A stretch of 64,000 bases of DNA from Vibrio neptunius (lineage in GTDB: Bacteria > Pseudomonadota > Gammaproteobacteria > Enterobacterales > Vibrionaceae): contig NZ_JXXU01000088.1 of assembly GCF_000967495.1 (NCBI RefSeq), positions 1 to 64,000 of the forward strand, in the 5' to 3' direction. The position numbers and the translations under genes are program-made. A model generated the notes under the pieces. It was given only the letters and a program-made list of their open reading frames with translations, had not been told where the DNA came from and ran no database searches. Below are positions 1 to 64,000 of this stretch, piece by piece (positions within the stretch are counted from its first letter, which is position 1; every line of letters begins with the position of its first letter).

Positions 1-22
1 ATTTTAGGACGAGACAGTTACG

Positions 23-125
23 GTCATCCTCAAGAGTGAGGTACGAGCGAGTTGGGGATCTATTTGAGCTAGGAGGGAACTTTTAGAGATTCCCTACTCC
101 TTCCTTCGTCAGTCTAGGGAATGAC
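23..125. repeat. 103-bp dispersed palindromic element, copy 1, plus two 8-bp units
   Basis: The stretch begins GTCATCCTCAAGAGTGAGG and ends TCTAGGGAATGAC, so its ends are imperfect inverted repeats (GTCATcC / GgAATGAC). A second copy of exactly the same length lies at 8146-8248, with near-identical outer arms and a diverged centre. It is followed directly (126-141) by AGATAACT and GGATAACT, relatives of the 8-bp minisatellite at 8031-8094. It contains no plausible reading frame. It resembles a small non-autonomous, MITE-like intergenic repeat, but I cannot assign it to a named family. Confidence 0.8.
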
Positions 126-181
126 AGATAACTGGATAACTAACGTTGATCCATTTTTCTTATGGGATCAAATCTAGCTTT

Positions 182-262
182 CCCGCAGCAAAGCGAACCA
201 TAGAGCGCAGCTCGTTCCCGAAGGACGAAGTCCGTTCCTATTTCTAAGGGCGTAACCCTTTT
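182..262. repeat. Array of short GNA-loop palindromes overlapping the end of ampD
   Basis: Three mini-palindromes occur at 20-25 bp spacing: GAGCGCAGCTC (203-213), GGACGAAGTCC (223-233) and the degenerate GGGCGTAACCC (248-258). They are separated by TTCC-containing spacers. The same unit type recurs at 7944-7984 (opposite orientation) and 8265-8363. The last unit lies inside ampD and encodes its terminal residues. The function is unknown. Confidence 0.65.
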
Positions 263-789
263 CTAAACCTACCCCAATCAAACACCAACCCCGGATCGGT
301 TTTCCGCAGTGGCGCAATGTACTGGTGGCCAGTAATGCGCGGTAAGGTGATTTTCGGGTAGCTGACTTGAATCTGCTTGGTGAGCTCCGTTAAAGCTTGG
401 TATTGCTCATCTGTGTAGGTAATAAAGTCACTGCCCTCTAACTCAATGCCGATCGAATAGTCATTGCACTTTTCTCGCCCCGCAAAACTTGAAGCGCCAG
501 CATGCCATGCCCTCGCTGTGAATGGTACAAACTGCACCACTTCACCATCACGCCTTATCAGACAGTGCGCAGAAACGCCCATCTCATGAATCACTTTAAA
601 AAACGGATGCTCTTCAGCGTTGAGTTGCCCAGTAAAGAACTGCTCGATGTATGGTCCGCCAAATTGGCCCGGTGGCAAGCTGATATTATGCACCACCAGC
701 AAGGAGATGTCTGTTGCATCAGTTCGCTGATCGAAAAAGGGAGACGGGACATGTCTGGCACCTTGATACCAACCACTTTTATCAATCAT
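244..789 (-). CDS. ampD: 1,6-anhydro-N-acetylmuramyl-L-alanine amidase AmpD
   Basis: Cytoplasmic zinc amidase of peptidoglycan recycling. It removes the stem peptide from anhydro-muropeptides, and its loss derepresses ampC-type beta-lactamases in species that have AmpR. The 181 residues match the usual length of about 183. The family zinc ligands are visible as H34 (VVHNIS), H155 (TGHQYIAP) and D165 (RKTDPG), with the catalytic E116 in the IGIELEG motif. It is divergent from nadC across a 131-bp gap, the usual gammaproteobacterial arrangement. The last four to five codons (KGLRP) and the stop lie in a member of the short palindrome family seen in nearby intergenic DNA. Confidence 0.95.
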   Translation of the reverse strand: MIDKSGWYQGARHVPSPFFDQRTDATDISLLVVHNISLPPGQFGGPYIEQFFTGQLNAEEHPFFKVIHEMGVSAHCLIRRDGEVVQFVPFTARAWHAGASSFAGREKCNDYSIGIELEGSDFITYTDEQYQALTELTKQIQVSYPKITLPRITGHQYIAPLRKTDPGLVFDWGRFRKGLRP

Positions 790-860
790 ATTTGTCTCCT
801 TTTGCTTACTAAGCTCTTGATTTTAGACTTTCAACAGTGAAATACCAGAATAATGGCTGA

Positions 861-1808
<948 letters not shown>

Positions 1809-1828
1809 ACCCAACCGATATACAGATA

Positions 1829-1856
1829 CAGAAAGGGGGCACTGCCTCTCTTTCTG
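1829..1856 (+). terminator. Probable nadC terminator
   Basis: CAGAAAG (1829-1835) pairs with CTTTCTG (1850-1856), and the inner GGGGC arm pairs with GCCTC, giving a long hairpin with an ACT loop 20 bp after the nadC stop. The following tail is only a short T run (CATTTTAAA), so termination strength is uncertain. Confidence 0.55.
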
Positions 1857-2045
1857 CATTTTAAATGCCCCACCATACCACACAATAAATACCAATTCAT
1901 ACAGCACAGATGTGTAATTCTAATGTCTGATTTGGATTAAGCGAATCTATTCCTCTCGAGTATATTATCCTGTCTGATAGCCAGACCAGCACTCGCTAAC
2001 CTAACCTTCAGCAAAATCCCTTAAACAGGCTGGAGAATCAGCACC

Positions 2046-2486
2046 ATGATGATGTCGTACACCAATACATCACGAGGCTTTACACTGATAGAGCTGATGA
2101 TCGTCGTGGCGATCATTGGTATTTTGTCTGCCTTCGCCATTCCTGCTTATCAAAACTACACTCAACGTGCTCACGCCAGCGATCTACTTAGCGCAACATC
2201 AGCAATGAAAACAGCAGTAAGCCTTTGCCTTACAAATCATAGCTCAGCAGCTAGCTGTACCTCTGGTAACAATGGCGTGCCACTACAGCAGAACTTCAAC
2301 GGCTTTTACGTTAAAGCGCAAACCAGTGGAGCCGCGAGTGTGATTGTCGCAGCCCTATCAGGAGTGAAAGGCTCCTTGCCGAGCAATGCCAGTGTGACTC
2401 TAACGTCAGACTTTTCGACCAGCGGAATTTCATGGGCAATCAGTTGTAGCGGTACCGAGAGCCAAAATTGGTGTCCAAGTCGCTAA
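2046..2486 (+). CDS. pilA: Type IV pilin PilA (major pilin, N-methylated class)
   Basis: The 146-residue prepilin has a short leader ending in Gly11, then F12-TLIE, giving the invariant Glu5 of the mature pilin, and the hydrophobic assembly helix ([18 protein letters not shown]). A C-terminal cysteine pair (C134, C143) marks the disulfide-bounded D-region of type IVa pilins. It heads pilABCD and the adjacent PilD should process it. In Vibrio this pilus is the chitin-regulated DNA-uptake and adhesion pilus. Three ATGs lie in tandem (2046, 2049, 2052); the GGAG upstream favours the first ones. The globular region is low-complexity Ser/Ala/Thr-rich, as is usual for these variable pilins. Confidence 0.93.
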
Positions 2487-4159
2487 TGACGAGTCAGTTA
2501 CCCCTGCTGCTGCAAAAAGCAAATAAAATAAACCAAGAGCAAGCTTTGCATGTACTTAAGACGATGAGCGAGCGTAAAACTGATGCTTACACAGCTCTCC
2601 TCTCACTTGAACAACTATCACCCAAAAAGCTGACGACGATACTAAGCGAGTTATTTAACCTTCCCATTATCAAATTGGACTCATACGATTACTTTCTGTG
2701 CTGCCAACATCTTGGGCTTGGTGACCTAGTGCGTCGTCATTCAGCGTTGCCTATTACTATCGACAACGAACAGTTGACTTTGGCAGTTATCGACCCATCC
2801 ATTGCAGAACCAGAGCAAGACTTTCGCTTCGCCACAGGTATGAAAATCAATCTTGTTCTGTGTGATGCACGTACTATCACCCATGCAATACACAACTTGT
2901 ACGGAGATACAGAATCGGAAAAATGGAACGACTTTAAAGAGCTCACTCCCCAACAACTGGAACAACTGGTCGAGCTCCCAGCAGAAGAAACCGTCGATCA
3001 TGAAGCTCTTTATCAAGATACTTCGCCAATCAGTCGCTACATACATCAAGTGCTGTTAGATGCCGTACGAAAGCGCGCTTCAGATATTCACTTTGAACCT
3101 TATAAAGGCTGGTTCCGCATTCGGTTCAGATGCGATGGTTTACTGATTGAGATTCAGCAGCCTCCTAATCATCTGTCTCATCGTTTAATTGCCAGACTGA
3201 AAATACTCGCCAAACTCGATGTTTCAGAGCGTCGCCTTCCACAAGATGGGCGTATCACATTAGCAGTATCACCATCAAAAAATATCGATATACGAGTCTC
3301 AACCTTACCAACAATTTGGGGTGAGAAAGCTGTGCTACGATTACTCGACAAACGAATCACTAGCTTACAGTTGGACCACTTAGGCTACAACCCATCCCAA
3401 AGTGCATGTTATCGTCATGCACTAGCCAAACCTCAGGGGATGATCCTCATCACAGGCCCCACGGGTTGTGGTAAGACGCTTTCTTTGTACAGTGGTCTCA
3501 ATATCCTCAATCAAGAGGATATCAATATTGCCACAGCAGAGGACCCCGTCGAAATACACTTATCTGGAATCAATCAAGTTCAGATCCAACCCAAAATTGG
3601 ATTTGGTTTCGCTCAGGCTCTACGCGCTTTTCTCCGCCAGGACCCTGATGTGGTTATGGTCGGTGAGATACGCGATTCTGAAACAGCCGACATCGCTACT
3701 AAAGCTTCACAGACAGGGCATTTAGTGCTTTCCACTCTCCACACTAACTCAGCATCAGAAGCCGTTCTTCGCATGCAGAACATGGGCGTAAAGCCTTTCA
3801 ATATCGCGGCTGCTCTGAGCCTTGTCATTGCTCAAAGATTGGTTAGGCGCCTTTGTCCTAAATGCAAACGAGCATCTTTGACTTCAATTGCTTCACAAGA
3901 TCAGGTGTTTGAAGCTAATCCTGAAGGCTGCCACTACTGTAATCAAGGCTACGCTGGACGAATAGGTGTGTTTGAAATACTCCCCGTCACACCCCAAATG
4001 GCAGAAATGATAGCGGCGGGTGCTACACCCCATCAAATTGAGAAACTAGCAACGAAGCAAGGGATGCAGACTCTACAACAGTCTGGGTTAGAAAAACTGA
4101 CACAGGGGCTGACTAGTCAAGCTGAGCTACAACGGGTGCTACCAGAGCTTTCACTATGA
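2486..4159 (+). CDS. pilB: Type IV pilus extension ATPase PilB
   Basis: Hexameric motor that powers pilus extension. I chose the ATG overlapping the pilA stop (TAATG at 2484-2488), giving 557 residues. The frame stays open to a TTG at 2468, but that is less likely. Visible parts: N-terminal MshEN/T2SSE_N region, Walker A GPTGCGKT (324-331), Walker B with DPDVVMVGEIRD (386-397), the HLVLSTLHTN His box, and a zinc tetracysteine (C457, C460, C482, C485). Its stop overlaps the pilC start (ATGA), indicating translational coupling. Confidence 0.94.
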   Translation: MTSQLPLLLQKANKINQEQALHVLKTMSERKTDAYTALLSLEQLSPKKLTTILSELFNLPIIKLDSYDYFLCCQHLGLGDLVRRHSALPITIDNEQLTLAVIDPSIAEPEQDFRFATGMKINLVLCDARTITHAIHNLYGDTESEKWNDFKELTPQQLEQLVELPAEETVDHEALYQDTSPISRYIHQVLLDAVRKRASDIHFEPYKGWFRIRFRCDGLLIEIQQPPNHLSHRLIARLKILAKLDVSERRLPQDGRITLAVSPSKNIDIRVSTLPTIWGEKAVLRLLDKRITSLQLDHLGYNPSQSACYRHALAKPQGMILITGPTGCGKTLSLYSGLNILNQEDINIATAEDPVEIHLSGINQVQIQPKIGFGFAQALRAFLRQDPDVVMVGEIRDSETADIATKASQTGHLVLSTLHTNSASEAVLRMQNMGVKPFNIAAALSLVIAQRLVRRLCPKCKRASLTSIASQDQVFEANPEGCHYCNQGYAGRIGVFEILPVTPQMAEMIAAGATPHQIEKLATKQGMQTLQQSGLEKLTQGLTSQAELQRVLPELSL

Positions 4160-5391
4160 GCAAAGAATCCCCCCGTACTTTTTCCAAACTGGAGTCGTAC
4201 TACTGGCAAGGTGTAAACCAAAAAGGTTGGCGGTTAAAAGGAACAATATTAGCGGTCAGCGACATACAAGTGATGGAACAACTCAACGAGCGCAATATTG
4301 ATGTACGCTTTATTCGTCGGAAGCCACTCGCCTGCGATTGGCGGTTCAAACACAGCATTAGCAGCAAAGATCTCACCCATATCACACGCCAGTGGGCGAC
4401 AATGCTCACTGCTGGCTTACCGATTACCACCTCACTTAAAATCATCATGCAAAACCAAAAACGCCCTGAGATAAGAGCAACATTATGGATGACAAGACAT
4501 CAACTCCAAGCAGGTCACTCGGTCACAGATGCTCTCAGGCAATCATCCCGATGTTTTGACTCACTATATCTCGATCTTATAAATGTGGGCGAAAAAACTG
4601 GGGGTTTAGCGGCTTCATTGGAGCGCATAGCTGAACATAGAGAGAGAACTGAACAGCTAACGCATCGAATTCAATGTGCTGCTATCTATCCCAGTCTGGT
4701 ACTGTTCACAGCCTTAGCAGTAACTGTTTTGATGTTAACCAAAGTTATTCCAGAGTTTGAAGCCCTATTTAGCGGATACCAATCTGAACTTCCATGGTTC
4801 ACACAACAAGTTCTCTGGCTATCACATACTGTGCAGCGGTATAGCTTAAGCATTGTTGCTTTCACTATTCTGATACCAATCGCCATTACATTTTTATATA
4901 GAGGTTCGGCTCAATTCCAACACGGGGTTAGTCGCGCTAAGTTACGCCTGCCTGTAATAGGAAGTTTGTTCATCAAAAGTTGTCTGGCGCGTTTCAGCCA
5001 TACACTGTCGACATGCATAGCATCGGGTTTACCCATCCTTATCAGCTTGGAAACAGCGGCACGAACAACGAGAAATACTCACTATAAAAAAGCGATTGAA
5101 CACATTGTCCAACAAGCTAGTTCAGGCGTCTCGTTGCACTCCGCTATGCGTCAATCAGGGCATTTTCCTGAACTCATGGTGCAAATGATTATGATAGGAG
5201 AAGAGTCTGGGCAACTTGATAAAATGCTGGAAAGAGTCGTGACGCAGTTAGAAGACGAAATTAACACTACTATTGAAAGCCTTGAAAAAATACTCGAGCC
5301 GATTTTAATTTTAGTGCTAGGCGGTTTGGTAGGAAGTTTGGTAATTGCTATGTATCTACCTATCTTTAACTTAATGAACATAATGGGATAG
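4156..5391 (+). CDS. pilC: Type IV pilus inner-membrane platform protein PilC
   Basis: The 411-residue polytopic membrane protein has the duplicated T2SSF (GspF) fold: two helical cytoplasmic domains (around residues 70-195 and 275-400) and three membrane segments near 170-195, 220-245 and 375-400. It couples the PilB motor to pilin insertion at the inner membrane. Repeated family motifs are visible, such as GLPITTSLKI and GLPILISLET, and NVGEKTGGL and MIGEESGQL. It overlaps pilB by 4 bp and is 46 bp from pilD. Confidence 0.94.
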   Translation: MSKESPRTFSKLESYYWQGVNQKGWRLKGTILAVSDIQVMEQLNERNIDVRFIRRKPLACDWRFKHSISSKDLTHITRQWATMLTAGLPITTSLKIIMQNQKRPEIRATLWMTRHQLQAGHSVTDALRQSSRCFDSLYLDLINVGEKTGGLAASLERIAEHRERTEQLTHRIQCAAIYPSLVLFTALAVTVLMLTKVIPEFEALFSGYQSELPWFTQQVLWLSHTVQRYSLSIVAFTILIPIAITFLYRGSAQFQHGVSRAKLRLPVIGSLFIKSCLARFSHTLSTCIASGLPILISLETAARTTRNTHYKKAIEHIVQQASSGVSLHSAMRQSGHFPELMVQMIMIGEESGQLDKMLERVVTQLEDEINTTIESLEKILEPILILVLGGLVGSLVIAMYLPIFNLMNIMG

Positions 5392-5437
5392 TATATCTGC
5401 CTCGACTCAAGACGACATAAGCACTAACTGAATTTTT

Positions 5438-6307
5438 ATGGAACTCTTTAACTATTATCCGTGGTTGTTTCCAACTCTAGCGACTCTTTTTGGCCTTATC
5501 ATAGGCAGCTTTCTCAACGTCGTCATTCATCGCTTACCTAAAATGATGGAAAGAGAGTGGCGCCAAGAGTGTTCTGAAAGCTTCCCTGAGTATGGCATTC
5601 AACCGCCACAAGGCACTTATAACCTCAGCATCCCCAGATCAACGTGCCCAAACTGCGACACTCAAATACGCAATATTGACAACATACCGTTACTGAGTTG
5701 GTTGGCTTTACGAGGGAAATGTCGTTTTTGCCAACATGTTATCAACCCACGCTATCCTATCGTTGAACTGGTTTCAGGGTTAATGAGTTTTGCGATCGCT
5801 TACCAATTCGAACTCAGCGTATTTACTGTCGCTCTGTTATTCTTTACCTTCGCTTTAATCGCTGCAACATTTATCGACCTCGACACCATGCTATTGCCTG
5901 ACCAATTAACTTTACCACTGATTTGGTCTGGAATAGCCCTGTCATTGTTGGGCTTTAGCCCAGTCTCTTTACAAGACTCAGTGATTGGAGCAATGGTAGG
6001 CTACTTATGCCTGTGGTCCGTATACTGGGGGTTCAAACTTCTTACGGGTAAAGAGGGGATGGGTTATGGTGATTTCAAGCTGCTTGCTGCTCTCGGCGCG
6101 TGGTTAGGTTGGCAGTATTTACCTGTTATTGTTCTTCTCTCTTCATTAGTTGGCCTAATGTTCGGTCTCATTCAATTGCGACTCAGAAACCAAGGCATCG
6201 ACAAAGCGTTCCCATTTGGTCCTTATCTTGCTATTGCGGGGTGGATCAGTGTGATGTGGGGAGAAAACATCGTACATTGGTACTTCACACAAGTTTTGGG
6301 GATCTGA
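5438..6307 (+). CDS. pilD: Prepilin peptidase / N-methyltransferase PilD
   Basis: Bifunctional inner-membrane aspartyl protease that cleaves pilin leaders after glycine and N-methylates the new N terminus. It serves PilA here and, in vibrios, type II secretion and other pilins. The 289 residues include the cytoplasmic zinc tetracysteine (C70, C73, C95, C98), the catalytic Asp region FIDLDT (D147/D149) and the GxGD motif GYGD (209-212), with about eight hydrophobic segments. It is followed 1 bp later by coaE, the conserved pilD-coaE pairing. Confidence 0.95.
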
Positions 6308-6308
6308 T

Positions 6309-6917
6309 ATGCCTTTTGTTATCGGCCTAACAGGCGGTATTGCTAGCGGGAAAACGACTGTAGCCAACCTTTTTCATGATCTTTATGGTATTGAAATCGT
6401 CGATGCAGATATCGTTGCTCGAGAAGTGGTGGAGCCAGGTGGTGAGGGACTGAAAGCTATCGAAGAACGATACGGTTCTAACATTTTACTGGCAGACGGG
6501 ACTCTAAACCGAGCTAAACTTAGAGAATACATTTTTACCAGTGATGAGGAAAAAACATGGCTCAACCAGCTGCTGCATCCCATGATTCGTCGAAAAATGC
6601 GTGCTGATATTACCAAAGTCTCGTCTCCTTACGCTTTACTGGTTATCCCGTTAATGGTCGAAAATAACCTGCAAAGCCTAACAAATCGAGTGTTAGTTGT
6701 TGATGTAGATGAGCAAACGCAGCGCCAAAGAACAATGGATAGAGATCAGGTTCCTGTTGAACAGGTTGACTCAATCTTAGCGGCTCAAGCCAGCCGTTCG
6801 CAACGACTGGCTATCGCAGACGATGTGATTAAAAATAACGCAACAAACGAAGAACTTTTGCCTCAAATCACAGAATTGCACCAAAAGTACCTAGAAATGT
6901 GTAGTGAAAATCGGTGA
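6309..6917 (+). CDS. coaE: Dephospho-CoA kinase CoaE
   Basis: Last step of coenzyme A synthesis, ATP-dependent 3'-phosphorylation of dephospho-CoA. The 202-residue P-loop kinase has Walker A GLTGGIASGKTT near the N terminus, the DADIVAREVVEPG substrate loop, and the lid RQRTMDRD. The length is typical. It is virtually contiguous with pilD and upstream of zapD, matching the conserved order. Confidence 0.96.
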   Translation: MPFVIGLTGGIASGKTTVANLFHDLYGIEIVDADIVAREVVEPGGEGLKAIEERYGSNILLADGTLNRAKLREYIFTSDEEKTWLNQLLHPMIRRKMRADITKVSSPYALLVIPLMVENNLQSLTNRVLVVDVDEQTQRQRTMDRDQVPVEQVDSILAAQASRSQRLAIADDVIKNNATNEELLPQITELHQKYLEMCSENR

Positions 6918-6950
6918 GAATAAAGAAAGAAGAACCTAAGGCCGCATGTA

Positions 6951-7691
6951 ATGACAACGCACTTTTTTGAACATCCGTTAAATGAGAAAACTCGCATATA
7001 TTTACGCGTTGAAGCGTTATTGAATCAGTTAAGCGTTTCTTCTCAATTTAACGATGACATGCAGCATCTCTTGTTTTTCCGTTCTTTGTTTGATCTTCTG
7101 GAGATATTCGAACAGATACAACTTAAAAGTGAGCTTGCTAAAGACATAGAGAAGCAGCGCCTAACTTACCGCTCTTGGTTGGATGTTGACGGTGTAGACC
7201 AACAAATGCTCAGCGGTGTTCTTAACGAAGTTGACCATGTTCACAGTGCCTTGATGACGGCTGAACGTTTTGGTCAAAGTCTTAAAGAAGATCGCTTTCT
7301 CAGTGCTATTCGCCAACGATTCAACTTGCCTGGTGGATCATGCTGCTTTGACTTACCAGCTCTTCACCACTGGCTGCACTTACCGGTAGAGCAAAAAACC
7401 AAAGACACCAATCTATGGCTAGATACACTTCAACCTCTAACAGACGCACTCAAGCTTTGGTTGCGCTTAACCCGTGAAACTGGCCACTTCCAACCACAAG
7501 AAGCTACGGCAGGCTTTTACCAAAGTGATGCAGAAGATGCCAATATTCTGCGCCTCGAAATCCCAATGCAATACGGTGTTTTCCCAATGATTTCCGGCCA
7601 TAAAAACCGTTTTGCAATTAAGTTTATCAACTTTACTTCGGGACAAGCTTCCGTCGATAATATTCACTTCCGTCTGGCAGTTTGTAGCTAG
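6951..7691 (+). CDS. zapD: Cell division protein ZapD (FtsZ cross-linker)
   Basis: The 246-residue protein of the ZapD (DUF1342) family cross-links FtsZ protofilaments and stabilises the Z-ring. Recognisable segments are [19 protein letters not shown] at the start, [18 protein letters not shown] in the middle and FAIKFINF near the C terminus. It is mainly alpha-helical followed by a beta domain. Its position between coaE and yacG is the standard order. Confidence 0.94.
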
Positions 7692-7742
7692 CTTAAATGG
7701 CACTATACTCGCTCAACGTTCAACATTTTCAGAGATAATCCC

Positions 7743-7937
7743 ATGTCTAAAATTACCACCGTTCCCTGCCCAAAATGCAGTACAGACGTCGAGTGGGGAG
7801 AGCAAAGCCCTTTTCGTCCATTCTGTAGCAAACAATGCCAAATGATCGACTTTGGTGAATGGGCTGATGAAGAGAACAGCATACCAGGTGCACCGGATAT
7901 GTCCGACTCTGACGGTTGGTCTGAAGAGCAGTACTGA
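7743..7937 (+). CDS. yacG: DNA gyrase inhibitor YacG (zinc ribbon protein)
   Basis: The 64-residue protein carries a four-cysteine zinc ribbon: VPCPKC near the N terminus and FCSKQC at about residues 28-33. An acidic tail ([12 protein letters not shown]) follows. E. coli YacG binds GyrB and blocks DNA binding by gyrase. It lies downstream of zapD with a clear start at 7743 and its own Rho-independent-like hairpin beyond the repeat at 7944-7984. Confidence 0.93.
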
Positions 7938-7943
7938 AAGTAA

Positions 7944-7984
7944 GGAACGCTTCGCTCGAGAGTCGAGAACGCTGCGCTACGGGA
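7944..7984. repeat. Short palindromic-unit array, inverted orientation
   Basis: On the minus strand two units, AGCGCAGCG and AGCGAAGCG, are 22 bp apart, with TCCC- and TTCC-containing flanks like those of the array at 8265-8363. Together with that array it brackets the minisatellite and the 103-bp element in the yacG-rplS gap. Confidence 0.55.
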
Positions 7985-7994
7985 TTATAGAAAA

Positions 7995-8030
7995 GCTGAT
8001 GTGATTAGAACATCGCCTTTTTTGTTTTTT
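7995..8030 (+). terminator. yacG transcription terminator
   Basis: GCTGATG pairs with CATC-GC (one bulged base) around a nine-base loop, followed by a T-rich tract of about 15 bases with one G (8017-8030). It is oriented to end the pilABCD-coaE-zapD-yacG direction of transcription. Confidence 0.6.
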
Positions 8031-8094
8031 GGATAACTGGATAAGTGGATAAGTGGATAAGTGGATAAGTGGATAAGTGGATAAGTGGATAACT
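8031..8094. repeat. 8-bp minisatellite, eight tandem units
   Basis: GGATAACT, six perfect copies of GGATAAGT (8039-8086), then GGATAACT, for 64 bp in all. The first and last units share the same G-to-C variant. Two related units lie at 126-141 next to the first 103-bp element. Such perfect short tandem repeats can vary in copy number by slippage. No gene overlaps it. Confidence 0.95.
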
Positions 8095-8145
8095 ATTAGA
8101 GGGTTGGCACTTAGTATCAATCCTTTTATTTCAATAATTTACCAC

Positions 8146-8248
8146 GCCATCCTCAAGAGTGAGGTACGAACGAGTTGGGGATCTCTTCAAGCTAGTCGCT
8201 GACTTATTGAGATTCCCTACTCCTTCCTGCGTCAGTCTAGGGAATGAC
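8146..8248. repeat. 103-bp dispersed palindromic element, copy 2
   Basis: Second copy of the element at 23-125, same length and orientation. The left arm differs at few positions (GCCAT instead of GTCAT at the very end, GAACGAG instead of GAGCGAG). The right arm ends CAGTCTAGGGAATGAC. The centre is diverged, as expected if only the arms are constrained or ancestral. Confidence 0.8.
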
Positions 8249-8264
8249 GGAATACAACTGCGAC

Positions 8265-8363
8265 CTTCCCCTCGCAGGGCGAAGCCCGATCCCGCTTTCC
8301 AAAAGCGAAGCGCTCCCGCTCTCCATAGGACGTAGTCCGTTCCAGCTTTCCGAAGCCAAGCGC
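8265..8363. repeat. Array of about four 25-bp units with mini-palindromes
   Basis: GGGCGAAGCCC (8277-8287), AGCGAAGCGCT (8304-8314), GGACGTAGTCC (8328-8338) and a decayed AGCCAAGCGC (8354-8363) recur every 24-27 bp. They are separated by CCCGCTYTCC-like spacers. Each forms a four-base stem with a three-base loop. The base pairs co-vary between units while the GNA core persists. The array ends next to the rplS terminator. Confidence 0.7.
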
Positions 8364-8393
8364 AGAAAAAGCGGAGACCGATTGGTCTCCGCT
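8361..8393 (-). terminator. rplS operon terminator
   Basis: Perfect stem AGCGGAGACC / GGTCTCCGCT around a four-base loop (8370-8393). On the minus strand it is followed by TTTTTCTG (8361-8369). It is placed 28 bp after the rplS stop. Confidence 0.9.
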
Positions 8394-8420
8394 AATACTA
8401 TGAGAACGCTAGTTATAGCA

Positions 8421-8774
8421 TTACTTCTTAGCAAGTTTCTCTTTAATACGAGCTGACTTACCAGAACGCTCACGTAGGTAGTACAGTTTGGCACGACGTA
8501 CTGCACCGCGGCGTTTAACTTCAATGCTATCAACCATTGGAGAGTGAGTTTGGAACGTACGCTCTACGCCTTCACCGTTAGAAATCTTACGTACAGTGAA
8601 TGCAGAGTGTAGACCTCGGTTACGAATACCGATTACAACGCCTTCAAAAGCCTGTAGACGCTCACGATCACCTTCTTTTACCTTAACTTGAACAACAACT
8701 GTGTCACCAGGTGCAAAGTTAGGCAGGTCTTTTTTCATTTGCTCTTCTTCAAGAGCCTTGATGATGTTACTCAT
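8421..8774 (-). CDS. rplS: 50S ribosomal protein L19
   Basis: Ribosomal protein at the 30S-50S interface. The 117 residues from the ATG at 8774 match the E. coli N terminus (MSNIIK). A TTG six bases upstream (8780) is in frame but less likely, and an AGGA lies suitably spaced before the ATG. Diagnostic stretches are [31 protein letters not shown] and [11 protein letters not shown]. It is the last gene of rpsP-rimM-trmD-rplS. Confidence 0.97.
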
Positions 8775-8815
8775 TTTCAATATTCCTAGAATAAACTGAT
8801 ACTAAATTTAATAGG

Positions 8816-9559
8816 TTACTTCGCTTTACATTCTTTAATGAACTCAGCGAGTAATAGTTCCTGTTCGTCAGTCAGAGCTAGGTTTTCCAGGAGCTCTGGT
8901 CTTCTTATCCAGGTGCGGCCTAACGACTGCTTGAGCCGCCAACGACGAATGTCCTTGTGGTTACCGGATTTGAGCACCGCTGGTACTTCTTCTCCGTCTA
9001 ACACTTCGGGACGCGTATAATGTGGACAATCCAATAAGCCATTGGCAAAAGAATCTTCTTCTGCTGACGCGAAATCACCCAGCACCCCAGGAATAAACCG
9101 AGATACCGAGTCGATTAGCGTCATGGCTGGAATCTCTCCACCCGTCATCACGAAATCTCCGATTGACCATTCTTCGTCAACCTCTGATTGGATGATACGC
9201 TCATCTACCCCTTCATAGCGGCCGCAAATCAGAAGTAGATTCTCATTTGTTGCCAGCTCTTCCACCCCTTTCTGGTCGAGTTTACGACCTTGAGGTGATA
9301 GGTAAATAACTTTCGTCTTACCCGGTGAGGCTTGCTTAGCGGTATGGATAGCATCGCGCAAAGGCTGAACCATCATGAGCATACCTGGGCCACCACCATA
9401 AGGCCTATCATCGACAGTTCGATGCTTGTCGTAAGTGAAATCACGAGGATTCCAAGTCTTAATCGACAAGAGACCTTTCTTAACCGCTTGACCTGTTACT
9501 CCAAAATCAGTAACAGAACGGAACATTTCAGGAAATAGGCTAATTACGCCAACCCACAT
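8816..9559 (-). CDS. trmD: tRNA (guanine-N1)-methyltransferase TrmD
   Basis: SPOUT-class methyltransferase making m1G37 in tRNAs, which prevents +1 frameshifting. The 247 residues show the trefoil-knot AdoMet-binding segments YLSPQG (86-91), [10 protein letters not shown] (112-121) and [11 protein letters not shown] (132-142), and the N-terminal [10 protein letters not shown]. It sits between rimM and rplS in the ribosomal operon. Confidence 0.97.
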
Positions 9560-9586
9560 GTCTATCTCGCTCTGGTAATTTGGAGT

Positions 9587-10135
9587 TTAGAATCCAGGAT
9601 CCCAGTCAACTTCGATCCGTTGAGCTTCACGATCAATCAACTTGATCACTTGCTCTTCAAGGAACGGAATTAATCGTTCCTTTTGCCCAAAAGCATCTTT
9701 CAAATTTGCTTTAACAACCAAAACATCGTTGGAACCAGTTTCAAGCATGTCAGAGACCGTGCCCAAGTCATAACCGTTATCAGTTACAACCTGCATTCCA
9801 ATCAAATCACGCCAGTAGAACTCATCTTCTGGCAATTCTGGCAGTACCGCAGGGTCAATTGCGATTTCAAAGTTAGTCAGTAATTGCGCTTCTTCGCGCA
9901 CATCCAAACCTTCCAGCTTTACCACCAAACCTTTGTTATGGCGCTTCCAGCTTTCTACTTTTCGCTCAACCCACTCACCTTTCTGGTTGATAAACCAAGG
10001 TGCGTAATCAAATATGCTTTCAGTATTGTCTGTGTAGGAAAAAACTTTAAGCCAGCCACGAATGCCGTAAGTAGCACCAAACTTACCTACAACAATCTTC
10101 TCGCTGCTCATTGTTTCATTACCTTTCATCGACAT
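9587..10135 (-). CDS. rimM: 16S rRNA processing / 30S maturation factor RimM
   Basis: Binds S19 and assists maturation of the 30S head. The 182 residues comprise the N-terminal RimM barrel ([20 protein letters not shown]) and a PRC-barrel domain ([15 protein letters not shown] onward). The vibrio N terminus MSMKG matches relatives, so I keep the ATG at 10135, although an internal Met at codon 9 is possible. It is 29 bp from rpsP and 27 bp from trmD. Confidence 0.95.
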
Positions 10136-10164
10136 AAGCTAATTACTACTTCTTAAATTAAGAA

Positions 10165-10413
10165 TTAAGCCGCTTTTTGAGCGTCTTTAACTAGCTTAGC
10201 TACGCGGTCAGATAGAGATGCGCCTTGACCAACCCAGTGGTTAACGCGATCTAGGTCTAGACGTAGACCTTCTTCTTGACCTTTAGCCGTTGGGTTGAAG
10301 AAACCAACTTTCTCGATGAAACGGCCAGTTGCAGCATTGCGGCTGTCCGCTACTACGATTTGATAAAATGGACGCTTCTTAGCGCCGTGACGTGCCAAAC
10401 GAATGGTTACCAT
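10165..10413 (-). CDS. rpsP: 30S ribosomal protein S16
   Basis: The 82-residue S16 has the typical [25 protein letters not shown] start and the FNP and [14 protein letters not shown] segments. It is the first gene of the rpsP-rimM-trmD-rplS operon, behind a structured leader. The AGAGGACG before the ATG is a good ribosome binding site. Confidence 0.98.
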
Positions 10414-10446
10414 GTCGTCCTCTTTGCTTTCTCAAAAATAAAATTA

Positions 10447-10482
10447 ACCCCAGGAACTGCTCAATGAAAAACAGTTTGGGGT
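10447..10482 (-). other. Leader hairpin of the rpsP operon
   Basis: On the minus strand ACCCC and an inner AACTG pair with CAGTT and GGGGT around a 12-base loop that contains a T run. It lies 34 bp before rpsP. It could be an mRNA-stabilising or autoregulatory leader structure. Only the complementarity is seen; the role is inferred. Confidence 0.45.
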
Positions 10483-10489
10483 CTCGTGC

Positions 10490-10527
10490 CAAAATAAAGC
10501 TCCGGAATTTTACTCTTATTCCGGAGC
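10490..10527 (-). terminator. ffh terminator
   Basis: GCTCCGGAAT pairs with ATTCCGGAGC (a perfect 10-bp stem, 10499-10527). On the minus strand it is followed by TTTATTTTGG. It is placed about 95 bp after the ffh stop and before the rpsP leader. Confidence 0.75.
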
Positions 10528-10534
10528 AATGCAA
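10507..10534 (-). promoter_or_regulatory. Possible rpsP operon promoter overlapping the ffh terminator
   Basis: On the minus strand TTGCAT (10534-10529), a 16-bp spacer, and TAAAAT (10512-10507). The -10 is 5/6 to consensus and the -35 is weak. The hairpin at 10499-10527 overlaps it. This is a tentative call from motif spacing only. Confidence 0.3.
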
Positions 10535-10622
10535 GGCATTTAGCTACTTTTTCACCACCATAAAATGAGATTAGAGTTTGTGACTCAGCTAACACCTTGA
10601 ATTTTTTCGTTGCCGGATGAAA

Positions 10623-12005
10623 TTAGCGTCCGAAGGGATTGAAGCCACCGCCTCCACCCATGCCACCCATCATGCCTTGCATGTTGCGCATCATGCCTTT
10701 CATTCCACCCTTCTGCATTTTCTTCATCATTTTCTGCATCTGAGTGAATTGCTTGAGTAATCGGTTAACATCCTGAACCTGAGTACCAGAGCCCGCGGCA
10801 ATACGTTTCTTACGTGAGCCTTTAATCAACTCAGGGCGTTGACGCTCTTTCATGGTCATGGAATTGATAATGGCTTCCATTTGCTTAAACATCTTGTCAT
10901 CAACTTTATCTTTGACGTTGTCTGGCAAATTGCTCATACCTGGCAGCTTGTCCATCATACCCATCATGCCACCCATATTCTGCATCTGGCCAAGTTGTTC
11001 ACGAAAGTCTTCAAGGTCGAAACCTTTCTTCTCTTTGAACTTCTTGGCTAGTTTCTCTGCTTTCTCAGTATCCACATTGCGTTGTAGGTCTTCGATAAGC
11101 GACAGGACGTCACCCATGCCAAGAATACGTGAAGCAACACGATCTGGGTGGAATGGTTCTAGCGCATCGGTTTTTTCACCAACACCTAAGAACTTAATTG
11201 GTTTACCTGTGATATGACGAACCGAAAGTGCAGCACCGCCGCGCGCATCACCATCTACTTTGGTTAAGATAACACCTGTCAGTGGTAACGCGTCGCCAAA
11301 GGCTTTAGCCGTGTTTGCGGCATCCTGACCTGTCATCGCATCGACAACAAACAAGGTTTCAACAGGATCAATCGTAGAGTGAAGCTCTTGGATCTCACCC
11401 ATCATCTGCTCATCGATCGCTAGGCGACCCGCAGTATCGACGAGGAGAACGTCATAAAATTTCTTCTTCGCATGGTCTATCGCCGCGTTGGCAATATCAA
11501 TCGGCTTTTGATCGGGCGAAGATGGGAAGAAATCGACACCAATGTCTGAAGCAAGCGTTTCTAACTGTTTGATCGCCGCTGGGCGATAAACGTCCGCAGA
11601 AACAACCAAGACTTTCTTCTTGTCTCTCTCTTTAAGCAGCTTAGAAAGCTTACCAACCGAGGTAGTTTTACCCGCACCTTGCAAACCTGCCATTAAAATC
11701 ACAGCTGGCGGCTGTGCTGCAAGATTCAGAGCTTCATTGGACTCCCCCATAACAGCTTCAAGTTCAGATTGAACAATCTTAATGAACTCTTGGCCAGGCG
11801 TAAGAGACTTAGAAACCTCTACGCCCACAGCACCTTCTTTTACGCGCTTAACAAAATCACGTACAACCGGAAGAGCGACATCCGCCTCAAGCAATGCCAT
11901 GCGCACTTCACGTAAAGTGTCTTTAATATTGTCTTCGGTCAAACGACCTTTGCCGCTGATGTTCTTCAGCGTTTTGGATAATCGATCCGTTAAATTATCA
12001 AACAT
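10623..12005 (-). CDS. ffh: Signal recognition particle protein Ffh
   Basis: SRP54-type GTPase that binds 4.5S RNA and targets nascent membrane proteins to FtsY. The 460 residues contain the N-domain helical bundle, the G domain with P-loop GLQGAGKTTSVGKL (around 108-121), VDTAGR, the TKVDGDARGG motif, and a Met-rich M domain with a Gly/Met tail ending GGGFNPFGR. It is divergent from ypjD and just upstream of the rpsP operon. Confidence 0.97.
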   Translation of the reverse strand: MFDNLTDRLSKTLKNISGKGRLTEDNIKDTLREVRMALLEADVALPVVRDFVKRVKEGAVGVEVSKSLTPGQEFIKIVQSELEAVMGESNEALNLAAQPPAVILMAGLQGAGKTTSVGKLSKLLKERDKKKVLVVSADVYRPAAIKQLETLASDIGVDFFPSSPDQKPIDIANAAIDHAKKKFYDVLLVDTAGRLAIDEQMMGEIQELHSTIDPVETLFVVDAMTGQDAANTAKAFGDALPLTGVILTKVDGDARGGAALSVRHITGKPIKFLGVGEKTDALEPFHPDRVASRILGMGDVLSLIEDLQRNVDTEKAEKLAKKFKEKKGFDLEDFREQLGQMQNMGGMMGMMDKLPGMSNLPDNVKDKVDDKMFKQMEAIINSMTMKERQRPELIKGSRKKRIAAGSGTQVQDVNRLLKQFTQMQKMMKKMQKGGMKGMMRNMQGMMGGMGGGGGFNPFGR

Positions 12006-12212
12006 CTTAGTCTCTTTACCTGAGCGACCTACAGTGCAGTCGCCCTAAAACGACGACAAATTACTGTGAGTATACCTTAGCCAGTCCCTCCTTTGCACGA
12101 CTGCAATAACATTTGATCTCTCACTCAACACAAAATCAGGGAGATAAGTCATAGCTCAAGCTGTTGATGCAGGGTATAATTTGCTAAAAATTCACCAGAT
12201 CTTTAGAGAAGA

Positions 12213-13007
12213 ATGGACAACTTAATTGCCGTTGCTGCTGCCGTGCTTTATTTTTTAGCAATAGCAACCATAGTACCAGGCCTTGTGCACCAAACAGGGA
12301 TCCGAACCAAAACGGTTTTGATCAGTGCTTTTTTAGCGCTCGTTTTTCATGCCTGGTTATTGAGCGATCTTATTATCGAAGGTTCGGGACAAAATCTTAG
12401 CATCCTCAACGTCGCCTCGCTGATTAGCTTTATTATTTCTCTGGTCTTAAGCATAGCAATGCTTAAAACACGTCTTTGGTTCTTACTGCCCGTGGTATAT
12501 AGTTTTGCGGCAATCAACCTTTCTGCAGCCTCTTTTTTACCCAGTACCTTTATTACGCATCTTGAACAAGATCCTAAACTGCTTATCCACATTTCGTTGG
12601 CACTATTCTCATACTCAACATTAACCATAGGTGCCTTGTATGCCCTGCAGCTAGCGTGGTTAGATCATAAGCTTAAGACGAAAAAAGCCTTAGTGATCAA
12701 CCCCAATTTGCCACCACTTTTAATGGTTGAACGACAGCTGTTTAAAATTATCTTAGTCGGAAACATGCTTCTTACAGGCACACTGATTACTGGTTTTATC
12801 TTTGTTCAAGATATGTTTGCCCAAGGTAAAGCGCACAAAGGTATTTTATCTTTCATTGCCTGGGTAGTGTATTCAGTTCTTCTATGGGGCCACTATCAGA
12901 AAGGATGGCGTGGCCGCAAAGTTACATGGTTTGCCGTTGCTGGAGCAACTTTATTAACGCTTGCCTACTTCGGTAGTCGCTTTGTTCGCGAGATCATTCT
13001 TAACTAA
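12213..13007 (+). CDS. ypjD: Inner-membrane protein YpjD (CcsA/HemX-like)
   Basis: The 264-residue polytopic protein has about eight hydrophobic helices. It belongs to the YpjD branch of the cytochrome c assembly (CcsA/CcmC-like) family. His-containing segments LIHISLALFSYSTL and GHYQKGWRGRK, the latter near the C terminus, match the family. The true function is not established. It is divergent from ffh and upstream of the CorB-like gene, the same order as in E. coli. Confidence 0.85.
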   Translation: MDNLIAVAAAVLYFLAIATIVPGLVHQTGIRTKTVLISAFLALVFHAWLLSDLIIEGSGQNLSILNVASLISFIISLVLSIAMLKTRLWFLLPVVYSFAAINLSAASFLPSTFITHLEQDPKLLIHISLALFSYSTLTIGALYALQLAWLDHKLKTKKALVINPNLPPLLMVERQLFKIILVGNMLLTGTLITGFIFVQDMFAQGKAHKGILSFIAWVVYSVLLWGHYQKGWRGRKVTWFAVAGATLLTLAYFGSRFVREIILN

Positions 13008-13018
13008 TTGATATTCAC

Positions 13019-13044
13019 AGGTGCATATAATGCACCTTTCTTTT
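13019..13044 (+). terminator. ypjD terminator
   Basis: AGGTGCAT pairs with ATGCACCT around a two-base loop, followed by TTCTTTTA, 12 bp after the ypjD stop. Confidence 0.75.
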
Positions 13045-13129
13045 ACAATACCCTGCCCACTACCTGAGATTGACTTGGCGCTTTAGTTAGGTCATAAATT
13101 AATCAAACATCAAAAGGAAAAGATAAGTT

Positions 13130-14407
13130 TTGGACGACATATCAACGGGTATCTTGTTTGCGCTACTCGCGTGTCTGATTGTTATTTCAGGATATTTCTC
13201 AGGTTCAGAGACTGGCATGATGGCTCTGAATCGGTATCGCCTTAAGCACCTTGCGAACAATGGACACAAAGGAGCAAAACGGGTTGAGAAGCTTCTAGAT
13301 CGCCCTGATCGTTTGATTGGCTTGATTCTGATCGGCAATAACCTAGTCAACATTCTCGCCTCTGCTATCGCAACAATTCTCGGTATGCGTTTATACGGGG
13401 ACATCGGTGTCGCTATTGCCACTGGTGCGTTAACCATGGTTATTCTTGTCTTTGCCGAAGTCACACCTAAAACACTGGCGGCGCTCTACCCAGAACGGGT
13501 ATCTTACGCTAGTAGCATTCTTCTCAGTATCCTGATGAAACTCCTGTCACCACTAGTTATGCTAGTTAACTTCATCACCAATGGTTTTATTCGATTACTT
13601 GGAATACGAGCGAGTCACGGTGGCGATGACCACCTCAGTTCAGAAGAATTACGCACCGTTGTTAATGAAGCAGGTAGTCTGATCCCAAGGCGACACCAGG
13701 ATATGCTGATCTCAATCCTTGATCTTGAACATGTGACAGTGAACGACATCATGGTGCCAAGAAATGAGGTTACTGGTATCGATATCAATGACGATTGGAA
13801 ATCGATTGTTCGCCAGCTGACCCACTCCCCTCACGGCCGAGTTGTTCTCTACCGTGATCAAATTGATGAAGTCGTCGGCATGCTTCGCTTGCGAGAGTCC
13901 TATCGTTTGATGCTGGAAAAGAATGAGTTCAATAAAGAAACACTCCTTCGAGCAGCAGATGAAGTTTACTTTATTCCAGAAAGCACACCACTCAATATTC
14001 AGTTACTGAAGTTCCAACGCAATAAGGAGCGAATTGGCCTAATCGTTAACGAGTACGGTGATATCATAGGTTTAATTACTCTCGAGGACATTCTGGAAGA
14101 AATCGTTGGTGAGTTTACTACCTCTATTGCACCAAGTTTGTCTGAAGAAATCACCCCACAAGGTGATGGCAGCTTCTTAATTGAAGGCAGTGCCAATATT
14201 CGCGATATCAACAAAGGTTTAATGTGGAAGCTACCGACTGACGGCCCTCGTACATTGAATGGTTTGATCCTTGAGCATTTAGAGGATATTCCTGAAAGCC
14301 ACTTGAGTGTTCAAGTGTCAGGGCATCCAATGGAAATCGTCGAGTTAGAAGAGAACCGTATTAAACTCGTCAAAGTATTCCCAAGTAACGCTAATCAAGG
14401 AAATTGA
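13130..14407 (+). CDS. corB: CNNM/CorB family transporter-like protein with CBS domains (YfjD)
   Basis: The 425-residue protein has an N-terminal DUF21 membrane domain (about residues 1-180, motif SGSETGMMALNRYRL), a CBS pair (about 200-330; VPRNEVTGIDI and GLITLEDILEEIVGEF) and a C-terminal CorC_HlyC domain. Relatives are implicated in magnesium/cobalt efflux. I use the TTG at 13130: an AAGGAAA lies 9 bp upstream and the resulting N terminus aligns with YfjD. The ypjD-corB order is conserved. Confidence 0.9.
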   Translation: MDDISTGILFALLACLIVISGYFSGSETGMMALNRYRLKHLANNGHKGAKRVEKLLDRPDRLIGLILIGNNLVNILASAIATILGMRLYGDIGVAIATGALTMVILVFAEVTPKTLAALYPERVSYASSILLSILMKLLSPLVMLVNFITNGFIRLLGIRASHGGDDHLSSEELRTVVNEAGSLIPRRHQDMLISILDLEHVTVNDIMVPRNEVTGIDINDDWKSIVRQLTHSPHGRVVLYRDQIDEVVGMLRLRESYRLMLEKNEFNKETLLRAADEVYFIPESTPLNIQLLKFQRNKERIGLIVNEYGDIIGLITLEDILEEIVGEFTTSIAPSLSEEITPQGDGSFLIEGSANIRDINKGLMWKLPTDGPRTLNGLILEHLEDIPESHLSVQVSGHPMEIVELEENRIKLVKVFPSNANQGN

Positions 14408-14455
14408 CAAGTTAGCTTTCGGAACACATGTAAGAGTACACCACGGTACAAATAA

Positions 14456-14483
14456 TAAAGCCTTGGCAATGCCAAGGCTTTGT
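14456..14483. terminator. Bidirectional terminator between corB and rpoS
   Basis: AAAGCCTTGGC AA(T) GCCAAGGCTTT is a near-perfect hairpin with A and T tracts on both sides. It serves the converging corB and rpoS units. Confidence 0.85.
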
Positions 14484-14501
14484 CATTTATCTGAGGGTGA
14501 T

Positions 14502-15485
14502 TTACTCTTCGTTAATACTGAAAAGGTTTTCCATGTTCAGCCCCTGTTTGATCAGTATCTCTCTTAGGCGGCGTAAGCCTTCGACCTGAATTTGACGCAC
14601 ACGCTCACGAGTCAAATTGATTTCGCGGCCTACTTCTTCCAGTGTCGACGGTTCATACCCTAGTAGTCCGAATCAGCGAGCAAGCACTTCTTTTTGCTTC
14701 GGATTAAGTTCATCCAACCAATCGATCAATGAGGACTTGATATCATCATCTTGTGTGGATACCTCTGGGTCTGAGTTATTTACATCGGGAATAATGTCTA
14801 ATAGGGCTTTCTCACCATCCCCACCAATTGGTGTATCGACTGAACTAATACGTTCATTAAGGCGTAGCATCTTACTGACATCATCAACTGGCTTATCAAG
14901 CTGTGTTGCAATCTCTTCTGCCGTCGGTTCATGGTCAAGTTTTTGTGATAACTCACGAGCAGTGCGGAGATAAATGTTCAGCTCTTTGACGACATGGATT
15001 GGAAGACGAATAGTTCGGGTCTGGTTCATAAGAGCTCGCTCAATGGTTTGACGAATCCACCACGTTGCGTAGGTTGAGAATCTAAAACCTCTTTCAGGAT
15101 CAAATTTCTCAACAGCTCGTATCAGTCCAAGATTGCCCTCTTCGATCAAATCAAGCAGAGCAAGACCACGGTTACTGTATCGACGGGATATTTTCACCAC
15201 CAAGCGAAGATTACTCTCAATCATACGTTTGCGCGCGGCTTCATCGCCTCTCAAGGCGCGTCGGGCGTACAAGACTTCTTCTTCTGCAGTGAGTAGTGGA
15301 GAAAAACCAATTTCTCCTAAATAAAGTTGAGTGGCATCCAAACTTTTAGTGGAAACATCGAACTCCTCTTTGTTTTCCTCGGCTTGGGTACGGTTGGTGG
15401 TAGTCAGTTCAACTGCCTGAACAGATTCCATTGTAGGTTCAAGCTCAAACTCTTCGACTTTCGTTGCTGTATTGCTGATACTCAT
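14502..15485 (-). pseudogene. rpoS: RNA polymerase sigma factor RpoS interrupted by an in-frame TGA
   Basis: Stationary-phase and general stress sigma factor. The reading frame runs 270 residues (Met at 15485) and stops at TGA (14675-14673) directly after EVLAR. The same frame then continues uninterrupted for 56 codons ([18 protein letters not shown]..., [16 protein letters not shown]) to TAA at 14504-14502. Other RpoS proteins read EVLARRFGLLGYE here, so the TGA replaces the second Arg codon, most simply CGA to TGA. Regions 1.2, 2 ([18 protein letters not shown], about 135-152) and 3 are intact. Region 4, which binds the -35 and the beta flap, is lost. The product is probably non-functional or badly impaired. 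Downstream conservation says the change is recent, or is a sequencing error. Confidence 0.93.
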
Positions 15486-15551
15486 AGCGCCTCCCCCTGG
15501 CGAGCTAGCAAGACATTACTACTTCTAATGTCGCTATATACCTATTAAGTA

Positions 15552-16463
15552 TTATGGTAAGTAGCGTTTTGGATTCACCGACTTACCTTGGTAGCGAATT
15601 TCAAAGTGTAGACGAACACTGTTGGTTCCAGAACTGCCCATCGTTGCGATTTTCTGGCCTGCTTTTACACTTTGTCCTTCGTGTACGAGCAACCGTTCAT
15701 TATGCGCATAAGCACTGAGGTAATTATCGTTATGTTTGATAATCACAAGATTACCATACCCACGCAGCGCGTTACCCGAATAAACGACGGTGCCACTAGC
15801 TGTAGACGATATCGACTGACCTCGCTGTCCTGCAATGTCGATGCCTTTATTACCTTGGTCTCCAGCTGAGAAGTTTTTGATTATCCTCCCTTTTGTTGGC
15901 CACAACCACTTTGAGATTTTATCATTCTTTGGTTTTGAGCTACTGACTGGTTTGTTAACTTTTTGTTTACTTTTAGAACCAACATACTCCTTTGACTTTG
16001 ATTGATCAACCTTCTTAACTGGATCTTTTTTAACCACTTTTTGTTTACTTTGTGTACTATCAGCGTTAAGTGATTGATTCGAGTTTTTACTCGAATTTAT
16101 ACTAGGTGCAGAGGCTACAGCGACAACAACAGGGGTAGATACCGCACCTATGCCTGTACTACCGTACGCTGGAGGGGTATAGGCAGGCTGCCAAAGTTTC
16201 AGTTTTTGCCCAGGAAAAATGGTGTAAGGAGCTGTTAAGCCATTGTAACGAATGATGTCTTTTACATCTTTATCTGTGACGTACGCAATAAAGTAAAGAG
16301 TGTCACCTTTATTGACCTGATAGTAGCTACCTCGGTAGCTACCGCGAGAAATTGAACTGTAGTCTTTGTTGAGACCTGAAACTGGCGCAGGGGAGTGAGC
16401 AGCACATCCAATCAGTATGCTACTTAAGGCCACAACAGGAATAAACTTAGACCAACATTTCAT
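15552..16463 (-). CDS. nlpD: Lipoprotein NlpD (LysM and degenerate LytM), amidase activator
   Basis: Outer-membrane lipoprotein that activates the septal amidase AmiC in relatives. The 303 residues show a lipoprotein signal with lipobox LIGC (C20), a LysM domain (about 48-92, YYQVNKGDTLYFIAYVTD), a long Ser/Lys linker, and a C-terminal peptidase_M23 domain. The zinc ligands of M23 are missing (GNKGIDIAG in place of HxGxD), as expected for a non-catalytic NlpD. In E. coli the main rpoS promoter lies inside nlpD; the same may hold here. Confidence 0.93.
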   Translation of the reverse strand: MKCWSKFIPVVALSSILIGCAAHSPAPVSGLNKDYSSISRGSYRGSYYQVNKGDTLYFIAYVTDKDVKDIIRYNGLTAPYTIFPGQKLKLWQPAYTPPAYGSTGIGAVSTPVVVAVASAPSINSSKNSNQSLNADSTQSKQKVVKKDPVKKVDQSKSKEYVGSKSKQKVNKPVSSSKPKNDKISKWLWPTKGRIIKNFSAGDQGNKGIDIAGQRGQSISSTASGTVVYSGNALRGYGNLVIIKHNDNYLSAYAHNERLLVHEGQSVKAGQKIATMGSSGTNSVRLHFEIRYQGKSVNPKRYLP

Positions 16464-16465
16464 AG

Positions 16466-17092
16466 TTAAGCAAGTTCACCAGCAATCAGGGGAACAAAAC
16501 GTACATCTTCAATAATTTGGGACAAGAACGCTTCACCTTGGCGAGTGATCTTGAGTAACTGCTGAACATCTTCACCGACAGGAATCACTAGAACCCCTCC
16601 TTCAGTCAGTTGCTCAAGCAATACAGGAGGAACAGAAGCGGCTGCCGCAGTGACAATAATAGCGTCAAAAGGTCCTTTTGTTGCCCATCCTTGCCAACCA
16701 TCCCCGTGCTTGGTCGACACGTTATAAATATCTAACTGTTTGAGCCGACGCTTAGCCTCCCATTGGAGGGATTTTATACGCTCTATGGAATAAACGTGTC
16801 CTACCAACTGAGCCAAAACAGCTGTCTGGTAACCGGACCCCGTCCCCACTTCCAGAACTTTACTGTTTTGACTAAGCTCAAGCGCTTCTGTCATCTTGGC
16901 TACAATGTAAGGCTGAGAAATGGTTTGTCCCTGACCAATAGGTAACGCATTATTATCATACGCTTGATGTACCATAGCCTGAGAAACAAACCGTTCTCTC
17001 GGCAAAGCGTAAATTGCCTCAAGCACTTTTTGATCCTGAATGCCACTGGCGACCAGAAAATCGATCAATCTGCCGGCATGTGGATTCGTCAT
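16466..17092 (-). CDS. pcm: Protein-L-isoaspartate O-methyltransferase
   Basis: Repairs isoaspartyl residues in aged proteins using AdoMet. The start at 17092 (MTNPHAGRL, 208 residues) is chosen because it follows the surE stop by 2 bp and has AAGGA upstream. A TTG seven codons earlier is in frame. Motifs are [35 protein letters not shown] (AdoMet motif I) and DAIIVTAAA. It is in the surE-pcm-nlpD-rpoS block. Confidence 0.95.
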
Positions 17093-17094
17093 GA

Positions 17095-17853
17095 TTATTT
17101 GTCCTTCAACCAATTGCCCATACTTAACAACGACTCGTGAGCCGTGAGATCCACTTGTAGCGGGGTCAGAGATACATAGCCTTGCTCAATGGCATAAAAA
17201 TCAGTTCCTTCACCGGCATCTTGCTCTTTGCCTGGAGGCCCTAGCCAATAAATATCATGACCTCGAGGATCTTGCTGCTTGATCATCGCTTCTGCGTGAT
17301 GACGCGCACCTAAACGAGTAACTCTGATTTCTTTTAAGTCTTCAAGTGGCACGTCCGGAATATTGACGTTCAAAAGTCGATTGGTTGGGATCGGTGACGC
17401 TAGGTGCTGTTCGACAAGATGACGAGCAATGTGAGCGGCCGTCGTAAAATGTGTATTCCCAACCAATGAGAAAGCAATCGACTGCACTCCTAGAAAGTGA
17501 CCTTCCATAGCCGCTGCTACTGTCCCTGAATACAACACATCATCACCTAGGTTGGCACCATGGTTAATACCAGACAGTACTAAATCTGGTAGGTCATCTT
17601 TCATTAGTTCGTTTAACGCAAAGTGCACACAATCGGTTGGAGTTCCCTGCACAGAATAGTTACCTGCTGATAACTCATTGACGCGCAGAGGTTGTTCCAA
17701 CGTCAGTGAGTTTGATGCTCCAGAGCGATTTCGGTCAGGTGCAACAATGGTAATATCGGCAAGATCGCTCAATGCTTCAGCCAAAACACGGATCCCCTCA
17801 GCATGTACACCATCATCATTGCTCAAAAGAATTTTAATCGCTTTCTCACTCAT
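17095..17853 (-). CDS. surE: 5'/3'-nucleotidase SurE
   Basis: Metal-dependent nucleotidase and exopolyphosphatase of stationary-phase survival. The 252 residues have the N-terminal metal site [13 protein letters not shown] (D13/D14), the conserved [19 protein letters not shown] stretch and the NVNIPD segment. Its ATG overlaps the truD stop (TAATG). Confidence 0.96.
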
Positions 17854-18896
17854 TAGTAGCTGCGCTCCACTTCCTGTTCCTGAATAAGCTCACGAATGAT
17901 TGCGGTGGCGAAGCAGCCAGCATCCAAAGAGAATCGCAATGTTATTGTGTCCTGCTCAACACTCCAGGAAAGATCCTGAGGTTTTAGCGCTACAGGACGA
18001 CGATCATGACGCATGCGATTTCCGCGAATCAGAGCCATCAAGTCAGGCTCCGCATCCAGATGAGGCTGTTCCAATACTAGAGCCTTCTCTGTAGTGGGCA
18101 AAGCATTGTCACCCGCCATCGCTGCCGTGATCTGAGCATCGCCTTGCTTAATGGCCTCGTTAAGTTCTGCCATTGCTTCTGATTCAGCACTAACAATTCC
18201 CTCAGATGTCTGAATGCAATCACCTTCTACAGCCAGATTAAACACGTCTTGTTCAATTCGCTGTGACACTATGTTGTTGAAGATCCACGAGCGTGCTGCC
18301 GAAAGATACAAACTTCTTTTGTTTTGATTTCGAGTGCGTACATTATCACGTCCCCAACGTCTTGCTTCATTGAGATTATTACCATTGTTCCCGAAACGCT
18401 GACTACCAAAATAGTTTGGCACACCGTGTTGACGGATTGAGTCAAGTCGCACAATTACATCTTCGACATCACTTACCTCAGTCAACGTGATGATAAAATC
18501 GTTACCGATTAAGTCACCCGGACGTAATTTTTTGTTGTGGCGGCTGGTTTCGACAATCTCAATACTTGGATGTTGACTAAGAAACGCTGTGAAATCAGGA
18601 GTATCCCCTTTAGGCAGATGTACACTTAACCACTGCTCAGTCACAGCATGACGATCTTTTAAACCAGCCCAGCTGACATCTTTCGATTTCACGCCACAGG
18701 CTTTAGCCAGTTCATTTGCAACGAAGCTGGTGTTCTCTCCCGTCTTACGGATACGCACCATCAGATGCTCTCCTTCACCCGTAAAGGCAAAACCAAGATC
18801 CTCGTTAACCTGAAAATGCTGCGGCTGGGCTTTCAACTTCCCCGTTGCTTGAGGTTTTCCATTCAAATAGGCAAGTGAAGATAAAATGTCAGTCAT
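17853..18896 (-). CDS. truD: tRNA pseudouridine(13) synthase TruD
   Basis: Isomerises U13 of tRNA-Glu and others. The 347-residue product has the catalytic Asp in [12 protein letters not shown] (D81), the [10 protein letters not shown] motif typical of TruD, and a TRUD insertion domain with [10 protein letters not shown]. It overlaps surE by one base and precedes it in the conserved ispF-truD-surE order. Confidence 0.96.
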
Positions 18897-18941
18897 AATG
18901 CTACCGTTACCCCTTTCAGCGATAGTCGCTAGGCGTAGTTT

Positions 18942-19421
18942 TTATTGTTGTTTTATTAGTAATACGACCGCTTCGGTCGCGATACCTTCTTTGCGGCCAG
19001 TGAAACCAAGGCGCTCAGTTGTTGTCGCTTTGACATTCACATTGCCAATATCCGTTTCCAGATCTTGCGCAATCACTTCACACATCGCCGTGATATGCGG
19101 GGCCATTTTGGGCGCTTGAGCCATAATGGTGACGTCCGCATTACCCAGTATATACCCTTGTTGTTTAACTCTACGGTACACGTCGCGCAGCAAATCTCGG
19201 CTGTCAGCCCCTTTCCATTCATCATCAGTGTCAGGAAAGTGGCGACCAATATCACCCGCTGCAATAGCTCCGAGTAACGCATCACATAGTGCATGTAGAG
19301 CAACATCACCATCTGAGTGCGCGATCAGCCCCTGTTCATATGGTACAGAAACACCACCTATAATTACCGGGCCTTCACCACCAAACTTGTGAACGTCGAA
19401 GCCGTGACCAATACGAATCAT
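18942..19421 (-). CDS. ispF: 2-C-methyl-D-erythritol 2,4-cyclodiphosphate synthase
   Basis: Fifth enzyme of the MEP isoprenoid pathway. The 159-residue trimeric zinc enzyme has D9 and H11 in GFDVHKF, H43 region in [19 protein letters not shown], and the C-terminal [15 protein letters not shown] motif. Its gene is 3 bp downstream of ispD. Confidence 0.97.
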
Positions 19422-19424
19422 GAT

Positions 19425-20129
19425 TCATCCTTTGTTACGATTAAGATAAAACTCTGCGAGCGCTAAATCTTCGGGCTGAGTAATTTTTATATTATCTGCC
19501 GCTCCCTGTACTAGGGCTGGAGATTGCCCAGACCACTCCATCGCGGACGCTTCGTCAGTAATCGTAATACCTTTCAAAAGCGCCTCACTCAAAGCCGTGG
19601 TCAATTGCTCAGTTTTAAACATTTGTGGAGTCAGTGCGTGCCACAGTGCTTCTCTATCTACAGTATGATCAATATTTTGACCTCTGTTTGCTCTTTTCAT
19701 TGTGTCTCTGACGGGCGAAGCAAGAATGCCTCCAACCTCATGCTTTAATGACACCTCAATAAGCTTATCTAAATCTTGCTGTTTTACACATGGCCTAGCG
19801 GCATCATGCACCATCACCCAATCGGCAAGCTGATGGTCACAAACAAACTTAAGCCCAGACAAGACGGAATCTGCTCGCTCCCGTCCTCCATCCACTTTTA
19901 CTACTTGCGGGTGTTGGGCAATAGACAGCAGCGGGAAATATGGATCACCTTTGGTAATCGATACGATGACTTTGTCTATCTTTGGGTGTTGCAGTAGTTT
20001 CTCGACGGTATGCTCAAGGACGGCTTTATCGTTAATAGAAAGGTACTGCTTTGGGCGGTCTGCCTGCATGCGGCTGCCAACACCAGCCGCAGGGACTATC
20101 GCTACAATGGAAGGGGTCACTTGCGTCAT
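19425..20129 (-). CDS. ispD: 2-C-methyl-D-erythritol 4-phosphate cytidylyltransferase
   Basis: Transfers CMP to MEP in isoprenoid synthesis. The 234 residues show the nucleotidyltransferase signature [30 protein letters not shown] and [10 protein letters not shown]. It lies between ftsB and ispF with very short gaps, the canonical ftsB-ispD-ispF arrangement. Confidence 0.97.
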
Positions 20130-20131
20130 GC

Positions 20132-20410
20132 TCAGTTGTCATCTCCGACAATGCGGTAAAACGTCTCACCTTCTTTTACCATTCCCAGTTCGTGACGAGC
20201 GCGCTCTTCGATTGCGTCTAGTCCTTGGCGAAGGTCATCAATTTCAGCGAACATTTCATCGTTTCGGTTCTGCAGGTTGCCATTGACCTGATGCTGAACT
20301 TCAATTTCAGCTTTGACCGACTGAAACTCAGAGATGCCATTTTTGCCCAACCACAAGGTGTACTGCAGCCAGCCTAATAACAAGAGTAAAGTTAGGGCAA
20401 AAATTCGCAT
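20132..20410 (-). CDS. ftsB: Cell division protein FtsB
   Basis: Small bitopic division protein of the FtsQLB complex. The 92 residues from the ATG at 20410 begin with a membrane anchor ([17 protein letters not shown]), then a coiled coil (about 30-70) and a C-terminal [15 protein letters not shown] segment used for FtsQ binding. An in-frame start 12 codons upstream exists but would spoil the anchor, and the shorter form matches the family length. Confidence 0.93.
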
Positions 20411-20438
20411 AAAATATTCTAAGAATGAGAGATATAGA

Positions 20439-20497
20439 AAGACCACATATATATCATAATGTCTCTTTTCAAGCGAGATTGAAGAATGTGGTCTTTA
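20439..20497. repeat. Perfect 11-bp inverted repeat between uppP and ftsB
   Basis: AAAGACCACAT (20439-20449) and ATGTGGTCTTT (20487-20497) are exact inverses 37 bp apart, just before ftsB on the minus strand. It may be the uppP terminator with a long loop, or a leader structure of the ftsB operon. The T tract is poor for a terminator. Confidence 0.5.
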
Positions 20498-20518
20498 CAA
20501 AGTTATTGATGACTGTGC

Positions 20519-21322
20519 CTACTGCATGAGTAAAAATGCAAACAAACCGAAGCCGAGGATCAATCGGTAAATCACGAAAGGTGTCATTCCCATTCTAGAG
20601 ATCAATTTCAGGAAGAAATGAATACATACGTAGGCGCTGATAAACGAGGTTACGATCCCGGTCAGCAACACACCCAAATGAATAGGGTCGCCACTGCTTA
20701 CTAGTTTCAGACCTAAATAACCACCAGCCAATAGAATGATAGGAATAGACATTAAGAAGGAAAATCTTGCCGCCGCTTCTCGGGTAAAACCTAGGTACAA
20801 GGCTGCCGTGATCGTCGCACCAGAACGCGAAGTGCCAGGAATCATGGCTAGTGCCTGAGCAACACCAATAAACAAGGCTTTTTTCCAATCCGCCTGATAT
20901 TCATCATCCTCGAGACTCGAATATTTATCGACATACCATAGCAATAAACCAAACACGATCGTGGTGGTCGCTATCACCCAAGCACTGCGCAGATACAATT
21001 CTATAAAGTCTTTCATTAGCAAACCAAACACACACGCAGGAATAGTTGCTAGAATGATCATCCACGCCAGTTTTGCTTCTTTACTGCGATCACCTTTAAA
21101 AATAGACGCAAAAAAGGCCGACAGTAACGACACAACTTCACTACGAAAATAGATCATGACGGCTGCTAATGTACCAACATGTACGGCCACATCGAACGCT
21201 AAACCTTGATCTTCCCAGCCTAACACCGCTGAAGGCAAGATTAAGTGCGCCGAGCTGGAAATAGGCAAGAACTCGGTAAGACCTTGTATTAAGGCCAGAA
21301 TAAACGCTTCAAAATAACTCAT
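20519..21322 (-). CDS. uppP: Undecaprenyl-diphosphatase UppP (BacA)
   Basis: Integral membrane phosphatase that recycles undecaprenyl pyrophosphate to the lipid carrier; overexpression gives bacitracin resistance in E. coli. The 267 residues contain the (E/Q)-rich signature [20 protein letters not shown] and the [10 protein letters not shown] motif, with about eight membrane segments. It lies 11 bp after folK. Confidence 0.96.
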
Positions 21323-21333
21323 TAGATACTCAA

Positions 21334-21828
21334 TTATGTTTGGTAATCAAACCAGAGGTCGACTTTATTTAAGGTTTCCGGATAAGACGATTCGAGCCAG
21401 ATTTGGCGTATGGTTCGACCATCACCTGGCACACAAAGTTCAGCACAAAGCTCATTAAGTGGCTCAATCACAAAACCGTATTTGTAGATATCGCTCCGGG
21501 GAAGCTCCGGCGAACGCTCAGAGATACTCTGATCAAATAAAATGATATCGAGATCGATAGTCCGCGGCTGAAACTTTTGGGCATCTTCTTCCCTACCCCA
21601 TTTGAGCTCAATATGACGCAGTTGTCGTGAAAATTCCGTTAAACTTAACGGCGTTTTCATTTCTACGACAAGGTTATAGAAGGTATCCCCTTCAAACCCA
21701 ACCGCTTCACACTCATAAATCGTGGACAGTCTAAGATTCTGACCCAAAGCAGACAACTCATCAATTGCGGCTTTAATGTGTTTACGCCTTTCTACATTGG
21801 ATCCTACTCCAATGTATGTGGTGTTCAT
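21334..21828 (-). CDS. folK: 6-hydroxymethyl-7,8-dihydropterin pyrophosphokinase FolK
   Basis: Folate pathway kinase. The 164-residue protein has the HPPK signature with GSNV near the start, [24 protein letters not shown] in pieces (R..PRTIDLDI) and the catalytic Asp pair. Its ATG overlaps the folB stop (ATGA), so folB-folK are coupled. Confidence 0.92.
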
Positions 21829-22178
21829 GCCACGCCTCGTTCAATGATAACTCCAACACCGGAAGCTTGTGGTACAGCACCAGGTTTGGTTAGGCGAATC
21901 TTGACCCATGGCACACTGAATTGCGTCATGATCAGTTGCGCCACTTCTTCAGCCACACGCTCAACAAGTAAAAAACGGCCAGATTCAATATGAGATAACA
22001 CCGCAGAACTGACTTGCGCATAATCCAGCGCATCAGCCACATCATCACTTTTACCTGCTGGTTGATTGTCATGAACCATTTCAATATCCAAAACCAGCTT
22101 TTGTTTGATTTCCTGTTCCCAATCGTAAACGCCGATAGTGGTGATCACTTCTAACTGCTCGATAAATACTTTATCCAT
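21825..22178 (-). CDS. folB: Dihydroneopterin aldolase FolB
   Basis: Cleaves dihydroneopterin in folate synthesis. The start at 22178 (MDKVFIEQLEVITTIGVYDWE, 117 residues) matches E. coli FolB; an upstream in-frame ATG at 22211 would add 11 atypical residues. The conserved KSDDVADALDYA and RFLLVERVAEEVA stretches are present. It is divergent from plsY, the usual arrangement. Confidence 0.94.
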   Translation of the reverse strand: MDKVFIEQLEVITTIGVYDWEQEIKQKLVLDIEMVHDNQPAGKSDDVADALDYAQVSSAVLSHIESGRFLLVERVAEEVAQLIMTQFSVPWVKIRLTKPGAVPQASGVGVIIERGVA

Positions 22179-22336
22179 GCGCTTTGCTTCCTTTAGAGGT
22201 CGGATACCCAAATCAGGTAAAAAGTCGTACTATTTTTATCTCAAACGCCACGCAGTTGGTAGTTTGAGTATTCTAAGCGCGATATGATATCAATTACTTG
22301 CCTAGCTAACATCTCTTTATAACGAGTAACTTTACT

Positions 22337-22948
22337 ATGACGCCACTAGCACTTGTCATGATCATCCTTGCCTATCTACTGGGCTCGATCTCAAGTGCTG
22401 TTTTGATCTGTCGCATACTCAGGTTTCCTGACCCTCGAGGAGTAGGCTCTCACAACCCAGGTGCGACCAACGTGTTAAGAATTGGAGGTAAAAAGGCAGC
22501 AGCGGCAGTGCTGCTGTTCGATATGCTCAAAGGGACTATTCCCGTTTGGGGTGGTTACTTCCTGAATATTGATCCAATCATTCTTGGTGTAATTGCCATC
22601 GCAGCCTGTTTAGGCCATATGTATCCGATCTTCTTTCATTTTAAAGGTGGTAAAGGTGTTGCGACTGCCTTAGGCGCCATAGCCCCAATAGGACTCGACT
22701 TGACAGCAATGATCATTGCAACATGGCTGTTAGTAGTACTGATTTTCCGTTACTCATCTCTGGCTGCCATCGTCACGGTACTATTAGCACCTTTATATAC
22801 GTGGATGATCAAACCTCAATACACATTACCCGTCGCCATGCTATGTTGTCTGATTGTATTCAGGCACCACCAAAATATCAGACGCTTGTTTGAGGGAACA
22901 GAACCTAAAGTCGGCGAGAAAAAGAAAGGAATCAACAAGGCCTCCTGA
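22337..22948 (+). CDS. plsY: Glycerol-3-phosphate acyltransferase PlsY
   Basis: Membrane acyltransferase using acyl-phosphate to make lysophosphatidic acid. The 203 residues show the three PlsY motifs: [32 protein letters not shown] and the C-terminal [10 protein letters not shown], with about five membrane segments. It is divergent from folB. Confidence 0.95.
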
Positions 22949-22961
22949 TGAGGCCTTGTTA
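22935..22961. terminator. Bidirectional terminator plsY / hydrolase
   Basis: AACAAGGCCTC ... GAGGCCTTGTT forms an 11-bp stem with a short loop. It overlaps the 3' end of plsY (stop at 22946-22948) and ends close to the convergent hydrolase gene. Confidence 0.8.
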
Positions 22962-22964
22962 TTG

Positions 22965-23792
22965 CTAGCTGTATACCTTGGAAAGGAAGTTCTGCAGCAT
23001 TGCGGTCACAAATTCCGGCTGCTCTAGGTTGGCAATGTGACCAGCTTTTGGTACCTGAATCAGCTCAGAACCGGTAATACAATCGTTCATCAAATACGAT
23101 TCCAGTACCGGACGAGGAATATCTTCTTGCCCCACAGCGATCAGCACAGGTAACGTGAACTTCTCAATATCTTCGATTTGATCTCGACGACCAAACACCA
23201 TTCGCCCCATACGTGCGACTTCGGCAGCTTGCTGACCTTTCAGATTAGATAACTTCTCTCGAAACCCAGCTACTAAATAAGGTGAATCTTGCTCTGCATT
23301 TCGCGCAAAAAACATCGGGGTCACAATATCAATGATAGGCTCTGGAACCATTTGTGCGGCCGAAATCGTCTCCAACATAGTAAAGTATTTCTTGTGGGTC
23401 ACTTCCGGCTCTAAACCAACGAACGTATCCATCATAACTAGAGATTTGACACGCTCAGACGCCAGATTTACCACTTCACTGCCCCACATACCACCCACAG
23501 AAAGCCCGATAATCGAAAACTGCTCAACTTCTAGATGGTCCATTAACGCTATAATTTGCTGAGCATAATCCACCAGTGAGTGAGTTGAATCTGGGGCAAA
23601 CTCAGACTGACCATGCGCCCAAAAATCCGGCACTATGCAGCGATAATTTTGACTTAAGACTTCAATTTGAGGCGCCCACATTTTGCTGTCCCACAAATAG
23701 CTGTGACCAAAAATGATAACTGGGCCTTGGCCAACATCCTGATACGCCATTTGATGGCCATCTACAGCAAATTTATTCACAGTTTTTTCCAT
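22965..23792 (-). CDS. Alpha/beta-fold hydrolase
   Basis: The 275-residue hydrolase has the full catalytic set: HG near HSYLWDS (oxyanion region), nucleophile elbow GLSVGG (Ser98), acid in VGQEDIPRP and His in KAGHIANLEQPE. It resembles the large group of esterase, dehalogenase and lactonase-like enzymes, and the substrate cannot be told. It has no signal peptide, so it is probably cytoplasmic. It stands alone between plsY and tsaD. Confidence 0.85.
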   Translation of the reverse strand: MEKTVNKFAVDGHQMAYQDVGQGPVIIFGHSYLWDSKMWAPQIEVLSQNYRCIVPDFWAHGQSEFAPDSTHSLVDYAQQIIALMDHLEVEQFSIIGLSVGGMWGSEVVNLASERVKSLVMMDTFVGLEPEVTHKKYFTMLETISAAQMVPEPIIDIVTPMFFARNAEQDSPYLVAGFREKLSNLKGQQAAEVARMGRMVFGRRDQIEDIEKFTLPVLIAVGQEDIPRPVLESYLMNDCITGSELIQVPKAGHIANLEQPEFVTAMLQNFLSKVYS

Positions 23793-23871
23793 TGATATTA
23801 TTTATAAAACTTAAGAGTATCATTAATAACAAAATTAACACCTCGGATGTTTTCAGTTTTACGCCAGAAGA

Positions 23872-23902
23872 AAGAAAAAAGGCCGACTCTCAAGAGCGGC
23901 CT
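23872..23902 (-). terminator. tsaD terminator
   Basis: Minus strand AAGGCCGCTCTTGAGAGTCG-GCCTT with inner CTCTTGAGAG pairing, followed by TTTTTTC. It starts about 16 bp after the tsaD stop. Confidence 0.85.
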
Positions 23903-23918
23903 TATTGCAGCAGGTCAT

Positions 23919-24935
23919 TTATACGATGGGTTCAAGCTGATCGATAGGCCAACGTGGCGTTGCCTGAACGGATAGATCAGCCAGCTCACCGTTCTTCAAG
24001 CGTTGCATACCTGCGTAAGCGATCATCGCACCATTATCAGTACAAAACTCGGTACGAGGGTAATAAACCTCACCACCCACTTTCTTTGCTAGCTGCTCCA
24101 AGTCTGAGCGTAAGCGGCGATTAGCACTCACACCACCCGCAATAACAATACGCTTAAAGCCCGTTTGCTCTAGCGCTCGCTTACATTTTATCGTTAATGT
24201 AGCACACACCGCTTCTTCAAACGCCAGAGCAATATCAGCACGAGTTTGCTCATCGTCACCATTCGCAGCAATGGTGTTAGCCGTGAATGTTTTCAGCCCA
24301 GAAAAACTCATATCTAAGCCCGGTCTATCCGTCATTGGACGAGGAAATTTAAAGCGCCCTAGCGTACCTTTTTCGGCCAACTTAGAAAGCAGTGGGCCGC
24401 CTGGGTAATCCAAACCCATCAGCTTAGCTGTTTTATCAAATGCTTCACCAGCGGCATCATCAATCGACTCACCAAGAATCTTATATTCACCAATGCCGTT
24501 TACTTCAACCATCATGGAATGCCCACCAGACACCAATACCGCAACGAATGGAAAAGGAGGAGGATTATCTTCCAACATAGGGGCAAGGAGGTGACCTTCC
24601 ATATGATGGACAGGCACAGCAGGCACACCCCACGCATACGCCAAGCTACGACCGATAGTTGCTCCTACAAGTAACGCCCCAACCAAGCCTGGACCTGCAG
24701 TATAAGCAACCCCATCAATATCTTTTGGCGTCAGGTTCGCTTCAGCCATTGCAGCTTTGATTAATGGGATCGTTTTCTTTACATGATCTCGTGAAGCAAG
24801 CTCAGGAACCACACCACCATAATCGGCATGGAGCTTAACCTGACTGTATAGCTTATGAGAAAGAAGGCCCTTCTCATCGTCATAAATCGCGATGCCTGTT
24901 TCATCACATGAGGTTTCAATACCAATAATGCGCAT
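23919..24935 (-). CDS. tsaD: tRNA N6-adenosine threonylcarbamoyltransferase TsaD
   Basis: Essential catalytic subunit for t6A37 in ANN-reading tRNAs. The 338-residue ASKHA-fold protein has IETSCDETG at the N terminus, the metal-binding [11 protein letters not shown] (H111, H115), GGHSMMVEV and [10 protein letters not shown]. It is divergent from rpsU, as in E. coli. Confidence 0.97.
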
Positions 24936-24991
24936 GGTTTAACCTAGGTGTCTTAATCTCAGATTCAAAATTGACGCAATCTTACCTCGGC

Positions 24992-25019
24992 TTGGCTTCG
25001 CAAACAAATTTTGTATACT
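24992..25019 (+). promoter_or_regulatory. Candidate promoter of the rpsU-yqeY-dnaG-rpoD operon
   Basis: TTGGCT (24992-24997), a 16-bp spacer and TATACT (25014-25019). Transcription would start near 25026, leaving a leader of about 140 bases with small inverted repeats (GGCTTT-AC-AAAGCC) before rpsU. Assigned from motif match only. Confidence 0.45.
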
Positions 25020-25163
25020 GAATAGACGGAAAAGGGCTTTACAAAGCCTATGCGATCGGATTAAAATTCCGCACCATTTTTGATCAAGCTGATTGTAGAC
25101 CCAGCATTTGAGCTCGGTACTGTGAAGTCAGCATTAACGAATAACCCCTGAGGTGAAAGGCAT

Positions 25164-25379
25164 ATGCCAGTAGTTAAAGTACGTGAAAACGAACCGTTCG
25201 ACGTTGCTCTACGTCGTTTCAAACGCTCTTGCGAAAAAGCAGGTATCCTTTCTGAAGTGCGTCGTCGTGAGCACTACGAAAAGCCAACTACAGTTCGCAA
25301 ACGCGCTAAAGCAGCGGCTCAAAAGCGTCACGCTAAGAAGCTAGCTCGCGAAAACGCTCGTCGCGTTCGCCTGTACTAA
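25164..25379 (+). CDS. rpsU: 30S ribosomal protein S21
   Basis: The 71-residue basic protein, identical in plan to E. coli S21 ([21 protein letters not shown] start, RRVRLY end), is needed for initiation with natural mRNAs. It is the first gene of the macromolecular synthesis operon. The AGGTGAAAGGC before the ATG is a strong ribosome binding site. Confidence 0.98.
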
Positions 25380-25405
25380 TAACTAAGTCCAAAAGGATTA
25401 TAGTT

Positions 25406-25849
25406 ATGGCTCTGATTGATACTCTCAAAGAAGAGCAAAAATTAGCGATGAAAGCCAAGAACAAGTTGCGTCTTGGTACTATTCGTTTAGCTCTTTCCGC
25501 CATTAAACAACGTGAAGTTGACGAACAGATAACTCTGGGCGACGACGATATTCTCGCTGTACTGACGAAAATGGTTAAACAACGTCGTGACTCTGTCGCT
25601 CAATTCGAATCAGCAGGTCGTCAAGACCTTGCTGACGCTGAGCAAGCTGAGATTGCTGTACTTGAGGACTTCATGCCCCAACCGCTAACAGATGAAGAAG
25701 TGGCTGCACTTGTTGAAAGTGCTATTTCTGATTCAGGTGCTGCGGGCATGCAAGACATGGGTAAAGTAATGGGCGTGCTTAAGCCTCAAATTCAAGGGCG
25801 TACAGATATGGGTAAAGTAAGTGGTTTAGTTCGCGCTAAACTTGGTTAA
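25406..25849 (+). CDS. yqeY: GatB/YqeY domain protein
   Basis: The 147-residue, mostly helical protein is of the YqeY family, which resembles the tRNA-binding tail of GatB. The function is not settled. Typical segments are LAMKAKNKLRLGTIRLALSAIK near the start and GKVMGVLKPQIQGRTDMGKVSGLVRAKL at the end, given here in part (QIQGRTDMGKVSGLVRAKL). It is 26 bp after rpsU and before an internal terminator-like stem ahead of dnaG. Confidence 0.9.
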   Translation: MALIDTLKEEQKLAMKAKNKLRLGTIRLALSAIKQREVDEQITLGDDDILAVLTKMVKQRRDSVAQFESAGRQDLADAEQAEIAVLEDFMPQPLTDEEVAALVESAISDSGAAGMQDMGKVMGVLKPQIQGRTDMGKVSGLVRAKLG

Positions 25850-25867
25850 TTACCCAACCCAAATTGC

Positions 25868-25904
25868 AACAAGCCGTGCTATCCTCTGGAACGCACGGCT
25901 TGTT
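25868..25904 (+). terminator. Internal terminator-like stem between yqeY and dnaG
   Basis: AACAAGCCGTGC and GCACGGCTTGTT form a perfect 12-bp stem with a 13-base loop, then TTGTATC. E. coli has a partial terminator between rpsU and dnaG that lowers primase expression; this is placed to do the same. Confidence 0.7.
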
Positions 25905-25942
25905 TGTATCTAGATTAGTCTTTTCTTTCTTTGTTAGGTTTT

Positions 25943-27700
25943 ATGGCAGGACACATCCCCCGCAGTTTCATTGATGACCTACTAGCTCGACTGGATATCG
26001 TCGATATCATTGACGCTCGGGTAAAACTTAAGAAAAAAGGCAAAAACTACGGCGCATGCTGCCCTTTCCACAACGAAAAAACGCCTTCCTTTAGTGTTAG
26101 CCAAGAAAAGCAGTTTTATCACTGTTTCGGCTGTGGGGCACACGGCAATGCCATCGACTTCATGATGGAGTACGAACGCCTTGAGTTTCCTGAAGCCATT
26201 GAAGAACTCGCTTCCTCTGTTGGTCTTGATGTTCCGAGAGAACAACGTCAAGGTGGACGTTTTCCAGCCAATCAACCTCAAGCAAACACCGAGCAAAAAC
26301 GTAATCTCTACGATTTAATGGCTGGGATCGCGCAATTCTATCAAAAACAACTCAAACTTTCCGCCAGTAAGGTCGCGATCGATTATCTCAAAGGTCGTGG
26401 TTTGTCGGGTGAAATTGTTCAGAAGTTTGGTATTGGCTATGTTGCAGATGAATGGGACCTCATCCGTAAAAACTTTGGCCAGCAGAAACAAGCTCAAGAT
26501 ATGCTTGTTTCAGGTGGTATGCTGATTGAGAATGACAAAGGGAACCGCTATGACCGTTTTCGTGGCCGGGTGATGTTCCCGATCCGCGACCGGCGAGGCC
26601 GAGTGATTGGTTTTGGGGGACGAGTCCTCGGGGATGGAACACCAAAATACCTTAACTCACCAGAAACACCGATATTTCATAAGGGTAAAGAGTTATATGG
26701 CTTATATGAAGTCATGCAGGCTTACCGTGAACCTCCACAGATATTGGTTGTTGAAGGCTATATGGACGTCGTTGCGCTTGCTCAATATGGTGTTGACTAT
26801 TCAGTGGCTTCACTGGGTACATCCACCACAGGTGACCATATTCAACTTTTGTTCCGTCAAACCAATACTGTTGTTTGTTGCTACGACGGTGACCGAGCAG
26901 GTAAAGAAGCGGCATGGCGAGCACTCGAGAATGCGCTACAATTCCTAAAAACAGGTAACACTCTGAAGTTTTTGTTTCTTCCTGACGGTGAAGATCCCGA
27001 TAGTTATATTCGAAAGCATGGTAAAGATGCTTTCGAGCAACAAATGAAGCAAGCGATCCCTCTATCACGCTACCTGTTTGAGAACTTGATCGAAATTCAT
27101 CAGCTCAACTTAGGCAGCAATGAAGGAAAGTCCGCACTGCGTGCACATGCCAGTAACCTGATCAATAAAATCCCAGACCCCTATTTCCAAGAGTTGCTGG
27201 AAAAACTTCTTGATGAACGCACTGGGTTTGACAACAGGTTGCGTCAACCACGTAAGAAAGTCAGTGAAACTAAGCCTCAACCGCATAAAGAACTCAAGCG
27301 AACTCCCATGCGTGAGGTTATCGCTTTGCTTATTCAGAATCCGAGCTATGCTCAAATGGTACCTGATTTGGCAAGTGTGAGAGACTTACCAGTCCCAGGG
27401 ATAAGTTTATTCATCGAGGTGCTTGAATATTGTCATCAGCACCCCAATGTAAACACAGGCCAGTTAACTGAACACTGGAGAGATACGAGCCATGAAGCTC
27501 TAATGTCTCGTTTAGCCGGATGGGAAATCCCACTCGACGAAGATAATGAACAAGATATATTTTTAGACTCACTGGACAAAATACTTGCTCAGTGTGTCGA
27601 AAAACAAATTGAAAATCTGCAGGCCAAAGAAAGAAGTGTCGGTTTATCAACCGAAGAAAGAAGGGAGCTGCTAGCACTAATGCTAGATTTAAAAGCGTAA
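25943..27700 (+). CDS. dnaG: DNA primase DnaG
   Basis: Synthesises RNA primers at the replication fork. The start at 25943 (MAGHIPRSFID, 585 residues) is preferred over an upstream TTG at 25931. Domains: CHC2 zinc finger (C40, H43, C61, C64), the RNA polymerase core with TOPRIM motifs VVEGYMDVV and CYDGDRAGKEAA, and a C-terminal DnaB-interacting helicase-binding domain (about 450-585). It is the central gene of the rpsU-dnaG-rpoD operon. Confidence 0.97.
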   Translation: MAGHIPRSFIDDLLARLDIVDIIDARVKLKKKGKNYGACCPFHNEKTPSFSVSQEKQFYHCFGCGAHGNAIDFMMEYERLEFPEAIEELASSVGLDVPREQRQGGRFPANQPQANTEQKRNLYDLMAGIAQFYQKQLKLSASKVAIDYLKGRGLSGEIVQKFGIGYVADEWDLIRKNFGQQKQAQDMLVSGGMLIENDKGNRYDRFRGRVMFPIRDRRGRVIGFGGRVLGDGTPKYLNSPETPIFHKGKELYGLYEVMQAYREPPQILVVEGYMDVVALAQYGVDYSVASLGTSTTGDHIQLLFRQTNTVVCCYDGDRAGKEAAWRALENALQFLKTGNTLKFLFLPDGEDPDSYIRKHGKDAFEQQMKQAIPLSRYLFENLIEIHQLNLGSNEGKSALRAHASNLINKIPDPYFQELLEKLLDERTGFDNRLRQPRKKVSETKPQPHKELKRTPMREVIALLIQNPSYAQMVPDLASVRDLPVPGISLFIEVLEYCHQHPNVNTGQLTEHWRDTSHEALMSRLAGWEIPLDEDNEQDIFLDSLDKILAQCVEKQIENLQAKERSVGLSTEERRELLALMLDLKA

Positions 27701-27719
27701 CCCTGTTCGAATAGTCAGC

Positions 27720-27735
27720 AACAAATTAATTTGTT
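27720..27735. promoter_or_regulatory. Perfect 16-bp palindrome upstream of rpoD
   Basis: AACAAATTAATTTGTT is fully self-complementary and sits 62 bp before the rpoD start, just after the dnaG stop. It could be an operator or an mRNA processing structure. There is no T tract typical of a terminator. Confidence 0.35.
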
Positions 27736-27797
27736 AATATGTGTGGTTTGCACTCGCATACTAATTCCTTCACCAGATACTAAGTTGGATACCGTCT

Positions 27798-29651
27798 ATG
27801 GATCAAAATCCGCAGTCACAGCTAAAACAACTTGTCATTAAAGGCAAGGAACAAGGCTATCTGACCTACGCAGAAGTAAATGACCACCTGCCAGCAGAAA
27901 TCGTAGATTCCGAGCAGGTCGAAGATATCATTCAGATGATTAACGACATGGGTATTAGAGTAGTAGAAACTGCTCCGGATGCTGATGATCTTGCACTGAA
28001 CGATGACGATACAATCACCGATGAAGACGCAGCTGAAGCAGCTGCTGCTGCGCTTTCAAGCGTAGAAAATGAAATCGGCCGCACCACTGACCCTGTGCGT
28101 ATGTACATGCGCGAAATGGGTACCGTAGAACTGCTGACTCGCGAAGGTGAGATCGATATTGCAAAGCGTATTGAAGATGGTATCAACCAAGTTCAAAACG
28201 CTGTTGCTGAGTATCCAGGAACTATCCCTTATATTCTTGAGCAGTTTGATAAGGTACAGGCGGAAGAACTTCGCCTAACCGACCTTATCACGGGCTTCGT
28301 CGATCCGGACGCAGATGAAACAACGGCACCAACGGCTACGCATATCGGTTCTGAACTTGCAGAAGCAGACCTTGAAGACGAAGATGCCGAGGAAGAAGAC
28401 GCAGAAGAGTCAGAAGACGATGAAGAAGAGGAAGATACAGGGATCGATCCTGAGCTTGCTCTAGAGAAGTTCACAGCTTTACGTAACACTTTCCAAAACT
28501 ACCAGCTTGCTTGTAACGAATATGGAAACGAGAGCCCGAAAGCGACACTTGCTCATGAAATGGTCATCGACGTCTTCAAAGAATTCCGTCTAACGCCTAA
28601 GCAGTTTGACTACCTTGTTGAAGAGCTGCGCACCTCAATGGAGCGTGTACGTACTCAAGAACGCCTGATCATGAAGGCATCTGTTGAGTATGGCAAGATG
28701 CCGAAGAAGTCTTTCATTACTCTTTTCACAGGCAACGAATCAAGCGAAGCGTGGCTGGATGAAATTTTATCTTCCGATAAGCCATATGCAGAAAAGATCC
28801 GTCGCAGTGAAGAAGATATTCGTCGTTCGATCTCAAAATTAAAGATCATCGAAGAAGAAACATCACTCACAGTTCAAAACATCAAGGACATCAGCCGTCG
28901 TATGTCTATCGGTGAAGCAAAAGCTCGCCGTGCGAAGAAAGAGATGGTTGAAGCAAACTTGCGTCTGGTTATTTCTATCGCGAAGAAATACACCAACCGT
29001 GGTCTACAGTTCTTGGACCTGATCCAAGAGGGTAACATCGGCCTAATGAAAGCCGTTGATAAATTTGAGTACAGACGTGGTTACAAGTTCTCGACTTACG
29101 CAACTTGGTGGATCCGTCAGGCAATTACTCGTTCGATTGCAGACCAAGCTCGTACTATCCGTATACCAGTGCACATGATCGAGACGATCAACAAGCTCAA
29201 CCGTATCTCTCGTCAAATGCTTCAGGAGATGGGTCGCGAGCCGTTGCCGGAAGAACTTGCAGAACGCATGCAAATGCCGGAAGACAAAATCCGTAAAGTT
29301 CTGAAGATTGCTAAAGAGCCAATCTCAATGGAAACACCAATCGGTGATGACGAAGATTCGCACTTAGGTGATTTCATCGAAGATACAACTCTTGAGCTAC
29401 CACTAGACTCTGCAACGTCAGGAAGTCTTAAAGTCGCTACTAAAGATGTTCTTGCAGGTTTAACACCTCGTGAAGCGAAAGTACTGCGTATGCGCTTTGG
29501 TATCGACATGAACACCGACCACACTCTTGAAGAGGTAGGTAAGCAGTTCGACGTTACTCGCGAGCGTATTCGTCAAATTGAAGCGAAGGCATTGCGTAAG
29601 CTACGCCATCCAAGCCGTTCAGAGACTCTACGCAGTTTCTTGGATGAATAA
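27798..29651 (+). CDS. rpoD: RNA polymerase primary sigma factor RpoD (sigma 70)
   Basis: Housekeeping sigma factor. The 617 residues comprise region 1.1, region 1.2 ([21 protein letters not shown]), the acidic non-conserved insert (about 185-215), region 2 with the -10-binding stretch [17 protein letters not shown], region 3, and region 4 with the [20 protein letters not shown] helix-turn-helix. All regions are intact, in contrast to rpoS in this window. It is the last gene of its operon, followed by a strong terminator. Confidence 0.98.
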
Positions 29652-29666
29652 CCCATCAATTTGATT

Positions 29667-29697
29667 AAAAGGCGAGCAAGTGCTCGCCTTTTTTATA
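29667..29697 (+). terminator. rpoD operon terminator
   Basis: AAAAGGCGAGCA-AG-TGCTCGCCTTTTTTA is a compact GC stem with a T6 tail, 16 bp after the rpoD stop. Confidence 0.95.
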
Positions 29698-29749
29698 TCT
29701 AAATGATTTAAGTGGATAAAAACTAAGCGCATTTACCCTATTAAGTGTC

Positions 29750-29778
29750 TAGACAGCCTAATCGGCTTCCCCTATAAT
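29750..29778 (+). promoter_or_regulatory. Promoter of tRNA-Ile2
   Basis: TAGACA (29750-29755), exactly 17 bp, then a perfect TATAAT (29773-29778). The tRNA begins 12 bases after the -10 box. Confidence 0.8.
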
Positions 29779-29790
29779 TCTTGTCCTAAC

Positions 29791-29866
29791 GGCCCCTTAG
29801 CTCAGTGGTTAGAGCAGTCGACTCATAATCGATTGGTCCGCAGTTCAAGTCTGCGAGGGGCCACCA
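29791..29866 (+). tRNA. ileX: tRNA-Ile2 (anticodon CAT, lysidine type)
   Basis: The 76-base gene folds as GGCCCCT acceptor, GCTC/GAGC D-arm, anticodon stem TCGA/TCGA with loop CTCATAA (CAT anticodon), CGCAG/CTGCG T-arm and encoded CCA. The acceptor and D-arm are the same as in E. coli ileX, whose C34 is converted to lysidine by TilS to read AUA. It should therefore not be annotated as a methionine tRNA. The location after rpoD matches E. coli ileX. Confidence 0.93.
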
Positions 29867-29888
29867 CTTTCGTTCGGTAAAGAACAAG

Positions 29889-29930
29889 AAAGGCCTGAGA
29901 GCGATTTCGCTTCTCAGGCCTTTTGCTTTT
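29889..29930 (+). terminator. tRNA-Ile2 terminator
   Basis: AAAGGCCTGAGAGCG pairs with CGCTTCTCAGGCCTTT (one mismatch) with a short ATTT loop, followed by TGCTTTT. Confidence 0.9.
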
Positions 29931-30217
29931 CTCACGACCGTATAGCAAAACCAAAACAGGTTTATGCTACTAGAATCAAGATTCCTATTTTGAACAACCT
30001 AACTTTAACCCAGTAACAGTTAACGCGTTCTAGTGGAGAGGCTGGTTAAAGAGGTAAATGGATCCCTCTTCGTTCAGTGCGCGCCTGTCTACTCTGATAA
30101 GCGTCATAGTGTGTGATCTCCATTTGGCTACAAAAACCATAAAAACATCACATGACGATGAGCGTCCCCTTCAGCATGATATTGTTTTCGTTGAGTGGCT
30201 GGGCGTTAAACAAACGC
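29931..30217. other. Gene-free spacer between tRNA-Ile2 and the porin gene
   Basis: About 287 bp with no convincing gene. Two short plus-strand open frames (30058-30282, 30152-30430) overlap the porin gene antisense and lack a ribosome binding site. At 30202-30218 an inverted repeat GGCGTT-AAACA-AACGCC overlaps the porin stop codon but has no T tail. Confidence 0.5.
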
Positions 30218-31339
30218 CTAGATACTCAGTTTTATGTTCCCTCGGATACCAAATACCCAAGCACTATCTACCTGAGAGTTGAAAGGAAGGCGACTAAGAT
30301 ATTGAGCATTGGGGGCTATCGATACAGGGCCAAAATTCATTTGATAATAAAGTTCAGAGTTGAACGTATCATCAAACGGAGCATTAGGTTGTGCCCAACC
30401 GACCGACAAACCAAGTGTTCCGGGGCCTAGCCCGAGATAGCCAGTTCCAGCAACAACAGAGGACTTATAGAGGGCTTCTGGCCCTTTTGCGACTCCGGCT
30501 CTAAAGAAAGGCACCCAACTGCCCATTTTGTAAATGGTCGACCAATTAGCCCCATAGTTCTCACTGGACTGCTCCTTAGGCCCGTCACTATGCCAAATCG
30601 TCAAGTGAGAGTTCTGCATATAAAATGCATCTTTACTAGGCACCCACCCAATTTCCAGCGACTTAAAATATTGGTTGTCGCGAAAAAAGTTTTCAACCCC
30701 ATCAAACGGCTCGGTAGAGTCTGCTTTCGCATCAGAGAAGCTTAAATAGCCATAAAAGTTTTCAGACATCATGTGCCGAACAGAAACCCCGAATGTCGAT
30801 TCATCAGGAATAGCAATAGAACCTGACCCCGTACTAAACTGGATGTTAGAAAAACCGGAATAGGGATTGCCAAGCGCGTAAGTGTCAATGTAGTCCGTAC
30901 TGTCTAAAAAGCCGGCCATCATTTCTGTATCTTGTGCATTAAATTCATGCTTCCAATATAGATTAGTTAGCCTTGAACCAATATCACTAAAAGCAGGCTG
31001 TATTAAACCAAAACCACCGATATTCCCCATAACAAACTGAGACGGAGCATCTTCGGTATAATCATGTTTATGGTCGACCCTCAACCTTAATGAACCTGTA
31101 TCTAGGTCAGTTTCATCTTGATAAGCCAACCAATCAATGGTTACCCTAGCGATACCAGCGGCCGCAGTACCCTCTTTTCCTGAAAGAGTTTCACTGGAAG
31201 TTAACCCAAATGCGTAATAGTCACCCGTCACACTCACTGTTTGTTGTTCAGAAGAATATACTTCACTGGCAGTCATTAATGCAGTTGCGGCTACAAGGGT
31301 CATCAGAAACTGCGATTTTGATAATAAATGTTCACTCAT
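30218..31339 (-). CDS. OprB-like carbohydrate-selective porin family protein
   Basis: The 373-residue protein has an N-terminal signal peptide (hydrophobic 10-28, probable cleavage near ASEVYSS-EQ). It then shows alternating aromatic and polar strands typical of an outer-membrane beta barrel. The segments LTNLYWKHEF, MMAGFLDSTDYIDTYALGNP and FGVSVRH recall the OprB family (glucose/carbohydrate porins). The usual terminal aromatic residue is absent: it ends NIKLSI. It stands alone between a tRNA and djlA, with no sugar transporter beside it, so the substrate is unknown. Confidence 0.65.
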   Translation of the reverse strand: MSEHLLSKSQFLMTLVAATALMTASEVYSSEQQTVSVTGDYYAFGLTSSETLSGKEGTAAAGIARVTIDWLAYQDETDLDTGSLRLRVDHKHDYTEDAPSQFVMGNIGGFGLIQPAFSDIGSRLTNLYWKHEFNAQDTEMMAGFLDSTDYIDTYALGNPYSGFSNIQFSTGSGSIAIPDESTFGVSVRHMMSENFYGYLSFSDAKADSTEPFDGVENFFRDNQYFKSLEIGWVPSKDAFYMQNSHLTIWHSDGPKEQSSENYGANWSTIYKMGSWVPFFRAGVAKGPEALYKSSVVAGTGYLGLGPGTLGLSVGWAQPNAPFDDTFNSELYYQMNFGPVSIAPNAQYLSRLPFNSQVDSAWVFGIRGNIKLSI

Positions 31340-31626
31340 TTCAATAGCTTCCTATGCTAGCTACTGAGTTGTACGACTTAGCTCAACCGTATTGTTTGAA
31401 TAAAAAGGAGGACCGTTTTGCATGTGTGCAAAAGGAGAGAACATTACAATCTCGAGACGCGCATAAGTCCCTTAATTAATACTTATTAATCATTCAGATT
31501 CATTAAAGTTTAATCGTGTCCGTGATACGAGCAGGCCAGTGTCCTATAAGAATTTACGAGAGCATATAGTCGATGAAGGCCTCAGGCAGGTCCAATTGTC
31601 ACATCACTGTTGATTGAACTATAGGA
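31340..31626. other. Gene-free region upstream of the porin gene
   Basis: About 290 bp of AT-rich DNA. Apart from the palindrome at 31416-31433 and the djlA terminator beyond 31626, I see no gene, RNA or clear promoter. The minus strand should hold the porin promoter and 5' UTR. Confidence 0.4.
31416..31433. promoter_or_regulatory. Operator-like palindrome upstream of the porin gene
   Basis: TTTTGCA-TGTG-TGCAAAA, seven perfect base pairs each side of a four-base centre, lies 77 bp upstream of the porin ATG. The geometry fits a dimeric regulator. It does not match the CRP consensus. Confidence 0.45.
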
Positions 31627-31627
31627 A

Positions 31628-31667
31628 GTAAAAAAGCCTGATGATAAAACACATCAGGCTATTTATT
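31628..31667 (-). terminator. djlA terminator
   Basis: AGCCTGATG pairs with CATCAGGCT (31635-31660), and on the minus strand it is followed by TTTTTTAC. It is placed 26 bp after the djlA stop. Confidence 0.9.
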
Positions 31668-31685
31668 TGCTCGTCTTAACTAGTT

Positions 31686-32537
31686 TTAGAAACCTTTGGT
31701 TTTTTTGATCAGGTCATAGGCACTTTGGATTTCTTGTGCCTTCTCTTTGGCTACATTCATCATTTCTGGCGGAAGACCTTTAGCCATCAGTTTATCTGGA
31801 TGATGTTCATTCATCAGTTTACGGTATGCACGTTTAAGTGTTTTCGTATCGGCATTGCTGTCAACACCTAAAAGCTTGTACGCATCACTAAGCTGATCGG
31901 CAGTAGTGGCTTGCTGCCCTCGTCCGTATTGATGAGAGTGACCATTATTTGAATGTCCTCCAAAACCGCCTTGCTGAAAGCGGAATGCCGCTTCCTGCAT
32001 GCGTAAGCGCTGCTCAAGTTGATCGGAAGAGAAACCCAACCCTTTCGCTACTTTATGTAGAACGCTGCGTTCACTAGGGTGAATATCTCCATCTGCGAAC
32101 GCTGCCGATATCTGCAATTCTAAGAAGAACTGCATCAGATCAAATCGCTCCCCAGCTGAAATTCGAACTCTCTCTAACACAGTTTCCAACGGAAAGTCGG
32201 CTTCTTTACCCTCACGAAATGCATTTTGTGCTGCTCGTCGCAGCTCACCATGCAAATTCATCCGTTCCATCATGGTGGTCGCTAACTGAATTTCTTCACG
32301 GGTAACTTGCCCTTTAGCTTTCGCTACATGCCCCATCACGGCGAAACCAGCTTTAAAAAATTCTTCTTGACGTTCAGTTTGGCTGGGGCCACCACCGAAG
32401 CCAGGGTTGAAACCAGCTTGGCGCAATCTGCGTGCTTTATCGAACTGATGACCTAAAAAAAGGCCGAATATCGCACCAAACGGTCCTCCCATTAGGAAAC
32501 CAAAAAAAGTGCCAAGTATTTTGCCGAAAATATGCAT
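31686..32537 (-). CDS. djlA: Co-chaperone DjlA (membrane-anchored DnaJ-like protein)
   Basis: The 283 residues show an N-terminal membrane anchor rich in glycine (IFGKILGTFFGFLMGGPFG), a TerB-like helical domain (about 55-185), a Gly/His/Gln-rich linker, and a C-terminal J domain with the HPD motif in NEHHPDKLMAKG. It stimulates DnaK ATPase and in E. coli affects capsule signalling. It is divergent from lptD, as in E. coli. Confidence 0.94.
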   Translation of the reverse strand: MHIFGKILGTFFGFLMGGPFGAIFGLFLGHQFDKARRLRQAGFNPGFGGGPSQTERQEEFFKAGFAVMGHVAKAKGQVTREEIQLATTMMERMNLHGELRRAAQNAFREGKEADFPLETVLERVRISAGERFDLMQFFLELQISAAFADGDIHPSERSVLHKVAKGLGFSSDQLEQRLRMQEAAFRFQQGGFGGHSNNGHSHQYGRGQQATTADQLSDAYKLLGVDSNADTKTLKRAYRKLMNEHHPDKLMAKGLPPEMMNVAKEKAQEIQSAYDLIKKTKGF

Positions 32538-32555
32538 TATGTGTTCTCAATCTCT

Positions 32556-32582
32556 GAATTTTTTCTTCATAAAGCGGTCTGA
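32556..32582 (+). promoter_or_regulatory. Candidate sigma-E type promoter of lptD-surA
   Basis: GAATTT (32556-32561), a 16-bp spacer, then TCTGA (32578-32582). The sigma-E consensus is GAACTT, about 16 bp, TCTRA. In E. coli lptD is sigma-E controlled, so the match is meaningful, though the -35 has one mismatch. Confidence 0.4.
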
Positions 32583-32686
32583 TAGTGCCGTAAGCTATAA
32601 ATTCCTTTATTATAGGGACCGTTTTATTTTACATTCGGTCACCTACTTCACCGGATATATCAAGTTAAACAGGATAGTAAAACTCG

Positions 32687-35056
32687 ATGTCACGTTTTCC
32701 TCGCACCTTGTTAGCCACTTCAATTAGTGCCGCTTTTCTTATGCCTCAGGCTCAGGCTGAAGACATCCCTCTGGACACGTCACAAGAAATGCCGTTCATT
32801 GGCGAATGCCAAACATTAGACCTTATTGATCAATGCTTGGTCAATGAAGAGGAGCCTGAAAACGCAAAACAACTGCCAATTAACGTTGAAGCCGACAGCT
32901 TAGAAGCGATCAATGGTGATAAATCGACCTACAGTGGTAACGTAACCGTTGTACAAGGCAAAAAACGCATGAAAGCGGACAATGTCACTCTTCATCAACA
33001 AGATAATATTGTCGTCGCTGAGGGTAACGTGACATTCAGCGATGGCGAGTTAAAAACGATCTCAGACAAAGCCGTAAATCATCTGAATACTGAACAAGTG
33101 ACATTAGAGAATACCAACTATAAATTCTTGTGTGAGCCTGGTCGCGGTGAAGCTGTCTATGTATCCAAAACAGGCAAAGCTGTCTATGAGATAGAGGATG
33201 GCACGATCACTTCTTGTCCAGAAGGTGACAAATCTTGGCGAATGAAGGCTTCGAGCATCGATATCGATCAAAACGAAGAGGAAGCCACCTTCTATAACCC
33301 TCGGTTTGAAATACTAAACGTCCCTGTTTTTTACCTACCATTTCTGACCGTCCCCATTGGTGATACGCGTAAAACTGGTTTCTTATATCCAACCGTTTCC
33401 TACGGTTCTAGTGATGGCTTTGAAATGCAGGTGCCGATTTACTGGAACTTGGCACCAAACTACGACTTAGAGACCACTCTAAAGTATATGCAGGAGCGAG
33501 GCACCCAGCTCAACAGCGAATTTAGATACCTCTCAGACCTCGGCTATAGTACGCTCAAATCTGAGTATTTACCTGATGATCAAAAGTACCCAGAGCAAGG
33601 TGACCGTTGGGGATTTCAGTGGCAACACAGCGGTATTTTCCAAGAGAATTGGAAATTTGAAATTGATTACTCGAAAGTCAGTGATATTAGCTATTTTTCC
33701 AATATTGACTCAAGCCTAGGCAATCAATCCGATGGTCAGCTTCTACAAGAAGCCAGAGCTACTTATCGTTCTTTAACATGGGATGCCGCCGTTTTAACTA
33801 GAGATTTTCAAGTATTAACCACCAGCAGTAACACGCCATACCGACTGTTACCTCAAGTCGAGTTTAACTATTATTCTCCGGAGTTAATGCGCTATCTCGA
33901 TTTCGATGTGATCAGCCATGTGTCTCAATTTGATACTGATGACCCCGCTAAACCGTCTGCAACGCGAGTGCATGTTGAGCCTGGTATAAAAATACCTGTT
34001 GGCACTACTTGGGGAACTTGGACCACAGAAGCTCGAGTTTTAGGGACCTACTATCAGCAAGATTTAGGGGGACTCAACCTGAGTGATTTTAGTAGCCAAG
34101 GCTACAACTTAAAAGAGTCAACCTCACGAGTCATTCCAGAGTTTCGGACCCATGCAGGTGTCGTTTTAGAGAGAGATACCGTTCTGTTCGATAGCTACAC
34201 TCAAACATTGGAACCTCAGATCCAATATTTGTATGTGCCTGAAGAAGATCAAAGTGAAATTTATCTCTATGATACGACGCTCCTTCAAACCGATTACTAT
34301 GGTTTGTTCCGCAGCCGTAAGTACAGTGGCGTAGACAGAATTGCCGCAGCTAACCAGTTTAGTTATGGCGCTTCCACTCGCTTTTTTGATGAACAATATA
34401 AAGAACGCCTGAATATCTCATTCGGACAAATCTTCTACTTGGACAAAGATACTAAAAATTCCAATATCTCCAATCAAGATAACAAATCCGATTACTCTGC
34501 ATGGGCGGTCGAAATGGACTTCAACTATGACGACTACCTCTTCTATCATGGTGGTATCCAATATGATATCGACACCAGTGAAGTTCAGCTCGGTAATAGC
34601 ACACTTGAGTATCGATTCTCCGGAGGATTCATTCAAGGTAACTATCGCTACGTTACACGTAGTTATCTTGACAGTACCGTAGGAGACAGCCTGCCTCTAG
34701 ATAGCCTAACCAAAGATGGCATTTCTCAGGCAGGCTTAATTGCGGGTTACCAGCTAACCAGAAAGTGGTATGCAAGTGCCCAATATTTCTACGACCTAAC
34801 AACCGAAGAAGATTTGGAATGGCTAACCAACCTAAGTTACAGATCAGATTGCTGGTATATTGGCTTCTCGTACAGTAATCAACTGCGCAGTGGTTTACTG
34901 TCTGATCCCGTACAGCCTATATATGAAAACAACTTCAGCTTTAATTTCGGTATTATTGGATTCGGCACTTCTATCGGCTCTGACTCCGGCGTGACAGGAT
35001 CTGATACGGCTAATAGCTCTTTAGGTTACGGTCGCCCGTTCTTCTTAAACAACTAA
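32687..35056 (+). CDS. lptD: LPS-assembly outer-membrane protein LptD
   Basis: Inserts LPS into the outer leaflet with LptE. The 789 residues have a signal peptide (to about 24, AQA-ED), an N-terminal LptA-like jellyroll (about 60-180) and a large C-terminal beta barrel. Cysteines are C41, C50, C149, C177 and a single C722 in SDCWYIGF, whereas E. coli has an adjacent C-terminal pair, so the disulfide plan differs. It is followed by surA, its own chaperone. Confidence 0.95.
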
Positions 35057-35108
35057 TTTGAAAGCCTGTGGTCTAAATTCGCAGGCTCATTCTTTTAACA
35101 GGAAATTT

Positions 35109-36404
35109 ATGAAACTTTGGAAGCAAACCATATTTGGGCTAATTGCAGCCAGCCAGTTTTCTTTTGTACAAGCAGAGCCTGTCGAACTGGACAAAGTCGC
35201 GGTGATTGTAAATGGCGGCGTAGTATTGCAAAGTGATATAGAGACTTCTCTCAAAACTATTCGCGCGAATGCTAAACAAAACCAACAATCGCTACCTGCT
35301 GACGCGACTCTGCGTGAACAAGTCACAGAAAAGCTAATAGTAGATACCATCCAGCAGCAGGAAGCGCAACGTATTGGCGTTCTTATCGATGACAACCGCC
35401 TAAATGAAGCGATCGAAGAAATTGCAGAGAACAACAATCAGACGCTTGAGCAACTCACTAATTCTATAGCAAAAGAAGGATTGAGCTACGCGCAGTTCCG
35501 TGAACAGGTGCGCAAAGAAATTGCTGCTAGTGAAGCTCGAAACGCATTAGTTCGCCGTCGAATTAACATTTTGCCAGCTGAAGTTGATAACCTAGCAAAC
35601 ATGTTGGCTAAAGAAACCAACGCAACAGTGCAATACAAAATTGGCCATATCCAACTTCGTGTGAATGATGGTGATGATAAGGCAGCAATTGAAGAGAAAG
35701 CCAATCAAATCGTCAAGGAGCTTAATCAAGGTGCTGATTTCAGCACTTTGGCATATACCTATTCAAAAGGTCCAAAAGCACTACAAGGTGGTGATTGGGG
35801 CTGGATGCGCAAAGAAGAAATGCCTACTATCTTTGCAGACCAAATCAACCTAGAGAACAAAGGCAGTGTTATCGGTCCATTTCGCAGCGGTGTCGGTTTC
35901 CACATTCTAAAAATCGAGGATGTGAAAGGCCTAGAAACCGTTGCTGTAACAGAGATCAATGCACGACATATTCTGATTAAACCTACAGTAATCCTCAGCG
36001 ATGAAGGGGTGCAAAAAGAGTTACGCGATATCACGCGCCGTATTCAGTTGGGCGAAGCAACTTTTGGTGAAATGGCTCAGCAATATAGCCAAGACCCGGG
36101 CTCAGCAGCACAACAAGGTGAATTGGGTTTCCAAACTTCAGACCTCTACGTTCCTGAATTCAAACATCAAATTGACACTCTTCCCGTTGGCCAAATAAGC
36201 GAACCATTTAAAACCGTGCATGGTTGGCATATTGTCGAAGTGATGGAACGCCGTGAGGTTGACCGCACAGATTCAGCGCTCAAGAATAAAGCCTATCGCA
36301 TTATCTTTAATCGTAAATTTAATGAAGAAGCTAGTGCTTGGCTGCAAGAAATCAGGGCAAGTGCTTTCGTAGAAGTCGTCAAGGAAGGACAAGATGACAA
36401 TTAA
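35109..36404 (+). CDS. surA: Periplasmic chaperone / peptidyl-prolyl isomerase SurA
   Basis: Chaperones outer-membrane proteins, LptD among them. I chose the ATG at 35109 ([17 protein letters not shown] signal peptide, CAGGAAA upstream, 431 residues); the in-frame start at 35058 would precede the signal with 17 odd residues. It has a SurA N domain and two parvulin domains (starting near IGHIQLRV and ARHILIKP). The end overlaps pdxA by 11 bp. Confidence 0.95.
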
Positions 36405-37386
36405 GCGTATTGTGGTCACCGCAGGGGAGCCCGCAGGAATCGGACCTGATTTAGTTTTAGCCCTTTCGAAACAAAGCTGGCCGCATCAAATAGTGGTCAG
36501 TGCCGATAAGGATTTGCTTGAGCAACGCGCTAAACAACTCGATATCAACGTACAACTTATTGATTATGATGCTGAGGCGCTTCCTATCCCTCAGCAAGCA
36601 GGCTCGTTGATTATCGATCATATTGCGCTTAATGTTCCTGCGATTTCGGGTCAGCTCGATGAGAAAAATGGCCACTATGTATTAGAAACACTAGAAAGAG
36701 CCGCTTTGGGCTGTATGAATGGTGAGTTTGATGCTATTGTCACTGGTCCTGTACACAAAGGCGTAATTAATCGAGCTGGCGTCGCGTTTAGTGGCCATAC
36801 TGAGTTCTTTGCTGATAAATCAAACACACCACTGGTGGTGATGATGCTGGCCACAGAGGGACTCAGAGTTGCCTTGGTGACAACTCATATTCCATTGGCT
36901 TACGTTTCTAAAGCGGTAACCGAAGATAGACTGAAGAAAATAGTACGTATTCTCCATCAGGATTTGGTTGAGAAGTTTGCTATTTCATCACCTAAAATAT
37001 ACGTCTGTGGATTGAATCCACATGCAGGAGAGGATGGCTGTCTGGGTAGAGAAGAGATTGACACCATCACACCAACGTTGAACAAGCTGCGCCAGGAAGA
37101 CGGTATTGACCTTGTCGGTCCATTACCTGCTGATACGATTTTTAACGAAAAGTATCTGAACGAGGCGGATGCCGTACTAGGCATGTACCACGATCAGGTT
37201 CTTCCGGTGCTAAAATACAAAGGTTTCGGACGTTCAGTGAACATTACTCTGGGCCTCCCATTTATCAGGACATCCGTGGATCACGGTACGGCATTAGACC
37301 TTGCAGGGACAGGTGATGCAGACACAGGAAGTTTTACAACGGCACTCGCTCATGCTATTGAGCTTGTCGACAAGAAAACCAGTTAA
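36394..37386 (+). CDS. pdxA: 4-hydroxythreonine-4-phosphate dehydrogenase PdxA
   Basis: NAD-dependent enzyme of pyridoxal phosphate synthesis. The 330 residues include [13 protein letters not shown] at the start, the zinc-binding His in [16 protein letters not shown] and the [11 protein letters not shown] motif. It begins inside the surA end, so the two are coupled. Confidence 0.96.
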
Positions 37387-37398
37387 CTTGAGAACACT

Positions 37399-38205
37399 AT
37401 GAGAAATGATGTCCATTTAGGACACAAAGCACGTAAGCGCTTTGGTCAAAACTTCTTGAACGACCCATACATTATTGATGGGATTGTCTCTGCCATCAAT
37501 CCTAAGCCAGGTCAAAACTTGGTTGAGATCGGTCCTGGTCTAGGCGCGATTACTGAGCCTGTAGGTCGAGAAGTCGATAAGTTTACTGTCATTGAACTTG
37601 ACCGAGATCTCGCGGAACGTTTAAGGACTCATCCTGAACTTTCAGATAAACTGACCATTCATGAAGGCGACGCCATGCGTTTTGACTTCACACAATTGGT
37701 TAAGCCTAACAATAGATTACGCATCTTTGGCAATCTACCATACAACATCTCTACACCTTTGATGTTTCACCTCTTTGAATACCATAAAGATATTCAAGAC
37801 ATGCACTTTATGCTGCAAAAAGAGGTGGTGAATCGTTTAGCCGCAGGTCCTGGCACTAAGGCTTACGGCCGTCTAACGGTAATGGCGCAATACTACTGTA
37901 AAGTGGTTCCGGTGCTAGAAGTGCCCCCAACAGCATTCGTTCCACCACCAAAAGTTGATTCAGCCGTTGTTCGCCTCGTCCCATATGAGACTCTGCCATA
38001 CCCAGCGACCAGCCTGAATTGGTTAGATCGCGTTTGTCGTGAAGGCTTCAACCAAAGACGCAAAACCGTTCGCAACTGTTTTAAGTCTCTGGTCGATGCT
38101 GAAACGCTGGAGCAGTTGGGTATTAACCCTGGTATGCGTCCTGAGAATCTGACTTTGGAACAGTTCGTTGATTTAGCTAACTGGTTAGACGCAAATCACA
38201 AATAA
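37399..38205 (+). CDS. ksgA: 16S rRNA dimethyladenosine transferase KsgA (RsmA)
   Basis: Dimethylates A1518/A1519 of 16S rRNA; loss gives kasugamycin resistance. The 268 residues show [22 protein letters not shown] (AdoMet motif I), the catalytic [10 protein letters not shown] (NLPY) and the [10 protein letters not shown] tail. It is followed by a strong hairpin that separates it from apaGH. Confidence 0.97.
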
Positions 38206-38214
38206 TCTTCATAT

Positions 38215-38255
38215 AATTAGAGTTGTAACCTGTTGGTCTACAACTCTAATTTTTT
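38215..38255 (+). terminator. Terminator between ksgA and apaG
   Basis: AATTAGAGTTGTA pairs perfectly with TACAACTCTAATT (13 bp, 11-base loop), running directly into TTTTT. It is a textbook intrinsic terminator 9 bp after the ksgA stop. Confidence 0.9.
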
Positions 38256-38276
38256 GACTTGCACGCAGGAGTCTAC

Positions 38277-38654
38277 ATGGAAGCTAACCCTTGTATTAAA
38301 GTTCAAGTTCATACCAAATACATTTCGGAACAATCTCAACCCGATTCCAAGCGCTACGTCTTTGCCTATATCATAACTATTAAAAATTTAAGCAATCAAA
38401 CCGTTAAGCTCATCAGTCGTCGATGGTTAATCACAGATGCCAATGGCAAACAAATGACAGTTGAGGGCGATGGTGTCGTAGGTCAGCAGCCTTTTATTCC
38501 AGGTAGTGATGAGTATACCTACAGCAGTGGTACCGCTCTAGAAACTCCCGTTGGCGTCATGCAAGGTCAATACATTCTTCTTGATGAGAAAGGCCGAGAG
38601 TTTATCACCGAAATTGAGCCGTTTAGACTTGCTCTACCTAATATTCTCAACTGA
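38277..38654 (+). CDS. apaG: ApaG (Co2+/Mg2+ efflux-associated protein)
   Basis: The 125-residue protein has a fibronectin III-like beta sandwich. The start at 38277 follows CAGGAG. The frame also opens at an upstream TTG (38259), but that would lie on the ribosome binding site. Family segments are [33 protein letters not shown] and [14 protein letters not shown]. The biochemical role is unclear. Confidence 0.93.
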
Positions 38655-38672
38655 TATCATTTAGGAATTTTT

Positions 38673-39482
38673 GTGTCCAATTATATTGTTGGTGATATTC
38701 AAGGCTGCTTTGATGAGCTGCAACTACTCCTTAAACAAGCTAGTTTCAAACCTCAATCTGATACACTCTGGGTTGCAGGTGATCTGGTTGCACGAGGGCC
38801 AAAATCGTTAGAAACACTTCGCTTTATCAAAGATTTAGGCCAAGCAGCTAAAGTGGTTTTAGGTAATCATGACCTGCACTTACTCGCCGTCTCAATAGGT
38901 GTACACAAAGTTAAGAGCAAGGATAAGACCGCTCCTATCTTTAATGCTGACGACAAACAAGAGCTACTCAATTGGCTTCGTCAGCAACCCCTTCTCGCGG
39001 AGCACGATGAGTTCATTATGTGCCATGCAGGCATTTCACCGCAATGGTCGCTTGATGTCGCTAGAAACAGTGCCAGAGAAGTCGAAGCCATTTTACAGAG
39101 TAAAGAATGGCATTGGCTGATCAAAAACATGTACGATAATCAGCCAGATTATTGGTATGATAAACTCAAGGGCATTGAGCGCTACCGATATATCATTAAC
39201 GCCTTCACAAGAATGCGCTTCTGCTTTTCCGATGGAAGGCTAGATATGGCCTGTAAGCGGCCACCAAAAGATGTCCAAGATAGTCATTTAACGCCATGGT
39301 TTAAACTTAACAATCGTATTCCGCTGAATAAGATAGTGTTGTTCGGCCATTGGGCAGCCTTGGAAGGCTATACTGGCAAAGATGTCATTGGATTAGATAC
39401 AGGTTGTGTGTGGGGTGGTAGCCTGACGATGTTGAGATGGGAAGATAAAACGTTTTTTACCCAAGATGCGCTAGAAAGCTAG
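38673..39482 (+). CDS. apaH: Bis(5'-nucleosyl)-tetraphosphatase, symmetrical, ApaH
   Basis: Hydrolyses Ap4A and removes Np4 caps from RNA. The 269-residue metallophosphatase shows GDIQGCFDEL, GDLVARGPKSLE and GNHDLHLLAV motifs and later FGHWAALEG. The start is GTG at 38673, preceded by AGGAATT. It is 18 bp after apaG. Confidence 0.96.
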   Translation: MSNYIVGDIQGCFDELQLLLKQASFKPQSDTLWVAGDLVARGPKSLETLRFIKDLGQAAKVVLGNHDLHLLAVSIGVHKVKSKDKTAPIFNADDKQELLNWLRQQPLLAEHDEFIMCHAGISPQWSLDVARNSAREVEAILQSKEWHWLIKNMYDNQPDYWYDKLKGIERYRYIINAFTRMRFCFSDGRLDMACKRPPKDVQDSHLTPWFKLNNRIPLNKIVLFGHWAALEGYTGKDVIGLDTGCVWGGSLTMLRWEDKTFFTQDALES

Positions 39483-39533
39483 AGAGCCAACAACACTCCG
39501 CGACTCCCAGCTCACAAACCGTTAGCGAATCTG

Positions 39534-40019
39534 CTAGCACTGTCGTTCTAAAACAACAAATCGCATATCGTACGCATTTTTTTCATCTGCTACGTAGTTT
39601 TCAGAATGGGTTTCTTCAAACATATCTTCCCAATACGGAAATTGGGTATCGCCTTCTATTTGGGCGTCTATATAAGTCACGTAGAGCTTGTCAGCTTGAG
39701 GAAGGCAGGCTTTGTAAATCGCACCACCACCGATGATCATCACTTCGTCTACATCACCAGCAGCCTCTAAAGCATGATCAATAGTGATCACTGTTGTGAC
39801 GCCCTCGATTGCTAAGTTGACATCACGGCTGACCACAATGTTATGACGACCTGGAAGTGGGCGCCCAATCGACTCGTACGTCTTACGCCCCATAATAACA
39901 GGCTTGCCCATAGTACAACGTTTGAACCAAGCAAAATCTGCTGGCAGATGCCACGGCATTTGATTGTCTTTACCAATTACACGATCTTTTGCCATGGCGG
40001 CGATCATACTGATGATCAT
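39534..40019 (-). CDS. folA: Dihydrofolate reductase FolA
   Basis: Reduces dihydrofolate and is the target of trimethoprim. The 161 residues include MIISMIAAMAKDRVIG, the substrate-site MPWHLPADFAWFK with the catalytic acid (D28-equivalent), MGRKTYESIGRPLPGR and the IIGGGAIYK NADPH motif. It converges with apaH, as is conserved. Confidence 0.97.
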   Translation of the reverse strand: MIISMIAAMAKDRVIGKDNQMPWHLPADFAWFKRCTMGKPVIMGRKTYESIGRPLPGRHNIVVSRDVNLAIEGVTTVITIDHALEAAGDVDEVMIIGGGAIYKACLPQADKLYVTYIDAQIEGDTQFPYWEDMFEETHSENYVADEKNAYDMRFVVLERQC

Positions 40020-40041
40020 TGCTGATGCTCCTTTAAACGTA

Positions 40042-40512
40042 TCAGACTATCGATTTCCGGCGATAGAATAGCAACCCAGGCATGGCTAAGCCAACCGCTA
40101 ATCCCGCAATTATAAACATTGCTTTGAGGAAGTTTTCCGCTAACATGGCCACCAACTCATGGCTGTATCCTCTATGATTGAGCTCCACTAAGGCTATCAT
40201 TGCCTTAAAAGCAAATACACCTGGGACCATAGGAATCAACGCGGCTACCGTAAACACTTTAGGATGAGCGAGAAAGCGATGAGACCAATGGATACCAATA
40301 ATACTAACCAACATCGCGGCAAAAAAAGTAGCCCATTCGATAGTGATGCCAAAATGCATCATCAAGTAGCGTGAACCATGCCCAATTGCTCCGCCGATTG
40401 CACAATAAACCAAGGCTTTTTGAGGCACATTAAAAACTAAAGCAAAGCCCACAGCAGGAATAGCGGCAAACAGCATGTCGTTGAGCAAAGCAACCAATAA
40501 ATCAAACCACAT
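40042..40512 (-). CDS. yjjB: ThrE-type threonine/serine exporter, small membrane subunit (YjjB-like)
   Basis: The 156-residue, five-helix membrane protein is of the ThrE_2 (DUF3815) family. The start at 40512 overlaps the stop of the upstream partner (TGATG). It corresponds to the C-terminal half of full-length ThrE exporters. In E. coli YjjPB exports succinate, so the substrate is uncertain. It is transcribed with the gene at 40512-41279. Confidence 0.85.
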   Translation of the reverse strand: MWFDLLVALLNDMLFAAIPAVGFALVFNVPQKALVYCAIGGAIGHGSRYLMMHFGITIEWATFFAAMLVSIIGIHWSHRFLAHPKVFTVAALIPMVPGVFAFKAMIALVELNHRGYSHELVAMLAENFLKAMFIIAGLAVGLAMPGLLFYRRKSIV

Positions 40513-41279
40513 CACAACACCCACCCCCAGACACCAACTAAGCTCATGGCCGCGACGATACCAAGGCAGGTTGCTAAAGTGAGCAGGCTTGCCATCACAA
40601 AGCGAGCAATGCCCATATTGATATAGCCTTTGAGCATATCCGCGACAGCATTAATTAGCGGGAACCCTGGCACCAACATCAGTACCGAAGAGGCCATAAC
40701 CAAAAACGGCGAATTACCTAACCCATAAATTACCGCTTGCGCTGACACAACGGTTGTAACAAACGCTGTCGCGGCAAAGTTCATCAAGGGGTTAAAGTGG
40801 CGATGGCCGATTTCCTGCCTGACTATCATCCCGATCGAAGAAGCGATAAATGTCATAGCAAAGACAACCCAATCTCCACCCGCTAGTCGGCTAAATGCAG
40901 CACAAGATAAGCCTATCATCACTACGACTAGCCAACGGTTGTAACGTTCGGGATTAATTCTTTCCAGCTTATGCTGAGCCAAGGCATGGTCTATGATGCC
41001 TCTTTCAAGCATGATACAAATCCGTTGTATCTGAGTGATGACCCTCATATTGATTCCACGATCAGGGCTGCGGCGTGCAGTGGTAATACAGTGCTCCTGA
41101 TACACAGTCGTCACTACTAACGAACTGGCAGATAAAGAAACTTCCACCTCATCCATACCACTCGCAAGTCCAATACGTCGGGTAATATCCCCTACCAATG
41201 TGCTCTCTGCTCCGTGAGCAAGCAGCATTTGCCCTGCTTGAGCGATAAGGCGAGAAACACTGCGTTGTTTTGAAACCAT
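40512..41279 (-). CDS. yjjP: ThrE-type threonine/serine exporter, large subunit (YjjP-like)
   Basis: The 255-residue protein has a soluble N-terminal region (about 1-110) followed by four to five helices, of the ThrE (DUF1212) family. It carries the HGAESTLVGDITRRIG motif typical of YjjP. It is translationally coupled to the small subunit, so the exporter is split in two genes here. Confidence 0.87.
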   Translation of the reverse strand: MVSKQRSVSRLIAQAGQMLLAHGAESTLVGDITRRIGLASGMDEVEVSLSASSLVVTTVYQEHCITTARRSPDRGINMRVITQIQRICIMLERGIIDHALAQHKLERINPERYNRWLVVVMIGLSCAAFSRLAGGDWVVFAMTFIASSIGMIVRQEIGHRHFNPLMNFAATAFVTTVVSAQAVIYGLGNSPFLVMASSVLMLVPGFPLINAVADMLKGYINMGIARFVMASLLTLATCLGIVAAMSLVGVWGWVL

Positions 41280-41353
41280 AAATCAATCCTACTCCTTTAG
41301 AAGCCTGTTATTGTGGCGAATCACGCCGACAATTGATTTGATTTAAATACAAA

Positions 41354-41384
41354 AAAGCCGCAATGCTTTAAACATTGCGGCTTT
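41354..41384 (-). terminator. obgE terminator (bidirectional form)
   Basis: AAAGCCGCAATG pairs with CATTGCGGCTTT around a seven-base loop, with A and T tracts on both sides, 16 bp after the obgE stop. Confidence 0.9.
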
Positions 41385-41399
41385 CAATCAACTCAACGA

Positions 41400-42575
<1,176 letters not shown>

Positions 42576-42778
42576 TTACTCCGCCCAATTACTACTTATC
42601 GTAGTTGCGTTGCAAATATCATCTCACTGCCCCTGTTTCAGGATGTGAATGATATAAATTCTAGCAGATCCCAATTTCAGATCGATCACCTAAAATCCCA
42701 GATCGTTCTGCCACTCAGGAACATATAATGAGGGACTTTTTACAAAGTGCCTTAGTATCGATTCCAGCTTGCTGCAAA

Positions 42779-42809
42779 TAAAAAACCCCGCCGAATCGGC
42801 AGGGCTTTT
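42779..42809 (-). terminator. rplU-rpmA terminator
   Basis: On the minus strand CCCTGCCG pairs with CGGCGGGG (one T-G wobble) around ATT, followed by TTTTTTATTTG. It is placed about 40 bp after the rpmA stop. Confidence 0.9.
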
Positions 42810-42849
42810 GAATTCAGCTAGAAGCCTAAATTCTTAATCTCAGTGAGAA

Positions 42850-43107
42850 TTACTCAGCTTCGATGCTTACGAATTTACGGTTCTTAGGACCTTTCACTTC
42901 GAACTTCACTTTACCTTCAGTAAGAGCGAATAGAGTGTGGTCTTTACCGATACCAACGTTAGTACCAGCGTGGAACTTTGTACCACGTTGACGAACAATG
43001 ATGTTACCTGCAAGAACAGACTCACCACCGAAACGCTTAACACCTAGACGTTTGCTTTCTGAATCGCGGCCGTTACGAGTAGAACCACCAGCTTTTTTGT
43101 GTGCCAT
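42850..43107 (-). CDS. rpmA: 50S ribosomal protein L27
   Basis: The 85-residue L27 starts [19 protein letters not shown] and contains the [24 protein letters not shown] stretch in pieces ([19 protein letters not shown]). Its N terminus reaches the peptidyl transferase centre. It is 20 bp after rplU. Confidence 0.98.
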
Positions 43108-43127
43108 TGTTAAACTCTCCTAATAAA

Positions 43128-43439
43128 TTAAGCGTTGATACCAGTGATCTTCACTTCAGTGAACCACTGACGGTGACCCTGTTGCTTACGAGAGTGCTTA
43201 CGACGACGGAACTTAACGACTTTAACTTTGTCGCCACGACCGTGTTGTACAACTTCAGCAACTACTTTGCCGCCCTCTACTAGAGGAGCGCCAACTTGAA
43301 CGTCTTCGCCGTTAGCAACAAGAAGAACTTTATCGAATTCTACAGTTGCACCAGTTTCTACGTCTAATTTCTCTAAACGAAGTGTTTGACCTTCGCTTAC
43401 ACGGTGTTGTTTACCACCAGATTGGAAAACAGCGTACAT
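43128..43439 (-). CDS. rplU: 50S ribosomal protein L21
   Basis: The 103-residue L21 shows [32 protein letters not shown] and RQWFTEVKI. It is the first gene of rplU-rpmA, behind a well-matched promoter at 43526-43554. Confidence 0.98.
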
Positions 43440-43525
43440 ATCTTACTCCGCTTTTTCCGCACAGCCTTATGCTTGTTTATTGAGCATCATGGGTGTGCGC
43501 TAAACTAATCATCAATAGGGCGCAG

Positions 43526-43554
43526 ATTCTACAGAAGAGATGTCCCTATGACAA
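43526..43554 (-). promoter_or_regulatory. Promoter of rplU-rpmA
   Basis: On the minus strand TTGTCA (43554-43549), 17 bp, then TAGAAT (43531-43526). Each box is one base off consensus. It gives a leader of about 80 bases before rplU. Confidence 0.75.
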
Positions 43555-43711
43555 GCCATATTTTGAAAAAATTGGCGAAAAGCTAATCGCCAGATAAAAG
43601 TGCCGCAATCATGCCCTTTAGCCATGTATTTATCAACGTTTTTTAGTGTATTATTCAGCAATAAAGTCAGATAAGAAGACCTTACTAGTTCTAACTTCAG
43701 CCGGATTTACA

Positions 43712-44683
43712 ATGGATTTTAAAGCTATCCAAGCTCTAACTGCCGACGACATGGCAAAAGTGAATGAAACGATTCACGCTCAACTCAACTCTGACGTATC
43801 TTTAATCAACCAATTAGGTTTTTACATCGTTAGTGGTGGTGGTAAACGTATACGTCCTCTTTTAGCCGTATTATCTGCTCGTGCTCTGGGTTATCAGGGC
43901 CAAGCACATACGACAGCGGCTGCGTTTATTGAGTTTATTCATACTGCAACATTACTTCATGACGATGTGGTTGATGAGTCACATATGCGCAGGGGCAAAG
44001 CTACAGCCAACGCCGCTTTCGGGAATGCTGCCAGCGTTTTGGTTGGTGATTTTATTTACACACGCTCTTTTCAGATGATGACAGAGCTAGGATCAATGAA
44101 GATCCTCAAACTAATGAGTGATTCAGTCAACGTTATCGCCGAAGGCGAAGTCCAACAGCTCATGAACTGCAATGATCCAGATACGACTGAAGAAAGTTAC
44201 ATGCAGGTTATTTACTCAAAAACGGCTCGATTGTTTGAAGCAGCAACACAAATAGGGGCTATTCTCAATGAAGCCCCTGCTGATATGGAACTTGCCTTAC
44301 AGAATTACGGCAAGTACCTAGGGACGGCTTTCCAACTGATTGATGACGTGATGGATTATACCTCTGACGGTGAAGACATGGGTAAAAATGTCGGTGATGA
44401 CTTAGCTGAAGGTAAACCTACCCTACCGCTACTTTACGCAATGCTTCACGGTTCGCCAGAACAAACCAGCATGATTCGTGAAGCCATTGAGAAGTCGAAC
44501 GGTATGGAGAAACTTTCAGCCATCATGGAAGCGATGGAACAAACGGGCGCTCTGAAATATACCCGCGAAAAAGCTTATCAAGAAGCGGACAAGGCTATAG
44601 CAGAACTGAAGTTACTGCCAGAGTCTCAGTATAAAGAAGCGCTCGTCGCATTAGCCCACATGGCAGTTCACCGGACTAAATAA
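43712..44683 (+). CDS. ispB: Octaprenyl diphosphate synthase IspB
   Basis: Makes the C40 side chain of ubiquinone-8 and menaquinone. I use the ATG at 43712 (MDFKAIQALTADDM, 323 residues), which aligns with E. coli; the frame opens 22 codons earlier but that N terminus is unlike the family. The two Asp-rich motifs are LLHDDVVDE and LIDDVMD, and GGGKRIRP is the diphosphate-binding stretch. It is divergent from rplU. Confidence 0.96.
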   Translation: MDFKAIQALTADDMAKVNETIHAQLNSDVSLINQLGFYIVSGGGKRIRPLLAVLSARALGYQGQAHTTAAAFIEFIHTATLLHDDVVDESHMRRGKATANAAFGNAASVLVGDFIYTRSFQMMTELGSMKILKLMSDSVNVIAEGEVQQLMNCNDPDTTEESYMQVIYSKTARLFEAATQIGAILNEAPADMELALQNYGKYLGTAFQLIDDVMDYTSDGEDMGKNVGDDLAEGKPTLPLLYAMLHGSPEQTSMIREAIEKSNGMEKLSAIMEAMEQTGALKYTREKAYQEADKAIAELKLLPESQYKEALVALAHMAVHRTK

Positions 44684-44697
44684 TCGTTTAAAACAAG

Positions 44698-44723
44698 TTA
44701 ACGGGAACCCTTGGTTCCCGTTT
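44698..44723 (+). terminator. ispB terminator
   Basis: AACGGGAACC-CTT-GGTTCCCGTTT hairpin followed by TTATTCC, 15 bp after the ispB stop. Confidence 0.85.
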
Positions 44724-44961
44724 ATTCCAGTGCAGCAAGTCGAAGGTCTATTGGCTCTACTATTACTAACGTTGAGCGAAGTCTTGTGCCGCGCTTTATC
44801 AGCAATAAGCCTTTACATACCTATTTCAACCTAGCAGTAGATCACCAACACGGGCAAACATTACCTATGTTTTGCGACCAATCGTTTGATTCGTTCGAGT
44901 AAGCTTCCACTGTTACACCTGAAATTAGTAGTTAGCTACCATTTACTCTTTGATCATGAAA
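44724..44961. other. Gene-free spacer before the OlsF-like gene
   Basis: About 240 bp. A 63-codon open frame (44711-44902) begins inside the ispB terminator, has no ribosome binding site and no recognisable features; I do not call it. The region leads into the Pho-box-like array. Confidence 0.5.
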
Positions 44962-44990
44962 GCGTCATAGCTCATTCATAAATCTCTCAT
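44962..44990 (+). promoter_or_regulatory. Three-unit Pho-box-like array upstream of the OlsF-like gene
   Basis: GCGTCAT-AGCT-CATTCAT-AAAT-CTCTCAT: three seven-base units with four-base spacers, an exact 11-bp period. The PhoB unit consensus is CTGTCAT, so the units match 5, 5 and 6 of 7. All end in TCAT. The array ends 68 bp before the start codon, a normal position for a PhoB-activated promoter. Confidence 0.65.
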
Positions 44991-45058
44991 TCTTCTGACC
45001 TCAAATTGCAATCAAACCGACCTAACCTCGGTTTGCCAATCGTAGAACCGAGGACAGT

Positions 45059-46813
45059 ATGGAAGTTTCGAGCCCTTTTCGTTTACCACGTAAAACACCT
45101 TTTGGTTTAGGAGAAAACTTAGCCGAGTGGGCCACTGGTCTGCAAAAGCTTGATCGGTATTACGCACTGCGGCCAACTGACTGTGACAGCAAAGCTTTTC
45201 TGCGATTTACTCTAGAGATACTTGGTATTGATTATCAGGTAATTAAAGGCTCTTTGACGCATATTCCTACCCAAGGAGCAACAGTGGTCGTGGCCAATCA
45301 TCCTCTTGGCTGCGTAGAAGGGGTGATCCTGGCAGAGCTGCTGCTGCATGTCAGAGACGATGTACAGATATTGGCAAACCAGTATTTAAAAACTGTCCCT
45401 GAACTCGATAAGCTGTTTATCGGTGTCGACGTATTTGAAGGCCAAAACGCCCACAAAGCGAACCTCAAAGCGCTTCGACAGGCTCACCAACATTTAGATC
45501 AAGGTGGGCTATTACTCCTTTTCCCCGCAGGAGAAGTCTCTCAACTGGTTGATCGGAAGACTCAACGTATTGAAGATAAAGAATGGAGCCGCTCGGTGAG
45601 CAGCTTAGTACGTAAGGCCAGAGCGAGTACCATACCAATGTTTATCGATGGTCAAAACTCCAAGCGCTTCTATATGGCTGGTAAAGTCCACCCACTACTT
45701 AGAACCTTAATGCTTGGCCGCGAACTACTCAATAAAAACCAGCGGCCAATCAATATATCCATCGGTTCGGCAATCAAATTTAAAGAAGTGAACGGCCTAA
45801 CAGACGCGCAAATTGTCAACTACCTTCGCCTTAATACCTACTTATTACAAAACAAAACCTTAAGTGCTGAAAACACTGAAGAGTTGGAGTCCAACCCTTT
45901 ACCTATCGCACATGCTTTACCCGTTCAAGATCTTAAAATGGACCTTACCAAGCTGCCTGCTGAGCATCACTTATTGACCAGTGGTGAGTTTGATGTCTAT
46001 TGCACCGACGCCGAACATATTCCTTCATTACTGCATGAAATAGGCAGGCTGAGAGAGAATAACTTTCGCAAAGTAGGTGAAGGCACAGGCCTCGCTTTAG
46101 ATATCGACGACTTTGATCGTTACTACAAGCATTTGTTTATCTGGGACAGGGATAATCAATGCCTAGTTGGCGCCTATCGCCTTGGATTAGTCGATGAGCT
46201 TATGCAGCACAAGGGACTGTCCGGGCTCTATTCGAGAACTCTTTTCCATTATGGCGAAGACTTTCTCAACACCATGGGCAAATCGATTGAAATGGGTCGA
46301 TCGGTGATTGATGAACGGTATCAAAAAAGTATGGGCGCTCTGCTCTTGCTCTGGAAAGGGATCGCCACTTTCGTCCACCGCAACCCAAGCTATACGCATT
46401 TGTTTGGCCCTGTCAGTATCAGTAACGACTACAGTGAGCAAGCGAGGCAACTGCTTGCGGATACCATGACTCTCCATCATTACGACTCAGAGAAAGCCGA
46501 ATACGTGACACCATCGAACCCTCTGCCAGTTCAACCTAAAAACTGGAATACTAGCATGCTGACCGCGTTGGGCGATCTCCAGCTGCTGTCGCGAGTAATT
46601 GCACGCATTGATGACGGAAAAGGGGTTCCCGTATTGTTGCGTCAATACTTAGGTCTTAATGGTAAGTTAGTGTCATTCAATATCGATCCATCTTTTAACA
46701 ATGCATTGGATGGATTGATCATGGTTGATCTTCAACAAGTGCCCGTCAAAACATTAGCCCGCTATATGGGTACCTCTCAAGCCCAACAGTACCTAGCGCA
46801 TCACACCCCTTAA
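45059..46813 (+). CDS. olsF: OlsF-like bifunctional acyltransferase (ornithine lipid synthesis)
   Basis: The 584-residue protein is a fusion. The N-terminal PlsC-type acyltransferase domain (about 50-270) has motif NHPLGCVEG (H81) and FPAGEVS. The C-terminal domain (about 310-570) is GNAT/OlsB-like N-acyltransferase, with stretches such as RLRENNFRKVGEGTG and GAYRLG. This two-domain plan is that of OlsF, which N-acylates ornithine and then O-acylates lyso-ornithine lipid; V. cholerae has such a gene, near glmS. The Pho-box-like array upstream fits phosphate-starvation replacement of phospholipids by ornithine lipids. The alternative name is hemolysin-family acyltransferase. Confidence 0.8.
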   Translation: MEVSSPFRLPRKTPFGLGENLAEWATGLQKLDRYYALRPTDCDSKAFLRFTLEILGIDYQVIKGSLTHIPTQGATVVVANHPLGCVEGVILAELLLHVRDDVQILANQYLKTVPELDKLFIGVDVFEGQNAHKANLKALRQAHQHLDQGGLLLLFPAGEVSQLVDRKTQRIEDKEWSRSVSSLVRKARASTIPMFIDGQNSKRFYMAGKVHPLLRTLMLGRELLNKNQRPINISIGSAIKFKEVNGLTDAQIVNYLRLNTYLLQNKTLSAENTEELESNPLPIAHALPVQDLKMDLTKLPAEHHLLTSGEFDVYCTDAEHIPSLLHEIGRLRENNFRKVGEGTGLALDIDDFDRYYKHLFIWDRDNQCLVGAYRLGLVDELMQHKGLSGLYSRTLFHYGEDFLNTMGKSIEMGRSVIDERYQKSMGALLLLWKGIATFVHRNPSYTHLFGPVSISNDYSEQARQLLADTMTLHHYDSEKAEYVTPSNPLPVQPKNWNTSMLTALGDLQLLSRVIARIDDGKGVPVLLRQYLGLNGKLVSFNIDPSFNNALDGLIMVDLQQVPVKTLARYMGTSQAQQYLAHHTP

Positions 46814-46831
46814 CTTGATTGAACAACAACG

Positions 46832-46863
46832 AAAATGCTGCGTGACTTACGCAGCACTTTTGC
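46832..46863 (+). terminator. Terminator after the OlsF-like gene
   Basis: TGCTGCGT-GACTT-ACGCAGCA, a perfect 8-bp stem, followed by CTTTTGCT, 23 bp after the stop. Confidence 0.85.
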
Positions 46864-47077
46864 TATCCAGAGAATTCACTTGATTTAAAATAAATCTCAA
46901 AGCGATCTTTCACACCATAACTCAGTAACAAAGCAACAATCTTTCATAGCTGCTGAAAAGCCGACTTTTATATCGATTGACCAAAATTATGCCAATCAAA
47001 AATCCATTGACGGAACTATCATCTAACTGAAATCTAGGGATAACGATAATCACAATAACAAGGAAGTAACCTCCATC

Positions 47078-48157
47078 ATGATGCCATCTCATAAAACCAT
47101 TCGTTCTACAGTTACTGGCGCCATCGCGTTGCTATTAGGTTTAGCGTCTGTCACCAGTTTCGCCGCAGAAAAAGTCTATCGACTCAAGTTAGCTGAAACT
47201 TGGGGACCAAATACTCCAATTCTAGGTGATGCCACCAAGAACATGGCTCAGCTAGCAGAAGAGATGTCTAACGGTCGGCTTAAGATTCGCATAGACTCTG
47301 CCAATAAACACAAAGCGCCATTGGGCATTTTCGATATGGTCAAGTCAGGTCAGTATGACCTTGGGCACTCCAGTTCGTATTATTGGAAAGGTAAAGTACC
47401 TAACACACTGTATTTCTCTTCCATGCCCTTCGGGATGATCACGACCGAGCAATACGCTTGGTTTTATCGTGGTGGTGGTATGGAGTTGATGGAAAAAGTC
47501 TATGCACCGCATAACTTACTTTCCTTCCCTGGTGGCAACTCCGATATTCAGATGGGTGGCTGGTTTAAAAAAGAGATCAATTCCGTTGAAGACCTAAAAG
47601 GTTTAAAAATTCGCATTCCTGGATTTGCCGGTGAAGTGATGGCCAAAGTTGGAGCAAAACCAACCAATATAGCGCCTGGCGAACTGTATACCTCACTTGA
47701 ACGAGGCACAATTGATGCGCTTGAATGGGTAGGCCCTGCTTTCGATTTGCGTATGGGTTTTCAAAAAATCGCCCCCTACTATTACACAGCGTGGCACGAG
47801 CCTGGCTCTGAAACTCAATTCCTAGTCAACAAAAAAACGTGGGACAGACTACCTAAAGATCTTCAATCGATCTTAGAAACAGCTTTCAGGGTAGCGGCAT
47901 TTGATATGTACACACAGGCACTCGATGCTAATGCCAACAGCTGGGCGAGCATGAGTGCTGAATATCCCAACATTAAAGTTCGAGATTTTCCACCGGAAGT
48001 GCTCAGCGCAATGCAAACCGCGACTCAAGAACTGTTAGAAGAGCTAGCGAACAAAGATGAACTAGCAAAGGAGATCATTACCTCTCAGAAACAGTACCTG
48101 ACTAAGGTGCGTGCCTGGACCAATATTTCTTCCAAAGCCTATCTAGATAGCAATTAA
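47078..48157 (+). CDS. TRAP transporter substrate-binding protein (DctP/TakP-like), unpartnered
   Basis: The 359-residue protein has a signal peptide (about 1-29, SFAAE cleavage) and the DctP fold. The segments LKGLKIRIPG, ALEWVGPAFD and APYYYTAWHEPG resemble the 2-oxoacid/monocarboxylate-binding subfamily, in which an Arg in LKIRIPG contacts the carboxylate. No dctQ or dctM membrane subunit lies within the window next to it; it is bounded by terminators and appears monocistronic. AAGGAAG 11 bp before the ATG supports the start. Confidence 0.85.
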   Translation: MMPSHKTIRSTVTGAIALLLGLASVTSFAAEKVYRLKLAETWGPNTPILGDATKNMAQLAEEMSNGRLKIRIDSANKHKAPLGIFDMVKSGQYDLGHSSSYYWKGKVPNTLYFSSMPFGMITTEQYAWFYRGGGMELMEKVYAPHNLLSFPGGNSDIQMGGWFKKEINSVEDLKGLKIRIPGFAGEVMAKVGAKPTNIAPGELYTSLERGTIDALEWVGPAFDLRMGFQKIAPYYYTAWHEPGSETQFLVNKKTWDRLPKDLQSILETAFRVAAFDMYTQALDANANSWASMSAEYPNIKVRDFPPEVLSAMQTATQELLEELANKDELAKEIITSQKQYLTKVRAWTNISSKAYLDSN

Positions 48158-48165
48158 GCCTTTTG

Positions 48166-48196
48166 TGGGTGGCAAAATGTCCTTGCCACCCATTTG
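48166..48196 (+). terminator. Terminator after the TRAP binding protein gene
   Basis: TGGGTGGCAA and TTGCCACCCA form a perfect 10-bp stem with a seven-base loop, then TTTG; 8 bp after the stop. The T tail is short. Confidence 0.7.
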
Positions 48197-48263
48197 AAAG
48201 CACATCAATAACCAGCCGCTTGCCTCTAGAACTAACTGTTGCTTTATTTCATTAAAGCCAAAA

Positions 48264-48419
48264 TGATATTTTGATCACATTAACAGTGAAGCACACTCGC
48301 CTAAATAAACCAACAAAGATCACATAAATTCAGTATCAGATAATCCAACACCATAAATTAGTGACAAGAGTCACATAAAATAACTCAATGAAAAGCACTA
48401 AATAGTGACAATGATCATT
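48264..48419 (+). promoter_or_regulatory. Cluster of CRP-like sites upstream of mtlA
   Basis: The best site is AGTGA-CAAGAG-TCACA (48360-48375), with a perfect GTGA-N6-TCAC core. Others are AGTGA-CAATGA-TCATT (48404-48419) and TGATA-TTTTGA-TCACA (48264-48279), plus a lone TCACA half-site at 48320. The right halves fall 44-51 bp apart. Mannitol operons of E. coli and V. cholerae are CRP-activated. A TTGACA at 48429 and TATAAA at 48455 lie just downstream, but their 20-bp spacing is poor. Confidence 0.55.
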
Positions 48420-48499
48420 TAATTATTATTGACATATCAAATACTGAAAAATTGTATAAAAATTACACGCCAATTACTTGATAGAGATCGCCATAAAAA

Positions 48500-48657
48500 A
48501 GCGTTGAGGGCAGGATTTTTTGCATGAGGTCACAAAAAACCCGTCGTCAGTTCCAAAATGAATTTGTGTGGTAAATTGATTGGGTACTAAGCAATCAAGC
48601 GGTTTTGGCGAACCGTACTACTACAATATTCATCAGAACATCGAACGGGGAACTGTT
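48500..48657 (-). ncRNA. Possible location of an MtlS-type antisense RNA over the mtlA leader
   Basis: V. cholerae encodes MtlS, an antisense RNA of about 120 bases overlapping the mtlA 5' UTR and repressing MtlA synthesis. The long leader here would be its place. It contains a 7-bp inverted repeat TTGATTG...CAATCAA (48576-48598). I could not identify a minus-strand promoter or terminator, so this is inference from knowledge of the genus only. Confidence 0.2.
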
Positions 48658-50610
48658 ATGATATCACCAGACGCTAAGATCAAGATACAAAATTTTGGTC
48701 GTTTTCTGTCTAATATGGTAATGCCCAATATCGGCGCGTTTATCGCGTGGGGTTTTATTACTGCTCTATTCATTCCAACAGGCTGGCTACCAAACGAGAC
48801 ATTAGCGTCTATGGTCGGCCCAATGATTACCTACCTATTGCCACTGTTAATCGGTTATACCGGCGGTAAACTTGTCGGTGGCGAACGCGGTGCGGTTGTT
48901 GGTGCAATCACCACTACGGGTGTGATTGTGGGCACCGATATACCTATGTTCATGGGTGCCATGATGGTCGGTCCGCTAGGTGGCTGGGCAATCAAAAAAT
49001 TCGATAACTACATCGACGGCAAAGTGAAAAGTGGCTTTGAGATGTTGGTCAACAACTTCTCAGCAGGTATTATTGGTATGCTTGGCGCAATGCTTGCGTT
49101 CATGTTCATTGGACCATTTGTTAAAGTACTTTCTGGTGGTCTCGCCGCTGGGGTTAATTTCCTAGTTTCAGCACACCTACTTCCTCTAACCTCTATTTTT
49201 GTAGAACCTGCTAAGATCCTGTTCCTAAACAATGCGATCAACCACGGTATATTTTCTCCACTCGGGATCCAACAAGCTTCAGAAATGGGTCAATCGATCT
49301 TCTTTCTTATTGAAGCAAACCCAGGGCCGGGGCTGGGCATCCTCTTAGCTTATATGGTGTTTGGTAAAGGAACTGCTCGTCAAACAGCAGGTGGGGCTTC
49401 TATCATCCACTTCTTCGGTGGCATTCATGAAATCTACTTCCCATATATTCTGATGAACCCACGCTTGATCCTTGCGGCAATCACGGGCGGCATGACAGGC
49501 GTATTTGTTCTCGTCATGTTTAACGCGGGTATTGTTTCTCCAGCATCACCAGGTTCAATTTTCGCTATCTTACTCATGACTCAAAAAGCATCTATCGTCG
49601 GAGTTCTTGCGTCTATTGCTGCCGCAACAGGTGTTTCGTTTACAGTTGCTGCTTTGTTGATGAAAACCCAATCAACGTCGGAAGAAGACGGGGATGAAGC
49701 AGCACTTGAAAAAGCAACATCACAAATGAAAGACATGAAGTCGGCCACCAAGTCAAACAGTGCAGTAAGTGCTCAAAACAAAGGCAACATAGACTTAGCG
49801 GATGTTAAAAGTATTATCGTAGCCTGTGATGCGGGGATGGGTTCCAGCGCAATGGGTGCCAGTATGCTACGTAAAAAGGTACAAGATGCAGGTTTAAGTA
49901 TCAGCGTAAACAATCTTGCAATCAACAACTTAACAGAGAGTGCCGATATCGTGATTACTCATAAAGATTTAACGGATCGTGCTCGCAAGCATGCGCCCGA
50001 CGCTCAGCATATTTCACTGACCAACTTCTTAGATAGCGAAATGTACAGCCAACTGGTCACTAAGCTACTTGCTGCCCAGAAAAGCCAAGCTGCGAATGAC
50101 GAGCAAGCAATTAAAGTTTCTCTGATGGCGGCCAATGACGACACATTTGAACCTCAGCCAACATCCGTTTTCCAAATCGCATCAGAAAACATTCATTTAG
50201 GACTTAACGCGACGAACAAGGAAGAAGCTATTCGCTTTGCTGGCAATAAACTGGTCGAGATGGGCTACGCCGAACCTGAATATGTAGACGCAATGTTTGA
50301 ACGAGAAAAACTCGTTCCGACCTACTTAGGTGAATCTATCGCAGTTCCACACGGTACCATTGAAGCCAAGGATAAAGTTAAGAAGACCGGCATCGTTATT
50401 TGTCAGTACCCATCTGGCATCCAGTTTACCGACGATCAAGACGATGTCGCCAAGCTTGTCATTGGCATTGCCGCCAAAAATGACGAACACATTCAGGTCA
50501 TTACCACCATTACTAACGCACTCGATGAGCCAGAGGCCATTGATAAGCTAACGAGTACCAAAGATGTTGCGGAAATTCTCAGCATCCTTGGAAATCCGCA
50601 AGCCGCTTAA
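48658..50610 (+). CDS. mtlA: Mannitol-specific PTS enzyme IICBA, MtlA
   Basis: Imports mannitol and phosphorylates it to mannitol-1-phosphate. The start at 48658 (MISPDAKIKIQNFGRFLSN, 650 residues, CGGGGAAC upstream) is preferred over the in-frame TTG at 48580. Domains: EIIC membrane domain (about 1-345; substrate-site GGIHEIYFPYI), EIIB with phospho-Cys390 (VACDAGMGSSAMG), and EIIA with phospho-His565 (IAVPHGTIEAK). It heads mtlA-mtlD-mtlR. Confidence 0.97.
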   Translation: MISPDAKIKIQNFGRFLSNMVMPNIGAFIAWGFITALFIPTGWLPNETLASMVGPMITYLLPLLIGYTGGKLVGGERGAVVGAITTTGVIVGTDIPMFMGAMMVGPLGGWAIKKFDNYIDGKVKSGFEMLVNNFSAGIIGMLGAMLAFMFIGPFVKVLSGGLAAGVNFLVSAHLLPLTSIFVEPAKILFLNNAINHGIFSPLGIQQASEMGQSIFFLIEANPGPGLGILLAYMVFGKGTARQTAGGASIIHFFGGIHEIYFPYILMNPRLILAAITGGMTGVFVLVMFNAGIVSPASPGSIFAILLMTQKASIVGVLASIAAATGVSFTVAALLMKTQSTSEEDGDEAALEKATSQMKDMKSATKSNSAVSAQNKGNIDLADVKSIIVACDAGMGSSAMGASMLRKKVQDAGLSISVNNLAINNLTESADIVITHKDLTDRARKHAPDAQHISLTNFLDSEMYSQLVTKLLAAQKSQAANDEQAIKVSLMAANDDTFEPQPTSVFQIASENIHLGLNATNKEEAIRFAGNKLVEMGYAEPEYVDAMFEREKLVPTYLGESIAVPHGTIEAKDKVKKTGIVICQYPSGIQFTDDQDDVAKLVIGIAAKNDEHIQVITTITNALDEPEAIDKLTSTKDVAEILSILGNPQAA

Positions 50611-50627
50611 TCACCTCTTTAACAACT

Positions 50628-50676
50628 TTGCTCCTGAGAGCAAACGAGGTCAACTGCCCCCTATACGGTTGGCCTC
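50628..50676 (+). other. Two intercistronic hairpins between mtlA and mtlD
   Basis: TTGCTC-CTGA-GAGCAA (50628-50643) and GAGGTCAAC ... GTTGGCCTC (50646-50676, one G-T pair). Neither has a T tail. They may protect the mtlA 3' end or set mRNA processing between the two coding regions. The function is inferred. Confidence 0.4.
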
Positions 50677-50722
50677 ACCCTAGAGTCGTTAGTTTTATTC
50701 AATTGAAATTGGTAGGTAAATT

Positions 50723-51871
50723 ATGAAGAATGCTGTTCATTTTGGCGCAGGTAATATTGGCAGAGGATTCATCGGAAAACTCTTAGCGGACGCAGAAGTA
50801 AACGTCACTTTCGCAGACGTTGATGCCCCACTTATTGATCAACTTAGCCACAAACAGGAATACAAAGTTAAAGTCGTTGGTACTCAATGTCAGATTGATA
50901 CAGTTAGCCACGTCACCGCAGTAAACTCCGCCAGCGAAGATGTGATTGACCGAATTGTAAAAACAGACTTGGTCACCACAGCAGTTGGGCCCAATGTTCT
51001 CGACATTATCGCCAAGACAATAGCTACAGGTATTGCCAAAAGATTTTCAGCCGGAAACAACGCTCCTCTCAATATTATTGCTTGTGAAAATATGGTTCGT
51101 GGCACCACACACTTAAAAGGCGAAGTATATAAACATTTAGACCATTCATTGCATGCTAAAGCCGACCTACTTGTGGGTTTCGTCGATTCAGCAGTTGATC
51201 GCATTGTCCCACCAGCAGAAGCCGCCAATGATGACCCACTGGAAGTCACGGTAGAGAGCTTCAGTGAGTGGATTGTGGACCAACAACAGTTCAAAGGTGA
51301 AATCCCAGACATTAGTGGGATGGAGAAGACCGATAATTTAATGGCTTTTGTAGAACGTAAGCTGTTCACCCTAAACACGGGGCACTGCATCACAGCCTAT
51401 CTGGGCTGTTTAAAAGGTCATCAAACGATTCGTCAGGCGATAGAAGATCCTGAGATACAAGCCGATGTAAGACAAGCAATGGAAGAAAGTGGAGAAGTTC
51501 TGATTCGTCGCTACGGCTTTGATCGCCAATTACACGCAGCATACATAGAAAAAATCCTCGGTCGATTTGCTAACCCTTATCTTGTCGATGAAGTCGATCG
51601 TGTTGGTCGCCAACCCATTCGCAAATTGGGAGTAAACGATAGGTTAATCAAACCATTACTCGGTACAATCGAGTATGGTACTGAAAACAGAATACTTTTA
51701 AAAGGAATTGCAGCTGCATTAAAATACCGCAGTAGTGAAGACCCTCAGGCTATCGAGCTACAAAACTCACTAATAGAGCATGGTGTGAGTAAAACCCTCG
51801 CTTGCTACACAGGTTTGAGTGAAGACAGTGAAGAAGTTGCTCAAATCGAGTCGATTTTCAACACCTTATAA
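50723..51871 (+). CDS. mtlD: Mannitol-1-phosphate 5-dehydrogenase MtlD
   Basis: Oxidises mannitol-1-phosphate to fructose-6-phosphate with NAD. The 382 residues include the N-terminal dinucleotide motif [24 protein letters not shown] and the catalytic region with [10 protein letters not shown] and YLGCLKGH of the long-chain polyol dehydrogenases. It is in the mtlADR operon. Confidence 0.97.
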
Positions 51872-51879
51872 CAACATGT

Positions 51880-51898
51880 AGGGGAGCTCTTCTCCCCT
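51880..51898 (+). other. Intercistronic hairpin mtlD-mtlR
   Basis: AGGGGAG-CTCTT-CTCCCCT, a 7-bp stem 9 bp after mtlD and 26 bp before mtlR, followed only by TATTAAA. It is probably an attenuation or stability element, as mtlR is usually expressed less than mtlAD. Confidence 0.4.
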
Positions 51899-51923
51899 TA
51901 TTAAACGATATTTAGTTCAGTAT

Positions 51924-52454
51924 ATGGCAGACAAAATAAATGAAACCGACATTATAGAGCGATTAAACAACGCACCTTCGGTTCGCGGCTTTTTTATTGC
52001 TGCTGTTGATGTGTTTAATGACTCTATTGATGCGTTGATGCAGCGCATTTTCCAGAAAGATAACTTTGCAGTTCAATCTGTTGTCGGTCCACTGCTTCAT
52101 GATTCAGGCCCACTGGGTGATTTATCAGTGCGTCTTAAACTCTTGTTTGGTTTAGGGGTGCTACCCAACGATGTTTATCACGACATCGATGATATCATCA
52201 AAATCAAAAACATCTTAAACAGCGATGTGACCGATTATGAGTTTACCGACCCCAATATCTTAGACCCTATAAAGAAGCTTAATCTGGTCAAAAAAATGGG
52301 CATGGTACATATGGAAGTCATGGAACCGGATGATGATATCGATCTCGAGTTTTATCAGTTACAACTGAAACGCCAGCAACAAATAATCAAGTCTGGGCTC
52401 TCTCTCGCGATCGTTGAAATATGTAATGAACTAGGTAAAGAGAGCCCATTCTAA
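51924..52454 (+). CDS. mtlR: Mannitol operon repressor MtlR
   Basis: The 176-residue, all-helical protein of the MtlR/FumE family represses mtl in E. coli, although it lacks a classical DNA-binding motif. Family stretches are RLNNAPSVRGFFIAAVD, VGPLLHDSGPLGDLSVRLKLLFGLG (in part) and EICNELGKESPF. It is the third gene of the operon, followed 38 bp later by a HAD phosphatase gene. Confidence 0.94.
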   Translation: MADKINETDIIERLNNAPSVRGFFIAAVDVFNDSIDALMQRIFQKDNFAVQSVVGPLLHDSGPLGDLSVRLKLLFGLGVLPNDVYHDIDDIIKIKNILNSDVTDYEFTDPNILDPIKKLNLVKKMGMVHMEVMEPDDDIDLEFYQLQLKRQQQIIKSGLSLAIVEICNELGKESPF

Positions 52455-52492
52455 TCATTCCGTGAGCCCCCACACTATAGAAAGAACCTCAT

Positions 52493-53137
52493 ATGCTCAA
52501 AGCTATACTCTTCGATATGGATGGCCTTATTTTTGACAGTGAGTTTATTTACAAACAAAGCTGGCAATTCGCGGCTATGGAACAAGGGCTATCAATATCT
52601 GATGACTTTTATCAGCAGTTTATTGGTGTACAAGATCCGGAATGCGAACAACAGCTTATAGACTACTTTCAAAGCGCTATCGATATACATCGTTATCGAA
52701 GCATTAGAGACCAGCACTACCACAACCTAAGATCTCACGGTATTCCTCTCAAACCAGGATTTGAACCGCTCCTTAGTGCTATAAAACAACGCGATCTACT
52801 CACGGCTATCGTCACCTCTTCGCAACGTTCAGATGTCGAACATAACTTTCGGACAAGTCACTATTTAGCGCAATTTGATCTCATTATTAGCGCTGAAGAT
52901 GTCACTCTCGGCAAACCTAATCCCGACTGCTATAAGATGGCTTATTGCCAGCTAGGGGTTGATGCAAAACAATGCCTAGTACTGGAAGATTCGAACAACG
53001 GAATCAAAGCTGCCTTAGCAGCAGAGTGCAACGCAGTGATGATTCCTGATCTTCTGCCACCTCTTTGTGAGTTGAAAAGCAAGATAACCGTCTTAAATCA
53101 ACTGGACGAAGTGATTCCATTGCTGGATAACATGTAA
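52493..53137 (+). CDS. HAD-family phosphatase (beta-phosphoglucomutase-like)
   Basis: The 214-residue HAD subfamily IA protein has motif I FDMDGLIFDSE (D8, D10), motif II TSSQRS, motif III lysine in GKPNPD and motif IV LEDSNNG. It has a helical cap (about 17-85), as in sugar-phosphatases such as YniC and the beta-PGM group. It follows mtlR by 38 bp in the same direction and shares the terminator, so it may serve hexitol- or sugar-phosphate detoxification; the substrate is not known. Confidence 0.85.
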   Translation: MLKAILFDMDGLIFDSEFIYKQSWQFAAMEQGLSISDDFYQQFIGVQDPECEQQLIDYFQSAIDIHRYRSIRDQHYHNLRSHGIPLKPGFEPLLSAIKQRDLLTAIVTSSQRSDVEHNFRTSHYLAQFDLIISAEDVTLGKPNPDCYKMAYCQLGVDAKQCLVLEDSNNGIKAALAAECNAVMIPDLLPPLCELKSKITVLNQLDEVIPLLDNM

Positions 53138-53153
53138 ACAGATTAAAACTAAA

Positions 53154-53177
53154 AAAACCGAGGCAATGCCTCGGTTT
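53154..53177. terminator. Bidirectional terminator HAD gene / glmS
   Basis: AAAACCGAGGCA-TGCCTCGGTTTT hairpin flanked by A and T tracts, between two convergent genes. Confidence 0.9.
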
Positions 53178-53195
53178 TCATTTGTCTAACTGAAG

Positions 53196-55028
53196 TTACT
53201 CTACCGTTACCGCTTTGGCTAAGTTACGTGGCTGATCCACATCCGTACCTTTGATGAGAGCAACGTAGTAAGACAATAGCTGCATCGGAATCGTATAGTA
53301 GATAGGTGCAGTGATGTCACTTACGTGAGGCATCGTGATGATCTTCATGGTTTCATCAGCTTCAAAGCCCGCCTCTGCATCAGCGAAGACATACAGCAAG
53401 CCACCACGCGCGCGCACTTCTTCAATGTTCGACTTAAGTTTTTCAAGCAGCTCATTACTCGGTGCGACGACAACCACTGGCATATCAGCATCAATCAGCG
53501 CAAGAGGACCATGCTTCAATTCACCTGCAGCATAAGCTTCTGCGTGAATGTAAGATATCTCTTTCAGCTTCAACGAAGCTTCCATAGCAATCGGGTAAAA
53601 TTCACCACGGCCAAGGAACAAGGTGTGGTGCTTATCAGCAAAATCTTCCGCTAGAGCTTCAATATCTTTCTCAAACGATAGCGCAGAGTTGATCTGTTTT
53701 GGTAATGCATGCAGTGCTTCAACAATCTCTTTTTCTTTCTCTTTGCTTACACGGTTTTGCTGCTTACCAAGTGCCGTCACTAGCATTAGCAGTGCTGAAA
53801 GCTGAGTTGTGAAGGCTTTCGTAGATGCAACGCCGATTTCGACGCCAGCACGTGTCATGAAAGCAAAGTCGGACTCACGAACTAACGAAGAGCCTGCAAC
53901 GTTACAAATCGTCATTGCCGCCATGTAACCTTTCTCTTTAGCAAGGCGAAGCGCTGCCAAAGTATCAGCCGTTTCACCTGATTGAGATAAAGTGATCAGC
54001 AGGCTATTTGGACGAGTCACAAATTTGCGGTATCGGAACTCTGACGCAATTTCCACATCACAACTTACGCCTGCAATGTCTTCAAACCAGTAGCGTGCAG
54101 TCATCCCCGCATTATAAGACGTGCCACATGCGACGATCTGTACATGCTCAACTTTACTCAAGATTTCTGCCGCATTAACACCAATAGCTTCAGTGACGAC
54201 TGAATCCGATGTTAGGCGGCCTTCCATTGTGTTAATTAAAGCCGTTGGTTGTTCGTAGATTTCTTTTTGCATGAAGTGACGGTACTGACCTTTGTCACCC
54301 GCATCGTGCTCTGCGTTTGACTCAATGATTTCACGCTCAACACGTTCACCAGAAAGATCAAACACGTTCACGTCACGACGAGTAATTTCAGCCACATCGC
54401 CTTCTTCCAGATACATAAAGCGACGAGTCACATTTAGCAGGGCAAGCTGATCTGAAGCAAGGAAGTTTTCACCGACACCGAAACCAATAACGATCGGGCT
54501 GCCAGAACGAGCAACAACAATGCGTGAAGGATCTTTGCGATCAACAGCAACTGTACCGTAAGCGCCTTCAAGTTGCTTGGCAGTTTTCTGAACCGCCTCA
54601 AGTAGTGAGTCAGCAGTGCGTAGTTCCCACTCAACCATGTGAGCAATGACTTCAGTGTCCGTTTGGGAGTCAAATACATAGCCACGAGATTTCAGCAGCT
54701 CACGCAGCTCTTCATGATTTTCAATGATGCCATTATGCACAACAGCAATATCACCAGACATGTGCGGGTGTGCATTAGCCTCTGAAGGCTCACCGTGGGT
54801 CGCCCAACGCGTGTGAGCGATACCTGTCCCACCGACCACTTCCGCTGCGTCCACAGCGTCCGCCAGTTCCTGAACTTTACCCAGACGGCGAAGGCGAGTC
54901 AGATTAGAATCACCATCAACTACAGCAACACCTGCCGAGTCATAACCACGGTATTCAAGGCGGCGTAAGCCTTCCACCAGAATTTCAGCCACATCTCGTT
55001 GTGCTACTGCACCGACGATTCCACACAT
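53196..55028 (-). CDS. glmS: Glutamine:fructose-6-phosphate aminotransferase GlmS
   Basis: Makes glucosamine-6-phosphate for cell wall and LPS. I start at 55028 so that the catalytic cysteine follows Met ([12 protein letters not shown], 610 residues); an earlier in-frame ATG (55088) would bury it. Domains: class II glutaminase (1-240), then two SIS isomerase domains ([26 protein letters not shown]) and the C-terminal AKAVTVE. It is divergent in function but co-oriented with the DeoR-type regulator 112 bp upstream. Confidence 0.97.
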
Positions 55029-55140
55029 ATTTGTATCTCCGTTTTTTGGTATCCCTTCCTCATCCGAGGTACGCAATCTAGACAGCAAGCAAAAAAGCCA
55101 AATTGACGGGATTAAATTGATTAATTTGTTTTAAATAGCT

Positions 55141-55917
55141 TTATACGCAAATAACTTTCACATCATGAGATTCAATTTGCTGTTTGAACTCAGGATTTAA
55201 GTCTTTGTTAGTAATTAAGATATCGATGGAAGTCCAAGCCAGTTCGAGGTTTGGAATCTTACGACCAATTTTTTCAGATTCGACCATCACAATGACTTCA
55301 CGTGACACTTCAGCCATCACTTTACTTAGGCCGACCAATTCATTAAATGTTGTCGTACCTCGCTCTAAGTCAACGCCATCAGCACCAATAAATAGCTGGT
55401 CAAAGTCATATGAGCGTAGTACCGACTCAGCCACTTGTCCTTGAAAAGACTCAGAATGTGCATCCCAAGTCCCGCCCGTCATCAATAACGTTGGCTCACT
55501 TTCAAGCTCATTAAGCGCGTTCGCCACATTGAGTGAGTTGGTCATCACAACCAAACCACGCATACCATCCAGTTGCTTGATCAATGAAGCGGTTGTGCTG
55601 CCACTGTCGATCACAATGCGATTGTGCTCGCGGATCAGCTTGGCTGCCGCTTGGGCGAGCTCACCCTTACGAATCGAAACATTTTCGCTCAATTCATCGC
55701 TGACGACTTCTTTTGGTAATGCGATAGCACCACCATAGCGACGCAATAGTTGGCCATTTTTCTCTAAAGAGGCAAGATCCTTTCGAATTGTGACTTCAGA
55801 AGTCTCAAATTGGATCGACAAAACCTCAACACTGACCTCACCTTTTTCATTTACCAAATTAGAAATTGCGTGCCTTCTTAGTTGCGTGTTTCGTTTCGAC
55901 ATCTTAATTTCATTCAA
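55141..55917 (-). CDS. DeoR/GlpR-family transcriptional regulator
   Basis: The 258-residue regulator has an N-terminal winged helix (SEVTIRKDLASLEKNGQLLRR, about 40-60) and a DeoR C-terminal sensor (IDSGSTTASLI and GADGVD), which binds sugar phosphates. Position beside glmS suggests amino-sugar control. An alternative start is Met6 (55902); neither has a clear ribosome binding site. A perfect inverted repeat flanks its -10 box, suggesting autoregulation. Confidence 0.85.
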   Translation of the reverse strand: MNEIKMSKRNTQLRRHAISNLVNEKGEVSVEVLSIQFETSEVTIRKDLASLEKNGQLLRRYGGAIALPKEVVSDELSENVSIRKGELAQAAAKLIREHNRIVIDSGSTTASLIKQLDGMRGLVVMTNSLNVANALNELESEPTLLMTGGTWDAHSESFQGQVAESVLRSYDFDQLFIGADGVDLERGTTTFNELVGLSKVMAEVSREVIVMVESEKIGRKIPNLELAWTSIDILITNKDLNPEFKQQIESHDVKVICV

Positions 55918-55918
55918 T

Positions 55919-55958
55919 AAGTTTCGTTGTGAAAGAAATTATAGTCAAATCGAAACTT
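55919..55958 (-). promoter_or_regulatory. Promoter and likely operator of the DeoR-type gene
   Basis: AAGTTTCG (55919-55926) and CGAAACTT (55951-55958) are exact inverses 24 bp apart. Between them is a perfect minus-strand TATAAT (55943-55938), with TGGACT 18 bp upstream of it. Further GTTTCG motifs continue into the start of the gene (near 55888-55899). DeoR-family operators commonly contain such TTTCG repeats. Confidence 0.5.
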
Positions 55959-56190
55959 TAAAGTCCATTTATTTTGAACCAAAAAATAAAAAATAGCGGC
56001 AAAACCTTGTCCTAAGACAATTCTTAAACAGTGATATTGGCGTGAATCAGTGGTAGAATTCGCCACCGAAAAGAAAAAAAATTACAGAATTGACCGTTAT
56101 TTTTTTGCAACTAACCGCATATATCCTAGGTTAGTCACAGAAATGCTGAGTATTATCCAGACAGTTTGGTCATAAAATGACTAAACTTGT

Positions 56191-56203
56191 TGAAAGACTT
56201 TCA
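56191..56203. promoter_or_regulatory. Palindrome upstream of pykF
   Basis: TGAAAG-A-CTTTCA, 13 bp, perfectly symmetrical, about 130 bp before pykF in a 417-bp intergenic region. It could be an operator. It does not match the Cra consensus. The rest of the region (55959-56334) shows no gene. Confidence 0.3.
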
Positions 56204-56334
56204 GTTCTGAAGTCGACGACAACATTGATGTTCTCTTGTATATAGAAGGCTCGAAATGCCAGGCGGGAACCCTCGACTTCAGCGAGATAAATGACTTTCA
56301 GATTGTAACTATTATTGACCGGAGAATATCTTCC

Positions 56335-57747
56335 ATGAAAAAGACCAAAATCGTATGTACGATTGGCCCTAAAACTGAATCTGTAGAGAAGCTAACTGAA
56401 CTCGTAAATGCAGGCATGAACGTAATGCGCCTAAACTTCTCTCACGGTGACTACCAAGAGCACGGCACTCGTATTGCGAACTTCCGTAAAGTAATGGAAG
56501 AGTCTGGTAAGCAACTGGCTATCCTTTTAGATACTAAAGGTCCAGAGATCCGTACTATCAAGCTAGAAAATGGCGATGATGTTGATCTGGTTGCTGGTCA
56601 GGAGTTCACTTTCACAACTGACACTTCAGTTGTGGGCGACAAAGACAAAGTAGCGGTAACTTACGCAGGTTTCGCAGCAGACCTTAACGTTGGTAACACT
56701 ATCCTAGTGGACGACGGTCTGATCGAAATGGAAGTACTGGCAACTTCAGAAACTGAAGTGAAATGTAAGGTACTGAACAACGGTGCACTAGGCGAAAACA
56801 AAGGTGTTAACCTACCTGGCGTTTCAGTAAACCTACCTGCTCTATCTGAAAAAGATAAGAACGACCTTAAGTTTGGTTGTGAGCAAGGCGTTGACTTTGT
56901 TGCAGCCTCTTTCATCCGTAAAGCGTCTGACGTGAAAGAAATTCGCGAAGTGCTTGCGGCTAACGGCGGTGAAAACATCCACATCATCTCTAAAATCGAA
57001 AACCAAGAAGGTGTTGATAACTTCGATGAGATCCTAGAGCTGTCTGACGGTATCATGGTTGCTCGTGGTGACCTAGGTGTTGAAATCCCAGCGGAAGAAG
57101 TAATCTTCGCTCAGAAGATGATGATCGAGAAATGTAACCGTGCCCGTAAGATGGTTATCACAGCGACTCAAATGCTTGATTCTATGATCAACAACCCACG
57201 TCCTACTCGTGCAGAAGCAGGCGACGTTGCGAACGCAGTGATGGACGGTACTGATGCTGTCATGCTTTCTGGCGAAACAGCCAAAGGTAAGTACCCAGTT
57301 GAAGCGGTAACTATCATGGCTCAGATCGCAAATCGCACAGATGCAGCACTAAAAGCGGAACTAGGTTCTCGCCTTGATAGCCCTCGTCTACGTATCACAG
57401 AAGCAGTATGTAAAGGCGCTGTAGACACAGCTGAAAAACTAGCAGCTCCACTGATTGTTGTTGCAACTGAAGGTGGTAAATCAGCTCGCTCAGTACGTAA
57501 GTACTTCCCAACAGCAAACATCCTTGCACTGACTAACAATGCAAAAACAGCAGCTCAGCTTGTGCTAACAAAAGGTGTTCGCCCTGTGTTGGTTGATTCA
57601 ATCGACAGCACTGACGCATTCTACGTACTAGGTAAAGAACTCGCACTTGAATCTGGTCTAGGTAACAAAGGTGACATCGTTGTTATGGTATCTGGCGCTC
57701 TAGTTGCTTCTGGTACAACAAACACAGCTTCTGTTCACGTTCTATAA
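56335..57747 (+). CDS. pykF: Pyruvate kinase I PykF
   Basis: Converts phosphoenolpyruvate and ADP to pyruvate and ATP. The ATG at 56335 ([16 protein letters not shown]) gives 470 residues, exactly the E. coli PykF length; the frame is open further upstream but not used. Visible are the N-terminal barrel ([11 protein letters not shown]), the B domain, [20 protein letters not shown] and the C-terminal allosteric domain. GGAGAATATCTTCC precedes the start. Confidence 0.97.
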
Positions 57748-57771
57748 GAACCGAATAAATATTCACTTTTT

Positions 57772-57797
57772 AAAGAGGGCCTCGGCCCTCTTTTTTT
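57772..57797 (+). terminator. pykF terminator
   Basis: AAAGAGGGCC-TC-GGCCCTCTTTTTTTA, a strong GC hairpin with T7, 24 bp after the stop. Confidence 0.95.
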
Positions 57798-57913
57798 ATC
57801 CCTTCCTCTTGTCTCACTATTTAGTACGCTGTATTATCGCTCAAAGTATTGCGTACCATTAAATTCACGCCCGTTTTATATAACGCTGTATTTATGCATG
57901 TGAGGAAAGGATA

Positions 57914-58573
57914 GTGTCTAGCCCAACGTTGACTAACAAAGTCTCGAAAATGATCTACCAAGACATATTGAGTGGAGAGCTAAAACCGAGTCAGAAGCTA
58001 GTAGTCGCCGATCTAAAAAGCCGATATCACGTGGGGGCTTCACCAATTAGAGAAGCACTAGTGCAGCTCTCATGGACAAAGTATGTCAGTCTCGAGCCAC
58101 AAAAAGGTTGCTGGGTATCACCAGTATCTGTGGATGAACTTGCCGATCTATACGAAAGCCTACGTACCGTCGCCGCTGTGCTACTGAAAAAATCGATTCT
58201 TTCAGGAAGTGAAGACTGGGAGCTCGAAGTTTTAACATCGTTTCATAAACTATCACGAATAGATTTGCCTAACGATGATTATGACTGGAAAGAGTGGGAA
58301 GAACGCCTGCATCAGTTCCATATCACGCTGCTTGAAGGTTCAAATTCACGCAACATGTTTGAGTTTTTCACTGATCTTATCAATCAAATCAAGCGTTACC
58401 GCTATTTCGCTCGCAACAATGGACTGGACACACGTCGTTTTGAGATTGATGAGTGTGAAAACATCATGAAATTGGTTCTAGCAAAGGACACCGAGCAAGC
58501 AACAAAGCAGTTTGATCGTCATCTTCATCGCTCAATGGAACAGATACAAACCACAATCGAACAAGACGTATAA
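57914..58573 (+). CDS. GntR-family (FCD) transcriptional regulator
   Basis: The 219-residue protein has an N-terminal winged helix (IYQDILSGELKPSQKL, LKSRYHVGASPIREALVQL, about 10-60). Its C-terminal all-helical FCD ligand domain carries acidic/His residues near FHITLLEGSNSRNMF and ends with FDRHLHRSMEQI. Start is GTG at 57914 with AGGAAAGGATA upstream. The regulated pathway is unknown; the nearest genes are pykF and a YggE-like gene. Confidence 0.85.
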   Translation: MSSPTLTNKVSKMIYQDILSGELKPSQKLVVADLKSRYHVGASPIREALVQLSWTKYVSLEPQKGCWVSPVSVDELADLYESLRTVAAVLLKKSILSGSEDWELEVLTSFHKLSRIDLPNDDYDWKEWEERLHQFHITLLEGSNSRNMFEFFTDLINQIKRYRYFARNNGLDTRRFEIDECENIMKLVLAKDTEQATKQFDRHLHRSMEQIQTTIEQDV

Positions 58574-58998
58574 TCCAGAAAATCAAACGAGGTTTTAAGC
58601 AATACCATGACTACTTTTACACACAAAGACTCAATTTAATCCGAGCGTCTTTGATTCATACACAGCCATATCATCACACTTATCGTGGTGTGTGCCATCA
58701 TGATGGTAAACTACTAACCACAGACACGGACCATAAAGCCTACCTCATACAAGGCGTTAACTCTCCCGAAGCAAACTCACGACTCTCAGCAAGCAATAGG
58801 ACATATTGGTATAAGCGATGACTGTGTGGGAGAAGTTCGACGATCATCATGAATTGGCTGCTAATGCTGTGATATTCCTATTCAGCTTAGACCGATTGAT
58901 ACCAAAAGATGTTTTGTTAACACCTCACCACCAAAGCTCTTAAATAAAATGTGCAACCGTACACACCATAATAAAAAGCGGTTAATAACAACTCTATT
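58574..58998. other. Gene-free region after the GntR gene
   Basis: About 425 bp with no convincing gene. A 41-codon frame (58818-58943; MTVWEKFDDHHELAANAVIF...) is seen but lacks a good ribosome binding site and a recognised family. A perfect 12-bp palindrome CCATCATGATGG lies at 58695-58706. It could be decayed coding DNA, but I cannot identify an ancestor. Confidence 0.4.
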
Positions 58999-59030
58999 AA
59001 AGCACCTTAGGTGTAAAAAGGTGCTTTCAT
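58999..59030. terminator. Terminator next to the YggE-like gene
   Basis: AAAGCACCTT pairs with AAGGTGCTTT around a nine-base loop, lying just 3' of the minus-strand gene that ends at 59034. It may act in both directions. Confidence 0.7.
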
Positions 59031-59033
59031 TGC

Positions 59034-59726
59034 TTAATCCAACTGATAAATGACGTCAACTCGATCTCGGATCACGATAGATGAATCCTGATAAGTATTG
59101 GATTCTGTTTTAGCATCCATCGTCATAGAGCGCATGAGCACGGGTTGAGAGCTTGGCATATTGTAATCGATTCGCCACACACCATTGATATCTTTGCCAA
59201 AACCAGAGGCCAGTGACTCGGCTTTACTATTGGCATCCTTGATGGCGGCTTGGCGTGCTTGCTCTTGATATTTAGCCTGATCTTTCACTTTAAGCTGAAT
59301 GTTTTCGACCTGGTTGATGCCCGAATTCAGCGCAATATCCAGATACTGATTCAAGTTCGCCAATTCATCGACAGTAACATTAACAGTGCGAGAAGCACGG
59401 TAACCCACTAACTCAGGCTTACCATTTTTCGGGTAATGGTATTGTGGTGAGATATAAAGATTAGAGCTGGTGATGTTGTCAGCACGCATTCCCTGCTCTT
59501 TCAGTTTAGTCAGAAAGTCTGTCACTACTTTGTCGACTGTCTGTTTGGCTTGTTCTGCCGTCATGGTGGTTTCGACCACACGAACCGTAAACTTCGCCAT
59601 ATCAGGCTTTGCAACAACTTCACCATATCCGGTCGTAGCTAGGTGTGGGAAGTTAGGCGTATCAGCGTATGCACCAATACTGACCAGGCCTGAAACGGCA
59701 ATTGCCAGGCTAGAAACTATCTTCAT
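59034..59726 (-). CDS. yggE: SIMPL-domain periplasmic protein (YggE-like)
   Basis: The 230-residue protein has a signal peptide (about 1-21, GAYA-DTP) and a DUF541/SIMPL domain. Typical segments are VVAKPDMAKFTVRV, YISPQYHYPKNGKPELVGYRASR (in part) and ARQAAIKDANSKAESLA. E. coli YggE is linked to lower oxidative stress and also sits near argP/argO. The biochemical role is unknown. Confidence 0.85.
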   Translation of the reverse strand: MKIVSSLAIAVSGLVSIGAYADTPNFPHLATTGYGEVVAKPDMAKFTVRVVETTMTAEQAKQTVDKVVTDFLTKLKEQGMRADNITSSNLYISPQYHYPKNGKPELVGYRASRTVNVTVDELANLNQYLDIALNSGINQVENIQLKVKDQAKYQEQARQAAIKDANSKAESLASGFGKDINGVWRIDYNMPSSQPVLMRSMTMDAKTESNTYQDSSIVIRDRVDVIYQLD

Positions 59727-59822
59727 TATTGTTCACCTTATTTAACTAATCACATACATCATAGCGTTTAGATGCTGCATGAGGAGTCTAGTTCGATGTT
59801 CTGACAGAACTTTAACCAAGTA

Positions 59823-60719
59823 CTAGCTCGACAGCACATTTCTCGCATAATTAACAATGGATTGAGTCACTTCTTCCAATACACCCGATTCGAGTTGCCA
59901 GTGATGCCAATAGATGCGATATGAACTTAAGAACCCGGGTAAGATGTCGACTAATCTCCCTTGCGCTAACTCTTTTTGGATCTGAAAGCTTGGGATCAAA
60001 CAATACGCGACTCCTGCCAGGGCCATTTTGACAAACGCTTCTGAACTGGCAACGCGATGAGTCCGGACATTATCTGGCAAGATATTAAAATGCTCTTTTA
60101 AAAACAGCTGATGTTGATCATCATGCTGGTCGTATGCCACTGCTGGGGCCTGCAGTAGAGATTCATAGTTAACGCCGTTGGGGAAATAACGCTCGACGAA
60201 TTGCGGGTTTGCCACACAGACATAATCAACTCTTCCTAAATAGTCCGCCTGACATCCGGGAATAGGCCGAGATTCTAGGCTAATTGCACCAGTGACCTCG
60301 CCACTTTTGAGCTTTTCTATTGCCCTAACTTCATTGAGTACTGCCAGTCTCAGCTCAATGTTCCGCGTTGTCAGTACCTGCTGTAACGAAGGCAACAGCC
60401 AAGTTGCCAGGCTATCGGCATTGGTGGCGATAGAAATCGCTAGCGGGCGCTCTGAATCACTATTAGTTAATTCAGGTACAAGCTCACTTTCTAGCAATTG
60501 CACCCTATGATAAAGGCCCAACAGCTTTTTACCCACCATTGTTGCTCTAGGTGGCTGCTCGCGAACAAGCACGGGCTGAGCGAGAAACTTTTCTAACTGC
60601 TTAATACGCTGTGAAACCGCAGACTGCGAGATGTAGAGCGCCTCCGCTGCACGTTCAAAACTGCCTTGAGTCACTACTGACTCCAAAGCTTCTATCCATT
60701 TGTAATCCAACCCACGCAT
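59823..60719 (-). CDS. argP: LysR-type regulator ArgP (IciA)
   Basis: The 298-residue LysR protein has an N-terminal winged helix ([22 protein letters not shown] and [15 protein letters not shown], about 1-60) and a substrate-binding domain. In E. coli it activates argO with arginine and is locked by lysine. It is divergent from argO, the classical target arrangement, with a 113-bp intergenic region. Confidence 0.93.
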
Positions 60720-60832
60720 AGCACCGCCAAAAATAAGTAAAACTTATAATAGATTAAAATCATTAATTATACTTATCAAGATACTGACTCTATTCTCAAC
60801 ACTCATATTCGCAATTCACTGGAGAGATAAAC

Positions 60833-61462
60833 GTGAATCTATGGGTGTTATTACAAGGCTTTGGGCTGGGTGCCAGCATGATCATTCCGATTGGTGCGCA
60901 AAATGCCTATGTTCTCAACCAAGGTATTAAGAGAAACCATCACTTGACGACCGCTACTATTTGTAGCGTTCTCGATGTTATCTTCATCTCGCTAGGCATA
61001 TTTGGCGGTGGTGCAGTCCTGTCACAAAATGAAACCCTGCTCACGGTCGTCACCTTAGGCGGTATTGCCTTTCTGACCTTCTATGGCTTACTGTCACTCA
61101 AAAGCGCCATGTACACGAATAGAACGTCCGAGTCCAAGCATCAAGTCGTAGAACGTGGTCGTCGAGCTGTGATTCTCGGGGCACTGGCAGTCACTGTGCT
61201 TAACCCTCACCTGTACCTTGATACTGTGGTGATCCTTGGCTCAATTGGTGGACAATTTGAAGGACAAGATCGAATTTCGTTTGCATTCGGTACGATCATG
61301 GCCTCTTTTGTTTGGTTCTACACCTTGTCGATCGGTGCTGCGAAGCTTGGCCCCACCCTATCAAGACCAAGAGTAAAACAAGGGATTGATATTGTGGTCG
61401 CCGTAATGATGTTCACGATTGCCTTGATGCTAATTAACGAACTTGCCAATAAATACGGATAA
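60833..61462 (+). CDS. argO: Arginine exporter ArgO (LysE family)
   Basis: The 209-residue LysE/RhtB-type exporter has about six membrane helices. Motifs are GFGLGASMIIPIGAQNAYVLNQG at the start (in part GAQNAYVLNQGI) and LNPHLYLDTVVILG in the middle. Start is GTG at 60833, with TGGAGAGA 7 bp upstream. It is under likely control of the divergent argP. It is followed 4 bp later by the YbaK-like gene. Confidence 0.94.
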   Translation: MNLWVLLQGFGLGASMIIPIGAQNAYVLNQGIKRNHHLTTATICSVLDVIFISLGIFGGGAVLSQNETLLTVVTLGGIAFLTFYGLLSLKSAMYTNRTSESKHQVVERGRRAVILGALAVTVLNPHLYLDTVVILGSIGGQFEGQDRISFAFGTIMASFVWFYTLSIGAAKLGPTLSRPRVKQGIDIVVAVMMFTIALMLINELANKYG

Positions 61463-61466
61463 TTAC

Positions 61467-61949
61467 ATGGAACGATTAGATCAAATCTATCAGTACAATG
61501 TAGCTCTTCTTCAGCAGCTTGAAGTGAGCTTTAAAGAATGGCGTCATGAACCTATTCTTGATTTCGCCACTGATGTGCGTGTCGCAGAGCAACTTGGTTG
61601 GACAGGTACCCATAGCAAGAGTCTATTTCTGAAATTGAAAGGGGGCGGGCATGCGCTGTATCTGACCCACAAGGATGCACGCCTTGATAGTAAAGCTATC
61701 AAGCAAGTCTTAGGGAGGCGACCTTCCATTTGCAGCGATGAAGAAATGATAGCGCTGTTAGGCTGTCTTCCCGGCGCTGTTTGCCCTTTCGGTATGCCTG
61801 AACATGTTGAGATTGTCGTAGAACGTGCCTTATACCAACACCCGGAAATCCTCTACACACCCGGTCACCCTGAACTGACCATAGGCATTGCTGGCACTTC
61901 CTTGCCGAAACTATTGCAAGCTATCCCCAACTCAGTCATTGAGATATAA
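61467..61949 (+). CDS. YbaK/EbsC-family aminoacyl-tRNA deacylase
   Basis: The 160-residue protein of the YbaK/ProX-type editing superfamily hydrolyses mischarged tRNAs, usually tRNA-Pro or tRNA-Cys partners. I use the ATG at 61467, 4 bp after argO, rather than the upstream TTG inside argO. The motifs include LFLKLKGGGHALYLTHKDARLD, IALLGCLPGAVCPFG (GxPG-like) and TIGIAGTSLPKLL. The closest subfamily is the free ProX/PrdX-type domain. Confidence 0.75.
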   Translation: MERLDQIYQYNVALLQQLEVSFKEWRHEPILDFATDVRVAEQLGWTGTHSKSLFLKLKGGGHALYLTHKDARLDSKAIKQVLGRRPSICSDEEMIALLGCLPGAVCPFGMPEHVEIVVERALYQHPEILYTPGHPELTIGIAGTSLPKLLQAIPNSVIEI

Positions 61950-61977
61950 AAAAGCGAGGCTAGGCCTCGCTTTTCCA
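61949..61977. terminator. Terminator YbaK-like gene / mscS
   Basis: AAAAGCGAGGC-TA-GCCTCGCTTTT, bidirectional, between two converging genes. Confidence 0.9.
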
Positions 61978-61978
61978 A

Positions 61979-62845
61979 TCAGGATTCAACTTTGTTGAGG
62001 TGAACATCCATTTGCGGGAACGGAATTTCAATGCCTTCATGATCTAAGCCTTCTTTAATCGCTTGCATTAGATCGAAATACACTCCCCAGTAATCAGACG
62101 TCTTAACCCATGGTCGAACCACAAAGTTCACTGAAGAATCCGCCAACGTATGTACGCCAACCAGAACAGCAGGATCTTTAAGGATACGCTCGTCAGATTC
62201 ACAGATCTTGGTTAAAAGCGCTTTGGTTTTCTGCAGATCCGCACTATAAGACACACCTATAATCAAATCGATGCGACGAGTTTCATGACGCGAGTAATTC
62301 GTGATAGGGCCGCCGATAACACTACCGTTTGGCACGACAACCATCTTGTTATCCGGAGTCGTCAGAACCGTTTGAAAGATTTGGATGGACTCAACACTGC
62401 CTGCTACGCCAGCAATTTCGACGTAATCGCCAGATTTAAATGGGCGGAAAGCAACAATCAGTACACCTGCTGCAAAGTTTGACAGCGACCCTTGCAGCGC
62501 TAAACCTACCGCTAAGCCTGCCGCACCGATAACAGCTACTACAGAGGCGGTTTGGACCCCGATACGACTCAAAGCCGCAATCAGTACAATCACAAATAAT
62601 AAGTAACGTACCAAACCATGGACAAACTCAATAACCGCTTTATCCATCTTTTTCTTTTTCAGCATCTTAGCGACACTGTTCGCCACTATCTTAACAAAAA
62701 TGTTACCGATGAATAGAATCAGAATGGCTGAAAGAACATTCACACCATACTGGATCAACAGGTCAGAATTATTGCTAATCCAAGATTCAGCCTGCGCTAA
62801 GCCATCCACTAATGGAGTTTCAATCTCCACCGAATTTCCTGCCAT
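61979..62845 (-). CDS. mscS: Small-conductance mechanosensitive channel MscS
   Basis: The 288 residues match the E. coli length (286). Three N-terminal helices are followed by TM3 with GAAGLAVGLALQGSLSNFAAG, the pore-lining Gly/Ala helix, then the MscS beta domain (FKSGDYVEIAGVAGSVE) and C-terminal alpha/beta vestibule. It opens on hypo-osmotic shock. It sits between argO and fbaA, the usual gammaproteobacterial location. Confidence 0.96.
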   Translation of the reverse strand: MAGNSVEIETPLVDGLAQAESWISNNSDLLIQYGVNVLSAILILFIGNIFVKIVANSVAKMLKKKKMDKAVIEFVHGLVRYLLFVIVLIAALSRIGVQTASVVAVIGAAGLAVGLALQGSLSNFAAGVLIVAFRPFKSGDYVEIAGVAGSVESIQIFQTVLTTPDNKMVVVPNGSVIGGPITNYSRHETRRIDLIIGVSYSADLQKTKALLTKICESDERILKDPAVLVGVHTLADSSVNFVVRPWVKTSDYWGVYFDLMQAIKEGLDHEGIEIPFPQMDVHLNKVES

Positions 62846-63126
62846 AATGTATACCCTCTAAAATGTGTGTCGATCTTATGAGTTACACGACTTTTTATGA
62901 TTGATAGACGAAGTCGTCTTCATAGCTAACCTGAAACTGTGTCAGATTTTTGGCACGATATATCAATTTTGACGGTTCATAAAGTGACGTTTATGCAAAG
63001 AAAGCAAAAACAAAGAGTTATCAGAAAAAACTGATATCGGCTCGTTACAGATTACGCAATGGTTTTCAGTTTCGCCACTCTTTTAAGTGAGGAATAGCCC
63101 ATTCATAAAACAAATACACTAAACAC
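62846..63126. other. Intergenic region upstream of mscS
   Basis: About 280 bp. It must hold the mscS promoter on the minus strand, but I see no well-spaced -35/-10 pair, no gene and no repeat. The fbaA terminator follows. Confidence 0.4.
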
Positions 63127-63155
63127 AAAAAAACCCGCTCATTGAGCGGGTTTTG
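63127..63155 (-). terminator. fbaA terminator
   Basis: AAAACCCGCTCA-TT-GAGCGGGTTTT, compact and GC-rich with A/T tracts on both sides, about 32 bp after the fbaA stop. Confidence 0.9.
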
Positions 63156-63186
63156 CAAACTTCACAGAGTACTGAATTCCGGAGAA

Positions 63187-64000
63187 TTATAGTACGTCTA
63201 CTGCGTTTAGGTCAGCGAACGCTTTTTCTAGGCGAGTTACCATTGAAGACTGGCCTGCGCGTAGCCATACACGTGGGTCGTAGTACTTCTTGTTTGGCGC
63301 ATCTTCACCGGTTGGGTTGCCGATTTGGCCTTGTAGGTAATCACGGTTTTCAGCTTCATACTTACGGATACCATCCCAAGTTGCCCACTGAGTATCAGTA
63401 TCGATGTTCATCTTGATAACACCGTAACCGATAGATTCTTGGATTTCAGCTTCAGTAGAGCCTGAACCACCGTGGAAGACGAAGTTTAGAGCGTTAGGTG
63501 CGATACCGAACTTCTCAGCACAGTATGCTTGAGAATCACGTAGGATTGTTGGAGTTAGAACTACGTTACCTGGCTTGTATACACCGTGTACGTTACCGAA
63601 AGAAGCTGCGATAGTGAAACGGTGTGAAACAGCGTTTAGTTTCTCGTATGCGTAAGCCACATCTTCAGGTGAAGTGTAAAGCTCAGAAGCGTCCATGTCA
63701 GAGTTATCAACGCCATCTTCTTCACCACCAGTACAACCTAGTTCGATTTCTAGAGTCATGTCCATCTTAGCCATACGCTCTAGGTACTTAGCACAGATTT
63801 CGATGTTCTCTTCTAGAGACTCTTCAGAAAGGTCAATCATGTGAGAAGAGAATAGCGGCTTACCAGTTTGTGCGAAGAATTCTTCACCAGCGTCTAGAAG
63901 ACCGTCGATCCATGGTAGTAATTTCTTAGCTGCGTGGTCAGTGTGTAGGATTACTGGAACACCGTAAGATTCAGCAACTGCGTGAACGTATTTAGCACCT
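63187..64000 (-). CDS. fbaA: Class II fructose-bisphosphate aldolase FbaA (5' end beyond window)
   Basis: Zinc-dependent aldolase of glycolysis and gluconeogenesis. About 270 C-terminal residues of the usual 358 are visible; the frame is open to the window edge, so the start lies outside. The apparent ATG at 63840 is an internal methionine (SSHMIDLS). Key segments: HTDHAAKKLLPWIDG (zinc His, catalytic Asp), ELGCTGGEEDGVDNS, SFGNVHGVYKPGN and FHGGSGSTEAEI. The E. coli fbaA-mscS neighbourhood is kept. Confidence 0.97.
   Translation of the reverse strand, partial: GAKYVHAVAESYGVPVILHTDHAAKKLLPWIDGLLDAGEEFFAQTGKPLFSSHMIDLSEESLEENIEICAKYLERMAKMDMTLEIELGCTGGEEDGVDNSDMDASELYTSPEDVAYAYEKLNAVSHRFTIAASFGNVHGVYKPGNVVLTPTILRDSQAYCAEKFGIAPNALNFVFHGGSGSTEAEIQESIGYGVIKMNIDTDTQWATWDGIRKYEAENRDYLQGQIGNPTGEDAPNKKYYDPRVWLRAGQSSMVTRLEKAFADLNAVDVL

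What the first reader, a model, noticed from the sequence alone, without database searches (positions are those of the whole stretch)
44962..44990. Three-unit Pho-box-like array ahead of the OlsF-like acyltransferase
GCGTCAT, CATTCAT and CTCTCAT recur with an exact 11-bp period, the PhoB half-site geometry, 68 bp before the start codon. The downstream protein is a PlsC plus GNAT fusion of the OlsF type. Ornithine lipids replace phospholipids when phosphate is scarce, so site and gene product support each other.
Basis: partly seen in the sequence, partly recalled or inferred. Interest (0 to 1): 0.6.

Follow-up and report, generated by a model that had tools for sequence, protein, structure and literature searches.

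The report
PhoB switch for phosphate-saving membrane lipid
A marine Vibrio carries, in front of the gene for a phosphorus-free membrane lipid, a conserved row of predicted binding sites for the phosphate-starvation regulator; this fits what is already known in the cholera bacterium and shows that the site is longer and more widely conserved than it first looked.

Summary
GCGTCAT, CATTCAT and CTCTCAT lie exactly where stated at an 11-bp period. They are the centre of a longer array: six in-register units (44951-45016), 6 bp, and a -10-like TAACCT (45023-45028). A matrix built only from Vibrio phoB and pstS promoters ranks it first of about 128,000 window positions, for three and for six units. 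Those promoters share the same spacing. A four-unit array lies upstream of 55 of 57 relatives at least 60% identical, and of 3 of 21 less similar ones, mostly the paralogue. 51 of 52 relatives with an array have TAnnnT in the expected phase. The protein is a PlsC-like plus GNAT fusion, 71% identical to V. cholerae VC0489, a published PhoB-dependent ornithine-lipid synthase (PMC12186959). So this is a new member of a known kind. New from this work: the six-unit anatomy, its conservation across the olsF1-bearing Vibrio examined despite changed neighbours, and the split from the site-free paralogue. In passing, the array model led to a similar site ahead of a PAP2-glycosyltransferase operon. Induction in this organism is untested.

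The parts
44951..44961 (+). PhoB-like unit 1, TGATCATgaaa
   Evidence: In register with the three reported units; aligned with conserved units in 26 relatives; 4 of 7 match CTGTCAT.
44962..44972 (+).
   Evidence: 5 of 7 match CTGTCAT.
44973..44983 (+).
   Evidence: highest of the six by the phoB/pst matrix, 5.1 bits.
44984..44994 (+).
   Evidence: C36, T37 and A39 invariant in 26 relatives; 6 of 7 match CTGTCAT.
44995..45005 (+). Weaker unit 5, CTGACCTcaaa
   Evidence: In register; CTGAAGC, CTGACCT, CTGCAGC and the like in relatives; 16 pstS2 sites also have an odd next-to-last unit, nTGAAAC, though the search pattern required it.
45006..45016 (+). Weaker unit 6, TTGCAATcaaa, promoter-proximal
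   Evidence: In register; T57, G58 and A61 invariant in 26 relatives.
45023..45028 (+). -10-like hexamer TAACCT, 6 bp after unit 6 (3 of 6 to TATAAT)
   Evidence: Without fixing the spacing, 51 of 52 olsF1 upstreams with an array have TAnnnT in this phase, at most 9 in any other phase; same 6-bp spacing in Vibrio phoB and pstS promoters.
45050..45054 (+). Ribosome-binding-site-like GAGGA
   Evidence: Read directly from the sequence.
45059..46813 (+). olsF1: bifunctional acyltransferase, PlsC-like plus GNAT, 584 aa, orthologue of V. cholerae VC0489
   Evidence: Pfam Acyltransf_2 45-266 and Acetyltransf_5 331-432; NCBIfam OlsF 420.3 bits, below its 620 cut-off, as is VC0489 itself at 418.9; 71% identical to VC0489.
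43646..44683 (+). ispB (octaprenyl diphosphate synthase), upstream neighbour, ends 267 bp before unit 1; not part of the unit
   Evidence: 562.7 bits, cut-off 412; found in the held upstream stretch of 20 of the 57 olsF1-like loci.

Best explanation
The array is a PhoB operator-promoter for olsF1. When phosphate is scarce, phosphorylated PhoB binds head to tail on consecutive 11-bp units. The promoter-proximal units take the place of a -35 element and bring in sigma-70 RNA polymerase at the TAACCT -10, so OlsF1 is made. OlsF1 then joins two acyl chains to ornithine, and the phosphorus-free ornithine lipid partly replaces phospholipid. Shown here: the array, its spacing, its conservation and its likeness to phoB/pstS promoters; the domain make-up and orthology of the protein. 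Inferred: binding, activation and lipid output in this organism, from established knowledge of PhoB and published work on the V. cholerae orthologue.
For: The window site ranks 1 of 127,936 (three units) and 1 of 127,870 (six units) with a matrix trained only on phoB and pstS promoters. 55 of 57 olsF1-like upstreams have a four-unit array at p<=0.05 by shuffles, 52 of 57 at p<=0.005. Only period 11 scores: 50 of 56 above threshold, 0 to 3 of 56 at other periods from 7 to 15. TAnnnT in the expected phase in 51 of 52 upstreams with an array, 25 of 26 among those not used to describe the layout. Ungapped 78-column alignment of 26 relatives without the window and its 96% kin. A profile of those 26 finds the window site as the one strong hit in the 5.2-Mb genome (E=4.4e-10), with the pstS2 promoter as a weak one (E=1.14). 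phoB is present (373.9 bits, over cut-off). VC0489 makes ornithine lipid in E. coli and is needed for it at low phosphate (PMC12186959).
Against: No binding or expression data for this species. The units are individually weak (4 to 6 of 7 to CTGTCAT) and the -10 is poor (3 of 6). V. cholerae, where PhoB dependence was reported, has no good array at the usual place: score -3.2 there, three recognisable units, and a strong extra pair at -160; in the 55 of 57 it counts as a hit only through that upstream stretch (score 2.8, p=0.01). Two of 57 olsF1-like upstreams have no significant array (L157, L158) and L122 scores only -3.8 (p=0.02).
Confidence: 0.93

Rival explanations
1. The array is read by another tandem-binding OmpR-family response regulator, and phosphate control is secondary or absent.
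For: The genome has 78 matches to the PhoB model, only one over the cut-off, so many related regulators exist. Units 1, 5 and 6 deviate from CTGTCAT.
Against: Unit sequence, 11-bp period and 6-bp spacing to the -10 are those of phoB and pstS promoters in the same genus. The V. cholerae orthologue is reported PhoB-dependent (Barbosa 2018 as cited in PMC12186959).
Confidence: 0.04
2. The repeats are a chance run in an AT-rich intergenic stretch.
For: A two-unit pair alone is only rank 12 in the window.
Against: No shuffle of 100 reaches the pattern counts; conservation in 55 of 57 relatives, including 35 of the 37 in whose held upstream stretch no ispB was found.
Confidence: 0.01
3. The site is a PhoB operator, but the enzyme makes a different amino-acid lipid (for example a glycine lipid).
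For: GlsB and GlsA models also match (127.6 and 96.4 bits, below cut-offs of 300 and 260), and the OlsF cut-off is not reached.
Against: The OlsF model scores far higher (420.3 bits), and the proven VC0489 gives the same profile of scores: 418.9, 129.4 and 95.7.
Confidence: 0.05

Closest known systems
VC0489 (olsF) of Vibrio cholerae and its PhoBR-dependent expression
   Same: Orthologous enzyme (71% identity), same side of the tree, a DctP-type gene follows in both; published ornithine-lipid synthesis at low phosphate and PhoBR dependence.
   Different: The V. cholerae array is degenerate upstream of the last three units, with a strong extra pair at -160; the gene before it reads as rpoD (by eye, no family search), not ispB.
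phoB and pstS promoters of Vibrio
   Same: CTGTCAT-like 11-bp units, then 6 bp, then an AT-rich -10.
   Different: Two to four units, the promoter-proximal one near consensus (mean 6.1 and 6.8 of 7); olsF1 has six units, means 3.9 to 5.5 of 7.
VCA0646-type OlsF (second ornithine-lipid synthase, low salinity)
   Same: Paralogous enzyme; present in this genome on another contig (55% identity, L002/L164), last in a gene row with YHS- and DoxX-like genes (labels recalled, no family search).
   Different: No array (score 5 or more) in the 160 bp upstream: 0 of 20 on that side of the tree; none over threshold within 3.7 kb in this genome.

Membership tests
PhoB box (Pho box) | Tandem direct repeats of 11 nt, seven well conserved (CTGTCAT type) | tested here: met
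   definition from PMC4415409 passages.
PhoB box (Pho box) | Fixed spacing from the box to the -10 of a sigma-70 promoter | tested here: met
   TAnnnT 6 bp after a unit end in 51 of 52 upstreams with an array, as in phoB/pstS of the genus; -10s are assigned by sequence only.
PhoB box (Pho box) | Cognate regulator PhoB encoded in the genome | tested here: met
   One match over the TIGR02154 cut-off.
PhoB box (Pho box) | Binding by phosphorylated PhoB and induction at low phosphate | not testable with these tools
   Reported for V. cholerae VC0489 (cited in PMC12186959); not measured in this species.
OlsF bifunctional ornithine-lipid synthase | N-terminal PlsC-like and C-terminal GNAT acyltransferase domains in one chain | tested here: met
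OlsF bifunctional ornithine-lipid synthase | Orthology to an OlsF with proven activity | tested here: met
   71% to VC0489, same side of a branch with SH-aLRT 97.
NCBIfam NF052615 equivalog (OlsF) | Score over the curated cut-off of 620 bits | tested here: not met
   420.3 bits; the proven VC0489 also fails at 418.9, so the protein is not filed under this model but as a VC0489-type OlsF.
OlsF bifunctional ornithine-lipid synthase | Makes ornithine lipid | not testable with these tools
   Shown for VC0489 and VCA0646 in E. coli (PMC12186959, passages).

The most novel reading that the evidence does not exclude
Vibrio run a two-branch, PhoB-controlled lipid replacement programme: OlsF1 behind a long array of weak units, and a second operon (PAP2 phosphatase plus MJ1255/VC2487-family glycosyltransferase) behind the same kind of array. 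The second would turn phosphatidate into diacylglycerol and then into a phosphorus-free glycolipid. The long weak array would make olsF1 a late, high-threshold gene. A PhoB-type site ahead of the second operon is well supported by sequence; its use by PhoB, the glycolipid product and the timing are inference.
Probability: 0.25. Interest if true: 0.55.

Novelty: new member of a known kind. Interest (0 to 1): 0.33.

Why it matters
It extends a regulatory link known from V. cholerae to the olsF1-bearing Vibrio at large (100 of 196 genomes searched have a match of at least 60%; upstreams of 57 loci examined). It gives an exact operator to mutate and shows that the two OlsF paralogues differ in having or lacking a PhoB-type site. 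It also suggests that V. cholerae, the studied species, is among the few with an eroded array.

Tried and rejected
Simple sigma-70 scanning found no promoter between ispB and olsF1, as expected where PhoB units replace the -35. A first matrix was dropped because its pattern missed the four-unit pstS sites; with it the six-unit array already ranked 1 and the three-unit stretch 3. Four-unit stretches at -707/-708 in four paralogue loci (L179-L182, scores 7.8 to 11.0) and at -458 in L177 (7.2) have no TAnnnT at the right spacing and were not pursued. Of the weak genome hits of the array model, the second (L196) led to the PAP2 operon; the third (L197) and fifth (L199) were only scanned for arrays, showed none with a TAnnnT at the spacing among the best ones printed, and were left. 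The placing looked for a -10 only at the 6-bp spacing, so it could not test that spacing; one search was run for that. Barbosa 2018 is not held, so whether it names a Pho box could not be checked; 'pho box' has 0 occurrences in the main text of PMC12186959. Paper searches: ornithine lipid/olsF/VC0489/Pho box; PAP2-glycosyltransferase operon.

Full report
What is there. TCAT-N7-TCAT-N7-TCAT occurs twice in the window, both times here, against a mean of 0.03 in 100 dinucleotide shuffles; four TCAT in register occur once, and in 0 of 100 shuffles. In the 5.2-Mb genome the looser TCAY triple has 9 matches, two of them these; the reversed control pattern has 3.

Matrix test. From 41 Vibrio genomes I held 30 phoB loci (40 genomes had a match) and 29 PstS-family loci, and built an 11-column unit matrix only from sites in those promoters: 14 distinct phoB pairs, 16 four-unit pstS2 sites and 5 further pstS pairs. 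No olsF sequence was used. The sites were picked by pattern, the pstS2 ones with the -10 spacing in the pattern, so the matrix is fitted to those promoters. In the window, both strands, the reported three-unit stretch ranks 1 of 127,936 positions and the six-unit stretch from 44951 ranks 1 of 127,870. For four and five units the top places are also registers of this array. For two units alone the rank is 12 of 127,958. So the strength lies in the length of the array.

Relatives. A scan of public genomes gave 45 loci, of which 18 are Vibrionaceae at 56 to 96% identity. A search of 196 genomes of the genus gave a match in 161, at least 60% identical in 100 by my count of the listing. I held the 30 best and fetched 40 more stretches, so most were not examined. 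After dropping identical upstreams and any shorter than 160 bp, 57 upstreams of proteins at least 60% identical and 21 at 50 to 60% remained; one at 41% was in neither group. A four-unit array at p<=0.05 against 200 shuffles each was found in 55 of 57 and 3 of 21. Of those 3, L019 is a V. maritimus locus with a split match whose upstream resembles that of the orthologue L020, L174 falls on the olsF1 side of the tree, and L169 is marginal at p=0.04. The two misses are L157 and L158; V. cholerae and L122 pass with low scores (2.8 and -3.8). With the seven-base core alone only period 11 scores: 50 of 56 above threshold, against 0 to 3 of 56 at any other period from 7 to 15 (there L020 and L116 were left out, L143 and L007 stood in by their copies L150 and L153, and L174 was added). 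The sequences are related, so these counts are not independent. But ispB was found in the held upstream stretch (1.4 to 6 kb) of only 20 of the 57, and 35 of the other 37 still carry an array, so it travels with olsF1 rather than with the neighbourhood.

Anatomy. In 26 diverse relatives, chosen by me for clear arrays and without the window or its 96% kin, the layout is six 11-bp units, 6 bp, then TAnnnT. 24 of 26 were placed so by script; for two (L003, L136) I took the second-ranked -10, which falls where the others do. The 78-column alignment has no gaps; one A in each of units 1 to 4 and in unit 6, and T, A and T of the -10, are among the invariant columns (the -10 letters were partly selected by the placing). 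Information content repeats at lag 11 (0.74) and 22 (0.65). Because sought the -10 only at that spacing, I tested the phase without fixing it: of 52 olsF1 upstreams with an array score of at least 5 (of 56), 51 have TAnnnT in the phase 6 bp after a unit end and at most 9 in any other phase; among the 26 not in the alignment the count is 25. In the window the site reads TGATCATgaaa GCGTCATagct CATTCATaaat CTCTCATtctt CTGACCTcaaa TTGCAATcaaa ccgacc TAACCT. This genome's phoB promoter reads AGGTCACaaaa GTGTCATaatt + 6 bp + AATAAT, and its pstS2 promoter CTGTCATacag GCTTCAAcgaa GTGAAACacaa ATGTCATattc + 6 bp + TAAAGT. The same spacing in E. coli phoA and pstS is recalled, not looked up.

Genome-wide check. 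A sequence-only profile of those 26 relatives, run over the window's own genome, gave five hits at E<=10: the window site at E=4.4e-10 (41.7 bits), then 0.29, 0.30, 1.14 and 3.0; of 1126 candidates of the first look, 150 were scored. The hit at 1.14 is the pstS2 promoter. The whole genome could not be scanned with the phoB/pst matrix, because no file was laid.

The protein. It has Acyltransf_2 (45-266) and Acetyltransf_5 (331-432). It scores 420.3 bits on NCBIfam OlsF, under the 620 cut-off; the V. cholerae protein with proven activity, given without its last seven residues, scores 418.9, so the miss says nothing against the function. The V. cholerae genome (or a very near relative) was recognised among unnamed ones by primers printed in PMC12186959: five VC0489 primers match exactly and the sixth with two mismatches; the VCA0646 forward primer matches its second copy with one. 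A quick maximum-likelihood tree of 77 proteins, rooted at the midpoint for drawing only, puts the window with VC0489 on one side (57 rows, SH-aLRT 97), 52 of which have an array score of at least 5. The other side of 20 holds VCA0646 and this genome's second OlsF, and none has one in its 160 bp upstream. L019, L020, L116, L043 and identical proteins were left out before the tree; VC0489 is counted twice among the five without.

Against the reading. V. cholerae, where PhoB dependence was reported, has no good array at the usual place: AGCTCAT caga, CTGTCGC tatt and TTGCAAT atgc remain, then 6 bp and TAGCCT (four-unit score -3.2), while a strong pair TTGTCACacaa ATTTCAActta lies at -160. So sequence strength and regulation do not map simply, and the promoter used in V. 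cholerae may differ. Units in the window are individually weak (4, 5, 5, 6, 5, 4 of 7), and the -10 matches TATAAT at 3 of 6.

Known ground. PMC12186959 (abstract, passages, sections 7 and 9 seen) reports that VC0489 makes ornithine lipid at low phosphate, that VCA0646 does so at low salinity, and cites Barbosa 2018 for PhoBR dependence. PMC13157583 (passages) places vc0489 in the Pho regulon. PMC4415409 (passages) gives the PHO box as two 11-nt direct repeats, with CTGTCAT in E. coli. PMC10294691 (passages) notes strict spacing between pho box and core promoter. The biology is therefore known; this locus is a new, well-supported member.

A further lead. The second-best genome hit of the array model (weak, E=0.29) overlaps a four-unit array that ends 44 bp before the ATG of a PAP2-family gene, which is followed by an MJ1255/VC2487-family glycosyltransferase. 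In 30 of 30 loci held (of 53 genomes with a match among 61 searched) the best four-unit array in the 1.5 kb upstream, taken without regard to a -10, is followed at 6 bp by TAnnnT. With one same-species copy dropped, 29 of 29 beat all of 200 shuffles each. V. cholerae is among them (L226). One paper names VC2487, as a ChIP target of ChiS (PMC11856585, one passage); searches showed none linking it to phosphate.

Noticed in passing
L196 (own genome C23): array 1515-1558 and TAATTT 1503-1508, minus strand, ahead of PAP2 gene 940-1470 and glycosyltransferase 1-936: PhoB-like four-unit array with the same 6-bp spacing to a TAnnnT, 44 bp before a PAP2 phosphatase plus MJ1255/VC2487-family glycosyltransferase operon; found in 30 of 30 Vibrio loci held. 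Possible second lipid-remodelling branch under PhoB.
   Followed up: partly
L002 / L164 (own genome C3): Second OlsF (55% identical), last in a gene row with YHS- and DoxX-like genes (labels recalled), VCA0646 type, no PhoB array over threshold within 3.7 kb upstream.
   Followed up: yes
L150, about 160 bp upstream of VC0489: V. cholerae has a strong two-unit PhoB-like pair (TTGTCACacaa ATTTCAActta, 16.7 bits) well upstream and only three recognisable units at the usual place; no TAnnnT at the usual spacing after the pair.
   Followed up: partly
L090-L110, pstS2 promoters: 16 distinct four-unit sites have an odd next-to-last unit nTGAAAC (the search pattern required it), resembling the aberrant unit 5 of olsF1.
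   Followed up: no
L150:370-2298: In the V. cholerae-like genome used, a gene that reads as rpoD precedes VC0489. As recalled, the VSP-II island sits between VC0489 and rpoD in pandemic strains, so this strain would lack it.
   Followed up: no
window:47078-48157: A DctP-type TRAP solute-binding protein gene follows olsF1 here and in a good part of the relatives, V. cholerae included.
   Followed up: partly
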